In this document: piece by piece, positions 1-64,000 of the stretch
Numbering within the stretch: the first letter of the stretch is position 1
Layout: each line of letters begins with the position of its first letter
From: Chthonomonadaceae bacterium
GTDB lineage: Bacteria; Armatimonadota; Chthonomonadetes; Chthonomonadales; Chthonomonadaceae
Direction of reading: 5' to 3'
DNA length: 64,000 bases
NCBI GenBank assembly: GCA_027450145.1
Contig: DAIDKH010000011.1
Location: forward strand, 1 to 64,000
Notes under the pieces: generated by a model
Seen by the model: only the letters and a program-made list of their open reading frames with translations
Databases searched by the model: none
Told to the model about the DNA's origin: nothing
Translations under genes and position numbers: made by a program

Positions 1-687
1 TTGCAGGGCGCACCTGGAGAAATGCTCGGTATCGGTGGTGTAGATGGAAACGGGCAAAACGAACTTGCTGAGGTGCTCGTGGGGCTTCGGTCAGTGACAT
101 CCGGTACTCTAACCTGGAACGGACACAAATACCAGCCTGGCAGCAATCCAACCGTCGGCTTCATCCCGCAAGATCGGCGAAAGAATGGCCTTGCAACCGC
201 GATGTCCGTTGAGGAAAATCTGCTTTTTCAGGCCGTGCAAGAGCCTTCATTTGCACGCGGGCCATTTCTGGATAAACGCAAACTTCACGGTGTAGCAGCG
301 GAATTGGTATCCACGTTCGATATCCGAAGTGCCAGCCTATCAACCGCAGTCTCATCACTATCTGGCGGTAACCAACAGAAGATTGTCGCAGCTCGAGCAC
401 TCTATTCCAAACCTGATTTAATTGTGGCAGTTAACCCTACCCGTGGACTGGACATAGGTGCGACGCGTTTTGTTCACGAGCAGCTCGTAGCAGCTAGTCG
501 ACGTGGAGCTGCAGTGGTGGTTTTATCAACTGATATCGACGAAATTGCTGCGTTGTCCCACAGAACAGCTATCATGGCTCGCGGTTCGGTTCAGGAATAC
601 GAAATTCGAGGTCAATCGGCCGAGGATATAGGATTGCTCCTGGGAGGCACAATGAACGGCGTCCAATCGAAAGACAGCCGTATATGA
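1..687 (+). CDS. Nucleoside/simple-sugar ABC importer ATPase, C-terminal half (partial)
   Basis: This is the second ATPase half of a dual-cassette importer ATPase of the YufO/NupA (BmpA-associated) type. It would hydrolyse ATP in the cytoplasm to drive uptake through the two permeases that follow. The frame enters from the left edge, so the first half is missing and TTG at base 1 is not a credible start. Visible features are the relaxed P-loop of the second domain (GVDGNGQNEL), the signature LSGGNQQKIVAARAL and the NPTRGLDIGA segment where Walker B and the D-loop sit. The stop overlaps the next start as ATGA, indicating translational coupling. A purine nucleoside substrate is inferred from the family and not shown by the sequence. 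Confidence 0.85.
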   Translation: MQGAPGEMLGIGGVDGNGQNELAEVLVGLRSVTSGTLTWNGHKYQPGSNPTVGFIPQDRRKNGLATAMSVEENLLFQAVQEPSFARGPFLDKRKLHGVAAELVSTFDIRSASLSTAVSSLSGGNQQKIVAARALYSKPDLIVAVNPTRGLDIGATRFVHEQLVAASRRGAAVVVLSTDIDEIAALSHRTAIMARGSVQEYEIRGQSAEDIGLLLGGTMNGVQSKDSRI

Positions 688-1790
688 TTACGCCGAACTC
701 TTCTCCACATCCCGCGCTAGCCAGACGCGTGGCCATTTGGCTATTGCAGGCGTTTGTAGCCGCGGTCTCATTTTTAGTGCTTCTTGCGGTCACTCTTACA
801 ATATTTGGCATCCATCCAAAATCCGCGCTACCCGCGATAGCTGACGGTGCATTTGGTGGATGGCAATACGGCCACATTTATGCTCTATCCGAAACCATTG
901 TAGAGGCGGTACCCCTCATCCTTACCGGTCTCGGCACCCTTGTGGCGTGGCAGGCAGGAATGTTTTCCATTGGGGGTGAAGGTCAGCTTCTCATTGGTGC
1001 GCTGACCGCAATGATTGTTGAGCATTTTGTCCACCACATTCCTGCGCCATTGATAACATTTCTGATGCTAATTGCATCTGTGATAGGTGGAGCAGTGTGG
1101 GGAGGTATTGCGGGCTGGCTGCGCACCACCCGCAACGTGCAAGAAGTCATAAGCACGATCATGCTGAATTACATTGCACTCTACCTCGTGGGGGCCTCAG
1201 TTCTTGGCCCACTGCAGGAGCCATCACACAGCGGACCCGAGACAGCTATCCTACCGGATCCTGTCCTTTTCGCTCACCTCATACCACCCGCATGGACTGG
1301 AGGCTTCACCGCAAGGCTACACACTGGCGTCATCATTGCGCTGCTTGCGGTGCCGCTTACCGCATTATGGCTGTACCGAACCCGCACAGGCTTCGCATTG
1401 CGTTTGAGCGGTCAGAACGCAGATGCTGCACGAACGGCCGGCTTTTCTGTTGACCGGGTAAGACTTACTGCAATGATTGTTTCTGGCGCTCTATGCGGCC
1501 TCGCAGGATCGGTACAGCTTCTTGGTGTGAGCGCGCGGCTCGACCAGCAGTTTTCTCCTGGCTGGGGCTACAGTGCAATTCCAGTTGCCCTCATGGGAGG
1601 GCTAACCCCGGGCGGCACGCTCATCTCCGCGCTGTTTTTCGGTGCACTTACGGCCGGAACGAATAGCGCAGAGCGCACGGTGGGGGTACCCGCAGTGGTG
1701 GCAGATGTTCTATTGGCAACATCTGTAATGGCCGTGGTGGCGATTAGAGCGTGGCGAGGACGTGCTCAAATGGCTTCGGGGGGAGATTAA
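684..1790 (+). CDS. Nucleoside-type ABC transporter permease (BPD_transp_2, YufP/NupB-like)
   Basis: An inner-membrane permease of 368 residues with about nine hydrophobic segments, of the branched-chain amino acid/simple-sugar permease superfamily. Typical family stretches are GMFSIGGEGQLLIGAL near residue 95 and the conserved RTTRNVQEVISTIMLNYIA segment around residue 148. The length fits YufP/NupB. The start overlaps the ATPase stop by 4 bp, and the second permease begins 5 bp after its stop, so the three genes form one operon with presumed pairing of unlike permeases. The substrate-binding lipoprotein (BmpA type) is not in the window and probably lies to the left. Confidence 0.85.
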   Translation: MITPNSSPHPALARRVAIWLLQAFVAAVSFLVLLAVTLTIFGIHPKSALPAIADGAFGGWQYGHIYALSETIVEAVPLILTGLGTLVAWQAGMFSIGGEGQLLIGALTAMIVEHFVHHIPAPLITFLMLIASVIGGAVWGGIAGWLRTTRNVQEVISTIMLNYIALYLVGASVLGPLQEPSHSGPETAILPDPVLFAHLIPPAWTGGFTARLHTGVIIALLAVPLTALWLYRTRTGFALRLSGQNADAARTAGFSVDRVRLTAMIVSGALCGLAGSVQLLGVSARLDQQFSPGWGYSAIPVALMGGLTPGGTLISALFFGALTAGTNSAERTVGVPAVVADVLLATSVMAVVAIRAWRGRAQMASGGD

Positions 1791-1795
1791 CGACT

Positions 1796-2743
1796 ATGGA
1801 TGCAACCGGCCTTGTCGCCAGCCTTTCGGGTTCAACGGCTCGCGCTGCCACACCACTTATTTTCGCCGCCTCCGGCGAGGTCCTCGTACAACAGAGTGGC
1901 GTCGTAAACGTCGGCTTAGAGGGCATTCTGCTTAGCAGTGCATTTGCAGCTACAATCGTGACCTACACGACTCACAACCCATGGTTCGGCCTGCTAGCCG
2001 CCCTGATTACTGGCGGCATCATGGCTGCTATATTTAGCGCATTTACAATTTACGGCGCCGCAGACCAAGTCGTGGTGGGCGTCGTATTGAACCTGTTTGC
2101 ATTGGGTGCAACCGGCACACTCTTCCGTATTCTCTTCGCAACTCATGCTGCGAAAACTAAAGAATTGCCATTCCTTTTCCACACACTCCCAATTTTAACC
2201 CCCTGCACGACTGTGGCAGTTGCGGCAGCGTGGTACCTACTTTACAAAACCCGCGTGGGCCTGGAAATACGCGCATGTGGCGAAAAACCATCGGCGGCAG
2301 CAGCAAGCGGTGTAAACGTCCTGCGCCTGCGAACTATTGTTACGATTTTAGGTGGTGTGCTTGCGGGAGCTGGCGGAGCATTTCTCTCTATTGGCCAAAA
2401 CAATGCATTTGCTGAAAACATGTCGGCGGGACGAGGATTTATTGCTCTTGCGATCGTTACCGCCGGTCGGTGGAATCCTATTGGCTGTTTAATCGCGGCG
2501 CTCGTGTTTGGTCTCTCGGATGCTCTGCAGTTTCTTGGCCAGGCAATTGGCCTAGACCACTACTACAGGCTACTTCTGAAACATCTCCACCTGCTCGCCA
2601 TCGCGAAACATTTTAACATGAATCATGTACCGTACAACCTATTTCTTGCAGTGCCATACGTAGTAACATTGGTGATTCTTATAGGAAGTAGTAAATCGAC
2701 GAGAGCACCGGCATCCTTGGGTAAACCCTACGTTAGGGTATAA
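1796..2743 (+). CDS. Nucleoside-type ABC transporter permease (BPD_transp_2, YufQ/NupC-like)
   Basis: The second inner-membrane permease of the importer, 315 residues. I place the start at ATG 1796, preceded by GGGGGAGA, because a longer GTG form would overlap the upstream permease by about 40 bp. The N-terminal segment [25 protein letters not shown] is the hallmark of this permease class, and [19 protein letters not shown] is the cytoplasmic-loop region that contacts the ATPase. With the preceding ATPase and permease it would form the ABB' core of a nucleoside importer. The C-terminal 80 residues are hydrophobic and a little longer than usual in the family. Confidence 0.85.
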
Positions 2744-2780
2744 ACATAGAAGTTGCAGAGCAACTTGTAGGAATTACAAT

Positions 2781-3350
2781 ATGATTTCCAAATTGGAAGA
2801 GCTGTACTCGCAGGTACTAACGGAACTCGGCGAAGACACGAACCGCGAAGGACTGCAAAAGACACCTCACCGTGTAGCCGAAGCTATGCAATTCGTAACT
2901 CAAGGTTATCATCAGGACCTGGTTACGATTGTGAATGACGCCATATTCCATGAGACATCCGATGATATGGTGGTTGTTCGTGACATTGAATTCTTCTCAA
3001 TGTGCGAACATCACATGTTCCCATTTTTCGGCCACGCTAATATTGCATACATACCAGACGGCAAAATCATTGGCCTATCTAAACTCGCCCGCATAGTCGA
3101 CATGTTCGCACGTAGACTTCAAGTTCAAGAGCGCATGACGGCCCAGATTGCAGAAGCGATTGACGAGGTTTTAGATCCCGCAGGGGTCGCGGTGGTGATT
3201 AAGGCCCGTCACCTCTGCATGATGGCACGGGGGGTAGAAAAGAAGAGCAGCGAAATGATAACTAGTCATGTACTGGGGGCTTTTAGAAAAGACCGGTCCA
3301 CCCGTGCGGAGCTCATGGATCTTTTGAACAGCCGCACAGGTCCGTACTGA
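2781..3350 (+). CDS. folE: GTP cyclohydrolase I
   Basis: Converts GTP to 7,8-dihydroneopterin triphosphate plus formate, the first step of tetrahydrofolate (and in some bacteria queuosine) synthesis, in the cytoplasm. The 189-residue length is normal for the family. The zinc ligands are all present: Cys75 and His78 in [12 protein letters not shown] and Cys146 in [11 protein letters not shown]. The EHH and QVQERMT motifs and the Ser-Lys pair of GLSKLARIV are also typical. The gene lies 37 bp after the nucleoside permease on the same strand, so co-transcription is possible but not required. It converges with the next gene; a small perfect hairpin (TGAATT/AATTCA, 3355-3370) lies in the 30-bp gap. 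Confidence 0.95.
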
Positions 3351-3380
3351 ATAATGAATTTCGCAATTCAGTTGTATCTA

Positions 3381-5345
3381 CTACGTTCGCACGGCCTTGA
3401 GAAAGGCGCTGAAAACCGTACAAGACTGGATCTCTTGAGCACCTGAAAGCTCCCCGCCCTTAGGGGTAACCCAAATATCGCGACCTACCAGTTTGAGAGT
3501 GCCGGATGTCTGGTTACTAAAGACCGCGAGCCGCGAGCCCGTAGTGCGCAGCACTGGATCATGACAAATGCCACTCCAGAGTGGCAAAAACCCGGCAGCT
3601 GCAGCGATAGACCGGATGAGTGCACCGGTCACTACAGGCGTCATGACCTGAATAGACGTCCACGACGTGTGTCGAAGAATGGCCATCCCTGGCTTGCCAG
3701 CAGAATTCGTCGCAGCTCGAACCGCTAACCGGTCGGTAATTGTAAAGGTGGGGCTTACCGATAACGGTGTGCCCAGTCGATCCCCTTCTTTAAGGCTGTT
3801 GATTACACTATCTTTACAGGACACGATGCGAACCTGCAGTCCGCATTCACTCTCTTCGCGTTTTACTTTCATGCCTGTTAATCGCGCGATGTTCTCGGCG
3901 GTTGCCCCGCTTTCGCCCTGAAGGCCAACACCCCAGAACCAGACAATAGTCTGGTTTCGATTCTTAAGACGACCCTCCAGTTTTTGCCTATCCGAATCCG
4001 ACAGGTAATACAGGTTGGCAACCAGCGAAATAGGGTGAACGGGAAAGTCCTTACGGTAAAGATCTGAGAAGTGGTACACATCAAACGAAAGACCGCTCAT
4101 TGCCGTTTCCCGCACAAGATCGCAACAAGCGGCATCGTTCACACGCCGGGCGGCCTCACTCTGCGTGGTAGTACGCAACGAAGCCGAGTCAATGAATGCT
4201 GCTATAGAACAGGATCTGGAACCCTCCTTCGCCTGTGGCAATTTCATATGTACTAATGCAGCCGCCCAGTCATCGGTGCGGGGCCCCATCGGTACCATCA
4301 GGCCCGCCTGATGCACGGATACCAATGCGGCGCCCATTTCCGTCAAAGCGAGTTCCTGCTGAATCATCATCCTGCCGCGTAGCCCGAGGCTGCCCGTAAT
4401 CAATCGAACCACCGCATTGCAGCCTTCAGTGGGCCCCAGAAAGAAGTCGATATCGCTGCTGTCCATCAGGGTCTCTGCAACTCCTCCGGGTGTAGGCGAA
4501 CCGGCGTGGAGTGCGGCACAGTTGGCTCCAACCAAGGTAGCAGGACTGGCAACTTTAGCGGCGCCTGCTAGTGACAGAACAGCATTATTGATCGATGATT
4601 GAACGGTGTCCCAGTAATCAGCTAGCGCGATGTCAGTCATCCCTGCGCGGGCAAAGACAACATTCGTTTCCGATTTGCGTTCTAAAAGCCGAGGACACCG
4701 GATAGTGTGAAAATCCAGTGTTGGTTCGTTCCAGGCTTGACGAAGTAGCGATACATTCTTTCTATACCGGTCTCGTGCCAGCAGACGCAGCCGATCAGTC
4801 ATGGCTCGCCCTGTATCGCGTAATCTTGGATCCGTCACGAGCCCCCAGCCACCGACGGCGGTGCCTATAACAACACCTGAAAGAGGGTGATTGAGTGGTG
4901 CCGACACGAGCCTTGCGATCACGGCCTCTGCCGTGCGCAGCCACCGTTGTGAGGCCCAGGAAACGAGTTGACCTCGTAGCCCAGGACAATTTGCCGTTTC
5001 ATGGCTGTTGGCTTGTAACCACTCGGCGGACGGCTCACAATTCCACTCAAGAATAACATAACAGTGTGGTGCGACTTTGTGAATCGGAGCAATTGCAGCT
5101 TGTAGAAACGCCGCAAGGGATTCTCTATCGTCCGTAAAAGGCACATCGTATCCGCGCAATATAAACATCTGAACACCAGCGTTTGCGGCTGCCACAATCT
5201 CATGTTCATTGGATGTAGGAAGTACAACTGCAATAAGGCCTGGTACCTGCTTACCATTAGAGAAAAAGGCGGCTCGTCCTGAATGTTGGCGAATTTCAAG
5301 TCCCGCCTGTTGTTTTGGTTCTGGACGATTACTTACAATATTCAA
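3381..5345 (-). CDS. Glycoside-hydrolase-like (clan A/GH42-type) protein, function unknown
   Basis: A 654-residue protein with no signal peptide, so probably cytoplasmic. Residues about 35-330 look like a TIM-barrel glycosidase fold, with segments such as GVQMFILRGYDVPF, YVILEWNCEPSAEWL and GVVIGTAVGGWG. Residues about 390-600 include FWGVGLQGESGATAENIARLTGM, which resembles the trimerisation/GATase-like module of GH42 beta-galactosidases. I could not confirm the paired catalytic glutamates, so activity is uncertain. The start is TTG at 5345, with AAGGA about 7 bases upstream. The gene converges with folE and ends on its own. Similar large degenerate GH42-like proteins recur in Armatimonadota; this placement is from memory and not from alignment. 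Confidence 0.5.
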   Translation of the reverse strand: MNIVSNRPEPKQQAGLEIRQHSGRAAFFSNGKQVPGLIAVVLPTSNEHEIVAAANAGVQMFILRGYDVPFTDDRESLAAFLQAAIAPIHKVAPHCYVILEWNCEPSAEWLQANSHETANCPGLRGQLVSWASQRWLRTAEAVIARLVSAPLNHPLSGVVIGTAVGGWGLVTDPRLRDTGRAMTDRLRLLARDRYRKNVSLLRQAWNEPTLDFHTIRCPRLLERKSETNVVFARAGMTDIALADYWDTVQSSINNAVLSLAGAAKVASPATLVGANCAALHAGSPTPGGVAETLMDSSDIDFFLGPTEGCNAVVRLITGSLGLRGRMMIQQELALTEMGAALVSVHQAGLMVPMGPRTDDWAAALVHMKLPQAKEGSRSCSIAAFIDSASLRTTTQSEAARRVNDAACCDLVRETAMSGLSFDVYHFSDLYRKDFPVHPISLVANLYYLSDSDRQKLEGRLKNRNQTIVWFWGVGLQGESGATAENIARLTGMKVKREESECGLQVRIVSCKDSVINSLKEGDRLGTPLSVSPTFTITDRLAVRAATNSAGKPGMAILRHTSWTSIQVMTPVVTGALIRSIAAAAGFLPLWSGICHDPVLRTTGSRLAVFSNQTSGTLKLVGRDIWVTPKGGELSGAQEIQSCTVFSAFLKAVRT

Positions 5346-5361
5346 TAAATATTCCTTGTGT

Positions 5362-6678
5362 TTAGAATGGTTTTACGGGAACGCCGTTCTTGCGAACCTC
5401 AAAATGGCAATGTGGACCGGTTGCCATGCCGGTCATGCCCACCAGTGCGATTACATGACCTTGCTGTACACGCTCACCAACATGAACCAGTATACGCGAA
5501 CAGTGAGCATAAAGTGTGGTTAGGCCCCCGCCATGATCAATGATTACGGTGTTACCATATCCACGAACATAATGGGCAAGGATTACCGTACCGGTTCCCG
5601 CTGCGTGAATGGGCGTCCCCATTGGCGCGCCGATATCTACACCAGTGTGCATCAACCATCGATGCAGGATTGGGTGGAATCGCATTCCAAACGGCGAAGT
5701 TATCGGCCCATTAAGAGGACGAATAAATCGGCCACGCCAAATAGGCGCTTCTCGAAAGTGCGCTTCAGCGGTGCGCTTTTCCTCTCGGGTATGATGAGGA
5801 TGCGCTGCCTCCCATGCTTCCTCCTCGGCCTTACGTCGTTCATCCAACTCGTACGAAAGCAACCGGACAGTGTTTGTCATAGCAGCCGCTTCGCTCGCCA
5901 TCACATCTAGTTGATCCTGTTCCTGCTGCCGCTGCACGTAGGTATCCTGCAGTGCACTGTTATCCTGCGCCATTGATGCGAGATACGCTTCTTTGTGCCG
6001 CTCGAACCTCACCGCCAATTCGCGCTGCTGCTGCTCCTCGCGCTCTATGCGCACCCGAGTTTGCTGGAGGTGAACCATATTTCGCTGAATCGAACCTATC
6101 AGATTGACATCGCTCTGAACAATCTGATGAATGTACAACTTGCGTGCCAGCAGTTCCTGAATCGATCGGGCTTGCAGCAGAACCTGCGCATACGTCGTTT
6201 CTCCGCGCATATATGCGGCACGCACCCTGTCTGACAGGAGCTGACGTCGCTTTCGCAACTTCGTGCGCGTGTTTACCCAATCTAGCAGAGTATGGTAATG
6301 ACGCGTTTGAAGCGATTGCATGGTGTTGCTAACCGAAATGAGGGACGCGCGGGCCGCTTCTACCCGAACGCGCTTTTTTGAAATGGAACGGTGCAGGTGG
6401 TTTGCTTGCCGATCTGCTTCGTGTATTCGGCTTCGAATCACTACGAGGTTATGATGAAGGCTGCTTAACTTTGCGGCAAGTTTTCGCTTCCGTAAAATAG
6501 CAGCATGGGCTTCCGATAAAGTGATGACCTTATGCACGGGTCTTTTCTTACGGTAATGTACAATAACGCGCCTATATCGCCTTTTCCGTGTATGCCTATG
6601 CGATGCCATTGTCGGCGATGAGGTAGCGAGCAATATCATGCACAGCAGTACTACGAGGCTTACCAGCTTCTTCATCAT
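5362..6678 (-). CDS. EnvC/PcsB-like coiled-coil murein hydrolase, M23 (LytM) peptidase
   Basis: A 438-residue exported cell-wall hydrolase that would cut peptide cross-links during division under FtsEX control. Residues 1-25 form a signal peptide ending near MASH. Residues about 30-300 are a charged Arg/Lys/Glu/Gln-rich coiled coil, and residues about 320-438 are an M23 domain. The zinc-site motifs HTGVDIG and HCHFEVR are both intact. The start ATG overlaps the ftsX stop as ATGA, the last gene of a PBP-ftsE-ftsX-peptidase operon. E. coli EnvC has a catalytically dead LytM domain, whereas this protein looks enzymatically competent, as in Gram-positive PcsB/RipC systems. Confidence 0.88.
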   Translation of the reverse strand: MMKKLVSLVVLLCMILLATSSPTMASHRHTRKRRYRRVIVHYRKKRPVHKVITLSEAHAAILRKRKLAAKLSSLHHNLVVIRSRIHEADRQANHLHRSISKKRVRVEAARASLISVSNTMQSLQTRHYHTLLDWVNTRTKLRKRRQLLSDRVRAAYMRGETTYAQVLLQARSIQELLARKLYIHQIVQSDVNLIGSIQRNMVHLQQTRVRIEREEQQQRELAVRFERHKEAYLASMAQDNSALQDTYVQRQQEQDQLDVMASEAAAMTNTVRLLSYELDERRKAEEEAWEAAHPHHTREEKRTAEAHFREAPIWRGRFIRPLNGPITSPFGMRFHPILHRWLMHTGVDIGAPMGTPIHAAGTGTVILAHYVRGYGNTVIIDHGGGLTTLYAHCSRILVHVGERVQQGHVIALVGMTGMATGPHCHFEVRKNGVPVKPF

Positions 6679-7565
6679 AGACGCACAAACCGGTGTATTG
6701 CCAGGATGCTCCCGGTTAGGCCCACCAGCGCACCTGTTAAACCCAGAAAAATAAATACCTGCAACGGACCAATTGCAGCAGATGCATGGGCTATAAGCGG
6801 TGAATGAAGTGTTTGGGTGAACCTTGACACTTGCGCAGCAGCAATAATCAACGCTATAGATGCGATTAACGACCCGCAGATACCGTGAAAAAGACCTTCA
6901 AAGATGAGGGGACATCGTATGAACCAGGGAGTTGCCCCCACAAGCTTCATTATTTGGAGTTCTCGTCTTCTAGAGTACACCGTGAGGCGAATTGTGTTGT
7001 ACACGATAAGGAGAGTTGCCGCAGCAAGGGCGAACGCAACAGCCAGGCCAATGTTGCGAACAATGGCGGCAAATCCCATCAATACGCCAACTTCGTAATC
7101 GGCATCGTTCACCTGCATAATTTGCGGAAACTGTTTCTGGGTCTTGAGCCAATGCGCCAGTTGGGACACTTTGTCGCTGGAACGGGCCTGCACTTGCAGC
7201 CGATCCATAAGCGGATTATCCTGTAATGCAGTCGTTAGAGTTGGATCACTGCTACCCAATTTCGCCCATGCCTGTTCCTTGGTTGTAAGCGTCACAGCCC
7301 GGACCATTGGATTGCCCTTCAGGGCGGTCTGCACAGCCAAAGTCTCCTCGCGGGTTGTGGCTGGTTTCATGAAGACATCAATCACATTAAACTGCTCTGG
7401 TTCCTGAGCTACGATTTCGTGAATACGATAGGCAGTCCAGGTTGTTCCCCCCAAAACCATGAGGGTAACGGCTACAGTGGCGAGTGCCGCGAGAGACATC
7501 CATAGATGACGGCGTATATTCAACCACCCTTCATGAAGCAGGAACCCTACGCTGTTAATGTTCAT
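6675..7565 (-). CDS. ftsX: Cell division protein FtsX
   Basis: The inner-membrane permease-like partner of FtsE. It transmits ATP-driven conformational change to periplasmic cell-wall hydrolases at the septum. In 296 residues it has an N-terminal transmembrane helix (about residues 20-45), a large extracytoplasmic loop (about 50-165) and three C-terminal helices, the standard FtsX topology. The segment RRRELQIMKLVGATPWFIRCPLIFEG is the conserved cytoplasmic coupling region. I chose ATG 7565, which overlaps the ftsE stop as ATGA; the longer upstream frame lies inside ftsE. The downstream M23 peptidase is probably its periplasmic client. Confidence 0.92.
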   Translation of the reverse strand: MNINSVGFLLHEGWLNIRRHLWMSLAALATVAVTLMVLGGTTWTAYRIHEIVAQEPEQFNVIDVFMKPATTREETLAVQTALKGNPMVRAVTLTTKEQAWAKLGSSDPTLTTALQDNPLMDRLQVQARSSDKVSQLAHWLKTQKQFPQIMQVNDADYEVGVLMGFAAIVRNIGLAVAFALAAATLLIVYNTIRLTVYSRRRELQIMKLVGATPWFIRCPLIFEGLFHGICGSLIASIALIIAAAQVSRFTQTLHSPLIAHASAAIGPLQVFIFLGLTGALVGLTGSILAIHRFVRL

Positions 7566-8323
7566 ACCGCCTCTCCACAATCTTCCAGAACGCCCCGGCC
7601 ATACCGTCCACACGCTTCATCGCGCACGAGTACTCCGTCCGCGAACTCCAGAACCCGTCGCGCACTCCTATCCACAATGGCAACGTCGTGAGTTGCAACA
7701 AGAACCGTGGCACCGGTTGCATTAATGTCGTGCAACAGTTCAACAATTCCTAGCGATGTCTCAGGATCGAGGTTACCCGTGGGTTCATCGGCGAGCAACA
7801 GCGACGGGCGATTTACCAGCGCGCGGGCAATGGCAACACGCTGTTGTTCGCCACCTGAAAGCTGCCCGGGGAACGCGTCTGGCCGAGACTGTAATCCCAC
7901 GAGTTCGAGTACCTCGGGAAGCCTCCTTATAACCTCGCGGCGCCCAGCCCCAGTGACTCGCATAGCAAACGCAACGTTTTCGTAAACAGTGCGATCTGGC
8001 AGGAGGCCAAAGTTCTGGTACACCACGCCTACACGTCGCCGCAGTGCAGGTATCTGATTAACTTTCATACCGGATACATCGCACCCCTCAACGAAAATCG
8101 TTCCAGATGTGCATGATTCTTCATGCGTGAGCAGTTTGAGCAACGTCGACTTTCCGGCGCCACTTGCCCCTACAATGAATACAAACTCGCCCGCGCCAAT
8201 CTCCAGGGACACGTTAGACAGTGCCTGACAGTGCCCTGGATAGAGCACGGACACCGATTTGAGCGCAATTGCAATGCGCTGGCTAACAGGTTGCGTGGCA
8301 ACACTGGCAGTAGTGGTTGTCAT
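7562..8323 (-). CDS. ftsE: Cell division ATP-binding protein FtsE
   Basis: A cytoplasmic ABC ATPase that pairs with FtsX to regulate septal peptidoglycan hydrolysis. Walker A is GASGAGKST, the signature is [15 protein letters not shown] and Walker B with the D-loop is [12 protein letters not shown], as in other FtsE proteins. The start is ATG 8323, giving 253 residues; in-frame sequence upstream overlaps the PBP gene and does not resemble FtsE. About 18 extra N-terminal residues (a Thr/Ser/Val stretch) precede the conserved core, and the C-terminus is slightly extended past the H-loop. It sits 5 bp after the PBP stop and overlaps ftsX by 4 bp. Confidence 0.93.
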
Positions 8324-8328
8324 AACAG

Positions 8329-10779
8329 TTATCCTGCCCCCGGAGGTGGTTTGTGTTTTGTGCAGTATTTGAGCTTTCGAGCCTCGCTCTCGGGCATCCG
8401 AACCGTGATAGTAACAGGGCACCACATGGTGGCCCGTTCGTGGGTTTCCGCACAAAGTGTAACGGTCACCATCTTCTGCGACTTAGTGCTCGTTCGTTTT
8501 CCAGGAAGCGCTACGGATGGTGGTGATGTTTGAGGTAATACTCTTGAACCGTTCGGTTGTTCGGTTGATGTCGCTGGTTGCACGGGCGGTTCTTGAACTG
8601 CTGCTTGGCTCGCGGTTGCCGTTTGAGCCGAGTTTGTCACACCTGAAGCGGTTGTGCCTGGCGTAGGTTGGGCCGCATCCTGTGCAGGTAATGTTGTGTT
8701 CTGAGTCGCCGTAGTATTATTCGTAGCGGAGTTAGAGCTTGACGACGAAGCTGGCGTAGAAACCGGTGGCTTTGAAGCAGCCGGCTGTTCTGGCAGCGGC
8801 ACACCGGATGCTGGTTGAACCTGCGACGCTGCCTTTACAGCAGCGAGATATTTCTGCTCAAGCGGAATGGCATTCACCATGTAGTCATGCCAAATAGGAG
8901 CACAAATTACTCCACCTTGCCCATTCGCCATCGGCATAAATCGCCCATGGCGAAGATCTCCTGCCCAAATGACAGTTGTTAACTCCGGTGTATAACCTGC
9001 GAACCATGCATCTCGGAAGTCGCCTGTCGTACCCGTCTTACCGTGGGCATCTGCAATGATGCCGTTAGACTGGTTCCCCTTGGCCGCTGTACCCGTACCA
9101 TAATCAACAACCGCAGTAAATGCATCATTAAGTTGCGAAATTGTAGAAGATTTAAGGATATTGGGCTGGCTAGATGGCAGGTCTTGCTCTATGATGTTAC
9201 CATCGGAGTCCGAGATACTCTGAATAGCCATCGGCTGATGTTTTGTTCCGCCGTTGGCAACAATCGAATACGCCTCTGCCAAATCAATTGGATGCACGGC
9301 GGACGCGCCTATGGCTGTTGGTAGGTAAGGCGCTAAGTGAGATGTAATTCCCATAAGCTGGGCGTAACTAATCACGGTCCGAATACCCACAAGTGCCGCT
9401 ACTTCCACCGCAATAGTATTCACGGAATGGGCTATGGCGTCGCGGCACGTAAGGTACCGGTAAGTGTATCCTTCAAAGTCGTGGACTGTTTTACCATGAC
9501 CATCAGGGTAGACGATCGGCTTGTCCTGAAAGGTAGTGTCGATACCTGCCTTACCCGTATCAAATGCGCTGGCGTAATCAAACAGCTTGAACGTCGATCC
9601 CGGTTGCCTAAGGCCATAGACAGCTATGTTGAACTGAGACTTGGCAAAACTGCGGCCACCCACCATTGCTCGTATAAAGCCATTGCTATTATCGAGGCAA
9701 ATCAGACAACCCTGATTGCATCCCGTGTAGGATGCAGACTCCAACCCATGTTCCAAATCACGTTCGGCATTTTGCTGCATACCGTAATTTAACGTGGTAA
9801 TGATTTTTACGCCGGTATTCAGAAAATCGCGACCATATCTATGAGCAATGTCATTAAGTACATACCAGACGAAATACGGTGCTTTGAAGTCGTAAGCGGT
9901 GCTTCGTTGGGCCGCAAAGTGCATGGTCTCGTCAACGGCAGTCTGTTCCTGCGCTCCCGAGATGTAACCATAGCGTTTCATCGCGGCTAGCACTTCGTCG
10001 CGGCGACGGAGGGCTCTGTTGGGATGATCGAAGGGGCAGTATGCCGAGGGAAGTTGCGGCAGACCAGCAATAAGTGCCGATTGGGAGAGATCGAGTTGTG
10101 AGGCGTGTTTGCCAAAGTACGTCTCCGCAGCAGCTTCTACACCATACGCCCCGGCGCCATAATACACGTTATTCAAGTAGAGCGAGAGTATCTCATGTTT
10201 CGAGTAGACCTGCTCTATTCTCATGGCAATGAGTGCCTCTCGAACCTTTCGAGAGTATAGCTTCTGCCTACCCACCCCAAAGGCGCCTACGTTTCGAACC
10301 AGCTGCTGTGTAAGAGTACTTGCACCCTCTCGCTTCGAAATTCGCCCCGAAAAATCTGCAATTGCAGCTCGCGCAATACCTTCAAGGTCGATACCAAAAT
10401 GGTGATAAAACCTATGGTCTTCTATCGCAACGGTTGCATTCTGCAGGTTCGGTGCAACTTGGCTCAGGGTTACTGGCACTTTGTCCTGATTATCAATGCG
10501 ACCCAGTAAAACTCCATCCGCTGACCAAATGGTAGTTCCTCTCGGCTTGCTGACATTGTTAACCAGTACTGCGACGTCGGGCAGTTGTTTTGCAAACCTG
10601 TCGAAAACCACCAACCCAGTAAGCAATAATGTGGTCGCAACGGCTTCGGCAATAAGGAAAGCCGTCGCAATGACGGTTTTGACACCGATTTTGCGCTTTA
10701 ACCGGGCAGACCTAGGGGTGTTCACATGTGATTTACGGTTGCTGCCGCTCGCAGGAGTTCGTTCAGGTTTTCGTGTCAT
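8329..10779 (-). CDS. Class A penicillin-binding protein (PBP1A-type transglycosylase/transpeptidase)
   Basis: A bifunctional peptidoglycan synthase anchored in the inner membrane by a helix at residues 35-61. The GT51 domain (about 70-260) carries the catalytic Glu of EDHRFYHHFG and the STLTQQLVRN motif. The transpeptidase domain has SxxK at STFK (397-400), SxN at SVN (453-455) and KTG at 583-585, counted from a TTG two codons upstream of the ATG chosen here. A roughly 150-residue Ser/Thr/Pro/Ala-rich low-complexity stretch (about 640-790) follows, with a short Cys-containing tail. It is first in the operon with ftsE, ftsX and an M23 hydrolase, which places synthesis and cleavage of septal wall under one transcript. 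Confidence 0.93.
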   Translation of the reverse strand: MTRKPERTPASGSNRKSHVNTPRSARLKRKIGVKTVIATAFLIAEAVATTLLLTGLVVFDRFAKQLPDVAVLVNNVSKPRGTTIWSADGVLLGRIDNQDKVPVTLSQVAPNLQNATVAIEDHRFYHHFGIDLEGIARAAIADFSGRISKREGASTLTQQLVRNVGAFGVGRQKLYSRKVREALIAMRIEQVYSKHEILSLYLNNVYYGAGAYGVEAAAETYFGKHASQLDLSQSALIAGLPQLPSAYCPFDHPNRALRRRDEVLAAMKRYGYISGAQEQTAVDETMHFAAQRSTAYDFKAPYFVWYVLNDIAHRYGRDFLNTGVKIITTLNYGMQQNAERDLEHGLESASYTGCNQGCLICLDNSNGFIRAMVGGRSFAKSQFNIAVYGLRQPGSTFKLFDYASAFDTGKAGIDTTFQDKPIVYPDGHGKTVHDFEGYTYRYLTCRDAIAHSVNTIAVEVAALVGIRTVISYAQLMGITSHLAPYLPTAIGASAVHPIDLAEAYSIVANGGTKHQPMAIQSISDSDGNIIEQDLPSSQPNILKSSTISQLNDAFTAVVDYGTGTAAKGNQSNGIIADAHGKTGTTGDFRDAWFAGYTPELTTVIWAGDLRHGRFMPMANGQGGVICAPIWHDYMVNAIPLEQKYLAAVKAASQVQPASGVPLPEQPAASKPPVSTPASSSSSNSATNNTTATQNTTLPAQDAAQPTPGTTASGVTNSAQTATASQAAVQEPPVQPATSTEQPNGSRVLPQTSPPSVALPGKRTSTKSQKMVTVTLCAETHERATMWCPVTITVRMPESEARKLKYCTKHKPPPGAG

Positions 10780-10894
10780 TGCCAAACAGCACCCAATGTT
10801 TGTTTAACGAGTGATAAGCTCAAGCTGGGAAGGCTGAAGCTGTTGCTTACCGCCTTCCCGTTATGCCCTGCATAGTTGGGCCAACTAGTACGCA

Positions 10895-11338
10895 CTATTC
10901 GGCGGGCTCAATTGTAATCGTGTTAATTTTGTCCCCTGCCCGAAGTTCCATCACATGATCTAGTCCACTGGTCACTTCACCAAAAATTGCGTAGGCGCCA
11001 TCGAGGTGACTAGCTGGTGCCAGGGTAATGTAAAATTGGCAGGACGCACTGTCGGGGTGGGCCGACCGTGCCATTGCAAGTACACCGGCTTTGTCATGCT
11101 TTAAGCCCGGGACTATCTCTAGAGTAATATTCTTGCCGGAAGAACCAGTGCCATCGCCTTTTGGGCAGCCACCCTGAATCACAAAATTGGCTACATGACG
11201 ATGAAAAGTAAGTCCATCATAGAACGATTTGTTCGCCAACTCGATAAAATTGCCTGCGGTTAATGGCGCCTGGTCAACAAACAGGTCTACATGTATGGCA
11301 CCCTTACTGGTATCGATTACAGCCGATCGATTGGCCAA
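10895..11338 (-). CDS. Peptidyl-prolyl cis-trans isomerase, cyclophilin type
   Basis: Catalyses cis-trans isomerisation of X-Pro bonds. In 147 residues it has the cyclophilin core: FHRHVANFVIQGGCP, the GLKHDKAGVLAMAR strand-loop, SASCQFYITLAPASHLDG and the FGEVTSGLDHV segment. The catalytic Arg of FHR and the Gln of the QFYI segment are present. No signal peptide is seen, so it is probably cytoplasmic. The start is TTG at 11338, with AGGAGAGA about 6 bases upstream; a longer ATG form would add a 28-residue Arg/Ser-rich leader unlike the family. It diverges from ccrM, and the intervening 112 bp would hold both promoters. Confidence 0.9.
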   Translation of the reverse strand: MANRSAVIDTSKGAIHVDLFVDQAPLTAGNFIELANKSFYDGLTFHRHVANFVIQGGCPKGDGTGSSGKNITLEIVPGLKHDKAGVLAMARSAHPDSASCQFYITLAPASHLDGAYAIFGEVTSGLDHVMELRAGDKINTITIEPAE

Positions 11339-11383
11339 AGTATCTCTCCTGACATTTTTAGATTTCAGACTCCGTCGACTTGC

Positions 11384-11406
11384 ATTGTAGCACACTGTTT
11401 GTGTGC
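11384..11406 (-). promoter_or_regulatory. Possible cyclophilin promoter with an inverted repeat
   Basis: On the minus strand TACAAT (11384-11389) could be a -10 element about 45 bases before the cyclophilin start. Directly upstream, in the spacer position, is the inverted repeat GCACAC-N5-GTGTGC (11390-11406), which might be an operator. No good -35 hexamer is visible. A GANTC site (GACTC, 11368-11372) lies in the same divergent region, 79 bp before ccrM. Confidence 0.35.
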
Positions 11407-11450
11407 CCTGCATGAGCCCCAAACGCCATGCGAGCGGGTAATCTTAATCA

Positions 11451-12596
11451 ATGAAATCAGAATTCTGTCATTCCGTACCGCCGCTTGACACGATAATTTA
11501 TGGTGATTGCCGGGAGGAATTGTACCGCCTGCCCGAAAAATGTGCCGACGTGATCTTTGCAGATCCACCTTACAATCTTCAGTTATCCAACCCTCTGAGG
11601 CGTCCGGATGCTTCGCTGGTCGACGCAGTTGACGACACATGGGACACATTTGCCAACCTAAGGGAATACGATGCCTTCACAAGGGAGTGGCTTACCGCAT
11701 GCCGTCATGTGCTTAAAGATACCGGTACCATTTGGGTAATTGGTTCCTATCACTGCATATTCCGCATAGGTACAATTATGCAGGACCTGGGCTACTGGAT
11801 ACTGAATGACATTGTATGGATTAAGACAAATCCAACACCCAATATGAATGGTACGCGCTTTTGCAACGCGCATGACACTCTGATTTGGGCCAAAAAGTCT
11901 CAGCACGAAAAAGGGTATACGTTTAACTATCGTACTATGAAAGCCGCAAATGACGATGTTCAAATGCGGTCGGACTGGTATATTCCCTTGTGCAACGGTA
12001 GCGAGAGACTGATGACAGACGGGGCAAAATCACATTCCACACAAAAGCCGCTCGCCCTCCTTAAGCGTGTGATAACGGCATCTACACGCCCTGGCATGAC
12101 GGTGCTCGATCCATTTTTCGGAACCGGGACGACTGGCGCAGCCGCAAAAGCGCTGCAGCGCAGGTACATCGGCATAGAACGTGAGCCGCGCTACATTGAA
12201 GCGGCAACCAAGCGTCTTGCTGCCATTGAGCCAGCATCCTGCATTAGTGACAGCGAACAAGTTGACCTGGATGCCCCCAAACCTCGCGTTCCCTTCTCTA
12301 CCCTTGTTGAACTTAGTTTGCTGGCGCCAGGTGACATTCTAACCAGTTCTGACGGTAAGTCGACCGCGATAGTACAAGCGGACGGCACGATTGCGTGCGG
12401 TGAACTGCGCGGTTCCATCCATTCTGTTGCTGCCGCGGCGGCAGGAAAAGCCGCGTGCAATGGCTGGCACAACTGGTTATATAGGAATTCCTCCACAGGT
12501 AACCTGCAGCCAATTGATGCGCTGCGCACCATCGTGCGTCAGCAGTTGTCAAATTCTAAGGATGAGAGGAAACGCTCACAATGCACCTCGTCGTAG
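11451..12596 (+). CDS. ccrM: CcrM-like adenine-N6 DNA methyltransferase (GANTC type) with RAMA domain
   Basis: A beta-class SAM-dependent methyltransferase very like alphaproteobacterial CcrM, which methylates the A of GANTC. The order is motif IV DPPY at residues 38-41 (in VIFADPPYNLQLSNPLRRPD), then LRRPDxSxVDAVDDxWD, GTIWVIGSYHCIFRIG, the FCNAHDTLIWA stretch and motif I DPFFGTGTTG (FxGxG at 222-226). A C-terminal RAMA DNA-contact domain (about 285-366) contains GSIH and the CNGWxxW signature. No restriction endonuclease is adjacent, so it looks like an orphan epigenetic methylase. The GANTC specificity is inferred from whole-length resemblance. Its 3' end overlaps pth by 16 bp. Confidence 0.9.
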   Translation: MKSEFCHSVPPLDTIIYGDCREELYRLPEKCADVIFADPPYNLQLSNPLRRPDASLVDAVDDTWDTFANLREYDAFTREWLTACRHVLKDTGTIWVIGSYHCIFRIGTIMQDLGYWILNDIVWIKTNPTPNMNGTRFCNAHDTLIWAKKSQHEKGYTFNYRTMKAANDDVQMRSDWYIPLCNGSERLMTDGAKSHSTQKPLALLKRVITASTRPGMTVLDPFFGTGTTGAAAKALQRRYIGIEREPRYIEAATKRLAAIEPASCISDSEQVDLDAPKPRVPFSTLVELSLLAPGDILTSSDGKSTAIVQADGTIACGELRGSIHSVAAAAAGKAACNGWHNWLYRNSSTGNLQPIDALRTIVRQQLSNSKDERKRSQCTSS

Positions 12597-13144
12597 GGTT
12601 GGGCAATCCTGGAAAGGAATACGAGGGTACGCGGCACAACGTTGGTTTTGAGGTCATAGAACACCTGGCACATAAGCATCGCATTGCAGTCAATAAACGC
12701 GCACATCAAGCAGTTGTTGGCGATGGCTTGCTAGGTGAGAATCGCGTGATTCTTGCACGCCCCATGACTTACATGAATTTAAGCGGTAACGCAGTGGCTG
12801 CGATTACGCGCTACTACAAAATAGAACCAAGCAGCATAATCGTAGTGCTTGATGACCTTAACCTGCCAGTAGGCAAACTTCGTTTGCGAATGGGCGGCAG
12901 CGCAGGCGGCCAAAACGGACTCGCAAACATCATACTGAGGCTTGGAACCCAGGATATACCACGCATTCGCATCGGAATTGGTGGTGTATCTGGCAGCAAA
13001 ATGGTGTCTCACGTACTTTCGCGGTTTCCCGCAGATGAGCGCACATTGATTGATGAATCCATTGACCGTGCCAGCAGTGCGATAGAAACAGCTGTTGCAC
13101 AGGGCTTCGAAATGGCAATGAACCGGTTCAATGTATCCGCATGA
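12581..13144 (+). CDS. pth: Peptidyl-tRNA hydrolase
   Basis: Releases tRNA from prematurely dropped peptidyl-tRNA in the cytoplasm. The 187-residue length is standard. The N-terminal signature GLGNPGKEYEGTRHNVGF contains the Asn9 and catalytic His19 positions. PMTYMNLSGNAV and the VLDDLNLPVGKLRLRMGGSAGGQNGL segment carry the catalytic-Asp and tRNA-contact regions. It starts inside the last codons of ccrM (16-bp overlap), which suggests translational coupling of the methylase with pth. The sequence after its stop leads straight to the small protein gene and galT on the same strand. Confidence 0.95.
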   Translation: MHLVVGLGNPGKEYEGTRHNVGFEVIEHLAHKHRIAVNKRAHQAVVGDGLLGENRVILARPMTYMNLSGNAVAAITRYYKIEPSSIIVVLDDLNLPVGKLRLRMGGSAGGQNGLANIILRLGTQDIPRIRIGIGGVSGSKMVSHVLSRFPADERTLIDESIDRASSAIETAVAQGFEMAMNRFNVSA

Positions 13145-13198
13145 CGAAGAAAACAACAGGTAAACTATTTGCCGTAAACTGCTTTCCAGGAGGGTAAC

Positions 13199-13357
13199 TT
13201 GCACGTTATCAAAAAATCGATAACCAAGGACGACGGTCGGGCGCTGTACTACTATCATTTTCCGGCGACAGCTACGGAAGAAGAGACCAAAGTCTTTAAT
13301 GATATCGATGGCGAAGTTGAAATAGTGGAGCAAACAGAGGAAACCGCCGATGTCTGA
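13199..13357 (+). CDS. Small acidic protein of unknown function (52 residues)
   Basis: A short gene with a TTG start at 13199 preceded by AGGAGGG at an ideal distance. It begins LHVIKKSITKDDGRALYYYHF and ends in an acidic tail, VEIVEQTEETADV. Its TGA stop lies 8 bp inside the start region of galT, so the two are probably translationally coupled. The strong ribosome binding site, the overlap and the protein-like composition support a real gene. No family is recognised. It has no signal peptide or membrane segment. Position suggests a connection to galT or simply the shared operon with pth; I do not assign a function. Confidence 0.7.
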   Translation: MHVIKKSITKDDGRALYYYHFPATATEEETKVFNDIDGEVEIVEQTEETADV

Positions 13358-14330
13358 GCTGAGATGGAACCCCACATTGGACGAATGGGTGGTGACTGCA
13401 ACGCACCGCCAGGACAGAACATTTTTTCCTCCGCCGGACTACGACCCGCTTGCACCTACGAAACCGGGTGGCTTTCCTACCGAAATACCAGCCCCTGCCT
13501 ATGAAATTGTGGTGTTTGAGAACAAGTTTCCTTCATTCCGGCCAGAGCCCGCGGAACCCTCGGTGCAGGGATCAGTTTTGTACCCCGTTCGTCCGGCAAA
13601 CGGAGTATGTGAAGTCGTCTGTTACACATCCGCTGCGGACGCCGAGCTTGCTAACATGCAGCCAGCCAAGCTGCGCGAGCTTGTACGAGTGTGGGCAGAC
13701 CGCTTTAAAGCTCTGGGTGATAGGCCGTACGTAGATTATGTTTACATCTTTGAGAATAAAGGTAAGGAAATCGGAGTTACCTTACCCCACCCGCACGGTC
13801 AGATCTACGCATATCCCTTTGTCCCGCCCATTCCCGCGAAGGAAGTTGCAGCAGCCCGTGGCTACGCTGCCCGCACAGGCCGTAACCTGTACGATGACAT
13901 TATTGAGCGTGAATCTAATGACGGCCATAGAGTTGTTTGGCGCAACTCGTCCTTCCTTTGCGTTGTGCCCTTCTACGCGCGTTACCCGTACGAAGTACAC
14001 ATCATTGCGATTAGGCCTCACACTTCACTAAACCAGATGGGGAGCGTCGAACTAAACGACCTGGCGGAGGCGCTGCGTGTAATAGGACAGAAATACAATG
14101 CGCTCTGGAACAAATCACTACCTTATATCATGTTGATGCATCAAGCTCCTACAACGGGTGCCAACTACGAGGAGTATCGATTCCACGTGGAGTTTTATCC
14201 CCCTTATCGCACACCAGATAAGTTAAAATACCTTGCAGGCAGTGAAGCTGGGGCAGGTGTGTTCATTAACGACACACATGCCGAGGACACGGCAAAAATC
14301 CTTCGGGATACTGCCCCACTTCAGTCGTAA
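13350..14330 (+). CDS. galT: Galactose-1-phosphate uridylyltransferase
   Basis: Leloir-pathway enzyme that exchanges UMP between UDP-glucose and galactose-1-phosphate, giving UDP-galactose and glucose-1-phosphate. It is a HIT-superfamily protein of 326 residues. The active-site motif HPHGQ occupies residues 147-151 within LPHPHGQIYAYPFVPP, with the uridylylated histidine at 149. The N-terminal RWNPTLDEWVVTATHRQDRTFFPP and the C-terminal EEYRFHVEFYPPYR are typical. No galK or galE is adjacent, so the rest of the pathway is encoded elsewhere. The gene converges with the next one, leaving only 10 bp. Confidence 0.94.
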   Translation: MSELRWNPTLDEWVVTATHRQDRTFFPPPDYDPLAPTKPGGFPTEIPAPAYEIVVFENKFPSFRPEPAEPSVQGSVLYPVRPANGVCEVVCYTSAADAELANMQPAKLRELVRVWADRFKALGDRPYVDYVYIFENKGKEIGVTLPHPHGQIYAYPFVPPIPAKEVAAARGYAARTGRNLYDDIIERESNDGHRVVWRNSSFLCVVPFYARYPYEVHIIAIRPHTSLNQMGSVELNDLAEALRVIGQKYNALWNKSLPYIMLMHQAPTTGANYEEYRFHVEFYPPYRTPDKLKYLAGSEAGAGVFINDTHAEDTAKILRDTAPLQS

Positions 14331-14340
14331 TATTGTTTCG

Positions 14341-14997
14341 CTAATCCTGAAAATCTCGCGGTGTATCTACCTCTATGTGACCGTTGGCGTACAATATGAC
14401 AGTTTTACGATCTTCGTACTTGCCATCGCCATGCGGAAATGAGAGCAGTTTGAACAGTGCCTGCCGTCCCGCTTCAGTGTTCTGCGGTGGGATGGCTACG
14501 CTGGTGTTCATGGGAGCACCAGGCTTCTCTATGATGAGGACGAGAGCATCCGGAGGACATATCTGCTTCGTCGTATTCTTACTGGGAATGAAGCTGGACG
14601 TTGGATTGAAGTCATATCCGGCGGCCAACGAGTTATAGACATATCCTATCTCTCGACCGCTGCCCGGGCCATGAAGGTAAGACATTCTTCCACCGGGTTG
14701 ATCCGATGCGGAAGGCAGTTCAGCAGCAACACAATCCGACCAATGATCTACCGGAGGTAATTTGCCCTCCCAATCTAGTGCATATTCTCTAAACGCCTTG
14801 TAAATTGCTGCCTCGTTGTCCTTTGCAATAACGATATCCCGTTGTGCCTTGAAGCCCAGGAAAACGTGGTACGCCCCAAAAATAACAGCTGCACTCACGA
14901 TAATTACGAAGAAAAGGCTAATCCTGCTAAGTTGTCTCTGACCCAAGCCAAGCCTAACGGTTGCACGCGGCTTTGATGGGCCAAGCAGAGAGAACAT
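14341..14997 (-). CDS. Membrane-anchored protein with pseudopilin-like architecture, unknown function
   Basis: A 218-residue protein with one N-terminal transmembrane helix (about residues 27-48, RISLFFVIIVSAAVIFGAYHVFLG) and a globular remainder outside the membrane. It has no prepilin GFTLIE cleavage motif. The segment after the helix (AIYKAFREYALDWEGKLPPVDHWSDC) and the late DGKYEDRKTVILYANGHIEV resemble the DUF1559/type II pseudopilin C-terminal layout, in which the sequence ends with a displayed-date or growth-of-grid type beta segment. That resemblance is only architectural. The start is ATG 14997, with AAAGGTGG nine bases upstream. It may form an independent transcript. Confidence 0.6.
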   Translation of the reverse strand: MFSLLGPSKPRATVRLGLGQRQLSRISLFFVIIVSAAVIFGAYHVFLGFKAQRDIVIAKDNEAAIYKAFREYALDWEGKLPPVDHWSDCVAAELPSASDQPGGRMSYLHGPGSGREIGYVYNSLAAGYDFNPTSSFIPSKNTTKQICPPDALVLIIEKPGAPMNTSVAIPPQNTEAGRQALFKLLSFPHGDGKYEDRKTVILYANGHIEVDTPRDFQD

Positions 14998-15101
14998 GTA
15001 AATGCCACCTTTCACACGCCACACAGATATGATTATGCGTCTGCATAATCTACGTCGGTTAGATTAGTGGGCGTTCCCGATCAAGATTGGAGACGTTCGT
15101 C

Positions 15102-17186
15102 GTGCTAAACCTCGCCCAGCAAGAACAGGTTCTTCGAGATTTCATATCCATGTTAATGGACGAGGACGTTCAGCTGATCTATAGTCAATACACCGGCCAA
15201 CCAGCAGACGACAATCTAGACGCCGAGTTTAGATGTGCACGACTCGCAACTATTATGACACGGGCCGAAAGCACCAGGACAGTCCTCGCTACGCTCGACA
15301 TCGCCTCGTTGACAGTGCTCGCTTGCATTTGTGCGGCGATACCTTGTAACGGCGGTATTTTAGAGGAGTCGGCGTTATCAATTATTTTGAACCCACTAAG
15401 CAGTGAAAATGCAACCCTTGTGCTTGGCTCTCTAACGAATTGCATCTTGCTCGTACCGGTGCACGGCGGTTACATGGTGCGGTATTCGGTTTGCCAGGAA
15501 ATAAAGCACTTTATTCAACTTCCGCTGAGCCTATCCGACATCGTGCAGACGAAAGGCAGCGGACCGTCCTACATTGATGTTCAAGGAAATGTGTTTTCGG
15601 CCAAATCGGGTGCAGAAATATTGCAAAATGCAGGGAATCTGTTAGCCCATGATCGAATTGGGGCCGAGACCACAGACTTAATCAAATTGTTGTTGTCAAA
15701 CGGCGGAGTAATCCGCGCTAATGAGTTACTACAAATAGATTTATGCTTCACAAGCTCGTCGCTCATTTCACTTGACGCACTTGTTCCTGGTGCCCGACAA
15801 CTGGCTTGCGAAGGCATCCTTTTGCCAATTATGGATCACGGGCGACTAGTTCAATTCGTACTGCCCGGCGAGGCTGCTGCAACACTCTACATACCAGTGC
15901 ATTGCGAGGCTTTTGCGCTCGATGTACGCGCAATTGAGACCCTTGAAGGCGAGGTGGCACGTGAAGAACGCCATACCACCCTCCGTGAAGACATGGCGGC
16001 CTTTTTAGCCGCAGTTGTGATATCTCGGGTGACAGCCACGCAGAAAATGGAGATGAGTCGTTTAGGAGTTAAGCGCGCAGCAAAGCGTGCGAATCTGCCA
16101 ACCAATAGGTATCTGGATTTTATTCAGACTCTGGCAGAAGAGCTTCAACTAATAAAAGTTAATGAAAATAGCGGGTTCGTTGAGCTAGCAGTTAACGGTC
16201 AACATTGGCTTACCCTTAGTTCACATCGGCAGCAGATGGAGCTTATTGACGCATGGTTAGACAGTCGGGAGCTTTACGAATATGCCGATGCGCACGGCGA
16301 GAGAATGCCCGCGGGGTATTCCTCCCAGTGGACCCGGGCAATCCGTTACACGTCATGTTGGGAGCTGCTAGGTGGATTGAAAGCAGGCGCGATTACTCCT
16401 TCTATGTTCGCTCATTTTCTCGCATGGCGCATACCAGCCGCAGCCAAGCTGTTCGTTGGCCGACCTAACTACAACGACGAAAATGGCCTGCAAGTATTTG
16501 CAGAGAGGCTGATTACCGAATCGATGTTCTGGTTAGGATTGTTGAAGCAGGTTGCGGTGAAGCTATACGATCAGGATGGACCATACGATAAGTTAGTTAC
16601 CGCTTACACCTTAGACACTTACGGCTACGACTTAGTCGAGACGGATTATATGGCAGGCGACGGTGAAGTTAGTTCGCAAATGGATCATTGCATCCTTCTG
16701 GGAAATGGGGAGCTTATTGTTCCACCAAATTTGCCTACCGGGAACCTTTTTTCACTCTTATTCATATGCGACCGCCGTCCAAACTCCCGCACACTCCAGA
16801 TTACGCGCAATTCACTGCGCCATGCGTTTTCTGTAGGTCTCAGCAATGACACTGTACGCTCAATCCTTAAGAGTTGCGATGTTACGGAAGTGCCACAGGC
16901 GATTGACTTCCTACTAGACGAATTATGGGAGCAGCAGCGACAATGCAGCATAGGTACAGCGTCGGTATACATCTCCATAGAATCCCAAGCTACTGTAGAT
17001 AAGCTGATGGAAACCGATGCGCTACACAGTTTCGACCCTGTACGCATCTCCCCAACCGTGCTAATACTGCGCGCCGGTAACAAATTGGAAATACGAAAGG
17101 CACTTACGACATTAGGTCTATTGGCGCGAGATAACGATGAGTTAATTGCGTCTATAGACTTTTCTAAAGTCTGTTCAAAAACCTGA
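15102..17186 (+). CDS. XPB/Ssl2 N-terminal-domain-like (Helicase_C_3) protein without helicase motor
   Basis: A protein of about 694 residues, mostly helical and probably cytoplasmic. The C-terminal third contains LGNGELIVPPNLPTGNLFSLLF followed by LQITRNSLRHAFSVGLSNDTVRSIL and PQAIDFLLDEL. This is the pattern of the helicase-associated XPB/Ssl2 N-terminal domain (PF13625-type) found in stand-alone bacterial proteins. No Walker A or DEAH motif is seen, so it is not itself a helicase. The start is likely GTG 15102, with GGAG 9 bases upstream; TTG 15087 is an alternative. The partner, perhaps a separate XPB-type helicase, is not in this window. The gene is monocistronic by spacing. Confidence 0.55.
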   Translation: MLNLAQQEQVLRDFISMLMDEDVQLIYSQYTGQPADDNLDAEFRCARLATIMTRAESTRTVLATLDIASLTVLACICAAIPCNGGILEESALSIILNPLSSENATLVLGSLTNCILLVPVHGGYMVRYSVCQEIKHFIQLPLSLSDIVQTKGSGPSYIDVQGNVFSAKSGAEILQNAGNLLAHDRIGAETTDLIKLLLSNGGVIRANELLQIDLCFTSSSLISLDALVPGARQLACEGILLPIMDHGRLVQFVLPGEAAATLYIPVHCEAFALDVRAIETLEGEVAREERHTTLREDMAAFLAAVVISRVTATQKMEMSRLGVKRAAKRANLPTNRYLDFIQTLAEELQLIKVNENSGFVELAVNGQHWLTLSSHRQQMELIDAWLDSRELYEYADAHGERMPAGYSSQWTRAIRYTSCWELLGGLKAGAITPSMFAHFLAWRIPAAAKLFVGRPNYNDENGLQVFAERLITESMFWLGLLKQVAVKLYDQDGPYDKLVTAYTLDTYGYDLVETDYMAGDGEVSSQMDHCILLGNGELIVPPNLPTGNLFSLLFICDRRPNSRTLQITRNSLRHAFSVGLSNDTVRSILKSCDVTEVPQAIDFLLDELWEQQRQCSIGTASVYISIESQATVDKLMETDALHSFDPVRISPTVLILRAGNKLEIRKALTTLGLLARDNDELIASIDFSKVCSKT

Positions 17187-17302
17187 GAAGGAACTAGCTA
17201 GTGCGGCATAGAAAACAGTAACACGGCACGCTCAATGGAATTGACGGCCAAAAAAGGGTCCATAGGTTACCCAAATATTTACGGGAGGCACAGATCGCCC
17301 CG

Positions 17303-18352
17303 ATGACAGCAACACCCAAAGAAAAAGTACGTGTAGGACTAATAGGATGTGGTGGCATTTCGAATGCTCACCTGCCCCACCTCTCCACATCCGACGATGT
17401 GGAACTAGCGGCATTTTGTGATGTGGTAGTGGAGCGAGCTGAAAAGCACGCCGCTAAATATGGCGGACAGGTATTCGATGACGCTTCGAAGATGCTAAAC
17501 TCCACTGAACTTGACGCCGCGTATATCTTGATACCTACCTATGCTCACGGAGCACCGGAACGAGCTTGTGTAAAGGCTGGCGTCCCATTCCTGGTTGAAA
17601 AGCCACTAGGCATCAATCCGGAGGACCTGCGCGCGCTCTCGACAGAAGTTCAAGAGTCGGGGCTAATTACTGCCGCAGGATTCATGAACCGGTATCGCAA
17701 GTCGGTTAATCGTTCCAAAGAACTTCTTGCTGCGGATCCTGCCATCCTGCTGGATGGGGCCTGGATTGGTGGTCCGCCGCTGGTCAAAGAGGGCGATTAC
17801 TTCTCCACACAGCCTATAGGTTTATGGTGGCCGTTTAAAGAGAAGAGCGGCGGTCAGTTTGTAGAGCAAGTTATTCATACCGTCGACTTAGCTCGGTATC
17901 TTGTGGGAGATGTGACAGAGGTCTTTGCATACGCTGCGAATGGATTTAACCAAAAGCTTCCAAACCTCATCAAGGGATACAACCTCGATGACGCAATGGT
18001 AGTATCCATGCGGTTTGCGAATGGAGCGGTTGGTAACATTATGTCGTGCTGCGCGGCGCCGCAAGGCGGAGGTGTGTTTCTGAACGTTTGGGGCAGCCAC
18101 CATACGCACAAATTTAGCGACTGGGCACACCACGTACAGATTCATCGCAGCGGCGAAAAGGGGCATGAGGATATTGCTGGCGACATTGATGACATCTTTC
18201 CAACAGAGGATAGGGCCTTTATCAATGCCGTTAAATCGGGCGACCGATCCTCAATTAAATGCAACCACGCCGACGGAGTTAAGAGCACTCTGCTTGCATT
18301 AGCCGCGAACGAAAGCCTAGAAACTGGCAAACCGGTCACGGTTAAATACTAA
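17303..18352 (+). CDS. Gfo/Idh/MocA-family oxidoreductase
   Basis: An NAD(P)-dependent sugar or inositol-type dehydrogenase of 349 residues. The N-terminal Rossmann motif is RVGLIGCGGISNAH, and the EKP motif appears in FLVEKPLGIN, the usual catalytic-lysine position. The C-terminal substrate domain includes GGQFVEQVIHTVDLARYLVG, where family members place the catalytic His/Asp. No signal peptide is visible, so it is cytoplasmic. A GGGAGG sequence lies about 15 bases before the ATG, rather far for a ribosome binding site. The substrate cannot be read from sequence. It is isolated between a 116-bp gap and a convergent terminator. Confidence 0.88.
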   Translation: MTATPKEKVRVGLIGCGGISNAHLPHLSTSDDVELAAFCDVVVERAEKHAAKYGGQVFDDASKMLNSTELDAAYILIPTYAHGAPERACVKAGVPFLVEKPLGINPEDLRALSTEVQESGLITAAGFMNRYRKSVNRSKELLAADPAILLDGAWIGGPPLVKEGDYFSTQPIGLWWPFKEKSGGQFVEQVIHTVDLARYLVGDVTEVFAYAANGFNQKLPNLIKGYNLDDAMVVSMRFANGAVGNIMSCCAAPQGGGVFLNVWGSHHTHKFSDWAHHVQIHRSGEKGHEDIAGDIDDIFPTEDRAFINAVKSGDRSSIKCNHADGVKSTLLALAANESLETGKPVTVKY

Positions 18353-18364
18353 GAAGGTGATTTG

Positions 18365-18401
18365 GCGGCGGGAGTAGGAACAAAGGATGTACTCTCGCCG
18401 C
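18365..18401. terminator. Convergent hairpin terminator
   Basis: Twelve-base arms GCGGCGGGAGTA (18365-18376) and TACTCTCGCCGC (18390-18401) pair with one G-U wobble and a 13-base loop. The element lies between the Gfo/Idh gene and the convergent ABC ATPase, where a bidirectional terminator is expected. No long T tract follows on either strand. Confidence 0.55.
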
Positions 18402-18405
18402 TCAT

Positions 18406-19149
18406 CTAGTCCATTTCGTCGGTATTAACGACCATAGCCGCCAATTCTTCAGCCGCTATACGGCGCTTCTCCACTTTCTCATCCGATACGACTTTGCCAT
18501 CCTTAAATCGGATGATGCGCTCTGCGTGTTCCGCAATATCCTCTTCGTGAGTGACCAATACCACCGTTTTACCGGACTCGTGCAGTCTCTGGAAGATATC
18601 CATGATTTCCTCGCTGGTGCGGGAGTCGAGGTTCCCGGTTGGTTCATCGCCAAATATAACCGGCGGATCATTTACTAACGCCCGCGCAATTGCTACTCTT
18701 TGCTGCTGGCCACCGCTTAATTCATTAGGCTTGTGCCCCATGCGTTCACCAAGCCCGACCATTTCTAGAGCCCTCTTCGCCAGTTGCTCACGGTTCTTGG
18801 TATTACTGTAAAGCATGGGCAGTTCGACATTTCTGAGGGCGGTAGTGCGAGCAAGCAGGTTGAAGGTTTGAAAGACAAAACCAATTTTTCGATTGCGGAT
18901 CTCCGCTAACTGGTTATCATTTAAGGATGCAGCCTCAATGCCATCAAGCTTGTAGGAACCTCTTGTAGGTTTATCCAAGCAACCTATGAGGTTCATGAAC
19001 GTCGATTTGCCAGATCCAGACGGCCCCATGATTGCGACAAATTCACCTGCTTTGATTTCAACAGAAACGCCGCGAAGCGCTTTGACTTCCATTTTGCCCA
19101 TCTTATAGATCTTGTAAACATCATTCACCTGAATCATAGCATCCGACAT
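18406..19149 (-). CDS. ABC transporter ATPase, MacB/LolD type
   Basis: A 247-residue cytoplasmic ATPase of the family that powers MacB-like efflux or LolCDE-like lipoprotein release. Walker A is GPSGSGKST, the signature is [15 protein letters not shown] and Walker B is [19 protein letters not shown]. The start is ATG 19149, giving the usual family N-terminus [18 protein letters not shown]; sequence upstream of it does not align. It is the next gene on the same strand after marR and tolC but 470 bp away. No FtsX-type permease or periplasmic adaptor lies beside it, which is unusual for this subfamily. The C-terminal 25 residues are charged and extend beyond the H-loop. Confidence 0.88.
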
Positions 19150-19310
19150 TCGTTGCTCCTCAATGACAGTCAAACCGTAACTCGACTCTGTATCAGTCAA
19201 AGCGAATCGTGTAGCGCCTCTGGCACTGCTGCATAGAAGCATATCCTACACATACCCAGGCGCGAATTTGCGCACCTTTCAACAATAACCACAGAAGTAC
19301 TTTACACACC

Positions 19311-19335
19311 CTATACAAGCAAAGTGCTTGTATAG
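19311..19335. repeat. Perfect 11-bp inverted repeat, 3-bp loop
   Basis: CTATACAAGCA (19311-19321) and TGCTTGTATAG (19325-19335) are exact reverse complements around AAG. It lies about 165 bp before the start of the ABC ATPase. It could be an operator, for example for the adjacent MarR regulator, or a transcript hairpin. No T run supports a terminator. Confidence 0.6.
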
Positions 19336-19337
19336 TT

Positions 19338-19353
19338 TCTCAAAATTTTGAGA
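19338..19353. repeat. Perfect 16-bp palindrome
   Basis: TCTCAAAATTTTGAGA is a perfect uninterrupted palindrome, 2 bp from the preceding inverted repeat. An uninterrupted AT-rich palindrome of this length suits a dimeric regulator such as MarR better than an RNA hairpin, but no binding data can be seen. Confidence 0.55.
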
Positions 19354-19622
19354 GATCACAGTTCAACGCTGCTACTGCTCGCACGAAGTCGCTTATCCAC
19401 GACTAGGTTTGATTGTTGTGCTTACACACAGTGCGACAAAAACGTACAGATTTGAAATGGATCATTGTATGTTAAATTTGCGAAAGAAGATTGGTCGTTA
19501 AGCTCTGTAGGCAACCGTATAACTACCAATCCGCGCCGTGGTACAGCTGTTGTTTACGTCCCATTAACCCACGGTGAGGCCGCAGCAGGCACAGTTGTAC
19601 CCACTGCGGGAATATCTGCTGC

Positions 19623-21095
19623 CTATTTTGTTGCTTTAATTGAGGAAACCAACGTTGTTGCGGCAGCACCTTTTAGCACGGGCATAGTGGAAGCAAATTC
19701 GGGATCGTTACTGCCAATATCCCGTAACAATCGGGCGTTAGCAATATAGAAGTTGTACAATGCATTCACTTGATTAACCTGTGCAGTAACTAACTGAAGG
19801 CGTGCGTTTATAGAATCGAGGATATTAATTACCCCAAACTTTAACTCGCCCTCTGCTGCCTTCCAGTTCTGTTCACCAGCTATTTCGGCCTTGTTTGCAG
19901 CATCCACCTGTTGGCGCGAAAGCTCACGGGTTAGGTAGTCTTGCTCCACAGCGAGACGCGCATTTTGCTCCAGTTGGTCTAACGTTCGTTCCTGAATTGC
20001 CAGCTGAGCCTCGGCCGCGCGAACAGCGGCTTTGGATGATCCGCCATCGAACAGTGGATATGTAAATGAGACAACGAATGCTCGTTGCTCGCCAGACGTC
20101 GGCTGAAATTGGTACCCTTCATTAATGGATGCGCTAATGCCGATACCAGCTTGCAGACGAGCCACCCGAAGGGCGTCTGTTTGCGCATTGATAAGCGACT
20201 GCTGCTGCTTTAGATCTAGTCGATTCTGGAACGCCTGCTGCACATAACTCTCGAGTGAGCGCGGGTCTGGTGTAGGCACGACAGGTGCAAGATTAGGCGG
20301 GGCAAGGATAAGTGGCTGTGAGGTAGAGACGCCCATTGCATTTTTCAAAGTAGCGTCATCAACCTGTGCGACGTTTTGCGCCTGTATAAGCGCAACTTGG
20401 GCATTGGCATAATCCGACTCAGCCTGGTATGGAGCAGTCTTTGCGGCGTTGCCAACTGCTACCTGCTCATTAATTGAGTCCAAGGTCTGTTTAGCCTGAT
20501 CTACGCTCACCTGCTGAACCTGGATAAGTTTATCATCGCGTAGCAGGGTGTAGTAGTCTTGAGTAACAGACAGAATAACTGCCTGGCGCGTATTACCCAA
20601 ATTGAACTGGCTTGCATCCAGGCTGTTGCGCGCCTGCTGAAGATTCGCTTCGCGCTTACCACCATCCCATATCGTCTGTCGCAGAGTAATCTGGTCGGTT
20701 ACATTTTCACCACTGAAAGTCCCTCCCACCGCGCCCGCGCCACTTATAGGCTGCACGCTGCTAGTATAGGTATAGCCCGGCGTAATCTGTGGGAAGTATG
20801 GTGCCCTGGCCTGCACTACCTGGGCGCGGCTGGCGTCGGTACCCGCCTTTGCAATGGCAATACTGTTCTGTCGAAGCAGGGCGATTGCCACAGCCTCGTT
20901 AAGTGTGATGGGCTTGGAAAGATCGTAGGTTTTCGCCGCTCCCTGTGTAGGTGTCTGCGGAAACCCATATCGAACCTGTGCCGGTGATGGCGACCCATTG
21001 GCCTTGTCAGTGCCCTGTGCACCTGCTTGAACAGCCTGAATGCAGAGGCCCAGCCCCAGCATACATATGCTGCTCGTCAACAGTCGTTTCGTCAT
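19623..21095 (-). CDS. TolC-family outer membrane efflux protein
   Basis: A 490-residue outer-membrane channel component of a type I secretion or tripartite efflux system. A signal peptide is visible (residues 1-25, ending IQAVQAGAQG). Two Outer_membrane_efflux (OEP) repeats follow, each a long helical hairpin rich in Gln/Ala/Asn, for example REANLQQARNSLDASQFNLGN and LEQNARLAVEQDYLTRELSRQQVD, separated by the beta-barrel strand segments. It is the evidence here for an outer membrane. It follows marR by 44 bp. The expected adaptor (HlyD/MacA) is not adjacent. After the TAG stop the frame stays open for 22 Ala/Pro/Thr-rich codons. Confidence 0.88.
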   Translation of the reverse strand: MTKRLLTSSICMLGLGLCIQAVQAGAQGTDKANGSPSPAQVRYGFPQTPTQGAAKTYDLSKPITLNEAVAIALLRQNSIAIAKAGTDASRAQVVQARAPYFPQITPGYTYTSSVQPISGAGAVGGTFSGENVTDQITLRQTIWDGGKREANLQQARNSLDASQFNLGNTRQAVILSVTQDYYTLLRDDKLIQVQQVSVDQAKQTLDSINEQVAVGNAAKTAPYQAESDYANAQVALIQAQNVAQVDDATLKNAMGVSTSQPLILAPPNLAPVVPTPDPRSLESYVQQAFQNRLDLKQQQSLINAQTDALRVARLQAGIGISASINEGYQFQPTSGEQRAFVVSFTYPLFDGGSSKAAVRAAEAQLAIQERTLDQLEQNARLAVEQDYLTRELSRQQVDAANKAEIAGEQNWKAAEGELKFGVINILDSINARLQLVTAQVNQVNALYNFYIANARLLRDIGSNDPEFASTMPVLKGAAATTLVSSIKATK

Positions 21096-21139
21096 TACAC
21101 GCTTACCCTCTCCATGGCCTCCGTAGGGAGGCAGTGAAA

Positions 21140-21724
21140 TTAGTTCTTTCCAGAGCCACGAATTCGTCGAGATAACAGGTCGACTACAGGTTGAGTATTC
21201 TCTAGTTGCGAGGTTGAACTCTCACCGCAAGGTAAAGTACGTTCGGTTGGTTCAAAATTATCCCCTTGCTTAACTTCCTGTGCCGCTGCAAGCAGTACTT
21301 CAAGCGCGTTAAGCACGCCCTCGTGATGTGCTTCATCGAGATGTTCCCACACCTGCGCAATTGTCTGGTGCTGACGTTCCGCCGCGTGCGCCAAAATCGC
21401 TCGTGCGGTAGCACTCACCTTAAGCCGAACGACCCGCCTGTCATGCAGGTCGTGATTCCGCTCTACAAGGCCCCTTTTGACAAGGCGCTCTGCCAGTTGC
21501 GTAACAGTAGATTGTGAGACGTAAAGTCGATCGCTAAATGTCTTCATCGTGGCGTCATCCAAGTAATAGACTGTCCACAAGAGGCGAAGTTGTGCTAGAG
21601 GTAGCGCATCCAATTCTGGCAGGGGTTGGTGATCAAAAATCATGACCTTGACCACCTTCATAAGCAATTGCTCCAGCTGTCCGTCAGGCTCGTCGCGCTT
21701 ACCTGATATCCCCTCCAACATCAT
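21140..21724 (-). CDS. MarR-family transcriptional regulator
   Basis: A 194-residue winged-helix regulator. The core is LAQLRLLWTVYYLDDATMKTFSDRLYVSQSTVTQLAERLVKRGLVERNHDLHDRRVVRLKVS. The recognition helix is the QSTVTQLAERL segment and the wing is DLHDRRVVRL. I chose ATG 21724, preceded by GGAG; a TTG nine codons upstream is also open. The C-terminal 45 residues after the dimerisation helices are polar and probably disordered. It is immediately upstream of tolC on the same strand and presumably autoregulates and controls efflux, as in many marR-tolC pairs. The ligand is unknown. Confidence 0.88.
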   Translation of the reverse strand: MMLEGISGKRDEPDGQLEQLLMKVVKVMIFDHQPLPELDALPLAQLRLLWTVYYLDDATMKTFSDRLYVSQSTVTQLAERLVKRGLVERNHDLHDRRVVRLKVSATARAILAHAAERQHQTIAQVWEHLDEAHHEGVLNALEVLLAAAQEVKQGDNFEPTERTLPCGESSTSQLENTQPVVDLLSRRIRGSGKN

Positions 21725-21876
21725 GCAATTCTCCATGGACGGCGCAATCAAAGAAGGTACTATGAATAAGCCGACAGTTTAGCTGTACAAAGCAGTTTAC
21801 CCCACCGCTCTAAATTGTTCTTCGGCGACTAATTAATAGGAATGTAAATTGGATGGAATAAAATGCACTACCATTG

Positions 21877-23115
21877 CTAGAACAGATCTGGCGGGGCCAG
21901 CATGGGTGAACGAGGCGGAAACATAGTTATTAGATCCTTACGCAGCTCGTCATTAACCACCGTTAGATGACCCGTTGCAATTGCGTCCGTGGCGCTGCAG
22001 TAGCCTGTAGCAAGTTGTGCCCAGGTGTGGGCGGATGCCTGCACGGCAGGTTGATCGCTAGGTATGGAGGTTTGCGGTACGATAAGCACCTTCTCACGCT
22101 CGGCACGAATACCAACTGTATTTTCGCGCCCATCGTGGAAGACGCACCTTAACGATATAGACCTACTGCCCAGGCTGTTCCAGTTTTGGGAAAGTGCTGC
22201 GATCATAGACGGGAAGTTTGTGATGTACCCCAAACAACCGCCAGAAACTTGAAGGTCTATGTTGTGGAGACCCAGTAATCCAATACGTCGCATAAGAGGC
22301 TCTGCCATCTCAAAATGAACTTCATCTGGCCCGACCCTGCGGGCTAACCAGCCAACGAGAGCATGTCTTGCTTCATCGCAATTGGCTACAGTTTCAAGAA
22401 CATGAACAGCAGGGGGTGTGGCTGCGCGGGCTAAGTTAACCCTACCAAGCTTGGTTTGCAACAGCATATAACCGGCTACATCACCGAATATATCTGTAAC
22501 TACGACCGATTGAGGTAACCGCGAAATAAGGCCGCTCCAATGTAAAGCCGTCCGGGAACATCTCAGGCTGTAGTTCGCACGGCCCTGGAAGAGCACATCT
22601 ACCCTGTCTGCGTCTTCCAGGCGCATCGGCCTCACTCTAAATTTGCTATTGAATAACGGCAGATTACTGCGATCGATCTGAAGTAGGTAATTCCGTCCTA
22701 CGACTGCCCAACCTCGTCGTTCGTAATACGCAGGTTGTGACGCAGTAAGAAGGGCGATATGAGCCCCTCGCCTTCCGGCTTCTTCTAATGAGCTTGCTAT
22801 TAGTTGCGTCGCAAATCCGCGGCGTTGGTAACCTGGCGCCGTTGCAACGCCTGCCAGCCCACAAGTGGCAACGATAGCCTTGTCTACTTTTACCTCTCCG
22901 CTAACGAGCGTTACACAGGAGGCGATCTTATCCGCACATCGAACAACCATTTTGTCGTTCGCGTCCAACAAAGGATCGCTAAAGTAAATGGGGCGCGCTG
23001 CTGTATATTCCATCCTGAACGCCGCGCACATCACTTTCAAAATTGAGTCGAGTTCAGTCGCTTCGGCAAGCCCGATTAGCACGTCGTCGTTAGTGTGGTC
23101 GCCCAGTTCGGTCAT
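21877..23115 (-). CDS. Eis-like GNAT N-acetyltransferase with C-terminal SCP2-like domain
   Basis: A 412-residue protein with the Eis (enhanced intracellular survival) layout: an N-terminal GNAT domain, a second degenerate GNAT domain and a C-terminal SCP2-like domain. The acetyl-CoA-binding segment is VATAPGYQRRGFATQLIASSLEEAGRRG (about residues 90-118), and YYERRGWAVVGR is the following GNAT strand. Eis proteins acetylate amines such as aminoglycosides, but the natural substrate here cannot be assigned. GGAG lies seven bases before ATG 23115. The gene sits 82 bp downstream of rplL, just past that gene's terminator, so read-through may supply some expression. Confidence 0.8.
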   Translation of the reverse strand: MTELGDHTNDDVLIGLAEATELDSILKVMCAAFRMEYTAARPIYFSDPLLDANDKMVVRCADKIASCVTLVSGEVKVDKAIVATCGLAGVATAPGYQRRGFATQLIASSLEEAGRRGAHIALLTASQPAYYERRGWAVVGRNYLLQIDRSNLPLFNSKFRVRPMRLEDADRVDVLFQGRANYSLRCSRTALHWSGLISRLPQSVVVTDIFGDVAGYMLLQTKLGRVNLARAATPPAVHVLETVANCDEARHALVGWLARRVGPDEVHFEMAEPLMRRIGLLGLHNIDLQVSGGCLGYITNFPSMIAALSQNWNSLGSRSISLRCVFHDGRENTVGIRAEREKVLIVPQTSIPSDQPAVQASAHTWAQLATGYCSATDAIATGHLTVVNDELRKDLITMFPPRSPMLAPPDLF

Positions 23116-23140
23116 GTTAATCTCCGGTAGCCATAGAGCG

Positions 23141-23177
23141 AAAGAGGGACACTATCCAAATGGAAGTGTCCCTCTTT
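23141..23177 (-). terminator. Rho-independent terminator after rplL
   Basis: Thirteen-base perfect arms (AAAGAGGGACACT, 23141-23153, and AGTGTCCCTCTTT, 23165-23177) surround an 11-base loop. On the minus strand the stem ends in TTT after a GC-rich core, 20 bp past the rplL stop. It should end most rplJ-rplL transcripts ahead of the Eis-like gene. Confidence 0.8.
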
Positions 23178-23197
23178 ATACCACACTCGCAAACCAA

Positions 23198-23593
23198 TTA
23201 ACTTGCGGGTTTGATCTCGATCTTTGCGCCCTCGGCCTCGAACTTGGCTTGCAACGCCTTGGCGTCATCCATGTTCACGCCCTGCTTAACTTTTGCAGGT
23301 GCGGACTCTACGAGGTCTTTTGCCTCTTTAAGGCCCAGTGCAGTCACTTCTCGTACGACTTTGATGACGTTGATCTTCTTGTCGCCAACATCGGTGAGTA
23401 CCACGTCAAAGCTTGTAGGTGCCTCTTCGGCAGGTGCTGCTTCACCTGCGCCAGGCGCTGCTACAGCCACACCCATAACAGGTGCCGCGGCAGACACGCC
23501 GAACACTTCCTGAAGTTCCTTGGAAAGCTCAGAGAGCTCTAGAACGCTCATTGACTTGATTGCTTCGACGATCTCGTCTTTGGTAATTGCCAT
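23198..23593 (-). CDS. rplL: 50S ribosomal protein L7/L12
   Basis: The multi-copy stalk protein that recruits translation factors to the ribosome, 131 residues. It has the N-terminal dimerisation helix region ([34 protein letters not shown]), an Ala/Pro/Glu-rich hinge (about 35-55) and the C-terminal domain with [46 protein letters not shown] is the factor-binding helix. The ribosome binding site AGGAG is well placed. It follows rplJ by 81 bp and is followed by a strong terminator. The hinge carries only one Gly-Glu-Ala-Ala type repeat, so it is rather short. Confidence 0.97.
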
Positions 23594-23674
23594 TATAATT
23601 CTCCTGGGCAGTCAACTACGCCCGTTTATTTCATACAGCGAAAAGTTATAAATTCGTATCACACCAGCAAATTG

Positions 23675-24205
23675 TTAACCAGCAGCTTCCGCTTTCTGGT
23701 CTGCAATTGCCTGTACGGTGCGCACAAAGTCGCCAATAATGTTGTTAAGTGTTCCTACTAGGTTAGAAGCGGGCGCGTTCAACGAACCGATCAACTGTGC
23801 AACAAGTACTTCTTTTGCGGGAAGTTTTGAAAGCGCAGTAATCTGCTCGGTGTTGTACCGCTTGCCCTCAATCCATCCACCCTTAAGCTTAATTTCGGGC
23901 TTCTTGACTTCGCGAAGGAAATCCAGCACGATCTTGGCCGGTGCTACGAGATCGTCCTTCATAAAGACGATGGCTGTAGGACCCGAAAGCAAGTCCTCTA
24001 CGGGTGTAGATTTATCGCCAGCAGCTAGCTTAAACAGGGTGTTCTTAACAACATGATATTCAGCGTTACTGGGGCGAAGTTTACGACGTAGTGTCGTAAT
24101 TTCAGCCACGGTAAGTCCCCGATATTCTGTGATGATTGCGCCTTTGGATTGGTCAACAATCTCCTTCAGTTCGGAAATTACCAGTTCCTTCTTCTTGTTT
24201 GGCAT
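23675..24205 (-). CDS. rplJ: 50S ribosomal protein L10
   Basis: The base of the ribosomal stalk; it binds 23S rRNA and L7/L12 dimers. It is 176 residues from ATG 24205, with the family start MPNKKKELVISELKEIVDQSKGAIITEYRGLTVAEITTLRRKLR. The C-terminal helix that carries L12 dimers is TLNNIIGDFVRTVQAIADQK. A longer in-frame extension to 24307 lies inside the regulatory leader and is not real. L10 usually represses its own operon by binding the leader annotated upstream. No rplA or rplK lies within this window upstream of it; those genes are presumably elsewhere. Confidence 0.96.
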   Translation of the reverse strand: MPNKKKELVISELKEIVDQSKGAIITEYRGLTVAEITTLRRKLRPSNAEYHVVKNTLFKLAAGDKSTPVEDLLSGPTAIVFMKDDLVAPAKIVLDFLREVKKPEIKLKGGWIEGKRYNTEQITALSKLPAKEVLVAQLIGSLNAPASNLVGTLNNIIGDFVRTVQAIADQKAEAAG

Positions 24206-24242
24206 GTTGTAATCTCCGCTTTCAGCCGCAGCGCGGCCAGAC

Positions 24243-24390
24243 CACGCACAAAAAAACCCGGCGGCCTGCACATTCAGCGCGGGCACACACCGGGGCACCA
24301 AACGCACTCCGCGTCTGATGGTCGCCTGTGTACACCTCGGCGGGCTCCCTAATGGGAATTAAGGCTGGCGACATTACGCCAACTCACCTG
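24243..24390 (-). promoter_or_regulatory. Ribosomal protein L10 leader (autoregulatory mRNA element)
   Basis: The minus strand ahead of rplJ contains the conserved CCGCCGAGGTGT motif of L10 leaders (about 24332-24343). It is followed by paired GC-rich segments and an attenuator-like end, CCGCCGGGTTTTTTT, with the seven-T run at 24250-24256. CCCGG further upstream can pair with CCGGG just before the T run. The element lies between a good promoter and rplJ. L10 or the L10(L12)4 complex would bind here to stop transcription or translation when free protein accumulates. Exact boundaries are approximate. Confidence 0.72.
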
Positions 24391-24429
24391 CTGTCTGTGG
24401 TGAAAGCTATTAAGTTTGACTAACGGACT

Positions 24430-24459
24430 ATTCTAGCACACTCATTACCTTATAGTCAA
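24430..24459 (-). promoter_or_regulatory. Promoter of rplJ-rplL
   Basis: On the minus strand TTGACT (24454-24459) and TAGAAT (24430-24435) are separated by 18 bases, a good vegetative promoter. Transcription would begin near 24422 and include the whole L10 leader before rplJ. The two hexamers match consensus at five of six positions each. Confidence 0.7.
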
Positions 24460-24764
24460 ATGAGTGGGTACATCGGGTTAGCTAATTGCCGATAATCTAC
24501 ATTGGTGCAAGCGGGGGTAGACACCTCCATCGTACAGCGGCAACTATTTGTGATGGGTAGCAGTCATATACGTCGGCCGAACGGCATGCTAACCTACCAA
24601 GTCCCTAGACGAAGCGCCCCCCACCCCCACCTGCCTTAACCAGTTTTATACTGTCAGTTTGCGATTCCAGGCAGGAATTACCCGCCGTGTAAATGAACAA
24701 ACGATACAGGATGTGTAAGATTGATATTGATTAACTCACACCACAATTTAAAAGGGATTTAAAC
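24460..24764. other. Intergenic interval upstream of the alcohol dehydrogenase
   Basis: About 300 bp with no recognisable gene. It separates the divergent rplJ promoter from the zinc dehydrogenase. A C-rich tract (CGCCCCCCACCCCCACC) lies near 24616-24632 and is the only marked compositional feature. The promoter of the dehydrogenase is expected in the last 100 bp, but no convincing hexamer pair was identified. Confidence 0.5.
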
Positions 24765-25880
24765 ATGGCTGCAATTGACGGTCACGCAGTACTGCTTAAC
24801 GCCGCTGGTGAAGATGCGGTACTTGAAGAAATACAGGTTGATGCTCCCGGTCCTGGGGAGGTACGGGTTAAACTCGCGGCGAGCGGCGTCTGCCATACAG
24901 ATCTAACCGTAAAGAACCTTCGCGGCATGGGCATGGCGTTCCCAATTGTACTTGGCCACGAAGGGGCAGGCCATGTCGTAGACGTTGGTGAAGGGGTAAC
25001 TCATCTATCGCCGGGTGATCCGGTGGTACTCGCGTACCGTGCACCTTGCGAGCAGTGCCCGGCATGCCGACGAGGCGACCCACGTCACTGCTATGTCGCC
25101 TTGCGACCTGCACAGAGAATAACGCGCAAACGAGACGGCGCATTGTGCAGCCAGGTATTGCGCTGCGGTACTTTCAGCACATACACCGTGGTACATGCCA
25201 AGGCGGCGATCAAAATGCCCACGGAAATGCCGCTCGACAAAGCCTGCCTCATTGCCTGTGGGGTTGTTACGGGCGTGGGTGCAACATTTAACACGACACC
25301 TGTTACCGCGGGCTCGAGGGTGGCAGTGATTGGTTGCGGTGGGGTAGGCTTAAGTGTCGTGCAGGGTGCCAAGCTGGCTAACGCCCGACAAATCATTGCG
25401 GTGGATATTAATCCCACAAAGTTGCAGTGGGCTAAACAATTCGGAGCTACCCACATCGTGAACGCGAACGATGGTGATCCAGTGGCACAAGTCCGAGCAC
25501 TAACTGAAGACGGCTACGATGGCGGTGTGGAATTTGCTTATGAGGCAACTGGTCTGCCTAAATGCATTGAACAGGCCGTTAAGATGCTGGCGTACGGGGG
25601 TTGCGCAACTACGATCGGTCTACCCGCTGCTACCGACTCAGTTACGCTCAACCTGGGTGACATGGCAACGGGTGTCTATTGGAACAAGGCAGCCATACAT
25701 GTTTGTCATGCAGGGGATACGCTGCCATCTAATGATTTTCCATTGTTGGCTCAGCTATATCTTCAAGGCAAGTTGAACCTAGATGCCATGGTATCCAAGG
25801 TTATTACTCTCAACGACGTTGAGGCTGCGTTTCACGAAATGGAAACGGGCGCCATCATTCGTTCTGTCATCGTCATGTAA
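24765..25880 (+). CDS. Zinc-dependent alcohol dehydrogenase (MDR family, class III-like)
   Basis: An NAD-dependent medium-chain alcohol/aldehyde dehydrogenase of 371 residues. The catalytic zinc ligands are Cys43 and His65 with Glu66 (GHEGAGH) and Cys165. The structural zinc site has four cysteines, Cys95, Cys98, Cys101 and Cys109. The nucleotide motif GCGGVG sits at residues 190-195, and Asp214 (VDINPTKL) predicts NAD over NADP. The overall form resembles class III/S-nitrosomycothiol-reductase-like members, though the thiol cofactor is not deducible. AGGGA precedes the ATG. It is alone on its strand and ends in a shared terminator. Confidence 0.93.
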   Translation: MAAIDGHAVLLNAAGEDAVLEEIQVDAPGPGEVRVKLAASGVCHTDLTVKNLRGMGMAFPIVLGHEGAGHVVDVGEGVTHLSPGDPVVLAYRAPCEQCPACRRGDPRHCYVALRPAQRITRKRDGALCSQVLRCGTFSTYTVVHAKAAIKMPTEMPLDKACLIACGVVTGVGATFNTTPVTAGSRVAVIGCGGVGLSVVQGAKLANARQIIAVDINPTKLQWAKQFGATHIVNANDGDPVAQVRALTEDGYDGGVEFAYEATGLPKCIEQAVKMLAYGGCATTIGLPAATDSVTLNLGDMATGVYWNKAAIHVCHAGDTLPSNDFPLLAQLYLQGKLNLDAMVSKVITLNDVEAAFHEMETGAIIRSVIVM

Positions 25881-25888
25881 TTCCGCAG

Positions 25889-25931
25889 TCACCTCACCTT
25901 CAGCAAAGGCAATAACGCGAAGGTGAGGTGA
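25889..25931. terminator. Bidirectional hairpin terminator
   Basis: Twelve-base perfect arms TCACCTCACCTT (25889-25900) and AAGGTGAGGTGA (25920-25931) enclose a 19-base loop. The element lies between the converging dehydrogenase and HDOD genes. Neither flank has a strong T tract, so termination may be only partial in each direction. Confidence 0.6.
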
Positions 25932-25948
25932 TCTTACAGTCTGTTATT

Positions 25949-26854
25949 CTATGCAGCCTCGCGGGCAAGCTGCAAGAGCGCAGTACAGTCTCCAAAACGC
26001 TTCTGCACTTCAGCTACCGCCTCGGCAACTGTTGCTTCGTCCCAAGCCAGCCACTCAGCAACCTCTGGTGACAGTTCGGGCATCTGCGTGTGTTGTGACG
26101 GACGATAGCCCGCTTGCCATGCGAGCCAGTCAGCAACCTGAACGCAAGCTATCAGGTCGAAATGCTCCTTCTGGCCAGACGGCTCATGATGCCAACCAAT
26201 AATGGCTGAAAGATGTGCAGGAAAGTTCCAATGCTCAGCAATCCTGCGCCCCACTACCATATGGTCGATACCAAGTACCATCGCCTCTGCTTCTCGGGCG
26301 GTTTTCGATTCGCGGCCAGCAAATGCCACTGCAACGGCATACTGCACCGGAAAGTAACTATCCAAAAATAGTGTGCCGATATCGTGCAGCAGGCCTCCAA
26401 TAAATGCCTCTTCCACGGCCTGGCGTAATCTAGGTAGACGCCGCGAGGCAACAACCTGGCCACCAACGGCAGTAGCAACAGAGTGCTCCCAAAATTTGAG
26501 CCGATCAAGACCGTACGGCATACTCTTGTGGCTCAGCATTCCAAAGGCTGAAACACCCAAAACGAGGTTCCTCACCGTGTTAAAGCCCAGTATAACGACA
26601 GCATGCGTTAGGGTACTGATGCGCTTCGGGAACCCATAGTAAGCGGAATTCACAATACGCAACATTTTAGAGGAGAGTCCCTGGTCCATTGAGATCAGGC
26701 GGTTGAGCTCCTCAGCAGACGCATCTGGCTTGTTTATCGTTTCCATGATGCGACCGACTACCGCAGGAAGCGGGGGCAGATCCGCAAGTTTCTTCTCTAG
26801 TGTCTGCTGGAACACTGCCCGGTCAATTCTAATCGACTTTATATCAGGCGGCAT
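25949..26854 (-). CDS. HDOD-domain signalling protein
   Basis: A single HDOD domain (about residues 15-215), usually a non-catalytic or output module in motility and biofilm signalling. Characteristic stretches are LPPLPAVVGRIMETINKPDASAEELNRLISMDQGLSSKMLRIVNSAYYG, STLTHAVVILGFNTVRNLVLG and the residual HD pair in GGLLHDIGTLFLDSYFP. The protein is about 301 residues from the second ATG; an ATG at 26863 is also possible. Its start lies inside the last codons of cheA, showing tight coupling. Its place as third gene after cheW-cheA suggests that it acts downstream of, or alongside, the kinase. Confidence 0.87.
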   Translation of the reverse strand: MPPDIKSIRIDRAVFQQTLEKKLADLPPLPAVVGRIMETINKPDASAEELNRLISMDQGLSSKMLRIVNSAYYGFPKRISTLTHAVVILGFNTVRNLVLGVSAFGMLSHKSMPYGLDRLKFWEHSVATAVGGQVVASRRLPRLRQAVEEAFIGGLLHDIGTLFLDSYFPVQYAVAVAFAGRESKTAREAEAMVLGIDHMVVGRRIAEHWNFPAHLSAIIGWHHEPSGQKEHFDLIACVQVADWLAWQAGYRPSQHTQMPELSPEVAEWLAWDEATVAEAVAEVQKRFGDCTALLQLAREAA

Positions 26855-29405
26855 ATGCTGCACCCCTTTCTTCGCTTGCTAACTGCAAGATTCCGTCAAC
26901 GTCTGCTATAAGGGCCATATGACCGTCCCCCATAATAGTTGCGCCAGAGAGACCACGAATATCACCAATGAGTTTTCCTAGCGTTTTAATAACAACCTCC
27001 TGCTCCCCTACTAAGGAATCTACGACGATGCCAACCTGCCGGTTAGAACTCGCGACAACAACGACGTACAACGGCTCGTCTTGAGTAACCGATGTTGAAA
27101 CCACCGCCTCAGTCATATTTGTATTGTTGGAGAAATGACTTACAGGAAACAGGTCTTTCATCCTCGCTAACGAGAGTGTTTTATCGCGCAACATAATTGT
27201 GGGCCTACGCTGAACGTACTTAATTTCCCTACGATCCACTCGAAGCGTCTCAACTACCGAGCTCAATGGCAGGGCATACACCAGATCTCCCACCATCACT
27301 AATAGCCCCCGTACTATGGCAAGTGTTAGAGGCAGTTTGATGATGAACGTACTACCAACACCCACCTTGCTCTCGATGTCGATTGTGGCGCCAAGCTTCT
27401 GCAGGTTGCTGCGAACAATGTCCATCCCCACACCACGGCCAGATACATCGGAAACCTCTTTGGCGGTTGAGAACCCAGACCCAAAAATAAGGTTAATGGC
27501 TTCTTTGTCAGTCAGTCTGGCGGCAGCATCCTTTGTGAGGTGCCCCTTTTTGACGGCGTTCGCACGCAACATTTCCGGGTCTAGGCCCTTGCCATCATCC
27601 TGTACCTCTATAACGATGTGGTTTTCCTGGTGGCGCGCTCGTAGCCAAACCGTACCAGTTCGGCTTTTGCCAACCTTCTCCCGGTCCTCAGGCAGCTCAA
27701 GCCCGTGATCCACGCTATTTCGAAGCATGTGGATTAGCGGATCTCCCACGACCTCAATTACAGACCTATCGAGTTCGGTTTCGCGACCCTCAATAACGAA
27801 GTTAATCTCTTTACCCAGCTTCTGTGCGAGGTCGCGAATCATGCGCGGGAAGCGATTGAAGACATTGTCTATAGGTAGCATGCGGGCTTTCATCACTTCA
27901 TCCTGAAGCTGATCTGTGATGCGCCCCACATGGGCTGCGGTTTCGTTAAGCTGTTCTGACACGCCACTGCCATTCAGTTCGACAGCAACGCGATTGCACA
28001 GCTGAGCGATACGCGTTCGGTCGATCACCAGCTCGCCAATTAGGTTGAGCAGCATGTCTAGCCGTGCCACATCCACACGAACCGTCTGAGGTTGAATTGC
28101 AGGCTTTTTGTCCTGGCTTGGTTGTGCATTGGCCGAGACGTTCTCAACAGCGGCTGATGTCGTTTGCGCGCCAGTTACAGTGGGTATCGCGCCGGCCGGC
28201 GCCTCACTAGTGGAATTATGGACAACAGGTTTGTTCGGTGTCGCGCTCCTGCCGTAAGCCACATCACTCCACGGCTCCAGTACTAGCAGCTGTACTTCGT
28301 TAATGCCGTTGACTACGCTACGCAGCTCGTCGTCATCGAGTTGAGTGGCAAAGACAACTTCGAACTGACGGTCGAAATCCTCGTTTTCCAGTGCCTCTTC
28401 GCCAGGATAGATGGCTATCACCGAGCCTCTGGTTTCCAAAGTCTGCAGGGTCATAATCGCACGAACAGATTTCATGACACTGTCTTGTACCACAGCAAGT
28501 CGCAATCCCAAAATACGATATCCAGCGGCAATAGCCTCCTGGCACGTCATTTTCTCTGTTTCCGTTATTGCGACGTGGAACTGCTCTTCAGATTCTTTTG
28601 CATAATCCTCAATCGGCCACTCCTCAAAGAGCGAGCACGACACCTCGCTTATGCTGTTTAGGGCCGCAAGAATCTTATCGTTATCGTATTCAGAGATTAT
28701 TGCTAGGTCAAATGACAGTTCAAACTCTTCCTTGTCTAAGGCGTCTTCGTCGGGGTTTAAAGCGACAACTGTACCTGCGCTGGCTAGCGACTGCAAGAGC
28801 ATCGTAGCGCGCACGGATTTCATAACGCAATCGGCAGCGATCTCCATGTGCGCCGCGTAAAGGCGTAAAGTGGAACCCGCGGCCTGCTGTATGGCCTTCA
28901 ATCCTGCAGGACTAGGAACAAGGTGGATAGCACGAGAAGCCTCGGATGTGCAGGTTGGCGGAGATGGCGGATTTTCAGAGATGAGCGGTGAAGTCATTGA
29001 CGGCGCCATTACAGGTGCCGAGGCGCCACCAAGGGCTGCACGCAGTTTTGCCGTTTGCTCGGTAGTATCCAGCGAAGTCGTTCCGCTGTCAGCAATTTGC
29101 TGCAGCATTACCTTTAGAGCATCCAGGCCGTTGAACAGGGCATCTACCAGGGTAACGTTAACGGATATCTGGTCATTGCGCAGCGCATCAAATATGTCCT
29201 CCATGGCATGGGTAAGTTCACCCATTGCCGTGAGGCCCATAGCGCGTGAAGATCCCTTTAACGTATGAGCCGCCCTAAATATCTCCTGTAGCAACTCTTT
29301 AGATGCTTCATGCTCCAGTTTAAGGATATCCTGCTCCAGCAGCTCCATTTGCTCGGATGCCTCCTGCAGGAATATCCCGATAAACTGGTTCATATCCTCA
29401 TTCAT
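26844..29405 (-). CDS. cheA: Chemotaxis-type histidine kinase CheA with two tandem P2-like domains
   Basis: A cytoplasmic sensor kinase of about 853 residues that would phosphorylate response regulators. Domains, counted from the upstream ATG at 29411: HPt (1-125) with phospho-His49 in AAHTLKGSSRAMG; two copies of a regulator-binding-like domain (182-265 and 299-382); dimerisation (about 443-505); HATPase with HMLRNSVDHGLE (N box), QDDGKGLD (G1) and GRGVGMDIV (G2); and a CheW-like domain to the C-terminus. The start ATG 29405 has AAGGAT eight bases upstream. It lies between cheW and the HDOD gene. The doubled P2-like unit is unusual and suggests contact with more than one regulator or extra spacing. 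Confidence 0.93.
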   Translation of the reverse strand: MNEDMNQFIGIFLQEASEQMELLEQDILKLEHEASKELLQEIFRAAHTLKGSSRAMGLTAMGELTHAMEDIFDALRNDQISVNVTLVDALFNGLDALKVMLQQIADSGTTSLDTTEQTAKLRAALGGASAPVMAPSMTSPLISENPPSPPTCTSEASRAIHLVPSPAGLKAIQQAAGSTLRLYAAHMEIAADCVMKSVRATMLLQSLASAGTVVALNPDEDALDKEEFELSFDLAIISEYDNDKILAALNSISEVSCSLFEEWPIEDYAKESEEQFHVAITETEKMTCQEAIAAGYRILGLRLAVVQDSVMKSVRAIMTLQTLETRGSVIAIYPGEEALENEDFDRQFEVVFATQLDDDELRSVVNGINEVQLLVLEPWSDVAYGRSATPNKPVVHNSTSEAPAGAIPTVTGAQTTSAAVENVSANAQPSQDKKPAIQPQTVRVDVARLDMLLNLIGELVIDRTRIAQLCNRVAVELNGSGVSEQLNETAAHVGRITDQLQDEVMKARMLPIDNVFNRFPRMIRDLAQKLGKEINFVIEGRETELDRSVIEVVGDPLIHMLRNSVDHGLELPEDREKVGKSRTGTVWLRARHQENHIVIEVQDDGKGLDPEMLRANAVKKGHLTKDAAARLTDKEAINLIFGSGFSTAKEVSDVSGRGVGMDIVRSNLQKLGATIDIESKVGVGSTFIIKLPLTLAIVRGLLVMVGDLVYALPLSSVVETLRVDRREIKYVQRRPTIMLRDKTLSLARMKDLFPVSHFSNNTNMTEAVVSTSVTQDEPLYVVVVASSNRQVGIVVDSLVGEQEVVIKTLGKLIGDIRGLSGATIMGDGHMALIADVDGILQLASEERGAAYAA
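28266..28868 (-). repeat. Internal duplication in cheA (two P2-like units)
   Basis: Unit 1 (28617-28868) and unit 2 (28266-28517) encode aligned segments sharing VMKSVRAxMxLQxL, GxVxAxxPxExAL and ExFxxxF. They are separated by a roughly 33-residue linker. The similarity is clear at protein level and diverged at DNA level, so the duplication is old. Confidence 0.8.
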
Positions 29406-29478
29406 TTGCATATCCTTATTGCTCGACGCGGTGCATTCCGTGCACGGCGGTATTCACCTACTCAACCCACAAATGCAA

Positions 29479-29937
29479 CTATTCCTGTGTCAACCGCAAA
29501 ACATATTGCAGATTTAGAAGAATGACGAGGTTTTCGTCGGTTTTTCCCACGCCTCGCACGCAGTCTGCATCAATTGCACCCATCATCTCATTTGGCTGCT
29601 CAATGCAATTTTCTGATAATCGCAGCACGCCTATAACACTGTCGACTTCCAATCCAACTGTTACCTGGTCTACATCCACCACAATCACCCGGCTTTTTGG
29701 TGTTCGTTCATTACACGGCAGTCCAAGCCTTCGCCTCAAATTTAAGATAGGAACGATTTTCCCACGAAGGTTGATGATGCCTTCAATGTCATCGGAAGTT
29801 CTGGGTACTTGCGTAACCTCTTGAAGCCGAATAATCTCGTGAATGGCAGCTATATCAATGCCGTAAACCTCATCCGACAGGTGAAATGCGACGAGCTGTT
29901 CTTCTCGTTCAATAGATTCAACCGTAGCTGTAGTCAT
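29479..29937 (-). CDS. cheW: Chemotaxis coupling protein CheW
   Basis: A scaffold protein that links receptors to CheA, 152 residues from ATG 29937 (GGGGG about ten bases upstream). The CheW fold is clear: EEQLVAFHLSDEVYGIDIAAIHEIIRLQEVTQVPRTSDDIEGIINLRGKIVPILNLRRRLGLP, then RVIVVDVDQVTVGLEVDSVIGVLR. A longer in-frame form to 30054 has a poor leader and is not preferred. It is first in the cheW-cheA-HDOD operon. No receptors, CheY, CheR or CheB genes are next to it, so the pathway could regulate something other than flagella. Confidence 0.94.
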   Translation of the reverse strand: MTTATVESIEREEQLVAFHLSDEVYGIDIAAIHEIIRLQEVTQVPRTSDDIEGIINLRGKIVPILNLRRRLGLPCNERTPKSRVIVVDVDQVTVGLEVDSVIGVLRLSENCIEQPNEMMGAIDADCVRGVGKTDENLVILLNLQYVLRLTQE

Positions 29938-30138
29938 AACCAGTAGCCCCCAAACCAATTTTGTGTGCATCAACATGCAAATAAACCGGATGAATTGTCG
30001 GTCATAGGCCCTAGAGTCTTTAGCCGCATTTGCAATAGTAAACGAATGGCCCACCGGCTCCTTTGAACAGGATCCGATGGGCAGATGGTCTACTTATTAT
30101 TTTGTTTAGCGGGACCTATAGAAACCTCAAATTGGTCA

Positions 30139-30333
30139 CTACTTTTTGCTGCCACTAAACTGGCGGCCAGATGGTGGTATGGGGTTAGCAAGTGATGGCG
30201 CCTGGTTAACCTGAGGCGGTGCCTGGGGAGGTGCCGCCCCGCCACCACTGCAGCCCGCGAGGGCGAATATTAGACTACAGCCAACTACCACCACCACTAG
30301 CTCTATAACCTTGCTGCTGCTCGTTCGTCGCAT
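30139..30333 (-). CDS. Small proline-rich lipoprotein
   Basis: A 64-residue protein with a lipoprotein signal peptide. MRRTSSSK is followed by a hydrophobic stretch (VIELVVVVVGCSLIFALAGC) and the lipobox LAGC, and then a short Gly/Pro/Gln-rich mature part. The ATG at 30333 shares a base with the TAA stop of the preceding pseudopilin gene (TAATG), a strong sign of translational coupling. A slightly longer start is possible but overlaps more. The mature chain has no recognisable domain. The linkage suggests an accessory role for the pseudopilin, which is inference only. Confidence 0.65.
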   Translation of the reverse strand: MRRTSSSKVIELVVVVVGCSLIFALAGCSGGGAAPPQAPPQVNQAPSLANPIPPSGRQFSGSKK

Positions 30334-31205
30334 TAGTTTTGAGGCCACCACGTTACCTTGCTGTTAACATAAGATCCAATCTGTCCACACAGCATTGGCG
30401 GGAGACCATAAGCAGGACCAAGGTCGATGGTGGCATTAGGATCCGCACAGTAATCGGGCCAGAACGAACTATTACTCGGCATTCCATATCGATGTGTGCC
30501 AACGTTGCCAAATTTGAACTGGACTTCCTTGGCATGCCCATCCGCAAATACGACATTCCACTTTCCATCGTGGCGCACACCGCTCTGGCTGTAGCCGCCG
30601 TGGTATGAATCTAACACCCAATCCATACCCATCGTCGGACGATAGGTATCGTAGCTGTCGCTATATACAAAGGTATCCGCCGGTGCAACAATACCTGCCA
30701 TCGCAACGCCGGGCTGCCAGTGCTCGCCGGGAGCCGGATCATCTACTTCAGCGCCATGTAAACCGCCGCCAGCGTAGATTAGTGGACCCCAGTTGTATCC
30801 GTAGTTCGTGTGGAAGTTGGGATCTGATGGTTTTGGCATGATACCTTGTGCGAAAACACACGCGTCGACGGTATCGCCCTGGGTGTCGCCACCGTCTGGG
30901 CACTGAAGAATCTGCTCATCTTTAAAGTAGGGATAGTAGAGCGTGTATTCCGCATGCGAGCAGTGGCCATTGGCACCATTATTAGTGCGGGCAAATGTTT
31001 CGTCATAGTCCTGTGTGTACATCATGACGGCCAGGCCCAACTGCTTCATATTGCTAAGGCAGCTTGTTCGGCGCGCCATCTCCCTCGCCTGAGCGAATAC
31101 AGGAAACAAAATCGCTGCAAGAATAGCAATAATTGCGATAACAACGAGCAGCTCGATGAGAGTGAAGCCTCGGCGTGGACTATTTGATAGCCGTGTTGAG
31201 TGCAT
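30333..31205 (-). CDS. DUF1559-type prepilin-like protein (type II pseudopilin fold)
   Basis: A 290-residue protein with a class III signal peptide. [53 protein letters not shown] is the standard prepilin cleavage and methylation motif followed by the long N-terminal helix. Cleavage would follow the Gly of RRG and methylate the Phe. The C-terminal region includes [20 protein letters not shown], the repeated H-x9-DGH type tail of DUF1559 proteins. Such proteins are abundant in Planctomycetes and Armatimonadota. They are assumed to be exported by a type II/IV-pilus-like machine, but their function is not established. It is followed by a coupled lipoprotein gene. Confidence 0.87.
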
Positions 31206-31514
31206 GTATACCTCCCCGGTAATTTCGCGGATAGAGTCGCTCTAAACGTAACCGTTACCGCAACTCATCCTGGGTGATATTATGCTGCCGCAAGGTTAAG
31301 CACTTGTTATGATTCTGTTAATTGTTTGTTAACATTCTCGATGATTTATTTGAGATGAACCGCTAAAAAATTGCTCGGATTCTTGGGAATTTTTGGAACA
31401 CTTTGAAATCACTACATCGTATGTATTAGTGCAACACACTAAATATTGTTGTTGTATATAACTTCAATTGATCGGTTGGTAATAACAGCAAGCAACCATT
31501 ATAGGAGAAGTAAA
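31206..31514. other. Divergent promoter region of pseudopilin and Hsp20 genes
   Basis: About 300 AT-rich bases between divergent genes. It should hold both promoters, but no convincing hexamer pair or HrcA/CIRCE element was found. No gene is supported here. A perfect TTAGTGC...-type inverted repeat was looked for and not found. Confidence 0.45.
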
Positions 31515-32039
31515 ATGAGTAGAGGTAACAACACGCCCGGTGCAGTAATGACCGTTCGACCAGTTCCGTCGATTACGACACGAACCCCATGGAATGACAT
31601 GGAGGCACTGCGACGACGAATGGATGATCTATTTTCCTCAGTAACGGGGTACACTCCGGTTTCGCAGCTACTCAACACCAGCATCGACTCCGACATTACT
31701 CCGGATGTTTACGAGACCGATACGGAGATGGTGTTCATTCTCCCCGTCCCCGGTATCGATCCAAACGAGATTTCGGTAGAGACCACCTCCGACACGCTTA
31801 CCATAAAGGGCGAGCGTAAGCCGTTTTTCCAGAGCGAAGGCGCAGTGCAGCATCGTCAGAGTTGGTGGAGTTCCCGTACTGGAACATTCAACCTCTCCTA
31901 CACGCTTCCCGTGGAGATAAATCCCGATAAAGTGCACGCGTCCTACAGGACTGGAGTTCTTGAGCTGCATCTTCCCAAGGCAGACTCCGTCAAGCCTAAA
32001 GCGATAAAGGTTAACATCGCGGAAGAGCACAAGGCTTAA
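31515..32039 (+). CDS. Small heat-shock protein (Hsp20/alpha-crystallin)
   Basis: An ATP-independent holdase of 174 residues. The N-terminal arm (about 1-60) ends in MEALRRRMDDLFSSV. The alpha-crystallin domain (about 63-160) contains SDITPDVYETDTEMVFILPVPGIDPNEISVETTSDTLTIKGER and the C-terminal VHASYRTGVLELHLPKAD. ATG 31515 is preceded by AGGAG at eight bases; an upstream in-frame ATG at 31446 lacks a ribosome binding site. It is a single-gene unit with its own terminator. Chaperone clients are unknown, and heat regulation is likely but no element was seen. Confidence 0.92.
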   Translation: MSRGNNTPGAVMTVRPVPSITTRTPWNDMEALRRRMDDLFSSVTGYTPVSQLLNTSIDSDITPDVYETDTEMVFILPVPGIDPNEISVETTSDTLTIKGERKPFFQSEGAVQHRQSWWSSRTGTFNLSYTLPVEINPDKVHASYRTGVLELHLPKADSVKPKAIKVNIAEEHKA

Positions 32040-32104
32040 ATTCCAGTGGCCTAAGTCAACGTATGCGTGTGAGGACAGTGTGCCCAGAACACCCATAATA
32101 ATAA

Positions 32105-32146
32105 ACAGTGCGGTGAGAGCTCATGTAGCACTCGCCGCACTGTTTT
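32105..32146 (+). terminator. Rho-independent terminator after hsp20
   Basis: The arms ACAGTGCGG (32105-32113) and CCGCACTGT (32135-32143) form a nine-base perfect stem with inner pairs extending it, followed by TTTT on the plus strand. It lies about 65 bp after the hsp20 stop. Confidence 0.8.
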
Positions 32147-32181
32147 AGTTGATTATTAAGAATGAGTTCAGTTTTGCAGGT

Positions 32182-32391
32182 TTAGGCTGCACATATCGAT
32201 GCGGATTCATCCGCACCTTTCTCCTCGTCACGATGTTCGCGCAGGCACTGCCTACAGAACTCGCTGAGCTTCAAGACTGCGGCACGCTGATCCTCGGATA
32301 GTTCGCCACTGCTAGTCATCACGATATCCAGCAAACCTAGAGCCTCTTCGGGTGTAAATTTCAGGCTCGGTTCACACCTCCGATCGTCCAC
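32182..32391 (-). CDS. Small hypothetical helical protein
   Basis: A possible protein of about 69 residues with the amphipathic segment FTPEEALGLLDIVMTSSGELSEDQRAAVLKLSEFCRQCLREHRDEE, which reads as real helical protein. It has four cysteines in the shortest form (one near the start, FCRQC in the middle and one near the end). I prefer GTG 32391, preceded by GGGGG; an ATG at 32478 would lengthen it to 98 residues with a second cysteine-bearing leader. No family is recognised. It lies between the hsp20 terminator and msrB, on the opposite strand from both. Confidence 0.45.
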   Translation of the reverse strand: MDDRRCEPSLKFTPEEALGLLDIVMTSSGELSEDQRAAVLKLSEFCRQCLREHRDEEKGADESASICAA

Positions 32392-32662
32392 TCCTGTGCC
32401 CCCTTTCGCGCACTTCCTCTTTGGTCCCAGTGGGTCGGCTATCAGGACTCTTGTTCCACACTTTAATGCCAGTTCCAACAGACATTTTTGTGCCTGTAAA
32501 ACAGACGTTCTGACGCGGTACTACCTTAGACGACAACCCTTACTTTTTGGTTCGACTTTTTTTCCCACTTCCGCGCACGGTAATATTTAAAACAGACAAA
32601 CTCGGTACTTGGTTCCTAAGGTAAAGTATTGAGTAGCGAACAGTATTACGGAGGGGTACAAA

Positions 32663-33085
32663 ATGAGTGACTCAAAATTGAAGATGACCGACGAAGAATG
32701 GCGTTCCCGCCTTACGCCGCAACAATACAGAGTTTTACGGCAGGCAGGTACGGAACCTGCTTTTTCTAACGAATACTGGAACAATCACGAGAATGGTAAC
32801 TATACTTGTGCAGGCTGTGGAACCATTCTCTTTACATCCGATACCAAATACGACTCCGGGTCTGGCTGGCCAAGCTTTTGGGACGCCGTGGATGCCAGTA
32901 AAATTGAGCTGTTGGAAGACCACTCGCATGGCATGGTACGTGTTGAAGCAAAGTGCGCAGTTTGCGGCGGGCACCTGGGCCACCTCTTCGATGATGGCCC
33001 TAACCCTACTGGCATGCGATATTGTATCAACTCGCTGTCGCTGCAATTTGAGCCCAATGCCTCAAAACAGGAGGGTAAGGAGTAA
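32663..33085 (+). CDS. msrB: Peptide-methionine (R)-S-oxide reductase
   Basis: Reduces methionine R-sulfoxide in oxidised proteins, 140 residues. It has two CxxC zinc pairs (CAGC and CAVC, in YTCAGCG and AKCAVCGGHLGHLFDDGP). The catalytic cysteine is in GMRYCINS near the C-terminus, and the family SGSGWPSFW motif is present. The N-terminal LTPQQYRVLRQAGTEPAFSNEYWNNHENG is standard. No signal peptide is seen, so it is cytoplasmic. The ribosome binding site GGAGGGG is close to ideal. An esterase gene follows 5 bp later. Confidence 0.96.
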   Translation: MSDSKLKMTDEEWRSRLTPQQYRVLRQAGTEPAFSNEYWNNHENGNYTCAGCGTILFTSDTKYDSGSGWPSFWDAVDASKIELLEDHSHGMVRVEAKCAVCGGHLGHLFDDGPNPTGMRYCINSLSLQFEPNASKQEGKE

Positions 33086-33090
33086 AAGCC

Positions 33091-33864
33091 ATGGCGTTCT
33101 GTGAACTTAAATACTTTAGTCCTGCTCTACAGAAACACATAGCTGCGAATGTCATCATCCCTGAGAATCGACAATTAAAGCCATTTCCCGTTCTTTACCT
33201 GTTGCACGGGCAATCTGATGATCATACGATCTGGATGCGTCGCACTTCGATTGAGCGATACGTTGAGGACACGGGCCTTATGGTGGTCATGCCAGACACA
33301 GGGCGTGGGTGGTATTCGGATGCAGCCCACGGCCCAGCTTGGGAGACATCTATTGTTAAGGACCTTATTGACCTGGTGGACGGCATATTTCCCACGCGGG
33401 CGAATGGAGCGGGACGGGCACTAGCTGGCCTTTCAATGGGAGGCTACGGTGCCATTCACCTGGCGTTTAATCATCCTAGCCGCTTCTGCGCGGCCGTCAG
33501 CCACTCCGGGGCACTTGCGTTCTCTCATTATGACCTTGACGCTAATCCTGGCGCATGGTCAAACGAGATGAAATTGATACTTGGCGAAAAGTATATCGGC
33601 AGCAAATCCGACCTATTCGCACAGGCTTCCAAACTCGTCACGGGCAAAAAGCGCCCAGCAATACGTATCGATTGCGGCACAGACGATTTTCTGATCGAGT
33701 CAAACCGTCTTTTTCACGCGCACCTTAACTCCATCAATTACGAGCACGAATACGAGGAGCACCCGGGGGCACATACCTGGGATTATTGGGACCAACACAT
33801 ACAGGATAGCCTGAAATTCCTTTTACCCATCCTCAATCCTGCAAAACCGTCTAGTGCAAAGTAG
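33091..33864 (+). CDS. Esterase of the S-formylglutathione hydrolase/EstA (esterase D) family
   Basis: An alpha/beta hydrolase of 257 residues. The nucleophile is Ser115 in GLSMGGYG, with acid Asp in DCGTDDF and His in PGAHTWDYW, completing the triad. FPVLYLLHGQSDDHTIWMRRTSIERYVE is the family N-terminus and carries the oxyanion-hole HG. Members cleave short acyl esters such as tributyrin or S-formylglutathione, and the substrate here is unknown. No signal peptide is visible, suggesting cytoplasm. It is probably co-transcribed with msrB, 5 bp upstream. Confidence 0.88.
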   Translation: MAFCELKYFSPALQKHIAANVIIPENRQLKPFPVLYLLHGQSDDHTIWMRRTSIERYVEDTGLMVVMPDTGRGWYSDAAHGPAWETSIVKDLIDLVDGIFPTRANGAGRALAGLSMGGYGAIHLAFNHPSRFCAAVSHSGALAFSHYDLDANPGAWSNEMKLILGEKYIGSKSDLFAQASKLVTGKKRPAIRIDCGTDDFLIESNRLFHAHLNSINYEHEYEEHPGAHTWDYWDQHIQDSLKFLLPILNPAKPSSAK

Positions 33865-33883
33865 CTGTTTTACGGCTCAAAAA

Positions 33884-33926
33884 GAGTCCTGGTACCTAAC
33901 CTACACCGGTGAACGTACCAGGACTC
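33884..33926 (-). terminator. Strong hairpin with T tract on the minus strand
   Basis: Twelve-base perfect arms (GAGTCCTGGTAC, 33884-33895, and GTACCAGGACTC, 33915-33926) enclose a 19-base loop. On the minus strand the stem is followed by TTTTTG, as in an intrinsic terminator; on the plus strand AACC follows. Both flanking genes are on the plus strand. Confidence 0.55.
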
Positions 33927-34065
33927 AACCAAAAGATACGTAGGTTCGCAAACTGAAGCACCTTCGTTGAACCTCCATCATTCCGTGCTAAAATAAAACA
34001 GCTTTTAGCATACCTTGACTGCAAATACCTGTTCAGCACGATTCTGAGCAACTGAGTAACGTAAC

Positions 34066-36171
34066 ATGGAACACGCTTCGGATGTTGAACCGCATTTGGA
34101 TAGTGGTTCGCAGCGATTGATATCATCTGTCGTTCAGATGTCGGGTGCCTCTACACCGGGATTATACCACTGGCTTCTGGCTCTCCTTTCACAGCATTCT
34201 GATCTCACCGAGGCTCTCACACCCTACCTTCGAGCCCAATCGTTAGCCTTGGAGCTTCAGGGTAAGCTTGGCCAGGGCAGAACCGGAGCCCTTGTCTCTG
34301 TACCCGTGATGGAACACCGCGCCTATCGACAGGCACTGGCTGAGGGACGGGCGGTCGCGACTGTGCAGGATATTGCCGCAGCAATTCTGACTTCCGCAGG
34401 CTACCAGCTTCAAGCGCTGCCACAGTACGAGACCAACCACCCTGACACGACTGGAATTGAGACCTTGAAGCGGTTGGGCAGATGTCTCACAACGGAAGCG
34501 CATGAACAGCGGTTGACGCCAATTGTTGGCCGCACAGAAGAGCTTCAACTAGCCATGGAGACGTTGTGCCGGCAAACCAAGCGTAACCCAGTTTTTATTG
34601 GCCCGGCAGGTTGTGGCAAAACCGCCATTGTGGAAGGCCTTGCACAACGCATTGCATCAGGTGCATGCCCGGCAGCCCTCCGTACCGCTCAAGTGTGGGC
34701 CATAGACCCAACTGCGATAATGGCGGTCGCTCACCATCAATCCGACTTCCACAAGCTTGTGCAGCAGCTTATTGCCGAAGCCAGTCGTCCAGATGTAATT
34801 CTGTTTATCGACGAGGTACACCAGCTTATCGGCATGGGTGGCGCAGCGGGTCAGTCCGATCTTTCAAGCCTGCTGAAACCCGCGCTAGCACGAGGGGAAT
34901 TGGCCTGCATTGCTGCAACGACAGACGAAGAGTACCGAAAGTTTATTGAGCCAGATGCCGCACTCGAACGTAGGTTTCAGCCAATCCGAGTTCAAGCACT
35001 TACAGCTGCACAAACGCTGCCAGTATTAGTAGAACGATGCACGCTGATATGCAGGGGAACCTCCACGAGAGTAGAGCCACATGTGATCCAGCACCTCCTT
35101 GATCTTGCTGACAACCATATGCGAAACCGTCAGTTTCCAGATAAGGCGATCGATTTACTAGAACAGAGCATTGCTCACGTACTCGCTCTAAACCGAACTG
35201 AAGTTACCGATCGTGATGTGGTAGAGGTGTTGCAGCGAATGGTGGGGATGCCGCTCGGGCTTGAGGCAGGCTTGGACAGCTTGCGACTGACGCTGCAATC
35301 CGAGAATATCCTAACTCACGACGCCATTTCCAGCCTAATGCATAGGCTCAAGATTAGTTTAAGCGGTCTTGATATGCGGCCAGAACGGCCGAATGCCACC
35401 TTGTTATTAACAGGCGAGTGCGCACACCGCGCGTCCCGGTTGGCGGAAGTTATCGCCGAGAATCTGTTCGGTGCCGCGGACCGTGTGGTTACACTAGATT
35501 TCGGGCGCATGGTTGAACCGCAAGACGTAACACTGCTGCTGGGAGCGCCTCCGGGTTATGTTGGTTACAGCGAAGGCCTTACAATTCACAGGTTATCGCA
35601 GATGCCGTGGTGCGTGCTCTATTGCCAGAATATTGACGTATGCCACTACACTGTACGGGATGTTGTGTTACGCGGTATTAAATCAGGGTTTCTTACAGAT
35701 GCACGTGGGAAGAAGCTCTATTTAAGTGACACTGTTCTATTGTTTACTGCCGAATCAATTGGCGACGAGCCACAGCCGATCGGCCTGCTGGGTAGAACTG
35801 CAGATAAGGAGAAGAATGGACCGCGCCAGGTCATAGCCAGCGTTCTAGGTGATGATTTTGCCGCACAAATGGACGATGTTTTTGCCCATGTACCACAATT
35901 GGAAGTAGAAACTAACACAGGTGCCATTGAGCGAATGCTCCAAAATGTATCGCAACGGTGTACGATGCATGGAATAACGCTAACCTGGGACCACTCCTTC
36001 ATTAGCTGGATTGTAGATAAGCAACGCGTTGCCGCACAGCAACGCGATTGGGAGCGCGCCGTAGAAGAATCACTGGCAGAAATACTAAGTCCCTACATTG
36101 ACGCGACAGACGACTGCTGCATCACGATCACTTGTCGCGATGGCGAGCCCATCGCGATGCGCCAATCGTAA
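34066..36171 (+). CDS. Clp/Hsp100-family AAA+ protein with partly degenerate ATPase domains
   Basis: A 701-residue ClpA/ClpC-like protein: N-domain (about 1-130), D1 (about 145-380) and D2 (about 400-690). D1 has Walker A GPAGCGKT (179-186), Walker B ILFIDE (Asp249, Glu250) and the arginine-finger ERRF, but the pore loop K-Y-R-G-(D/E)-F is HHQSDF (223-228). D2 has lost the Walker A lysine (GECAHRAS, Ala456) and the Walker B acids (Gln521, Asn522), and a Gln replaces the usual RN(R) finger. Yet the pore loop GYVGY (497-501) and an IGL tripeptide (572-574), aligned with the ClpP-docking loop of ClpA, remain. It converges with pafA 24 bp away, suggesting a link to protein degradation. Confidence 0.85.
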
Positions 36172-36195
36172 GACGAATATGCAACGATGAAGGCC

Positions 36196-37671
36196 CTAAC
36201 CCACCCCTCTCATAAACCTAGAAACCTCTTTTTCGTAAGTGTGAAACGGGTTCTTAAGATCCAGCTGGCGATTGCGTTCAATGTAGATGGCATCCCAATC
36301 GATTACGTAACGCGTTGTGGGGCTGTTGATTAACTGAGAGATAACTTGACCGCGGCCCAGGGCCCTCGTGTTGCACGGCGGCATATTAAGCGCCTCCTCA
36401 ATCTCGCGGTCAGTCGTCAGCCTTCCCAGGGCCCCACTGTTTTCCAATCCATAACTCAGTCCCTGCGCAGGGTGGATATTATGGTATTCCAAATCGAGAC
36501 TCTGCATAACATCGTCGCCCCATGCGGCACCTGTTTCCGCCATGTATTGACTATATAGAACATATTTAGCCGACCAGTCGAGACGATCGCTGGTCGACAG
36601 CGGATCACGTTCCAGGTCATCTAGTATTCGTTCCCACTGCATTAGAACATTGTCCGTTTGAGCATCCTTGCGATGCAGGTATTTTTTGGCAGCGTCAAGA
36701 TATCGTCGCTGAAGATCTATCGCCCTAATAGTCTTACCACTCTTAAGTTTCACAATCCATTTAAATGAGCTGTCCCGTGAAACCGACCGCAGGACATTCA
36801 GTGGTTCATCAAGTTCTACATCAGGAGGCGCACAACCTTCCTCTATGAGATCCAGTACAAGGCTGGTGGTTCCCACCTTCAACAACGTAGCGTACTCACT
36901 CATGTTGCTTTCGCCAAAAAGCACGTGCAGACGATGTAGATTTGTGTACGAATAGTACGAGTCCCATTTTGGATTAATAATGGCGCGATTGAAACGAACT
37001 CTTGAACTTACAGTTTTCACTATGTGATCGGCTCGTTGTGAAAGCTGAAAGTCTACAGACTGATCAATTTCAACACCGTAGAAATTGGAGACCCACACGT
37101 AATCGACTTCGTGATCTCCCATGGTCATGATGTTATTCTTGCTATTTGGGCGAACGAGCTTGTGACCGCCAACTCTGCCAATGCCTGCATAAATTTGCCG
37201 TGTAACCAGAAACGGCAGGAGGTCGGTAATGGCTTCGGAGAACAGTCGATCTTCGATCTGGACTAAATAGTTTTCATGGCAACCGAAGGTATGCCCGCCG
37301 AAGTGATCAATACTGTTGTTATGGAAACTGACGGCTTCCGCAAGCCCCAAATCCTCGACAAGGCGTGAGAGCATTATCCGCCCGGCGCGATCATGGTTAA
37401 CAAGATCAATAAGGTCGGTACATTCCGCGGTAGCGTACTCCTCGTGGCTACCAACGGCATCCACGTACAGCCGTCCACCGTTACGCAGAAATCCGCCTGC
37501 CCGAGCCGGTTCAAACGCGTAATCGCGGGCATGTAGGTCGATGACGCCTAGCTTTTTGGTGTAGAATGCCTCGTCCTTAACGAGTTCTACAACCTCTTCC
37601 GGCGAGCCCACCGAGGGATCGCGCACCATACAGCCAAATTCAGTTTCGATACCGAAAATGCGTTTATCCAT
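36196..37671 (-). CDS. pafA: Pup/UBact ligase PafA
   Basis: The ligase that phosphorylates the modifier's C-terminal glutamate and joins it to a lysine of a target protein. It is a carboxylate-amine ligase (glutamine-synthetase-like) of 491 residues. Family segments are RIFGIETEFGCMV, NGGRLYVDAVGSHEEYATAEC (the Asp is the proposed general base), HNNSIDHFGGHTFGCHENYLV, FLVTRQIYAGIGRVGG, LSQRADHI and NLHRLHVLFGESNMSEYATLLKVGTTSLVL. The Dop-type loop is absent, which identifies it as PafA and not the depupylase. It is last in the locus. The motif usually GSHPEYATAE reads GSHEEYATAE here. Confidence 0.92.
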   Translation of the reverse strand: MDKRIFGIETEFGCMVRDPSVGSPEEVVELVKDEAFYTKKLGVIDLHARDYAFEPARAGGFLRNGGRLYVDAVGSHEEYATAECTDLIDLVNHDRAGRIMLSRLVEDLGLAEAVSFHNNSIDHFGGHTFGCHENYLVQIEDRLFSEAITDLLPFLVTRQIYAGIGRVGGHKLVRPNSKNNIMTMGDHEVDYVWVSNFYGVEIDQSVDFQLSQRADHIVKTVSSRVRFNRAIINPKWDSYYSYTNLHRLHVLFGESNMSEYATLLKVGTTSLVLDLIEEGCAPPDVELDEPLNVLRSVSRDSSFKWIVKLKSGKTIRAIDLQRRYLDAAKKYLHRKDAQTDNVLMQWERILDDLERDPLSTSDRLDWSAKYVLYSQYMAETGAAWGDDVMQSLDLEYHNIHPAQGLSYGLENSGALGRLTTDREIEEALNMPPCNTRALGRGQVISQLINSPTTRYVIDWDAIYIERNRQLDLKNPFHTYEKEVSRFMRGVG

Positions 37672-37695
37672 GGGCTCAGTTCCAATTAGTCGCTG

Positions 37696-38481
37696 CTAAT
37701 AGAGGTCCGAAATCACCTTATCCAAAACGTCACCGTTAAGTAGGTGGAAGCGGGCGTCTTGTTTGTCTCGTCGCTGGAGGAAGCCGACTTCCAAAGCACC
37801 AAATTTAAGCTCATCCTCCAGGAATACCCGATCTGCGTCCACCTCGTCCACCATTCTGAGAGGCGAGTCGAGATCTCGCTCATCGTCACTTGCAATACTA
37901 ATTTGATCACGTGCACCGGCTACCCAGCCTTTGAGTGCGCGCCTGATAGCCTCATCGCGACTTAGCTTTTGTTCTGGCTGTCCCAACGCTTCAAGCATTT
38001 TATCCTCTGCACGTTGGGAGCCTGCAATTGCCGCTACACCGGTGTATTGCCGATACTCGCCGTCGTAGTTAAGTGCAAAGAAGCAATCACCCGAAGGGGT
38101 GCGGCCTAGTTCCGCAAATAGTGCCCGGATCACCACAGGAACGTACATTTGGTCACCAAAGGCCTTTTTAAGCGCGGGACTCAGTGCGAAGCCAACGAGT
38201 CTATGTAGAGAAACGTCGTCGGGACTTCGCTCAAATCCCTCTTGATGGGCCGTTTGAATAGCGGAGAGTCGTACATTCTCAATATCAGACTGTCGCCCTA
38301 TAGCGCTGAACATCTGCCGGTCGTAAATCTCATATACCTTTCGCTGCGATCGCCTTATTGTCACGAGGAGCATTCCCTCGTCGCACTGAATGCCTACCAC
38401 AGGACTGCCGGAACGAAGACCGGCTTCTACGAAATCTTTGCGATGCCCAATGGCTTCGTTAATATCAAATGGCGTATACAT
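37696..38481 (-). CDS. psmA: Proteasome subunit alpha
   Basis: An outer-ring, non-catalytic 20S subunit of 261 residues. The N-terminal YTPFDINEAIGHRKDFVEAGLRSGSPVVGIQCDEGMLLVTIRR corresponds to the gate-forming tail and first strands. KVYEIYDRQMFSAIGRQSDIENVR and FALNYDGEYRQYTGVAAIAGS continue the Ntn fold. The usual Thr nucleophile is absent, as expected. The Arg/Asp-rich C-terminal part is longer than in beta subunits. It sits between psmB (37 bp upstream) and pafA (24 bp downstream). ARC and the modifier would feed substrates to it. Confidence 0.9.
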   Translation of the reverse strand: MYTPFDINEAIGHRKDFVEAGLRSGSPVVGIQCDEGMLLVTIRRSQRKVYEIYDRQMFSAIGRQSDIENVRLSAIQTAHQEGFERSPDDVSLHRLVGFALSPALKKAFGDQMYVPVVIRALFAELGRTPSGDCFFALNYDGEYRQYTGVAAIAGSQRAEDKMLEALGQPEQKLSRDEAIRRALKGWVAGARDQISIASDDERDLDSPLRMVDEVDADRVFLEDELKFGALEVGFLQRRDKQDARFHLLNGDVLDKVISDLY

Positions 38482-38518
38482 AGTGTAGTTGCAAGCCTTC
38501 GTACTTTAGATTAATTAG

Positions 38519-39319
38519 CTACCGAGAAATTGACCGATCCAACTGCTCAATGATGGTCTTAAGCGTCTCTTCCGGTACCTCTTCAATGCCGTTGACCGTG
38601 ATTGTGCGAGCCAGCGGCATTATCTTGGCCCACCCGCCAGTAGCGGCGTCGAGATCTGCAGCAATGTCCAGAAGCAACAGTGCCTGCGTCAACGCTTCAT
38701 CCCTAGTCATCTGATGAAATGGTTTTACAGTCTTAACAATGTAATCGAAGACCCCACGAATTTGCATGGAGCCACTGCCAGCGGCACCAAATTCTGTGGA
38801 TTCAAAGCGAGCCCCCATACCATCGTAAAAGAAGATGCGGCCCTCGTTGCTCTCTCTGTCGAAGGTTGCAAGAATCGGTATAAAACCTCCTATGCCCTGT
38901 AGGGCATCCGGTATACCTGCCTTTACAACGCGCGCTAGTTCTGTGAGCTTACCTTCCAGACTCATTGGCTGAAGGTAAGTTCGTTCGAATAGCTTGAACG
39001 ACGTTCGCAGATACTTAACTACATCCATAGCGCGTGCAAAAGAGCCACTAATGGCTAGCAATGTAGTGTCATCAATTGCGAGCACCTTATCGGCTTTATC
39101 GTACATAACAGCGAAATTAGCAGTTGCGCGCCGGTCACCAACCGCGATGACACCGTCCTTGAACTTTACAGCAATGACGGTTGTACCGTGGGTTTCGACA
39201 GAACCTGCGCCAACGTGAGAGTCCGCGGGACGCACGGCGCCAAACTCGCGTGTAAATGGATGACCACTCTGTTCCAGCAATTTCCATAGGCTGCCAGCAG
39301 CGTCCGTAGGTGATAACAT
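38519..39319 (-). CDS. psmB: Proteasome subunit beta
   Basis: The catalytic 20S subunit. A propeptide of about 45-50 residues ends at HG, and the mature protein begins TTVIAVKFKDGVIAVGDRRAT, so the N-terminal Thr nucleophile is exposed by self-cleavage. The Lys of the catalytic group lies in VMYDKADKVLAID, and GSGSMQIRGVFDYIVK is typical later in the sequence. I use ATG 39319; GTG 39334 overlapping the ubact stop is an alternative that adds five residues. It lies directly after the ubact gene in the order ubact-psmB-psmA, as in actinobacteria. Confidence 0.92.
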   Translation of the reverse strand: MLSPTDAAGSLWKLLEQSGHPFTREFGAVRPADSHVGAGSVETHGTTVIAVKFKDGVIAVGDRRATANFAVMYDKADKVLAIDDTTLLAISGSFARAMDVVKYLRTSFKLFERTYLQPMSLEGKLTELARVVKAGIPDALQGIGGFIPILATFDRESNEGRIFFYDGMGARFESTEFGAAGSGSMQIRGVFDYIVKTVKPFHQMTRDEALTQALLLLDIAADLDAATGGWAKIMPLARTITVNGIEEVPEETLKTIIEQLDRSISR

Positions 39320-39323
39320 ATTG

Positions 39324-39512
39324 CTACTGCCCACTCCGCTGCCTGTACCGTCGAGCAGCGTCAGGATCCACGCGTCGCATTCGCTTCAGCAAATCGCTGG
39401 TATCAGGTCGCTTCACATCGGGTTCCGACGGCCCGCCACCGTCTCCCTCTTTCCTCACAGGGCTCACAGGGGCTACTGGCGCCTGCCTTCTCTCTTCTCC
39501 ACTAATCATCAT
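39324..39512 (-). CDS. ubact: UBact, Pup-like protein modifier
   Basis: A 62-residue, intrinsically disordered-looking modifier. The N-terminal half is Gly/Pro-rich, a charged DLLKRMRRVDPDAARR helix follows, and it ends RYRQRSGQ. The conserved RYRQR(S/T)G(E/Q) ending identifies the UBact family described for Nitrospirota, Armatimonadota and others. The C-terminal residue is Gln, so it must be deamidated to Glu, probably by the adjacent Dop, before PafA can attach it to lysines. Its own lysines are at 21, 34 and 43. GGGAGAGAG precedes the first of two adjacent ATGs. It lies between dop and psmB, the classic pup position. Confidence 0.93.
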   Translation of the reverse strand: MMISGEERRQAPVAPVSPVRKEGDGGGPSEPDVKRPDTSDLLKRMRRVDPDAARRYRQRSGQ

Positions 39513-39529
39513 ATCTCTCTCCCGTTCTG

Positions 39530-41041
39530 TCAGTTACTCTGACCATTGCGGCGTATTATGTTAACTACCTCATCCAGCGTTTGAGCGGTCGCAAACTCCT
39601 CATTAAGCACCCTTACATTGGCTTCGACCAACGGGTTCATATCAAACAGCAGGTCTTCCCCATTGTGGTGAAATAGAATTCCATTCCAACCAGTTCGTTT
39701 CACGGCCGAGCCAAACCGCTTTATAATTAGACCTCTTAGGTATGCACGAGTGTCAGAGGGCGGACAGCTAACAGCAGCGTCGACCCTGCTGTCAGTGACC
39801 AATCGTCTCATCGCCCCAGCTTCTTCCAGGCCATAGTAGAGACCTTCATTACGATCGATATTGTGATACGCAAGATCAAGGCTCTGTATGTGCGCATCAT
39901 TCCACGGCAACCCTTCTTCCTGACGAAACTCGTCAAGAAGGAGATACTTAGCCACCCAGTCTAGCCGATCGGCCAGCTTTGTAAAATCGGTCTCGAGTAC
40001 GTCGAGAACGGTTCTCCACTCCTGTAGTACCCAGTCAGTTTCATCATCGCACCCAGCGAACCTCTGTTCGGCCGCAGTGAGGTACGCCCGTTGCATGTCT
40101 ATGGCTCGAATCGACGTCCCGCCGTCCTGTTCATACGCCAGTTTAAACGAAAGATCTCGACTGATGTTACGCGCAGTCCTTACCGGATCGCGCAGCTTCA
40201 CGGGAGATGTCCACCCGTCCTCCAATAGCTGGAGAACAAGCGCCGTTGACCCCACCTTGAGTGCGGTTGCCACCTCGCTCATGTTTGCATCGCCACAAAT
40301 GACGTGCAGTCGTCGATACTTGCTCGGTGTGGCATGCGGTTCATCACGAGTATTGACGAGTGGTCGGTTGTGCAAAGTGTCCACACTAGCTTCTACCGCA
40401 ACAAAATCTGCGCGTTGCGATAGCTGATAGCGATCTGCATCGGTCCCAGAGGCATTCTCTACCCCCGCCTTACCCGCTCCTGCGTACACGCAGCGCGAGG
40501 CGAAAAAAGGGAGCAATGTGCTGATTAGCGTTGATGTCTCAACGCTACGCCGCATAAGGTACCCTTCGTGTGTACCGTAGCTCGAGCCATGGAAGTCGGT
40601 ATTGTTTTTGTAAATGGTCACTCCACGGCTTGTGGACGCAGCGCGCCTCAATGCGGAATCGAGTACAATGCGCTCGCCAGCACGGTCATGGGCGACCAGA
40701 TCAAATAATCCGCGACATTCCGGTGTAGCATATTCGGGGTGACCGTGGTCATTGTAAAAGCGTGCACCATTCGCGAGTATACGGTCACTACGCTCCTCTT
40801 CGTGGGACATAGGATGTCGCGATGCAGTATCGAAAACTGCATCATCAGGATTGGTATTAAGCGACTTCACCGTGAAGCCGCGCATATCGCGCCGGGCATC
40901 TTCTCCGCGGTAGTTCCATCCTTGTACCGCGCTTCCGGAGTATCCACGAACTACGGCCATCGATTCGTTAACCCAATCAGCAGCTGACAGCCCGTCGACC
41001 ACGATGCCATATTCAGTTTCAATGCCAATAAGTCTATCCAT
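39530..41041 (-). CDS. dop: Depupylase/deamidase Dop
   Basis: A PafA paralogue of 503 residues that deamidates the C-terminal Gln of the modifier and removes it from targets. It contains MDRLIGIETEYGIVV and ARFYNDHGHPEYATPEC (the Asp before HG corresponds to the catalytic Asp). It also carries the extra loop DMRGFTVKSLNTNPDDAVFD with flanking residues (about 50-75), which is the Dop loop missing from PafA. YKNNTDFHGSSYGTHEGYLM and HVICGDANMSEVATALKVGSTALVLQLL are family motifs. It starts 6 bp after arc and ends 17 bp before ubact. Confidence 0.93.
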   Translation of the reverse strand: MDRLIGIETEYGIVVDGLSAADWVNESMAVVRGYSGSAVQGWNYRGEDARRDMRGFTVKSLNTNPDDAVFDTASRHPMSHEEERSDRILANGARFYNDHGHPEYATPECRGLFDLVAHDRAGERIVLDSALRRAASTSRGVTIYKNNTDFHGSSYGTHEGYLMRRSVETSTLISTLLPFFASRCVYAGAGKAGVENASGTDADRYQLSQRADFVAVEASVDTLHNRPLVNTRDEPHATPSKYRRLHVICGDANMSEVATALKVGSTALVLQLLEDGWTSPVKLRDPVRTARNISRDLSFKLAYEQDGGTSIRAIDMQRAYLTAAEQRFAGCDDETDWVLQEWRTVLDVLETDFTKLADRLDWVAKYLLLDEFRQEEGLPWNDAHIQSLDLAYHNIDRNEGLYYGLEEAGAMRRLVTDSRVDAAVSCPPSDTRAYLRGLIIKRFGSAVKRTGWNGILFHHNGEDLLFDMNPLVEANVRVLNEEFATAQTLDEVVNIIRRNGQSN

Positions 41042-41047
41042 TTTAGA

Positions 41048-42829
41048 TTAGATTATGTTTCGCGATGTTTCGTTAGCTGAACGGCGCGCCTTCACCGGCT
41101 TAACTGTAGCCACATTGTCGGGTTCATAATCCAGTAGTTTCAACCAATCCTCCTGGGAATCACCCTTTGGAAATATTTCATTCTCCTTGTACTCAACCCT
41201 TATTGCAGTCTGAAGGTCTTCTATGCTTATACCTTCCTCATCGGACTTGAGTTCTATGGAGCGCTTGATAGCAAAGTCCTTTGCGCGCTCGACAACCGAT
41301 TTAATGAGCGCACCGCTAATAAGATCCTTCCAGTACAGCTTTTCAGTTCCGCCGTTCCGCAGAAAAACTTCGAGGAACTCGGTCTCGTGCACCCTGCGAT
41401 AAGTAAACTCGGTTATGGCATCCAGCATCTCGTCCATAACAGACGTACAATCACCACGATGCTTCTTGATTAAGTTGTGATCAATAGGTACATCACTAAG
41501 GTAGATGCGGAAGATATCGCGAGTAGCCCGCCGATCCGGCCGCACGACTTTTACCTTGCGGTCTATTCGTTCAGGGCGCAGGATGGCCGGATCAATATAA
41601 TCGGGTCGGTTGGAAGTGAGCATAACGACAACATTTTCCAATGAAACCAGCCCATCCATCTCGGCGCAAAATTGTGGCACCAGCGTGTTCGAAATGTTGA
41701 GATATCGTCCACTGCTCCTGGTTCGCAATAAGGACTCCGCCTCATCAATAAAAATGAATACGAGCCTTCCCTCGCGCGCTTTTTCACGTGCCTGGTTAAA
41801 GATATCGCGAACCTGCCTCTCGGATTCGCCAAGCCACATGTTCAGGATTTTTGGCCCGTTGATGTACATAAAGTACTCTGTTACGTCCTTGCCTGTACGC
41901 TCGCGATATTCTTGAGTAAGATTATAGGCTGTTGCCTTACCAATAAGCGTTTTGCCGCATCCTGGAGGTCCAAAAAGCAGGATTCCCTTTAGCGGCCTCT
42001 TTCCAAATCGAGCAAAGAGCTCTGGATGCAGCAGAGGGAGTTCGATCGCATCCCTGATAACGGAAATAGCCTCATCCTGCCCGCCAATCTTGCTCCACGG
42101 AAGGACCGGAACTTCCTCAAGATAGTAGTCGGACGATTCCTTGGCAGGAAAATACTCAAGCGCAACCTTGAAATTTGGTTCCATTCGAACTTCTGAACCA
42201 ACCTTCAAGATTTCGCTTTTAAGTGCTTCACCGCGGTAAACAACACGGGACTGAGTACCCTGGGAATCGAGTGAAACGCGCAGTCGACCATCCTCAAGCA
42301 CCTCGATGATTTTGACGATGGGACCACCTTCTGCGCATCCGAGATCGCCAATAACTGCAAAAGCTTCGTTGACTTTAACTTGGGTACCGGCGTGAAGCTC
42401 AACGTTCTCCATTCTGGGGTCTACGTTGGCAATATACTCCTGATCACCCAGTGCTATGCGAACGGTTTGTGCTTTCTCCTCCGGTTCGGCAAGCAGAGAT
42501 GACCGCCGGCGGGTCCTAGGCTTGGGTGGATCGGCTTTGCCCAAATAGACCGCAATTTTGTTCGCCGGTGCGGTCAGTTTGTTGTACGCGTCTTCAAACT
42601 CGGCAATCACCTTGCGGGCCTCATCCATCATGGCCTCATCCGTCTCTATCTGCTCACGCAAGGTTAGAAGATAGCCCAAACGAGCATCGTTGCGTGGCGT
42701 CATCCTAATGACCTCATCCAAAATCCACAGCGCTCTAAGCTGCAGTTCGGGCTGAGAAGCAGATTGCGGCTCGTTTAGTTCGCCAGCATCATCATCATTG
42801 GAAGAGCGGGTGTCTCGGTCTCGTTTCAT
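41048..42829 (-). CDS. arc: Proteasome-associated AAA+ ATPase ARC/Mpa
   Basis: A hexameric unfoldase that would capture tagged proteins through its N-terminal coiled coil and thread them into the 20S particle. In 593 residues there is a coiled coil (about 25-90), tandem OB folds (about 120-235) and one AAA+ domain with Walker A GPPGCGKT (287-294) and Walker B FIFIDEAE (Asp362, Glu363). The MWLGESERQVRDIF segment and the arginine-rich ERIDRK follow. The chain ends TSRNII and not in a hydrophobic-Tyr-X motif, the usual 20S-docking tail. AGGAGAT precedes the ATG, so the locus is read from here. Confidence 0.93.
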   Translation of the reverse strand: MKRDRDTRSSNDDDAGELNEPQSASQPELQLRALWILDEVIRMTPRNDARLGYLLTLREQIETDEAMMDEARKVIAEFEDAYNKLTAPANKIAVYLGKADPPKPRTRRRSSLLAEPEEKAQTVRIALGDQEYIANVDPRMENVELHAGTQVKVNEAFAVIGDLGCAEGGPIVKIIEVLEDGRLRVSLDSQGTQSRVVYRGEALKSEILKVGSEVRMEPNFKVALEYFPAKESSDYYLEEVPVLPWSKIGGQDEAISVIRDAIELPLLHPELFARFGKRPLKGILLFGPPGCGKTLIGKATAYNLTQEYRERTGKDVTEYFMYINGPKILNMWLGESERQVRDIFNQAREKAREGRLVFIFIDEAESLLRTRSSGRYLNISNTLVPQFCAEMDGLVSLENVVVMLTSNRPDYIDPAILRPERIDRKVKVVRPDRRATRDIFRIYLSDVPIDHNLIKKHRGDCTSVMDEMLDAITEFTYRRVHETEFLEVFLRNGGTEKLYWKDLISGALIKSVVERAKDFAIKRSIELKSDEEGISIEDLQTAIRVEYKENEIFPKGDSQEDWLKLLDYEPDNVATVKPVKARRSANETSRNII

Positions 42830-43060
42830 GAGAATCTCCTTTCGGACGCACGGGGAACTAACTCATTGTAGCGCAGGAAGCAGGATGATTCCAATGAAAT
42901 CTCCCAATATAGATCAGGATCACGATTTCGTAAGTCATCGCAACAAAAAACCGACGTGATCCTCAGTAAAATAGTTCGATGCACTATCAATGTGTGCTAA
43001 TAGCCTCACACGAGGCAGCATCTTATCCTTTATACGCTGCCACTACTAATGAAGTTTCTA

Positions 43061-43077
43061 GCCCGCTGTTGGCGGGC
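43061..43077 (-). terminator. Possible hairpin terminator downstream of the DUF4038-like gene
   Basis: Six-base GC arms GCCCGC/GCGGGC enclose TGTTG. The hairpin lies about 30 bp past the stop of the minus-strand secreted-protein gene, ahead of the ARC operon start. It is followed by only a weak AT stretch on the minus strand. Confidence 0.4.
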
Positions 43078-43107
43078 CGGTCCACAGATATTCCAGTCTC
43101 TTGCGGA

Positions 43108-45519
43108 TTATTCGCGCTTTATTTTCAACACCCAATCTGAGCTGGACGGAGCCGTAAAATGATGCACCATGCCGCCAGTCATCGTTTCGGTCGAGGCGAC
43201 AATACCGGTTTGCGGGGATACCCATTCAACATGAAGCTGACCAGTGGCCTCCAATAGGTCCAAGTCTAGAGTACCGCCCTCTTTCATGTACACCAAATAG
43301 GTAAACCCAGGATTAGAGAGCACCCAGATGTCGTTAGAACTGCTAGCTTTGATTAGGTCATTATGTGGTGCAAGGCGGTTGTAATCCATGCTGTTCAGTA
43401 TCTGCCCCGCAACAGCAGTCTGCTGAGCGACAGGTGAGGAGGCAGCATCTGTGCCCCACAAGGAAGGCGCGGTAGGTACGTAATACCCTCCCGTGGTAAT
43501 GGCCTGCCATAGGCGGTGACGGGCGCTGGCTAGAGTTAGGGCCATGTTGGGATCCATGAGTGTTACTGGTTTCCCAGTGGATGCACTCGCAGGAATCGTC
43601 ATGAGATCCTGAGTGTTCACCGTAATTGCACTTAGCGGGGCCACATCCTGAGCCGATGGCGCACTTTGTGCCAGTAGGATTGCCTTTTGAGCCGCGGCCT
43701 GCGTGGTTGCCGTGCTGGGCCACAAGTCCATACCCGCCGGGCTGTTAATATAAACGGATTGGGGCGAAGGCGCAGAGACGCCACTGTTGATCACGATTGG
43801 CTGACCGGCGGCCGATGCAGCAGGTAGATTTCGTGTAACTACATGACCATCCGGATCCTGTTTCTTTGTCAGCGCCAGCAACGAAGCAATCAGCCCAGAT
43901 GCGCGAGTCGAATTTTCAACCGAGGCATCGCTCGTGTCGAGTATGTCCCAACACACGCTCATACTACTGTACCTAGCGAGTATGTAACTCCAAAGTCTCT
44001 CAATCTGAGCATCGCTAAAGGCTGCAAGTAACTGGTTGTTTAGAACCCCGATACCTAAGTCCGGTACAATTCCAGCCTCATTGCACAGCTGAATACGCCT
44101 ATCAAGGTAATGGAAAAACAATGGGTTCAGATGATCAGGATTGTATCCAACGAATGGCGCACCACCCTCGTTAACCTCGGTATGGCCAACAAATGATGTT
44201 CCGTCGATTACCCAGTTGTTCACTAATCGGTTGAAACCCATCTTGGCGAGCTGACGGATCTGTTGGCGAGTCTCCTCCAGGTGCATCAAGCTGGGTGAGG
44301 CGTTGGTTTGACCCCCTGCAGCTTCAAATGAACATATGTCTAGAGGTGCGATCACTGGTAAGAACGAGGAGCCATCCGTAAACGCAAATCTTGCAATTGC
44401 CGAATCCTCAGTCGTGACAAATCCTGGATTTGCCGATGGCGGTGAAACGCACCGGAATTCGCCACTTACACCATTGAGCCCAGGGTCTAAGGAGTGCGTG
44501 GTCCAATGCCATGTACCTGTCATATTAGGTGCCACTGCCAGGCGCCACTTTGTGCCTCCACGCCAGTAACATGGAACCACAATAGTTGAGCCATCTGGAC
44601 GATCCATATCGGCGCTCGCACTAAGGTCTAAATACGGATTCCCTTTGTCGCTACTAGCCGTGAGATCGACGATGTAGGGATGGTACAGACTAACGCGCGG
44701 ACGTGGCAACTGTACAGTGTTCCCCTGGCCAAGCGGCATCGCACCCACTGGACTAGTGAAGGTGAGGTCGTTGGGGTAGTCTACTGTAAGCACCTTTGAG
44801 TCATCAAGGTCGATAGCATACCCGTGGCGCGTATTAGAGTAGAGAATCAGGTAGTAGGCGTGACCAGTGGAGTCACTGGCAATGGCGTGAAGCTCCTGCC
44901 AACCGAGGGCTTGCCATCCGTTGGCGGGATTAACATTCACCTCTACAAGTGGCGAGACTTCCAGCTTTCCCAGGTGCACTGTTTCCGCAGACGAGCCTTG
45001 GGTTAAATGCCCCGTAATCGACAAAAGTGTACCGCCTTGCCGCGTCCAGTCACCAAACGTAAAACTGCCCCCCGAGTACTTAAGCGGAGGTTGAATTGTT
45101 GTCTTGGGTAAAGCCGGCCCGGCCGCAAGATGCGCCGGATCGAATTGATAGCTACCTTGAAAATCGTAGCTGGAAATCTGGTTACTGCTGTAATCATAAA
45201 TCCAGCTAAAAAACGAACTTCCCCGATCGTTTAAGTAGCACCAAATCACGTCGAACGTGTCACCACTTTTGGCCAAAAACCATACTAGGTGGCTGGCGTA
45301 ACCTGCGGGGCCAGGTTGGGAATAGAGGTATGTAAGTTGGAACTCGCGCTCTTCGCTGAGGTTGAAGGATCTACGAACCATTGTGCCTGATGTGCCGTTC
45401 CACGCCAAGGAGTACGGGCCGCTCTCACCATGAAGGGAATTTTGGGCAGTCGCTGCAGACCCTATTAATGTGAAAACTACGCATACAAACGCAGCAACAG
45501 CAAAACGAAGATATCTCAT
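43108..45519 (-). CDS. Secreted DUF5060/DUF4038-like glycoside-hydrolase-type protein
   Basis: A protein of about 803 residues with a signal peptide (RYLRFAVAAFVCVVFTLIGSAATAQ). The middle has a beta-sandwich resembling DUF5060 (CYWRGGTKWRLAVAPNMTGTWHWTTHSLDPGLNGVSGEFRC), then a TIM-barrel-like DUF4038 region (QQIRQLAKMGFNRLVNNWVIDG; FFHYLDRRIQLCNEAGIVPDLGIGVL; WSYILARYSSMSVCWDILDTSD). The C-terminus resembles the collagen-binding-type domain often attached to it. Putative polysaccharide or collagen breakdown is inferred only from architecture. The start is ATG 45519 with GAGG nine bases upstream. It is a single-gene unit downstream of the pdxS operon. Confidence 0.65.
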   Translation of the reverse strand: MRYLRFAVAAFVCVVFTLIGSAATAQNSLHGESGPYSLAWNGTSGTMVRRSFNLSEEREFQLTYLYSQPGPAGYASHLVWFLAKSGDTFDVIWCYLNDRGSSFFSWIYDYSSNQISSYDFQGSYQFDPAHLAAGPALPKTTIQPPLKYSGGSFTFGDWTRQGGTLLSITGHLTQGSSAETVHLGKLEVSPLVEVNVNPANGWQALGWQELHAIASDSTGHAYYLILYSNTRHGYAIDLDDSKVLTVDYPNDLTFTSPVGAMPLGQGNTVQLPRPRVSLYHPYIVDLTASSDKGNPYLDLSASADMDRPDGSTIVVPCYWRGGTKWRLAVAPNMTGTWHWTTHSLDPGLNGVSGEFRCVSPPSANPGFVTTEDSAIARFAFTDGSSFLPVIAPLDICSFEAAGGQTNASPSLMHLEETRQQIRQLAKMGFNRLVNNWVIDGTSFVGHTEVNEGGAPFVGYNPDHLNPLFFHYLDRRIQLCNEAGIVPDLGIGVLNNQLLAAFSDAQIERLWSYILARYSSMSVCWDILDTSDASVENSTRASGLIASLLALTKKQDPDGHVVTRNLPAASAAGQPIVINSGVSAPSPQSVYINSPAGMDLWPSTATTQAAAQKAILLAQSAPSAQDVAPLSAITVNTQDLMTIPASASTGKPVTLMDPNMALTLASARHRLWQAITTGGYYVPTAPSLWGTDAASSPVAQQTAVAGQILNSMDYNRLAPHNDLIKASSSNDIWVLSNPGFTYLVYMKEGGTLDLDLLEATGQLHVEWVSPQTGIVASTETMTGGMVHHFTAPSSSDWVLKIKRE

Positions 45520-45618
45520 GGCATGGAACCTCGGGTAATGCAGCAATAGTTCTATCGAAGTTATTAGACGCGTGAAACCTGTGCCGGTTTCCTAAAACCT
45601 AAAACCCACTACCTAAAA

Positions 45619-45650
45619 CGACCACAGAGAGGAGCAGCTCACTGTGGTCG
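45619..45650 (-). terminator. Rho-independent terminator after pdxS
   Basis: Nine-base perfect arms CGACCACAG (45619-45627) and CTGTGGTCG (45642-45650) enclose a 14-base loop. On the minus strand the stem is followed by TTTTAGG. It lies about 27 bp past the pdxS stop and ends the dnaX-ybaB-recR-pdxS operon. Confidence 0.65.
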
Positions 45651-45676
45651 TGGAATATAGACTAGTGGGAGGAGAA

Positions 45677-46573
45677 TTACCAGCCTCTAGATGCCATTAA
45701 CTGTGTGTCCTCAAGCTTCCGTACATCCAAACTGGGCATAGCATCGCCGAGACCGGACGATATTTCCGCAAGCTTATCGAAGTCCTTATAATAGGTGACG
45801 GCAAGTACTATCGCTTCCGCCCGAGCGCTGGGGTCCGATGATTTGAAGATGCCGCTTCCTACAAAAACGCTTTCGGCGCCAAGCAACATCATCAATGCGG
45901 CGTCAGCTGGCGTTGCAATTCCACCAGCAGAGAAGTTTGGCACAGGCAGGCGGCCAGAGCTATGAACCTCAAGCACAAGTTCGTAGGGCGCTTTAAGGTC
46001 ACGGGCCGCGGCCATCAACTCGTCCTCACGCAGAGATTTAATTCGTGCTATGTCGCGCATCAACGTTCTCATATGACGAACAGCTTCCACCACATTACCA
46101 GTACCGGCCTCCCCTTTCGTACGAATAAGGGCGGCTCCTTCGCCTATACGCCGTAGCGCCTCACCTAAATCACGACATCCACAGACGAACGGTACACGAT
46201 ATTCCAGTTTATTCACATGGTTTTCTTCGTCGGCGGGTGTAAGCACCTCACTCTCGTCAATGTAGTCTACGCCCAGAGCCTCTAAAATGCGCGCTTCAGC
46301 AATGTGACCAATTCTGCATTTCGCCATAACAGGAATGGTCACGGCAGCCATGATCTCCTTGATCATCCTGGGATCCGACATACGAGCAACGCCGCCCTGC
46401 TGACGAATATCAGATGGCACTCTCTCAAGCGCCATTACTGCTACCGCACCTGCCTTTTCAGCAATGACGGCTTGTTCAACGTTTGCGACGTCCATGATGA
46501 CGCCGCCCTTAAGCATCTCAGCCAGACCGGTCTTACTTCTCCACGTGGCCTTCTGCTCAACAGGTTCACCCAT
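45677..46573 (-). CDS. pdxS: Pyridoxal 5'-phosphate synthase, PdxS subunit
   Basis: Combines ribose 5-phosphate, glyceraldehyde 3-phosphate and ammonia to make PLP (DXP-independent route). The 298-residue TIM barrel contains [46 protein letters not shown] and [38 protein letters not shown], matching SNZ/PdxS; the catalytic lysine is in AKCRIGH. It needs the glutaminase PdxT for ammonia, but no pdxT is found in this window. It is the last gene after recR, about 70 bp downstream. Confidence 0.95.
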
Positions 46574-46645
46574 TTAAAACTCTCCTTTTCTAAAAAACCG
46601 CGGGTCACATTACCATGATACGACTGCTAATCTACGCCAATTGCA

Positions 46646-47242
46646 TTAAGTGATCTCGCGCCGCCATTGGAGGGCTGAAATCAGCGTCGCCTGATCAGCA
46701 TAATCCAGATCTCCGCCGGCAGGAAGACCATGGGCAATCTGCGTAACACGAACCCCTAATGGCCGTAACTTACTTGCCAGGTAGAGCGCAGTTGTCTGTC
46801 CCTCAGCGGTAGGGTTCAACGCAAGTATCACCTCTTCAACGCCATTGACTACACGCGGAAAAAGCTCGCGAATCTTTAAAAGATCGGGAGTGACATTGTC
46901 GACTGGAGATATAAGTCCCTGCAACACATGATACAAGCCGCGGTATTCGTTTGTTTTCTCCATAGCAATAAGATCACGCGTTTCTGCCACTACGCACAGC
47001 AATGTGTGATTCCGGCGCGAATCGCTGCAAATGTCACATATCTCCTGATCAGTAAAGTTTGAACATTCTTTACAGAAGCGGATGTTTTCCTTCACTGCGG
47101 TTATGGCTTCGGCCAGCAGTCTCGACTGCTCCTGGGGCTGTCTCAAAATGTGGAAAGCGATGCGCTGTGCCGATTTGGGACCAACACCCGGCAGGCGTTC
47201 TAGTTCATTAACCAGCCGGGCTAGTGGCTTTGCGTAGTGCAC
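46646..47242 (-). CDS. recR: Recombination protein RecR
   Basis: Acts with RecF/RecO to load RecA at gapped DNA. The 198-residue protein has an N-terminal helix-hairpin-helix (LERLPGVGPKSAQRIAFHILRQ), a four-cysteine zinc motif (CKECSNFTDQEICDIC) and a Toprim domain (LLCVVAETRDLIAMEKT, LALNPTAEGQTTALYLASKL). It is placed right after ybaB, 15 bp, and belongs to the classic dnaX-ybaB-recR group. Confidence 0.96.
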   Translation of the reverse strand: MHYAKPLARLVNELERLPGVGPKSAQRIAFHILRQPQEQSRLLAEAITAVKENIRFCKECSNFTDQEICDICSDSRRNHTLLCVVAETRDLIAMEKTNEYRGLYHVLQGLISPVDNVTPDLLKIRELFPRVVNGVEEVILALNPTAEGQTTALYLASKLRPLGVRVTQIAHGLPAGGDLDYADQATLISALQWRREIT

Positions 47243-47257
47243 CGAATATGATCCTCT

Positions 47258-47617
47258 TTAAAGTAGGCCGGGAGGCAGATTAAGTCCCCCAAGACCACCT
47301 GTTATCTGTTCGAGGCGCGCCTCCTGCTCTGCCTTGGCCTTGGCCGACGCGTCGCGGGCAGCAGTAATGATTAGATCTTCGAGTATCTCAACGTCAGCAG
47401 GATCCACCACCCCGGGATCGATTTTTACCGACGTGAGTTGGCCATGACCGTTGACGGTAACAGTCACCATGTTCCCACCAGCAGAGGCACTGTACCGCAC
47501 AACCTCCAGATCCTCTTGAAACTTTGCGGTTTCCTCTTGGATCTTTTGTGCCTGCTTCATCAGCTTTTGGATGTCGCCCATGCCGCCGAAACCACCCATC
47601 CCACCCATTCTAGACAT
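47258..47617 (-). CDS. YbaB/EbfC-family nucleoid-associated protein
   Basis: A small DNA-binding protein of 119 residues between dnaX and recR, the usual location. The N-terminus is very Gly/Met-rich (MSRMGGMGGFGGMGDI). It is followed by IQKLMKQAQKIQEETAKFQEDLEVVRYSASAGGNMVTVTVNGHGQLTSVKIDPGVVDPADVEILEDLIITAARDASAKA, the full YbaB fold. GGGAG precedes the ATG by nine bases. It binds DNA non-specifically in relatives; a role in recombination or nucleoid organisation is suggested. Confidence 0.95.
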   Translation of the reverse strand: MSRMGGMGGFGGMGDIQKLMKQAQKIQEETAKFQEDLEVVRYSASAGGNMVTVTVNGHGQLTSVKIDPGVVDPADVEILEDLIITAARDASAKAKAEQEARLEQITGGLGGLNLPPGLL

Positions 47618-47638
47618 ATATTTGTCTCCCGTTTGATA

Positions 47639-49390
47639 TCAAGGTATGGGCTCCTGTTTGGTAACCGAGCCACCGAAAATGTCGAGCACTTCTTTTAGAA
47701 CCTCTGCAGACGCAGGCCGTGAATCCGATTGAGACGCAACTGCACCCTGCTCACCACTTAATTCCATCTCCATGACACTGGCGCGGCTCGCCGCCCCGCT
47801 GCTAGCCTGTTGGTCCGTTGACGCGGAAGAAGTTCGGCCTGCAAGGTCGGATAGTAGAACGCACTGAACCGTATACCCCTCTGTTTGAAGCGCTTCATTA
47901 ATCTTCTTCTCGAAGAGCGCCTTGCCCTTGTCATTTATTTGATCACGTGCAAAGGCACCAGGGAAACCCACGGTTATCAACTTACCGGAAAGTGCCAAAA
48001 CACTGGTTCCGTTGACAAATGCCGCCCCTCTTGCACTCGCCTTACCGAACAGTGAGAGGATACGCGGCCACGCACGTGATATGACCTCCAGGTCGATCTC
48101 GGTGACAAACCTCCGGTCTACTGCAGGTGTTTGTACCTCCGAGGAAGGTAATGGCGATCCACCCGCGTTGGAATCGCTGCTAGCTGTCGACGTAATGGGG
48201 GCAGAAGGTGTGGTAACAGTTCCGGGTGTTATAGGAGCGACGACCTGAGTAACCATTGCAGGTGTGGACACCCCCCGTTCTCGCACTGACTCGCTCCCTT
48301 TTGCGAGCATCTGCAGGCGTGCAAGCGTGCGCTCAAGTATCCACCGATGCTGATTAGATGTACGAACCTCGCGTTCAGCGCGTGCGAGCTCCTGCATTAT
48401 ATCGAGCAATGACGCTGTAGTGTACAAGCTGGAAATAGGCTGTAAAGTTTGAATCCGTTCGTTTCCAAACTCTGCTGCCGCCGCGCGGTTGGCGCCTGCG
48501 CGCAACACAAGTAGGTCACGCATAAATCCCTGAAGTGCGGTCACCAGCTGGCGGGCATCTGTGCCACCATCCATAAACTCAGCCGCAAGATTGAGCGCAT
48601 CCGCCGTATCGCCTTCAACAAGTTGGCGCGCGCAAAGTTGTAATTCTGCATCTCCCACGGTTCCGATGGCCGCTTTAACAGTGGCAGTAGTGATGTGGCC
48701 GTCGCTGTACGCCAAAACCTGCTCAAGTATTGACAGAGCATCTCGCCACGACCCTTCTGCTGCGCGCGCAACGGCAATAACCGCATCGGGTTCACATGTG
48801 TAGTTCTCAGCAGCGATCACTCTGCTTACTGCAGAGGCAAGATCCTGCACGCTTCCTCGTCGGAATTGAAAGCAGAGGCAACGCGATCGAATTGTGATTG
48901 GCACCTTGTTATATTCTGTTGTTGCCAACACAAAAACCACATGGGCAGGCGGCTCCTCCAAGGTCTTGAGCAGAGCATCGAAAGCCTTGCTGGAAAGGTC
49001 ATGAACTTCGTCTATTATGTAAACCTTGAAACGAGCCTCAGTTGGGGCATATTGTACGTTTTCAATGACCTTCTCTCGGACATCGTCTATGCCTGTCTCC
49101 GAAGCGGCATCCATCTCCACCACGTCCATGCACACGCCCTCGCGTATCGCAACGCAGAGGGGACATTTGCCGCAGGGATTCGCGGTGGGGCCTTGTTCGC
49201 AATTCAGTGCCCTGGCAAGCAGGCGCGCCGTAGATGTCTTGCCGCACCCTCGGGCTCCGTGGAAAAGATAGGCGTGCCCAAACCTGCCGCTAGCAATGGA
49301 GTTCCGCAGTGTAGTCGTGACAGAATCCTGGCCCATGAGCTCTTCGAAGCTCTGTGATCGGTATTTGCGATATAGAGCAACATATGCCAT
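47639..49390 (-). CDS. dnaX: DNA polymerase III gamma/tau subunit
   Basis: The clamp-loader ATPase and polymerase organiser. In 583 residues it has Walker A GARGCGKT (45-52), a zinc-binding CysX8-CysX2-CysX2-Cys region (64-79), Walker B IIDEVHDL, and SRC in TIRSRCLCFQFRR. DNA_pol3_gamma domain III follows to about residue 370. A Ser/Thr/Ala/Val-rich stretch (about 375-430) leads to the tau-like C-terminal part. No A/T slippery tract was seen to generate a short gamma form. It is first gene of the operon with ybaB, recR and pdxS and lies just downstream of the SRP RNA gene. Confidence 0.95.
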   Translation of the reverse strand: MAYVALYRKYRSQSFEELMGQDSVTTTLRNSIASGRFGHAYLFHGARGCGKTSTARLLARALNCEQGPTANPCGKCPLCVAIREGVCMDVVEMDAASETGIDDVREKVIENVQYAPTEARFKVYIIDEVHDLSSKAFDALLKTLEEPPAHVVFVLATTEYNKVPITIRSRCLCFQFRRGSVQDLASAVSRVIAAENYTCEPDAVIAVARAAEGSWRDALSILEQVLAYSDGHITTATVKAAIGTVGDAELQLCARQLVEGDTADALNLAAEFMDGGTDARQLVTALQGFMRDLLVLRAGANRAAAAEFGNERIQTLQPISSLYTTASLLDIMQELARAEREVRTSNQHRWILERTLARLQMLAKGSESVRERGVSTPAMVTQVVAPITPGTVTTPSAPITSTASSDSNAGGSPLPSSEVQTPAVDRRFVTEIDLEVISRAWPRILSLFGKASARGAAFVNGTSVLALSGKLITVGFPGAFARDQINDKGKALFEKKINEALQTEGYTVQCVLLSDLAGRTSSASTDQQASSGAASRASVMEMELSGEQGAVASQSDSRPASAEVLKEVLDIFGGSVTKQEPIP

Positions 49391-49447
49391 GGCGGATTGT
49401 GTTACCTGTTCCTAACATGCGGCATCTAAGGCGAGAGAGGTAAAAGC

Positions 49448-49574
49448 ATCAGGGCATTGAGAGCCGGGTGAACGGACCGCACTCAGAAGGCTAAACTTAA
49501 GGCTGCTACCTTCCGGTCCTGACACTGGTTCGTCTGCCCGCCTATGCAGCCGGCCCGGCTCTCAACGCCCTGAT
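49448..49574 (-). ncRNA. ffs: Signal recognition particle RNA, small bacterial type (4.5S)
   Basis: A 127-nt RNA of the minus strand. Its central hairpin has the SRP consensus GTCAGGACCGGAAGGTAGCA (49507-49526), closed by complementary ends ATCAGGGC/GCCCTGAT (49567-49574 and 49448-49455). Ffh binds the consensus stem and the tetraloop GGAA. The location upstream of dnaX is common. The long, nearly continuous hairpin and the domain IV motif make the assignment firm; boundaries may vary by a few bases. Confidence 0.92.
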
Positions 49575-49664
49575 CGAGCCTATTATACCCAATTACAGGA
49601 ATTCCTGCACGACAGAGGAGCACAGTGCTCTCGATCGTCAAAACATATCGGGTTGCAGCTCAAA

Positions 49665-52253
49665 TTAGCTAGCGTTCACCACGTCGGCTAAACGTTTAAA
49701 GGTGTACAGTTCGCTGTCTACAGGCGGAATTAGCTTAGACATCTCATTCTCATAACAGAGATACAGTCTGTGTAGTGCCCTGGTACAGGCGGTGTACAGC
49801 GGCCGCCGATCGTCGTCCGACCAATACGTTCGGTCACTGGCGTCGGCAATTATGACTGCATCAAACTCTAACCCCTTGGCATACAATAGCGATGTAACGT
49901 AGTTACCAGCTTGAAACTCGATTTTGCCGTCGCTTAATAGGCTTATCGACACACAGCCAGAGATCGAGGTGTATAATGCCGCGGCTTCGGCACTGGATTT
50001 ACAGACCACTCCTACAGACCGGAACCCCTCATCGTTCAAGCGCTCAACAAGTTTAGCAATCACAGCACCGGAAGTGCTGGCAGGCACGTCTATTAGTTCC
50101 GGTAGTACGCCGGTTGAACGGATGTTTTTAATCACTGGCGCCGGTAGCAGCAGGCTCGACGCGAAGTCAGTAATCTCCTTGCTCGAGCGGTAGCTAAACT
50201 CAAGCGGTTCCATGACGCTGCAATCTGGAAATACAGTGGTAAGGTCATTAAAATCGGTTGTCTGCGCGTGAGGAATGATCGACTGATAGGGATCGCCGAC
50301 TATAGTGATTGAGCAAGTTGCAGGCAACAACCTACGCAGATATTGAAACTGCAGCATGGAGTAGTCCTGAGCCTCATCAACCACAGCATGGATAACACCG
50401 TTCATTGTAGGAAAACCTGCTACCATCCCGTGAAGACACATGATAGGAACAACATCTTCGTTCATCACAATTCTTTTGTTGATCGACCGTATTGTTGGAC
50501 GAATCCAGTCACTCATTTCACCGGTTTCAGCCCCGCCCGCCGGCGTCGACTTTCTGGTTCGTCGTGACCTCGACTCACTTCCGCGTGGTGTCGATTCATT
50601 CGCAAATGGTCCTCCAAGCTTTCCAGTCTCTAGGTAGTTCAAAAACAGGATGTACCATCTGATTACCGACATATTACGGATTTTACGTAAGCTCTTTCTC
50701 GTGTCGGCAAATAGCTGACGAAGACGGGCCTCGCTCACTTGCTTCGTCACTGCGGCCAACACATCGGGCGATTCGCGTATGCGGTTTATCACTTCCCGTT
50801 CGCAAGCAAGTACTGCATCAATGCGTTGAATTAACGGCTTCTCTACCCCGCGTTCAAAGGCAGTCACGAGGACGTCTCCACTTAGCAACACTTGCCGATC
50901 AATTCGCTCCCTCGCTCGAAATTGTCTCTCCTCAGGTGCAATAACATGCACGACGTCGTGGCTTACCATTTTGGCAATTTGCGTCTTAATTGCATCAAGA
51001 AAGGCCACTAAGCACTGGTAGATATCTCGCGATGACTTAAACTGTACACCTTTAAGTCGCACGTCGCCAGCATTCTGGTGTGGTCCGTTTTGGCCGGCTT
51101 CATATAGTTGGCTCAAACGCTCTATTTTGTACGAACTCTTATTTCGTAAAGCACGCTCAAGCCTATCGGGAACCATATCATGAAGTACGGTACTCTGCAC
51201 GGAGTCCTCCATAAGAGACGGCAGAACGCCGACGATATAGGATTGGAATGTTTTATTGGGCGAAAACACCATCACGCGGCTCCCTGAAAACCTGCCGGAT
51301 AAATCCTCGGGATCGTTCGCCGCCATTCTCATATGATAGAGCATGTAAGCGGCGCGGTGAAGAGCAATCACGGATTTGCCGCTGCCAGCTGGCCCTTGAA
51401 CAGCCACAACTGGAGCGTTGGCACGTATCACAACGTCCTGCTCGGTCTGAATAGTCCGAACGATCTGATTCATGGCCCCAGAGGTATTTTCCGAGAGGAT
51501 TTGAGTTAGCATCTCGTCCGAACGGGTGTTAATCACATCGGCTTTCAGGCGCTTGTTCCCATGCTCTAGAGATTCAGTCTGCACGCGTCCTTCACCGAAA
51601 CGCTCATTGCGCGCGCGGACTACTGCCAGGTTAGGCACGTCGGCGTCATCTGACAGAGCAGAAGACTCGCTTTTCGCGTTTTGGTGAGTAGCAGTTGCCG
51701 ATTGGCTGCTACCAGCACTTATTTCAACCGCCGCAGCGGAAAACCATGCACAGTTGAACTCATCGGTAGATGAGAGTATCCTAATCCTTTCGTCATCAAC
51801 TTGATACTCCCGTCGCAACAGGATGGTCCCCCGATTTCTTCCCGTGCCTACAATCTCCGCGGGGCCAACCTTCTTTGATTGTGAATGCAATTGGCAGATT
51901 GGTGTTCTCCAATCATGGATTAGGATATCACCCGACCGGTCATCCAGCCTAGACAATCCAATATATACAAGCTCGCAATGGTCCTCAAGCTGCCATTGAA
52001 AATCAAAGCGGGCATGATATAAGCTCTGCCTCAAGCGCTTATGATTCTGCAGATTTCGGTTCGCGATCTTCACTCTCTCTGACGTGTGAAAGTCGACCTC
52101 GTCATCCTCATGGTTCCGTCCACCGTACCCAGAGTGATTCGCCCATTTCAATTCCTCGGCGATGCATGCATCGAGTCGCGAACATACCTTGGCAAGAAAC
52201 TGTTGTTCAAACTCAATCGATCTGATGTCGGGTCCACAATTTAAACGATCCAT
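49665..52253 (-). CDS. helD: HelD-like DNA helicase / RNA polymerase-recycling ATPase
   Basis: An 862-residue SF1 (UvrD-like) protein of the HelD family, which in Firmicutes and actinobacteria removes stalled RNA polymerase. The N-terminal coiled coil carries the family motif YIGLSRLDDRSGDILIHDWRTPICQL. Then come QTEQDVVIRANAPVVAVQGPAGSGKSVIALHRAAYMLY (Walker A near residue 290), VDEAQDYSMLQFQYLRRLLP (Walker B) and the late SF1 motif YVTSLLYAKGLEFDAVI. GGGAGG precedes ATG 52253 at about seven bases. It is monocistronic. An insertion rich in Ser/Arg (about residue 575) is unlike compact homologues. Confidence 0.9.
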   Translation of the reverse strand: MDRLNCGPDIRSIEFEQQFLAKVCSRLDACIAEELKWANHSGYGGRNHEDDEVDFHTSERVKIANRNLQNHKRLRQSLYHARFDFQWQLEDHCELVYIGLSRLDDRSGDILIHDWRTPICQLHSQSKKVGPAEIVGTGRNRGTILLRREYQVDDERIRILSSTDEFNCAWFSAAAVEISAGSSQSATATHQNAKSESSALSDDADVPNLAVVRARNERFGEGRVQTESLEHGNKRLKADVINTRSDEMLTQILSENTSGAMNQIVRTIQTEQDVVIRANAPVVAVQGPAGSGKSVIALHRAAYMLYHMRMAANDPEDLSGRFSGSRVMVFSPNKTFQSYIVGVLPSLMEDSVQSTVLHDMVPDRLERALRNKSSYKIERLSQLYEAGQNGPHQNAGDVRLKGVQFKSSRDIYQCLVAFLDAIKTQIAKMVSHDVVHVIAPEERQFRARERIDRQVLLSGDVLVTAFERGVEKPLIQRIDAVLACEREVINRIRESPDVLAAVTKQVSEARLRQLFADTRKSLRKIRNMSVIRWYILFLNYLETGKLGGPFANESTPRGSESRSRRTRKSTPAGGAETGEMSDWIRPTIRSINKRIVMNEDVVPIMCLHGMVAGFPTMNGVIHAVVDEAQDYSMLQFQYLRRLLPATCSITIVGDPYQSIIPHAQTTDFNDLTTVFPDCSVMEPLEFSYRSSKEITDFASSLLLPAPVIKNIRSTGVLPELIDVPASTSGAVIAKLVERLNDEGFRSVGVVCKSSAEAAALYTSISGCVSISLLSDGKIEFQAGNYVTSLLYAKGLEFDAVIIADASDRTYWSDDDRRPLYTACTRALHRLYLCYENEMSKLIPPVDSELYTFKRLADVVNAS

Positions 52254-52558
52254 TTCTAGCCTCCCGTGCGATGTATGGTCGGTAATCTCCCAGCAACCTT
52301 TGAATTATTCGAATGTCCGAAATATGTCTGGTCTTCAATTAGGTTAATCCAGCTGGCTAGCGAGAATTTCCTGCACACCCGCTAAAAGACCGGTAATTTT
52401 ACAAGATTTCTTTTTGCAAGGCCGTTACTTTCAAGCGGGCTGCCTGAATTTATTCAAAATAAGAGTGCAAACTGAGGTAACCAGCGCGGTCACCAACTCA
52501 ACAACTCGGTCAGGATAGTAGTCCGTCGAACCTCAAACACACGAAAAGGAAACTCTTC
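52254..52558. other. Intergenic region upstream of helD
   Basis: About 300 bp between helD and the broken secreted-protein gene. It should hold the helD promoter, but I found no clear hexamer pair. No tRNA, repeat or small gene is supported. Confidence 0.45.
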
Positions 52559-54420
52559 CTATGGTTTGTGTTGGTCATAACTGAGCCGCGTCGGCATATA
52601 TTCATCGAGCGTTGGTGACTGCAGTTTCCACCGCACATGTAGAGGGTCGCCAATAATGAGATGGTTTACCACTACCCACTTTAAAACCGGAACGGTTATA
52701 GGGCCTTCATCGACAATAACACGCCAGGCAAACGCATGCCCATGGCGAACCCATTTATTGACGATCTCCCCATCGGTATTGAAACGGCGAAAGTCGTATA
52801 CGTACCGTTTAAACTTGGCAAAAGCGAACAAGTACGCATACTGATTTGCCTTGAGTGTGGGGGTCATCGGTGCCCTAATAGAGGCTGTTTGCGTTGATGT
52901 AACGGTGTATCCCACATCGCCGTTTCGCGTGCCAGGATAAACGTCACCAAAGCTTTCAACGATTTGCGAAATCGATATTCCAATCGGCGCAACCACTGCG
53001 GAATGATATTGATACCTTACATCTGTAGTGGTTCTTCCAAATGCCACGGCGGCGGGCCTGGCAATTGCCCCAACCATTAGGTTTCCCAAGGTATACGCAA
53101 TTTCACGACCAGGCAGCGTGTGGATCGATAGAGATAACGGCTCAATAAATGGATGGATAACTATATCGTATCATCGGCCAGTAAATGTCGCATTGTCTGC
53201 TTCGGTGGCGGAATATTTCATATATCCGGTGGCTGCTTTGGGCGATCGCGACCATTTTGCTGAAAATGGGTTCAATATCGAACCGTCGAGCGTCTCAAAC
53301 TGGCCGCCATCAGCGATGTCCCACAGGCCAAGGTTCCACTCGATATTCGACCGATTGGGATACCACTTTCAATGCACTGGAGGGTGCCAGGCATGCCACC
53401 TACCCAGTAATACTGGTGAAAAGGTTTGCTCATTGGCGTGTAGTTGCCCAGTGCGGCTTGTTCTAACTAGTGAAAATGTCTTCCACGAGTAGGTAGTATC
53501 ACCGTGAGTAACCAATAAGTTGCTGCCGTCGATCCACTGTTTAAACGGCGAGCCGTTGTGAACCACCTCAGGCACACGATCGTCTATCGACACACCAACC
53601 ACGGCTTCAGATAAACTGGCTCTAAGCTCATTGGGCGATCCAACAATGCCCTTGACGTCAGCGGTTATAACATTCGTAGTGTAGGTCGCCACTCCATCCT
53701 CAGCTGCAACGGCAATGAGCTCATAATGTTGGGTTGGAACGTGAGGACATTCGTTTGGCCGGACTCGAGGCAATAAGTTGCCCGAATCGAAGTGCGCATA
53801 GGGTCGGTCGGCAGAGGCACATCTGCGTATCCGTCATAGACATCGGTAAGCGCATCATGCCAATACCTGCGCGGAACGGTTACCTCTGCGTACGGCGCAA
53901 CTTTTAGAACGACTAAATGAGGCGGCTTCTTACCGCGCGTTCTATCCCTGTTTAGTCATTTTACGGTGAATGTTGCTCGGCCACTATTTCTGACAGTGTG
54001 TTCTACGAGATTAGTTGTGTCCACAGGATGTAAAACCAATGGCGCGTTCAGCATTAGCTTGTTACTGGCTTGCTCGCTGTTACGATGAGACGACACCACG
54101 CTCGGCCATGAGTATTTTCGAGTGACGTTGCCTATGGTGTAGCTCGAAGTTCCTTTTTGCGCAATGTTTGTGATCACCCATCCGGCCACGGCAGCCGTAG
54201 TACAGGCACACACCGACCAATTCGATATTGCAACAACAAGCACCAACATACAAACAATGCGAGTTTCGGCGCAACGTGCACGTTTAAAATCAACTAACTT
54301 ACTGGAATACGTGTTCTGTTCTACGGGTAGTTCTTCACCTAAAACCTTAGCGAGTACGTTCCCCACATCGTGCCCATCATGGCACGCATTCCTGTATGAA
54401 CGGGCAAAAACAGGATGCAC
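52559..54420 (-). pseudogene. Broken gene for a secreted protein: three in-frame TGA codons and one frameshift
   Basis: Continuous protein-like reading runs from about 54310 (N-terminal hydrophobic stretch MLVLVVAISNWSVCACTTAAVAGW, signal-peptide-like) to the end at 52559, roughly 580 codons. It is interrupted by TGA at 53956-53958, 53369-53371 and 53171-53173. Near 53720-53740 the frame also shifts by one base. Between the interruptions the segments stay open for 65 or more codons. The three fragments are 154, 134 and 176 residues. Composition (Trp, Tyr, Thr, Gly-rich beta-type) suggests an outer-surface protein; no family is recognised. TGA serves as a normal stop elsewhere in the window (for example ftsE, ftsX), so decay is more likely than recoding. 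Confidence 0.75.
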
Positions 54421-55033
54421 AATACTTAGCGCAGAGTTCGTCTCGTTCGGTATGTGGATACCGTTAACCTGCTAGACAACAGGGTAAACCGAACTATACA
54501 TGTTCTAGTTACCAGCCTTTCTATTGTCATTTTAAATATGTGCGGGCAAATGTGAAATCAAAGCGGATTTCACGGATTTTTAATGATGTCACCTTAACCG
54601 CCGGTAGTGATAATACAGCAACCGAACCTGGGAGCTAACCGTGACTACCGCCCTAAAAATGCACCGACTCCAAATAGTATCAAGCAAAAAACTCATCTGT
54701 ATGAGCGTGATCTAACACGCGCGCGGCACGTATAGCTGCCTGTTTGACCCGCGCCAAGTACATATTTTCTTCGAATGCCTATAACAAGTAGGTGATCATA
54801 TGGCTGGGTATTCAAATTTGGCAAACCTATCGCCAATCGTCCCTCATCATCATGGAGTTGCGAACCGGCAGGTAAGTAGTAATGAATCTTTGTGTGCCGA
54901 CTGAAGGACACCGAGTCGTTCTTACGCGACCTACACACGCACAACGGTTTTGGTAAGCTGATCGCATGATCTTGCCACCAGCCGAACATTGCTCATCTGT
55001 TACTATTTTCGTTTACATACACATCAGTACACC
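54421..55033. other. Degenerate interval, possible gene remnant
   Basis: Some 600 bp with no recognisable intact gene. One 98-codon open frame on the minus strand (54693-54989) contains YLPAGSQLHDDEGRLAIGLPNLNTQPYDHLLVIG, which looks protein-like but lacks a start signal and any family. It may be a further remnant of decaying sequence like the pseudogene to the left. The rest shows nothing I can support. Confidence 0.4.
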
Positions 55034-55063
55034 TTGACCCAAGCGGCCTTTGAGGCGTAATAT
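55034..55063 (+). promoter_or_regulatory. Promoter of tRNA-Ser (and possibly rluD)
   Basis: TTGACC (55034-55039) and TAATAT (55058-55063) are spaced 18 bp, a good vegetative promoter ending 13 bp before the tRNA. Because rluD has no separate promoter space, the same promoter probably reads both. Confidence 0.65.
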
Positions 55064-55076
55064 ACTCTACTGTCAT

Positions 55077-55161
55077 GGAGAGATGTCCGAGTGGTCGATG
55101 GTGCGGTTCTCGAAAAGCCGTGGGTGTAACAGCCCCGTGGGTTCGAATCCCACTCTCTCCG
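55077..55161 (+). tRNA. tRNA-Ser (anticodon CGA)
   Basis: An 85-nt type II tRNA. The acceptor arms GGAGAGA/TCTCTCC pair, the anticodon loop CTCGAAA gives anticodon CGA (codon UCG), and a long variable arm and the GTTCGAATCC T-loop are present. The 3' end has G as discriminator and no encoded CCA, so CCA is added after transcription. It lies 14 bp before rluD on the same strand. Confidence 0.95.
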
Positions 55162-55175
55162 CTCTGTGTATATAT

Positions 55176-56204
55176 ATGGATGATGTAGCGTTTGATGAAG
55201 ACGATGCTGAGGATAGCCAGCCCGGAATTACGCTTGCAGTTGATCGAGCGAATTCGGGTGAGCGGCTTGATCAGTTCATCGCGTCCCAATTGGACGGAAC
55301 GTCCAGATCTGAAGTCCAGCGTTGGATCGAATTAGAATCGGCTAATGGCGCCAATATTACGGTAAATGGCGCCAAATGCAAGTCGAGTTACAAGATCAGG
55401 GCTGGTGATTTAATCCACGTAGTGTCGGCTCCACGACCGCCCGTTAATGCTCAGCCTGAAAACATCCCTATAACCGTAGTTTACGAGGACGACCACATAC
55501 TGGTCGTGGACAAGGCGCGTGGAATGGTGGTTCATCCGGCTCCAGGGTCTCCTAATGGAACTTTGGTGAACGCTTTACTAGGTTACACGTCTCTCCTCTC
55601 AACTGCTGGCGAAGGGTTTCGCCCAGGCATTGTTCACCGACTGGACCGCGATACAGGTGGATTGATGGTGGTGGCGCGAACGGATACTGCCCATGCTAAT
55701 TTACAGGCGCAAATACAATCGCGGAATGCTAAACGTGAATACCAAGCATTGGTGTGGGGGCAACCGCAATTTAAGACTGCAGATGTGGATGCTCCCATTG
55801 GACGACATCCTAACGACCGCAAGAAGATGGCGGTAATTACAACTGGCGACCACACAGCCCGTCATGCCGTAACTCATTTGGAAGTGCTGGAGAATCTGCA
55901 CTGTTTCTCACTACTACATGCCCGCCTTGATACCGGTCGCACGCACCAGATTAGAGTACACTGCGCATTTGCCGGGCATAGTATTGTCGGTGACCCGCTT
56001 TATGGCGGCATACGCTCCCTGCCAAACCTGAATAACTCAACCCTGAGTCGCCGTATCTCAAGTGGAATGGACGACCTCCACGGGCAAGCCCTTCACGCTG
56101 TTAAGCTGAGCTTTAATCATCCACTCACAGGTGAGCGGCTTACATTTACCTCTCCGCTGCCACCGGCCATGCTGCAGCTAATCAATATCTTGCGCAGCGA
56201 GTAA
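55176..56204 (+). CDS. rluD: RluD-family 23S rRNA pseudouridine synthase
   Basis: Converts uridine to pseudouridine in 23S rRNA. The N-terminal S4-like domain (about residues 15-90, AVDRANSGERLDQFIASQLDGTSRSEVQRWIE) leads to the catalytic domain with the Asp motif GIVHRLDRDTGGLMVVA, and then LLHARLDTGRTHQIRVHCAFAGHSIVGDPLYGG. The start is ATG 55176; the longer frame to 55050 contains the tRNA and is rejected. No ribosome binding site is visible and only 14 bp separate it from the tRNA, so it may be translated from a processed or leaderless transcript. Length (342) is typical. Confidence 0.9.
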   Translation: MDDVAFDEDDAEDSQPGITLAVDRANSGERLDQFIASQLDGTSRSEVQRWIELESANGANITVNGAKCKSSYKIRAGDLIHVVSAPRPPVNAQPENIPITVVYEDDHILVVDKARGMVVHPAPGSPNGTLVNALLGYTSLLSTAGEGFRPGIVHRLDRDTGGLMVVARTDTAHANLQAQIQSRNAKREYQALVWGQPQFKTADVDAPIGRHPNDRKKMAVITTGDHTARHAVTHLEVLENLHCFSLLHARLDTGRTHQIRVHCAFAGHSIVGDPLYGGIRSLPNLNNSTLSRRISSGMDDLHGQALHAVKLSFNHPLTGERLTFTSPLPPAMLQLINILRSE

Positions 56205-56217
56205 TAATCCCTTACTG

Positions 56218-57204
56218 CTAAGCAGCAATCCCTGCCTGTGAACTACTGCGTAATTGCGTGATTGTTTCCAACAGCGTACCAATGACAAACGGCTTGGAAA
56301 TAGCATCTGCATTTACGGCATAGAGCCAGCGCCTTAATTCTGTAGAGAAGATGTCACCGGAAAGAAGCACGATAGGTAGGTCATTATGTTGGTTGCGCAA
56401 TTCTTGAAGGAACTCGATTCCGGTTCCATCTGGCAGATGCTGATCGAACAGTGCGAGACCGTAGGGCAACCTATGCAACGCAGTCCGTGCTTCCTGTACC
56501 GTGCCGCAAAGGGTTACTTCATAGCCAGCATCCGAGAGCTGCTCCACAAGCATGGGCCCAACAAAACAGTCATCCTCTAACAAGAGAAGCCGCCTAGATT
56601 GCACCAGGCTGTGACGGCGCGAAGACGAAGTCGGATGTTGTTCAGCGCGATGGAATGCAATCATGCAGATGGTGCGATGAGTATCGCGGTGCAGCAAAAC
56701 GGGGACCGCGCAGCAGCGCCGCAGCAGCCGAGATGCCAGCCGCCATTCGCTTTTGCTAACAAAGCGTGAATGCGCCTCGTGTACCACATGGACTGGTAAA
56801 TTGGCGCCGTCTGAACCAGGTGCTTCTGTCAAAAGGCTGAAAATGATGACCGGCAAAGCATTGCCGCCTGGTTGAAACGTAACGGATAGCCGACTTGTTA
56901 TGGCGTGGTGTTCATTATAATTGATTAACGAGGATGCGGTAAGGTACAGGCCTCGTAAAAGCGTATTACAATCCGCATCCATATCACAATCGATTTCTCT
57001 GGGAAGTACGAGACATTCCGCCGTGGTATAGCTGGAGTGATCCTTGATCATCTGCAAACAGTCGGACACTACACTCATTAATAGTGCACTAGACGTGCAT
57101 TTTATACGGCGTTCACTCCTGCATGCACCTCGTGCAACAGCCAGGGAAACCTCGCTGGTTGAGTTGAAATGTCTTGTTACCGCAGTAGAATGGCTAGTAT
57201 ACAT
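56218..57204 (-). CDS. Response-regulator-type protein with degenerate kinase-like N-terminus
   Basis: A 328-residue protein. The C-terminal receiver domain (about 205-320) has LLLEDDCFVGPMLVEQL, phospho-Asp in LALFDQHLPDGTGIEFLQEL, the Ser of VLLSGDIF and the Lys of AISKPFV. The N-terminal 200 residues resemble a histidine-kinase ATPase in order: DADCNTLLRGLYLTASSLINYN sits where an N box would be, and RLASRLLRR where a G2 helix would be. The Gly-rich ATP motifs are missing, so ATP binding is doubtful. The start is ATG 57204, with AAGGA five bases before. No partner kinase is adjacent. A large hairpin precedes it. Confidence 0.7.
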   Translation of the reverse strand: MYTSHSTAVTRHFNSTSEVSLAVARGACRSERRIKCTSSALLMSVVSDCLQMIKDHSSYTTAECLVLPREIDCDMDADCNTLLRGLYLTASSLINYNEHHAITSRLSVTFQPGGNALPVIIFSLLTEAPGSDGANLPVHVVHEAHSRFVSKSEWRLASRLLRRCCAVPVLLHRDTHRTICMIAFHRAEQHPTSSSRRHSLVQSRRLLLLEDDCFVGPMLVEQLSDAGYEVTLCGTVQEARTALHRLPYGLALFDQHLPDGTGIEFLQELRNQHNDLPIVLLSGDIFSTELRRWLYAVNADAISKPFVIGTLLETITQLRSSSQAGIAA

Positions 57205-57219
57205 GATCCTTATTATCGG

Positions 57220-57253
57220 CCGGGCTGCTAGTTCACTGTATACAGCAGCCCGG
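57220..57253 (-). terminator. Hairpin between the secreted-protein operon and the receiver protein
   Basis: Ten-base arms CCGGGCTGCT (57220-57229) and AGCAGCCCGG (57244-57253) enclose a 14-base loop. On the minus strand it lies about 36 bp after the lipoprotein stop and 16 bp before the next start. It may end the upstream transcript or shape the leader of the next gene. A T tract is lacking. Confidence 0.5.
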
Positions 57254-57288
57254 ATAATAATCAATAACTTATTGCTATTCCACCACCG

Positions 57289-58194
57289 CTAGATATTAAT
57301 TGTCGTCGCTTGCACAGGTACTGAATTGCTACCTAGCGTTACGGTTACAGTTTTACCTGTGCTTAATTCCGTCACCGTATAAGTTCCTGCAGGTACCCAG
57401 AAGAAATATTCTCCTGTGGCTGGGTCGGTGTGTGCGATCAGCGGTCCCACGGTAGGCGATAGCGAAACCGTAGTACTTGCCGCCGCACCTCCCGATTTAA
57501 CGAATCCAAAGATCGTGTACGGTTGCGACGGTGTGCTGCTACTAATAGGGGCACCCAACGGAATGTCGCCCAGAGGATTGGAACCGGCGGCTAATGGAAA
57601 CTGTGTAAGGATAGGCTTGTTAACGTAACCGGTAGCCTGTATGTTCCCGATGGGTACGGTAGGATCACTGCCAAGGCCAACGGGAAGGTTGGCGATGGTG
57701 AATGTTCCGTCTGTAGCAGAAACCGAACTCTGGCCGCCAATAGTAACATCTGCCCCAGCCACAGGTGTCGTTACGCCGCCGGACACAGTCACTACACGCC
57801 CGTTAGCCGAAGCCGTGTACCCAGTAGCTGAAACATAGATTGTGCCGAGATTGTTGATGGTGTTGGCCTTCAGGTTGAGAGTAAGTGTTAGCGTCTGCTC
57901 ACCCGGTACGCTCACCGTGCCAGTTGTGGTATTTACAGGTACGTTGGTAAGGGCGAATCCGCCTGTAGAATTCGTGGTTGTAGTGACCCCACCCATAGTA
58001 ATCGTTCCGGCCGTTACCGGTGCAAGGTTTGTCTCCACCAGCAACACTGAACCGGTGACAGTCGTGCCCCCTGAAGAGTTACCGCCGCCGCCCCCGCCGC
58101 CACCACCACAGCCACTTAATATTGCTGCAAGGGCGAGTACCGCCATTAGCGATGCAACCTTTTCACCGGTGTCAAACCACCCATTTCTTATCAT
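57289..58194 (-). CDS. Lipoprotein with carboxypeptidase-regulatory-like beta domains
   Basis: A 301-residue exported protein. Its N-terminus MIRNGWFDTGEKVASLMAVLALAAILSGCGGGGGGGGG has a lipobox LSGC followed by nine glycines. The mature chain is Thr/Ser/Val-rich and contains several CarboxypepD_reg-like sandwich units (TGSVLLVETNLAPVTAGTITMGG..., VSGGVTTPVAGADVTIGGQSSVSATDGTFTIANLPVG). These are usually structural or carbohydrate-binding. The start is ATG 58194, preceded by GGAG at nine bases. It follows the large secreted protein by 28 bp, so they are likely co-transcribed and surface-linked. Confidence 0.7.
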   Translation of the reverse strand: MIRNGWFDTGEKVASLMAVLALAAILSGCGGGGGGGGGNSSGGTTVTGSVLLVETNLAPVTAGTITMGGVTTTTNSTGGFALTNVPVNTTTGTVSVPGEQTLTLTLNLKANTINNLGTIYVSATGYTASANGRVVTVSGGVTTPVAGADVTIGGQSSVSATDGTFTIANLPVGLGSDPTVPIGNIQATGYVNKPILTQFPLAAGSNPLGDIPLGAPISSSTPSQPYTIFGFVKSGGAAASTTVSLSPTVGPLIAHTDPATGEYFFWVPAGTYTVTELSTGKTVTVTLGSNSVPVQATTINI

Positions 58195-58222
58195 AAATGT
58201 ATTCTCCAGCACAAATCGGTTA

Positions 58223-61200
58223 TCAACGGATCACAGTCACTGGTGCAATCGCACGCGTAAGCCGTCCATTAGGATCAGTAAGTGTAACTTGCGCAAGGTA
58301 CGTTCCCGTGGGAAGACCTATCCCGTGGTCGTTTCGCAAATCCCATACATAGCTGTTTGCCCCCGCTGTTACTGCCCTGCCCTGAACAAGGTGTCTTACG
58401 GTTTGTCCGTTTGGACCCAAAATGGACACAGAAGCGGTACCAACACCGGTCGAGGAGAATGCAATCGTAGCATCTGCAACACCACGTCCTCCTGGTCCCA
58501 GGTTAATGTTGGCGCGTAAACCCACGATGAGCGGTACTTGCGGCCCAGATGCCGCCGCGCTTACCTGAAATCGCCGCGCGGTTTCGCCAGTGGATGTTGT
58601 AAAGGAGTAACTGCTCGTTGAATTCATCACCACGCGGGTATTAGTGGAGAGATCAGTTAGGACCAGCATCTGACCATGCGGCAGGCTATTTATCGCCGGC
58701 CACGCTAACCGATATGTCTCGCCACTGTGCGGTACTGTTACCAACAGGTTCCAATTGGACTGAGTGCCAAGATGTCTGATATCTGTTACAAACGACTGAG
58801 ATATTCCACGCGTAGGCTGCTGCCATTCAGGATGCTGGAACGTGATGGAAAGCCCAGGAGTACTACTGAATGCAGGCGGCGCAGGAGTATCCACTCCTGC
58901 ATTGAAGTAGGTTGAACCTCGAGTACTCTCGCCAAGATTAGCGACCTGTTGGCTTCCATTCATGTCCTGAAGCATTATCGGCAGGGTCCAGCCGGAAGGT
59001 CCCACAAAACCTGCGGACCTGTGAGTAGCTGATGCAAACTTGAAGGGTAAGTGTACCGCTCGAGTATTCGGGCTAGGATTAATGTAGGTCATGGTGAGAC
59101 CTTCGGTAACATTCACGAGAATGAAGTATCCCTGCCATGGCATAAGGAAATTCTGCGTAAATGGAGATCCTGCAGCCTGCGTTTGTGTAATGTCCACATA
59201 GCTGGCAACGTTGGGATCGCCGTTGTACCCAAATACACCGGCGCTAACATAACCCGCGTTCACTGCATCCGCAAGTGTGAGGGCCGCGCCACCCTGATAT
59301 TGAAAGACAACACCGCCATTGGTACCAGTGGTGCCATTACTTAACAACGTCACCCCCGAATTAAAGGGATCTCCAATCATATTCCAGCCGTATTGCAAGC
59401 CAATGGTGATCAGCGTCTGATTATCTGTTCGTGTACCGGTAATAGGTACGCCATTCTGACCAGAACCGCCGTTTAGTGCGTTCGGGAAATTACTCCATAA
59501 CGCGTAGCCAGGCTGATAGAGGGGTAACGAAGGATAAAGCACATAATTGTCTCCATTGGCTGAATTAAGTGCCTGGTTCCACTGAGCCAAAAGTGTCTGT
59601 GCCGCTGGTACGCCAAATACCTGTGCCAAATCAGGATTAAATGGCTGAAGAGGCATGGAGATGAGCTGAGGGCCCGACAAAAAGGTATGAGAGAGAGTAA
59701 CTGGCGTTCCCTGAACGTTCAACACGAAAATAGACGACACGTTTGACAGACCCGTGGTGCTGTTGGCTTTTCTCTGGAACACGTTGCGAACGAATGTAAC
59801 GGGTGCACCGTTGGCAACCCCCGCACTATCCACAGGCTGATAGGTTATCGTTACCTTTGTAAAATTGTCTGGTATCGAAGCTCCGCCAACTGCGCCAAAC
59901 GCACCCTGCTTGACGGACGTTGAAACTGCAGTTCCATTTCCACCAGAGAACGTGGCGCTAAGGTTTCCAGTGTCAGATCCTACTGTCACACCGAAAAACT
60001 CGTTTGGAGTAAACGTCGAGGTCGTGCTGGCATTTGCAGGATAAGGCACCCTGGTGTACACCCCGTTTACAGGAAAGTCCATGGTGACACGCATCTCTGG
60101 ATTAACACCAATGTTGCTGAAAATTGGCGCGGTATATCCCTCACCTGATGGTATCTGAATGGAAGTATCGGCTCCGGGAAGTGTAAGGCGGTTCAAATAC
60201 GTGTAATCATAAAATACAGGATTTGAAACCGCGCTCTGGTCTATTTCATCACCAGTTGCTGTAGTGCTGTAATACAACAGAACCACAGCCGCACCATCTT
60301 GAGGCTGTGTGGATGAGGCAAGAGTAGGTGACACAAAGGCGTAGGTCTTGGCGCCTGGCGTCACACTGGTGTCAAAAATGTACTGCTGTTGAAACCACTG
60401 ATTGAACGGTTGGCCTTCTACGGTTCCTCCAACTGCAGCTGCAGCTAAGGCGGAGAGACGTCCCTCGTCGTTCGCAACAGTATGGTCAAGCTGCCAGGCA
60501 TCATAGTAGGCGTTGTTGAAATTTATAAAGAACTGTGAGTTCTCAATATAACATTTAATCCACGCCGTAGATGCCATTTGAAGGCGCGGTATGAGCATGC
60601 CGCCAAATTGCCCGGAGATAGGCTGGGCCATTTTGGTTGGCGGGAAGAATGTGCTGTTGCCAAGTGGCTGCTGATTGAGCAGGTCGTAATATGGCGTATA
60701 GTAAAAGTCTGCAGCGGGATCCACGGTCTGAGTAGTTGGAAACCGACCCTGCAGGTTCTGAGCTGCAATCACGGCGGCAGCGCGGGCAAACCCAGTGTTG
60801 AACGAGTCAAAACCCATCATTTCAGAACCGTAAAAGGTCTGGGCCATAGCCTGCAGCAGTCCAAGGTACTTATCCTGGTCGGCAGAAAATGTGGGTAAAT
60901 CAATGTCGATTGAACCGTTCGTATTTACGACAACGGTCACCCCGATAATGCCAGAAACCTTGGTAGGATTGTCATCCTTATTAAGAATAGTTACTTGGCC
61001 GTTCCACAGCGGTGATCCCAGCACGTTCACAAGTGCAGGATACAAAATGGTGTTAACTGCACTAGAAAGGGCCGCCGCGTCTGTAGCAGTGAATGCATAG
61101 CTTCCGGTTGTGTTCACCACAAATGTAATGTTATTGCCGGAAGGAACGGCCCGCGAAACGGATGCAGGTGTAGGCGTAGGTAGTCGCCCTCCCGTTCGCA

Positions 61201-61534
61201 TTAGGACAGTATCGACTACTGGTACCTGATCACGCACGGGGAGTGCATGTTTTGAACGAAGCGCTGCAATTTCCCGTGAAACCGCGGCATCACGCGCAAG
61301 GTCGAGGGCTCGCATACGGCTAGTTACAAGGTTGGCCGTTGCGGCTCTGCCGCCTCCCGCTGGAACATCAATGATAATCGCGGACTGCGGTCCGTTGCCG
61401 ACCGCAGCAAACTTGGTATTGACCACGTTTGTGTACTGCTGCGCCAACACGGAGGTAGAAAGAAGTGGTACGCCCACGCAAACTAGCGTGACGCACCACA
61501 ATTTACGGCACAGAGAATACGCGTTCAAATGCAT
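58223..61534 (-). CDS. Large secreted protein with FlgD-like C-terminal Ig domain
   Basis: An 1103-residue protein with an N-terminal signal peptide (CRKLWCVTLVCVGVPLLSTSVLAQ). Residues about 40-330 and 330-700 are Asn/Thr/Gly-rich beta modules of unknown type. A region with GLQYGWNMIGDPFNSGVTLLSNGTT and similar stretches follows. The final 110 residues (GGRGVADATIAFSSTGVGTASVSILGPNGQTVRHLVQGRAVTAG... LPTGTYLAQVTLTDPNGR) form a FlgD Ig-like/T9SS-associated type sandwich. Such C-termini are common in surface adhesins and hydrolases. A catalytic motif was not recognised. It lies between two lipoprotein genes. Confidence 0.65.
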   Translation of the reverse strand: MHLNAYSLCRKLWCVTLVCVGVPLLSTSVLAQQYTNVVNTKFAAVGNGPQSAIIIDVPAGGGRAATANLVTSRMRALDLARDAAVSREIAALRSKHALPVRDQVPVVDTVLMRTGGRLPTPTPASVSRAVPSGNNITFVVNTTGSYAFTATDAAALSSAVNTILYPALVNVLGSPLWNGQVTILNKDDNPTKVSGIIGVTVVVNTNGSIDIDLPTFSADQDKYLGLLQAMAQTFYGSEMMGFDSFNTGFARAAAVIAAQNLQGRFPTTQTVDPAADFYYTPYYDLLNQQPLGNSTFFPPTKMAQPISGQFGGMLIPRLQMASTAWIKCYIENSQFFINFNNAYYDAWQLDHTVANDEGRLSALAAAAVGGTVEGQPFNQWFQQQYIFDTSVTPGAKTYAFVSPTLASSTQPQDGAAVVLLYYSTTATGDEIDQSAVSNPVFYDYTYLNRLTLPGADTSIQIPSGEGYTAPIFSNIGVNPEMRVTMDFPVNGVYTRVPYPANASTTSTFTPNEFFGVTVGSDTGNLSATFSGGNGTAVSTSVKQGAFGAVGGASIPDNFTKVTITYQPVDSAGVANGAPVTFVRNVFQRKANSTTGLSNVSSIFVLNVQGTPVTLSHTFLSGPQLISMPLQPFNPDLAQVFGVPAAQTLLAQWNQALNSANGDNYVLYPSLPLYQPGYALWSNFPNALNGGSGQNGVPITGTRTDNQTLITIGLQYGWNMIGDPFNSGVTLLSNGTTGTNGGVVFQYQGGAALTLADAVNAGYVSAGVFGYNGDPNVASYVDITQTQAAGSPFTQNFLMPWQGYFILVNVTEGLTMTYINPSPNTRAVHLPFKFASATHRSAGFVGPSGWTLPIMLQDMNGSQQVANLGESTRGSTYFNAGVDTPAPPAFSSTPGLSITFQHPEWQQPTRGISQSFVTDIRHLGTQSNWNLLVTVPHSGETYRLAWPAINSLPHGQMLVLTDLSTNTRVVMNSTSSYSFTTSTGETARRFQVSAAASGPQVPLIVGLRANINLGPGGRGVADATIAFSSTGVGTASVSILGPNGQTVRHLVQGRAVTAGANSYVWDLRNDHGIGLPTGTYLAQVTLTDPNGRLTRAIAPVTVIR

Positions 61535-61585
61535 CTACCTATTCCCTCCGGAGGATCTGGGCCAGGGGGCGGCCATTTTGGTTTT

Positions 61586-61620
61586 AGCCGCCGCGCCTTT
61601 GGTAAGACACTGCGGCGGCT
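61586..61620. repeat. Inverted repeat between two secreted-protein genes
   Basis: AGCCGCCGC (61586-61594) and GCGGCGGCT (61612-61620) are perfect complements around a 17-base loop. It lies about 22 bp past the stop of the lipoprotein gene on the minus strand. It may act as a partial terminator or an mRNA stability hairpin. Confidence 0.5.
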
Positions 61621-61641
61621 AGTTCTAGGGGATTAATATGC

Positions 61642-63249
61642 TTAAGGAACCACAAACGAACTGATTGGACTTACTGAGTACGAGTACCCTACCGTTGGTG
61701 ACGTAGTTGGGGGAGTATATTGCGCAATTACGTCCCAATAATATGTACCTGGCGACAACGTCGAAGTTAGTGCGTAACTTGTGGAAGGCGCGTTAACTGC
61801 CTGGCTGATGATCGGTGCCACGCCATCCGTTGTCGACTGATAACCGGGGTACTGACTGTACACATTCACCGTGTAACCACCTGCATTGGCTACTGAGGCC
61901 CACGAAAGAACCGGTGAAGAAGACGTCTGCGCGCCTGCGGCTGGGGCGATCAGCGTCTCTGGATCTAGTGGACTAACCTGCATGGTTGATGAGGCTAGAG
62001 CTGTACCTTCAGTACCATTTGCAGGGAACAAAACTGTATCCAGTGGTGCAACATTGTAAAAGTACACAGTATCCGGAGTAAGTGCCGGGTCTACATCTGC
62101 ATACCGGTCAGCGAGTGGATCGCGCAGCAGCGCCTCGCTAAAGAAGTGGGCATTATCGCCATCAGATCTCAGGATATCGAAGCCCAATAGGTTGCTGATC
62201 TGCTGGTAATTCCAGAAGATGTCCCCTTCCACAATGCTACCCGCTGGTGTAGCTCGTCCAGCTGCTCTTGACTTCGCGTACTGTAGCGACACCTTTGAAG
62301 GAAGGGCAGCATGTCGAGTGGAGAAGGAGATTCCCTGCTTCTGAAGCATGAACTGTTTAATGCTCTGGTAGGCCTGCAGCTCCGCAGCAACCCCTGCTCC
62401 ACGGTTTGGAACCGATGGAATAGTAAACATTGACGCGTTGAGAGCCTGCACGGCGCCAATGGTGCTGCCAGTGCTGGTCGGCTGAAGTGAAAAGTTTAGC
62501 GTGGTCGTTTGCCCAGCCGTAAATGTGATGTTCGACTGAGTCTGGTTGATGTGCCCAGCAAACGACGCAGTCGCCGTGTAAATCTCAGGCTGTGCCTTAC
62601 CGTCTGCCGTCACAGTCGGTAAGGTAGGAATATTGAAGTGGCCGTTTGAGTCGGTATATGATACGAACGAGCTAAGGTTTGTGAAATATACATTTCCGCT
62701 CGTGTCTGAGACTGGTCCCGGGGCAATAAACACCCTCGCCCCGGCGAGCGGCACTCCACTAGTATCGGTAACCGTGCCTGTTGCAGTCGCCTGCTGAGAC
62801 GTTGGCGACAGCGTGACATGAGCGTTGGATGTGGGACCAAGGCCATTGAAAACCTCCACCACATTCTTCCCGCTCCATTGCGTACCGTTTATGTTGGCCG
62901 TGGCCGTTATAGGAACAACAATAGAATTGCTGCCAGCGGGCACAGTTACCGCAGGGAAGACATAATCGCCTTCTTGTGTCGAGGTGGCTGAATTACCAGC
63001 TCCATTAACAGACGCGCCTACGATTGGAGAACCGTTAACGTCGGCTATGGTACCCGCCAACTGGTTGGTGCTGGACGTGGTCGAGCCGCCGTTCCCTCCG
63101 CCTCCCGATGGATTCGTGGGCGTAACCGTGCCTGAGGATCCGCTGCCGCATCCCGCGATGAGCAGCGCCAGTGCACACCCTGCACTTACCCTGGTTGCAC
63201 TTACGCCGAGCCGTCGCGCTCGAACACAGGCATTGAGGTATTTCTTCAC
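61642..63249 (-). CDS. Lipoprotein with carboxypeptidase-regulatory-like and fibronectin-like domains
   Basis: A 535-residue lipoprotein. The signal peptide leads to the lipobox IAGC (CALALLIAGCGSGSSG) and a Gly/Ser linker. Carboxypeptidase-regulatory-like modules follow (NQLAGTIADVNGSPIVGASVNGAGNSATSTQEGDYVFP and TGTVTDTSGVPLAGARVFIAPG). The C-terminal part (about 440-535) has fibronectin-like strands (APAAGAQTSSSPVLSWASVANAGGYTVNVYSQYPG). The start is GTG 63249, preceded by GGGAG. It is upstream of the 1103-residue protein by about 107 bp on the same strand. A surface role in attachment or sugar handling is a guess. Confidence 0.65.
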   Translation of the reverse strand: MKKYLNACVRARRLGVSATRVSAGCALALLIAGCGSGSSGTVTPTNPSGGGGNGGSTTSSTNQLAGTIADVNGSPIVGASVNGAGNSATSTQEGDYVFPAVTVPAGSNSIVVPITATANINGTQWSGKNVVEVFNGLGPTSNAHVTLSPTSQQATATGTVTDTSGVPLAGARVFIAPGPVSDTSGNVYFTNLSSFVSYTDSNGHFNIPTLPTVTADGKAQPEIYTATASFAGHINQTQSNITFTAGQTTTLNFSLQPTSTGSTIGAVQALNASMFTIPSVPNRGAGVAAELQAYQSIKQFMLQKQGISFSTRHAALPSKVSLQYAKSRAAGRATPAGSIVEGDIFWNYQQISNLLGFDILRSDGDNAHFFSEALLRDPLADRYADVDPALTPDTVYFYNVAPLDTVLFPANGTEGTALASSTMQVSPLDPETLIAPAAGAQTSSSPVLSWASVANAGGYTVNVYSQYPGYQSTTDGVAPIISQAVNAPSTSYALTSTLSPGTYYWDVIAQYTPPTTSPTVGYSYSVSPISSFVVP

Positions 63250-63300
63250 TATTCGCTCCCTACCAATAATTCAATATCCAAATTAACCACGGCTACCCAA

Positions 63301-63930
63301 CTACGGCGTGACATTGTCGGTTCCGGTAGCTGAATATCCATCGTGCACTGAATCGTCCTCGGATATAGACGCGACGTCCACAGGCTTAGCACTAAGAGTG
63401 ATGCCACCCAGTACGCCGTTTATAAACTTCCCGGAATTCTCCGTGCTGTACTTCTTGGCCAGTTCAACGGCCTCGTTAATAACAATTCCAGGGGCGTTCT
63501 GCTCCTTAAGAAGCTCATAACATGCTAATCGCAATATGTTTCTATCAACCGCTGCCTGCCGCTCCATCGCCCAGTGCTGAGTTTGGCATTTGATAGCGGC
63601 GTCGATCTCGGGAAGGTTTGCATCCACCCCGCGTACCAAGGAATAGCAATACGCCGCCGTACCCAAATAATCCGACAAACACTCTTTAACGGTTTCACCA
63701 GCACGAGCAAACTGGCAGCGTTGATTACTCGCCCATTCCGTCTGAATGTCATTCAACACCTGTGCCGCTGTATTTACGGGGGCAGCGAGACAGGAATCAA
63801 TCCATTTTCGCGCAGTAATCCGCGCCATCTTCCGCACATGAGCGTCCAGTACATTGGCGAACTTTTCACGGAGGTCGTCCACCAGAACCGGTATATAGCT
63901 TTGCTCTTTAGGACTGGCGGCAGCCAACAT
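63301..63930 (-). CDS. nusB: Transcription antitermination factor NusB (with N-terminal extension)
   Basis: Binds boxA RNA with S10 to promote antitermination in rRNA operons. The C-terminal half is characteristic: QAAVDRNILRLACYELLKEQNAPGIVINEAVELAKKYSTENSGKFINGVLGG. The canonical N-terminus appears to be at MARITARKWIDSC, near base 63828. However, the open frame continues upstream through an ATG at 63930 and off the window edge with protein-like sequence (KRLFPYRSLSDLLNGE). Normal NusB is about 140 residues; this one is at least 209 and may be longer or a fusion. A 30-residue acidic tail also follows the NusB core. Confidence 0.8.
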   Translation of the reverse strand: MLAAASPKEQSYIPVLVDDLREKFANVLDAHVRKMARITARKWIDSCLAAPVNTAAQVLNDIQTEWASNQRCQFARAGETVKECLSDYLGTAAYCYSLVRGVDANLPEIDAAIKCQTQHWAMERQAAVDRNILRLACYELLKEQNAPGIVINEAVELAKKYSTENSGKFINGVLGGITLSAKPVDVASISEDDSVHDGYSATGTDNVTP

Positions 63931-64000
63931 TTCGCCGTTTAAGAGGTCGCTTAGCGATCGATAAGGGAAGAGACGTTTGGCGGATGTAGCAGGAAGTTGA

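Follow-up and report, generated by a model that had tools for sequence, protein, structure and literature searches.

The window analysed here, a stretch of 64,000 nucleotides, contains a gene for a Clp-type AAA+ protein of 701 aa (bp 34066-36171 on the forward strand, from the ATG at 34066 to the end of the stop codon at 36171). According to an earlier note on this DNA, each of the two ATPase rings of this protein has lost what the other has kept. This raises the question whether the gene is decaying, whether it belongs to the proteasome locus next to it, or whether it encodes a working machine in which only one ring is powered.

Organisation of the gene and its product

In profile searches the window protein obtained about equal scores with the ClpA, ClpB and ClpV models, all far below the curated cut-offs (316.7 bits with the ClpA equivalog TIGR02639, cut-off 993; 314 bits with the ClpB model, cut-off 1232). 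The nearest solved sequences and folds are those of ClpC, ClpA and ClpB. Based on these comparisons, the gene can be assigned to the two-ring Clp proteins (class I Hsp100), in which it represents a distinct Armatimonadota family that we have designated F1.

The AF2 model (mean pLDDT 81.6) consists of a six-helix N-domain and two AAA+ modules. The N-domain (residues 1-125, bp 34066-34440, six predicted helices) is probably of a diverged Clp_N (double-repeat) type; it has no Pfam Clp_N match, and profile-profile comparison relates it at 92% to canonical Clp N-domains and at 98.5% to the N-domains of a second family, F2, described below. The first AAA+ module, D1 (residues 126-375, bp 34441-35190), is predicted to be active, has the ClpB/ClpC D1 fold (Z 25-27) and is 41-44% identical to solved ClpB D1 domains. 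The second module, D2, including the C-terminal lid (residues 378-701, bp 35197-36168), is predicted from the alignment and the orthologue table to be incapable of ATP binding and hydrolysis. It keeps the ClpB D2 fold (Z 23.5 to 4fd2, 4.6 A across 289 residues) at an identity of about 25-30% to canonical D2 modules. Alignment and AF2 model both place no M-domain in the window protein, D1 passing directly to the D2 linker (residues 375-405).

Complementary losses in the two rings

Motif positions were taken from an alignment that included ClpA and ClpB of E. coli as well as the ClpC and ClpB of the same genome, and the motifs were counted in 15 full-length F1 orthologues (G000, G001, G003, G005, G010, G018, G024, G027, G029, G044, G057, G062, G206, G220 and G230). 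All features of the gene given below lie on the forward strand. In D1, Walker A (GPAGCGKT, residues 179-186, bp 34600-34623, with K185 and T186), Walker B (LFIDE, residues 246-250, bp 34801-34815, with D249 and E250) and the arginine fingers R302 and R303 (bp 34969-34974) are intact, and the catalytic Lys, Thr, Asp and Glu and the arginine fingers are present in 15/15 orthologues. The pore-1 loop, normally of the KYRG type, reads HHQS (residues 223-226, bp 34732-34743), with H224 at the canonical tyrosine position. At that position Tyr or Phe occurs in 0/15 orthologues, an aliphatic residue in 9/15 and His in 2; the residue after it is His or Trp in several. The motif calls for D1 in the earlier note were thus borne out, but its description of this ring as working without gripping was too strong, because a hydrophobic residue is often kept in the loop. 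A division in which one ring burns ATP without grip and the other grips without burning ATP is still something that we infer.

The losses in D2 concern Walker A, Walker B, sensor 1 and the arginine finger. The Walker A relic (GECAHRAS, residues 450-457, bp 35413-35436) has A456 in place of Lys, which is found in 0/15 orthologues, and contains no invariant column. The Walker B relic (LYCQN, residues 518-522, bp 35617-35631) has Q521 and N522 for Asp and Glu, the catalytic Glu being absent as well (0/15). Both replacements had been noted before; the alignment adds the arginine finger, with Q601 at its position (bp 35866-35868; Arg 0/15), and the sensor-1 Asn, with Glu at position 563 (Asn 0/15). 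Counting the Walker A Lys and Thr, the Walker B Glu, the sensor-1 Asn and the arginine finger, none of these residues occurs in any of the 15 orthologues.

Two elements of D2 were said to be kept, and both are. The pore-1 loop GAPPGYVGY (residues 493-501, bp 35542-35568, with GYVGY at 497-501) has Y-V-G in 15/15 orthologues, among which five invariant columns fall within this 9-residue segment (hypergeometric P = 7e-5). The tripeptide IGL (residues 572-574, bp 35779-35787) lies at the position of the ClpP-docking loop and conforms to xG[LFY] in 15/15. ClpA, ClpC and ClpX use such an xG[L/F/Y] loop for docking ClpP. The loop is also present in two degenerate paralogues of genome G220 and in F2, and is missing from E. 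coli ClpB. It sits in a variable region in which a few F1 members have weaker tripeptides (TGY, AGF), and the surrounding residues 568-584 are of low confidence in the AF2 model and probably disordered.

Alignment with ClpA, ClpC and ClpB therefore showed every motif call of the earlier note to be correctly placed, and its main claim, complementary loss in the two rings of one protein, to be correct and conserved across the 15 orthologues. As judged from these motifs, the ATPase site of D1 is complete and D2 lacks the elements for ATP binding and hydrolysis.

Distribution and selection

F1 was searched for in relatives and in 291 genomes of the phylum, and was found in 17 of the 291, belonging to seven families (f1, f3, f17, f25, f32, f36 and f43). 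A single contig scan beyond the phylum returned ordinary Clps in overwhelming numbers because of the pore-loop pattern; the counts apply to Armatimonadota, and F1 may occur elsewhere too. This patchy spread, together with the lost catalytic residues, would fit a paralogue heading towards a pseudogene. However, the conservation of the changes in homologues, which the earlier note had proposed as a check, gives a different picture: the catalytic residues are present in 15/15 orthologues in D1 and in 0/15 in D2, and the same losses are accompanied by the same retained residues in full-length proteins from several Armatimonadota families. No internal stop codons were found in the F1 genes from the relatives and the phylum search. 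A comparison of two species of the genus of the window gave a nonsynonymous divergence of 0.05 for D1 and 0.056 for D2, against saturation at synonymous sites, so both rings are under purifying selection, which is strong in the dead D2. Conservation and selection rule out a decaying gene, a reading to which we assign next to no probability.

A second family with the opposite ring inactivated

The phylum search yielded 14 proteins of about 690 aa, all from family f29 (loci L157-L170; G177-G194), which we have designated F2. The 11 proteins that were aligned have a dead D1 (GVGRR as Walker A, E-P for D-E in Walker B, deletion of the pore loop, and Lys for the first arginine finger) and a fully intact D2. 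The dead D1 of F2 is under purifying selection (omega 0.07-0.17) and is modelled with a confident AAA+-like fold. F1 and F2 never occur in the same genome in the set of 291.

The two families have a signature in common, a one-residue insertion ahead of the D2 Walker A position (LDxRPERPN; residues 435-444, bp 35368-35397 in the window), which in a comparison across Clps was present in 26/26 F1 and F2 proteins and in 0/99 canonical Clps. The corresponding DNA pattern matches 26/291 genomes, and 23 of these 26 matches are F1 or F2; of the other three, two fall outside any Clp-like ORF and one is next to an ordinary Clp without the insertion. This pattern search of 291 genomes found no intermediate that carries the insertion with both rings intact. 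F1 and F2 also have ten rare residues in common (0-2 for every other pair of groups), and their N-domains match each other better (hhalign score 92.8, E 2e-15) than either matches canonical N-domains (46.7 and 61.8), with a near-identical helix layout in the models. In a careful tree F1 and F2 were joined outside the canonical Clps (100/98), and each alone also attached outside; an alternative tree with F2 on the canonical side was not rejected (AU p = 0.09), and both families form long branches. Because the insertion, the rare residues and the closest N-domains are common to both, F1 and F2 are probably sister families, of which the tree alone is no proof.

The neighbouring proteasome locus

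The F1 gene of the window lies 24 bp (between the stop codons) from a convergent gene for a pafA-type Pup/UBact ligase (bp 36196-37671, reverse strand), as the earlier note had stated. Profile searches confirmed that the Pup/UBact locus is real. The window also encodes ARC (bp 41048-42829) and contains a 62-aa ORF (bp 39324-39512, reverse strand) with the C-terminus RYRQRSGQ, flanked by dop and the gene for the proteasome beta subunit, which is probably the UBact/Pup modifier of this locus; the ORF has the appearance of such a modifier.

An F1 protein acting as a partner of the proteasome in the Pup/UBact system would explain this position, which recurs, convergent and at 24-26 bp, in two species of the genus of the window (G000 and G001; in the third species, G002, the contig is truncated). 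Outside this genus, no genus that allows a judgement has F1 beside pafA. G003, a complete genome of one contig, carries F1 at 1.738 Mb and the pafA/dop genes at 2.61 Mb, 0.87 Mb apart, and in G010, G018 and G027 the F1 gene and the ligase gene are on separate contigs, with the F1 gene far from the contig ends. No Pup ligase was found in G044 and G057, though both have the F1 gene, and the ligase is common in relatives both with and without F1. Convergent genes, moreover, do not form an operon, and none of the aligned F1 proteins has a C-terminal GQYL/HbYX-like proteasome-docking motif. The linkage to UBact loci, whose constancy the earlier note had proposed as a check, thus fails. F1 is not a general proteasome component, a role that the lack of conserved linkage rules out as a general one, and a proteasome partnership of any kind seems very improbable.

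Genes linked to F1 in other genomes

In three families a gene for a TY-Chap1 protein (PF22551, above the cut-off) immediately follows F1 on the same strand, with a 3 nt gap in G027, a 2 nt gap in G062 and an overlap in G260. The TY-Chap1 family search located these TY-Chap1/YbjN proteins of 146-147 aa at L039:7505-7948 (-), L177:1393-1833 (+) and L174:2057-2500 (-), and each of the three genomes has only one or two genes of this type. One study (PMC9503650) relates the TY-Chap1 family to type III secretion and YbjN peptide-binding chaperones. In some lineages the TY-Chap1/YbjN protein, whose gene appears to share an operon with F1, is likely to be an adaptor of F1. The adaptor idea covers part of the F1 family only, since no TY-Chap1 match was found in the window's own genome and a search for conserved neighbours gave none for most F1 genes. 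A neighbour comparison with a simple ORF caller returned a small unexplained protein common to two F1 loci.

Genome G220 (C24) contains two extra F1 paralogues of 791 and 778 aa (L171:7302-9677 and 14068-16404). Both keep the D1 site and the xGF tripeptide and have lost the D2 GYVG pore loop, and three YbjN-domain genes lie among them. Directly downstream of F1 in G024 a 197-aa protein is encoded (L043:7309-7902) with a borderline YbjN score (21.8 vs 22), and G038 encodes a 750-aa two-ring Clp (L050:7855-10107) with an N-terminal extension, just over the YbjN cut-off, in the place of Clp_N; hhalign gave no support for kinship of either with the TY-Chap1 proteins. Further Armatimonadota Clps of 777-820 aa, apparently with both rings intact, are encoded in G044, G048 and G036 (L047, L048 and L049) and form long branches outside ClpA/B/C.

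One full-length ClpP was found in each F1 genome searched, except for two in G220 (G002 was outside this search). A special ClpP paralogue as partner of F1 was considered and rejected: apart from the extra copy in G220, F1 genomes have one ClpP like their relatives.

Discussion

The reading that we prefer, tentatively, is that F1 would be a D1-driven, low-power partner of ClpP, a homohexamer with a passive D2 collar. Its hexamers would be held together and moved by D1, while D2 would touch the polypeptide and seat the hexamer on the single ClpP of the cell. F1 might then open ClpP, or feed it loosely folded or adaptor-delivered substrates, and would not unfold stable proteins; in some lineages the TY-Chap1/YbjN peptide-binding protein would deliver the substrates. 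D2 is the main motor in ClpA, and low power is expected because this ring is off in F1 and the weaker motor is kept. A homohexamer would fit better than a mixture with a partner with active D2, since the D2 arginine finger has been lost along with the Walker motifs. Against a D1-driven ClpP partner, the loss of the D2 pore loop in the two G220 paralogues indicates that this loop is dispensable in some copies, and threading might not happen at all without a strong D1 pore residue or a D2 motor.

F1 could instead be a remodelling chaperone or scaffold independent of ClpP, in which ATP hydrolysis in D1 drives movement of the N-domains, the sole task of D2 is to keep the hexamer together and the IGL-like loop is a leftover. 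NSF would be the model for this; it has one inactive ring, which still binds ATP, whereas the D2 of F1, its Walker A gone, is not expected to do so. The loss of the D1 pore tyrosine, by which N-domain motion may outweigh threading, and the fact that F1 genes do not adjoin clpP speak for such a chaperone, and Pex1/6, too, combine an active with an inactive ring (PMC4490564). A purely structural D2 would, however, have no need of the invariant Y-V-G of its pore loop, and the docking-loop tripeptide persists in all 15 orthologues and even in the degenerate paralogues, so that we regard this as unlikely, though not very much so. More doubtful still is a role as a regulatory subunit that would join ClpC hexamers and dampen their D2 motor. 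The window's genome does encode ClpC- and ClpB-type proteins, as do the relatives among the matches listed, and a subunit with neither Walker motifs nor an arginine finger in D2 would shut down the D2 sites next to it. A mixing subunit would, however, be expected to keep its D2 interface; the D2 of F1 has diverged to the low identity given above and F1 has no M-domain, and F1 occurs in few genomes, canonical Clps being general.

As a D1-driven ClpP partner or otherwise, F1 resembles ClpA and ClpC in the order N-D1-D2, the fold, the D1 ATPase motifs, the D2 GYVG pore loop and the IGL/LGF-type loop; it differs in having no ATPase site in D2 and no pore tyrosine in D1, and from ClpC also in having no M-domain. 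With ClpB/Hsp104 it has the two AAA+ rings in common, but the coiled-coil M-domain is missing, the docking loop is present rather than absent and D2 is inactive. Mpa/ARC and Cpa, the proteasome ATPases, are AAA+ proteins like F1, which has neither their OB domain nor a C-terminal docking motif, nor a conserved proteasome linkage. AAA+ proteins with one dead ring are already known outside the Clp family. NSF and Pex1/Pex6 (type II AAA) have, like F1, one ring active and one silent, but do not belong to the Clp family, and Pex1/6, with D1 dead, matches the arrangement of F2. In Pex1, D1 has neither Walker B nor arginine fingers nor a pore aromatic (PMC4490564). The plant SMXL/D53 proteins, atypical Clp ATPases, likewise put the Clp architecture to non-standard use; in both D1 and D2 they have kept the Walker motifs, and they are without the IGF/L motif (PMC9133912), whereas F1 has lost the D2 Walker motifs and kept the IGL-type loop. 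The literature found, which covers the field in part, describes neither a bacterial Clp in which a dead D2 is conserved nor a mirror pair.

Taken as a whole, the following course of events is conceivable, if less probable than the ClpP partnership of F1 by itself. An ancestral Armatimonadota Clp may have given rise to sister lines in which opposite rings were shut: F1 would have become the ClpP partner driven by D1 alone, with D2 as a passive gripping and docking collar and, in several lineages, with a TY-Chap adaptor, and F2 would have kept D2 as its main motor behind a passive D1 entry ring without a pore loop.

What is known of the roles of the two Clp rings comes from engineered mutants, mainly those of ClpA, and in F1 and F2 such mutants have natural counterparts, kept by selection. 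As a mirror pair within one phylum they could show if D1 alone can drive a Clp machine, and F1 could show whether a passive D2 collar suffices to hold and open ClpP. The operon-like link to F1 gives TY-Chap1/YbjN, a family of largely unknown function, a possible role as adaptor. For the organism itself, F1 raises the question why a cell with an ordinary ClpC, ClpB and ClpP keeps such a protein.
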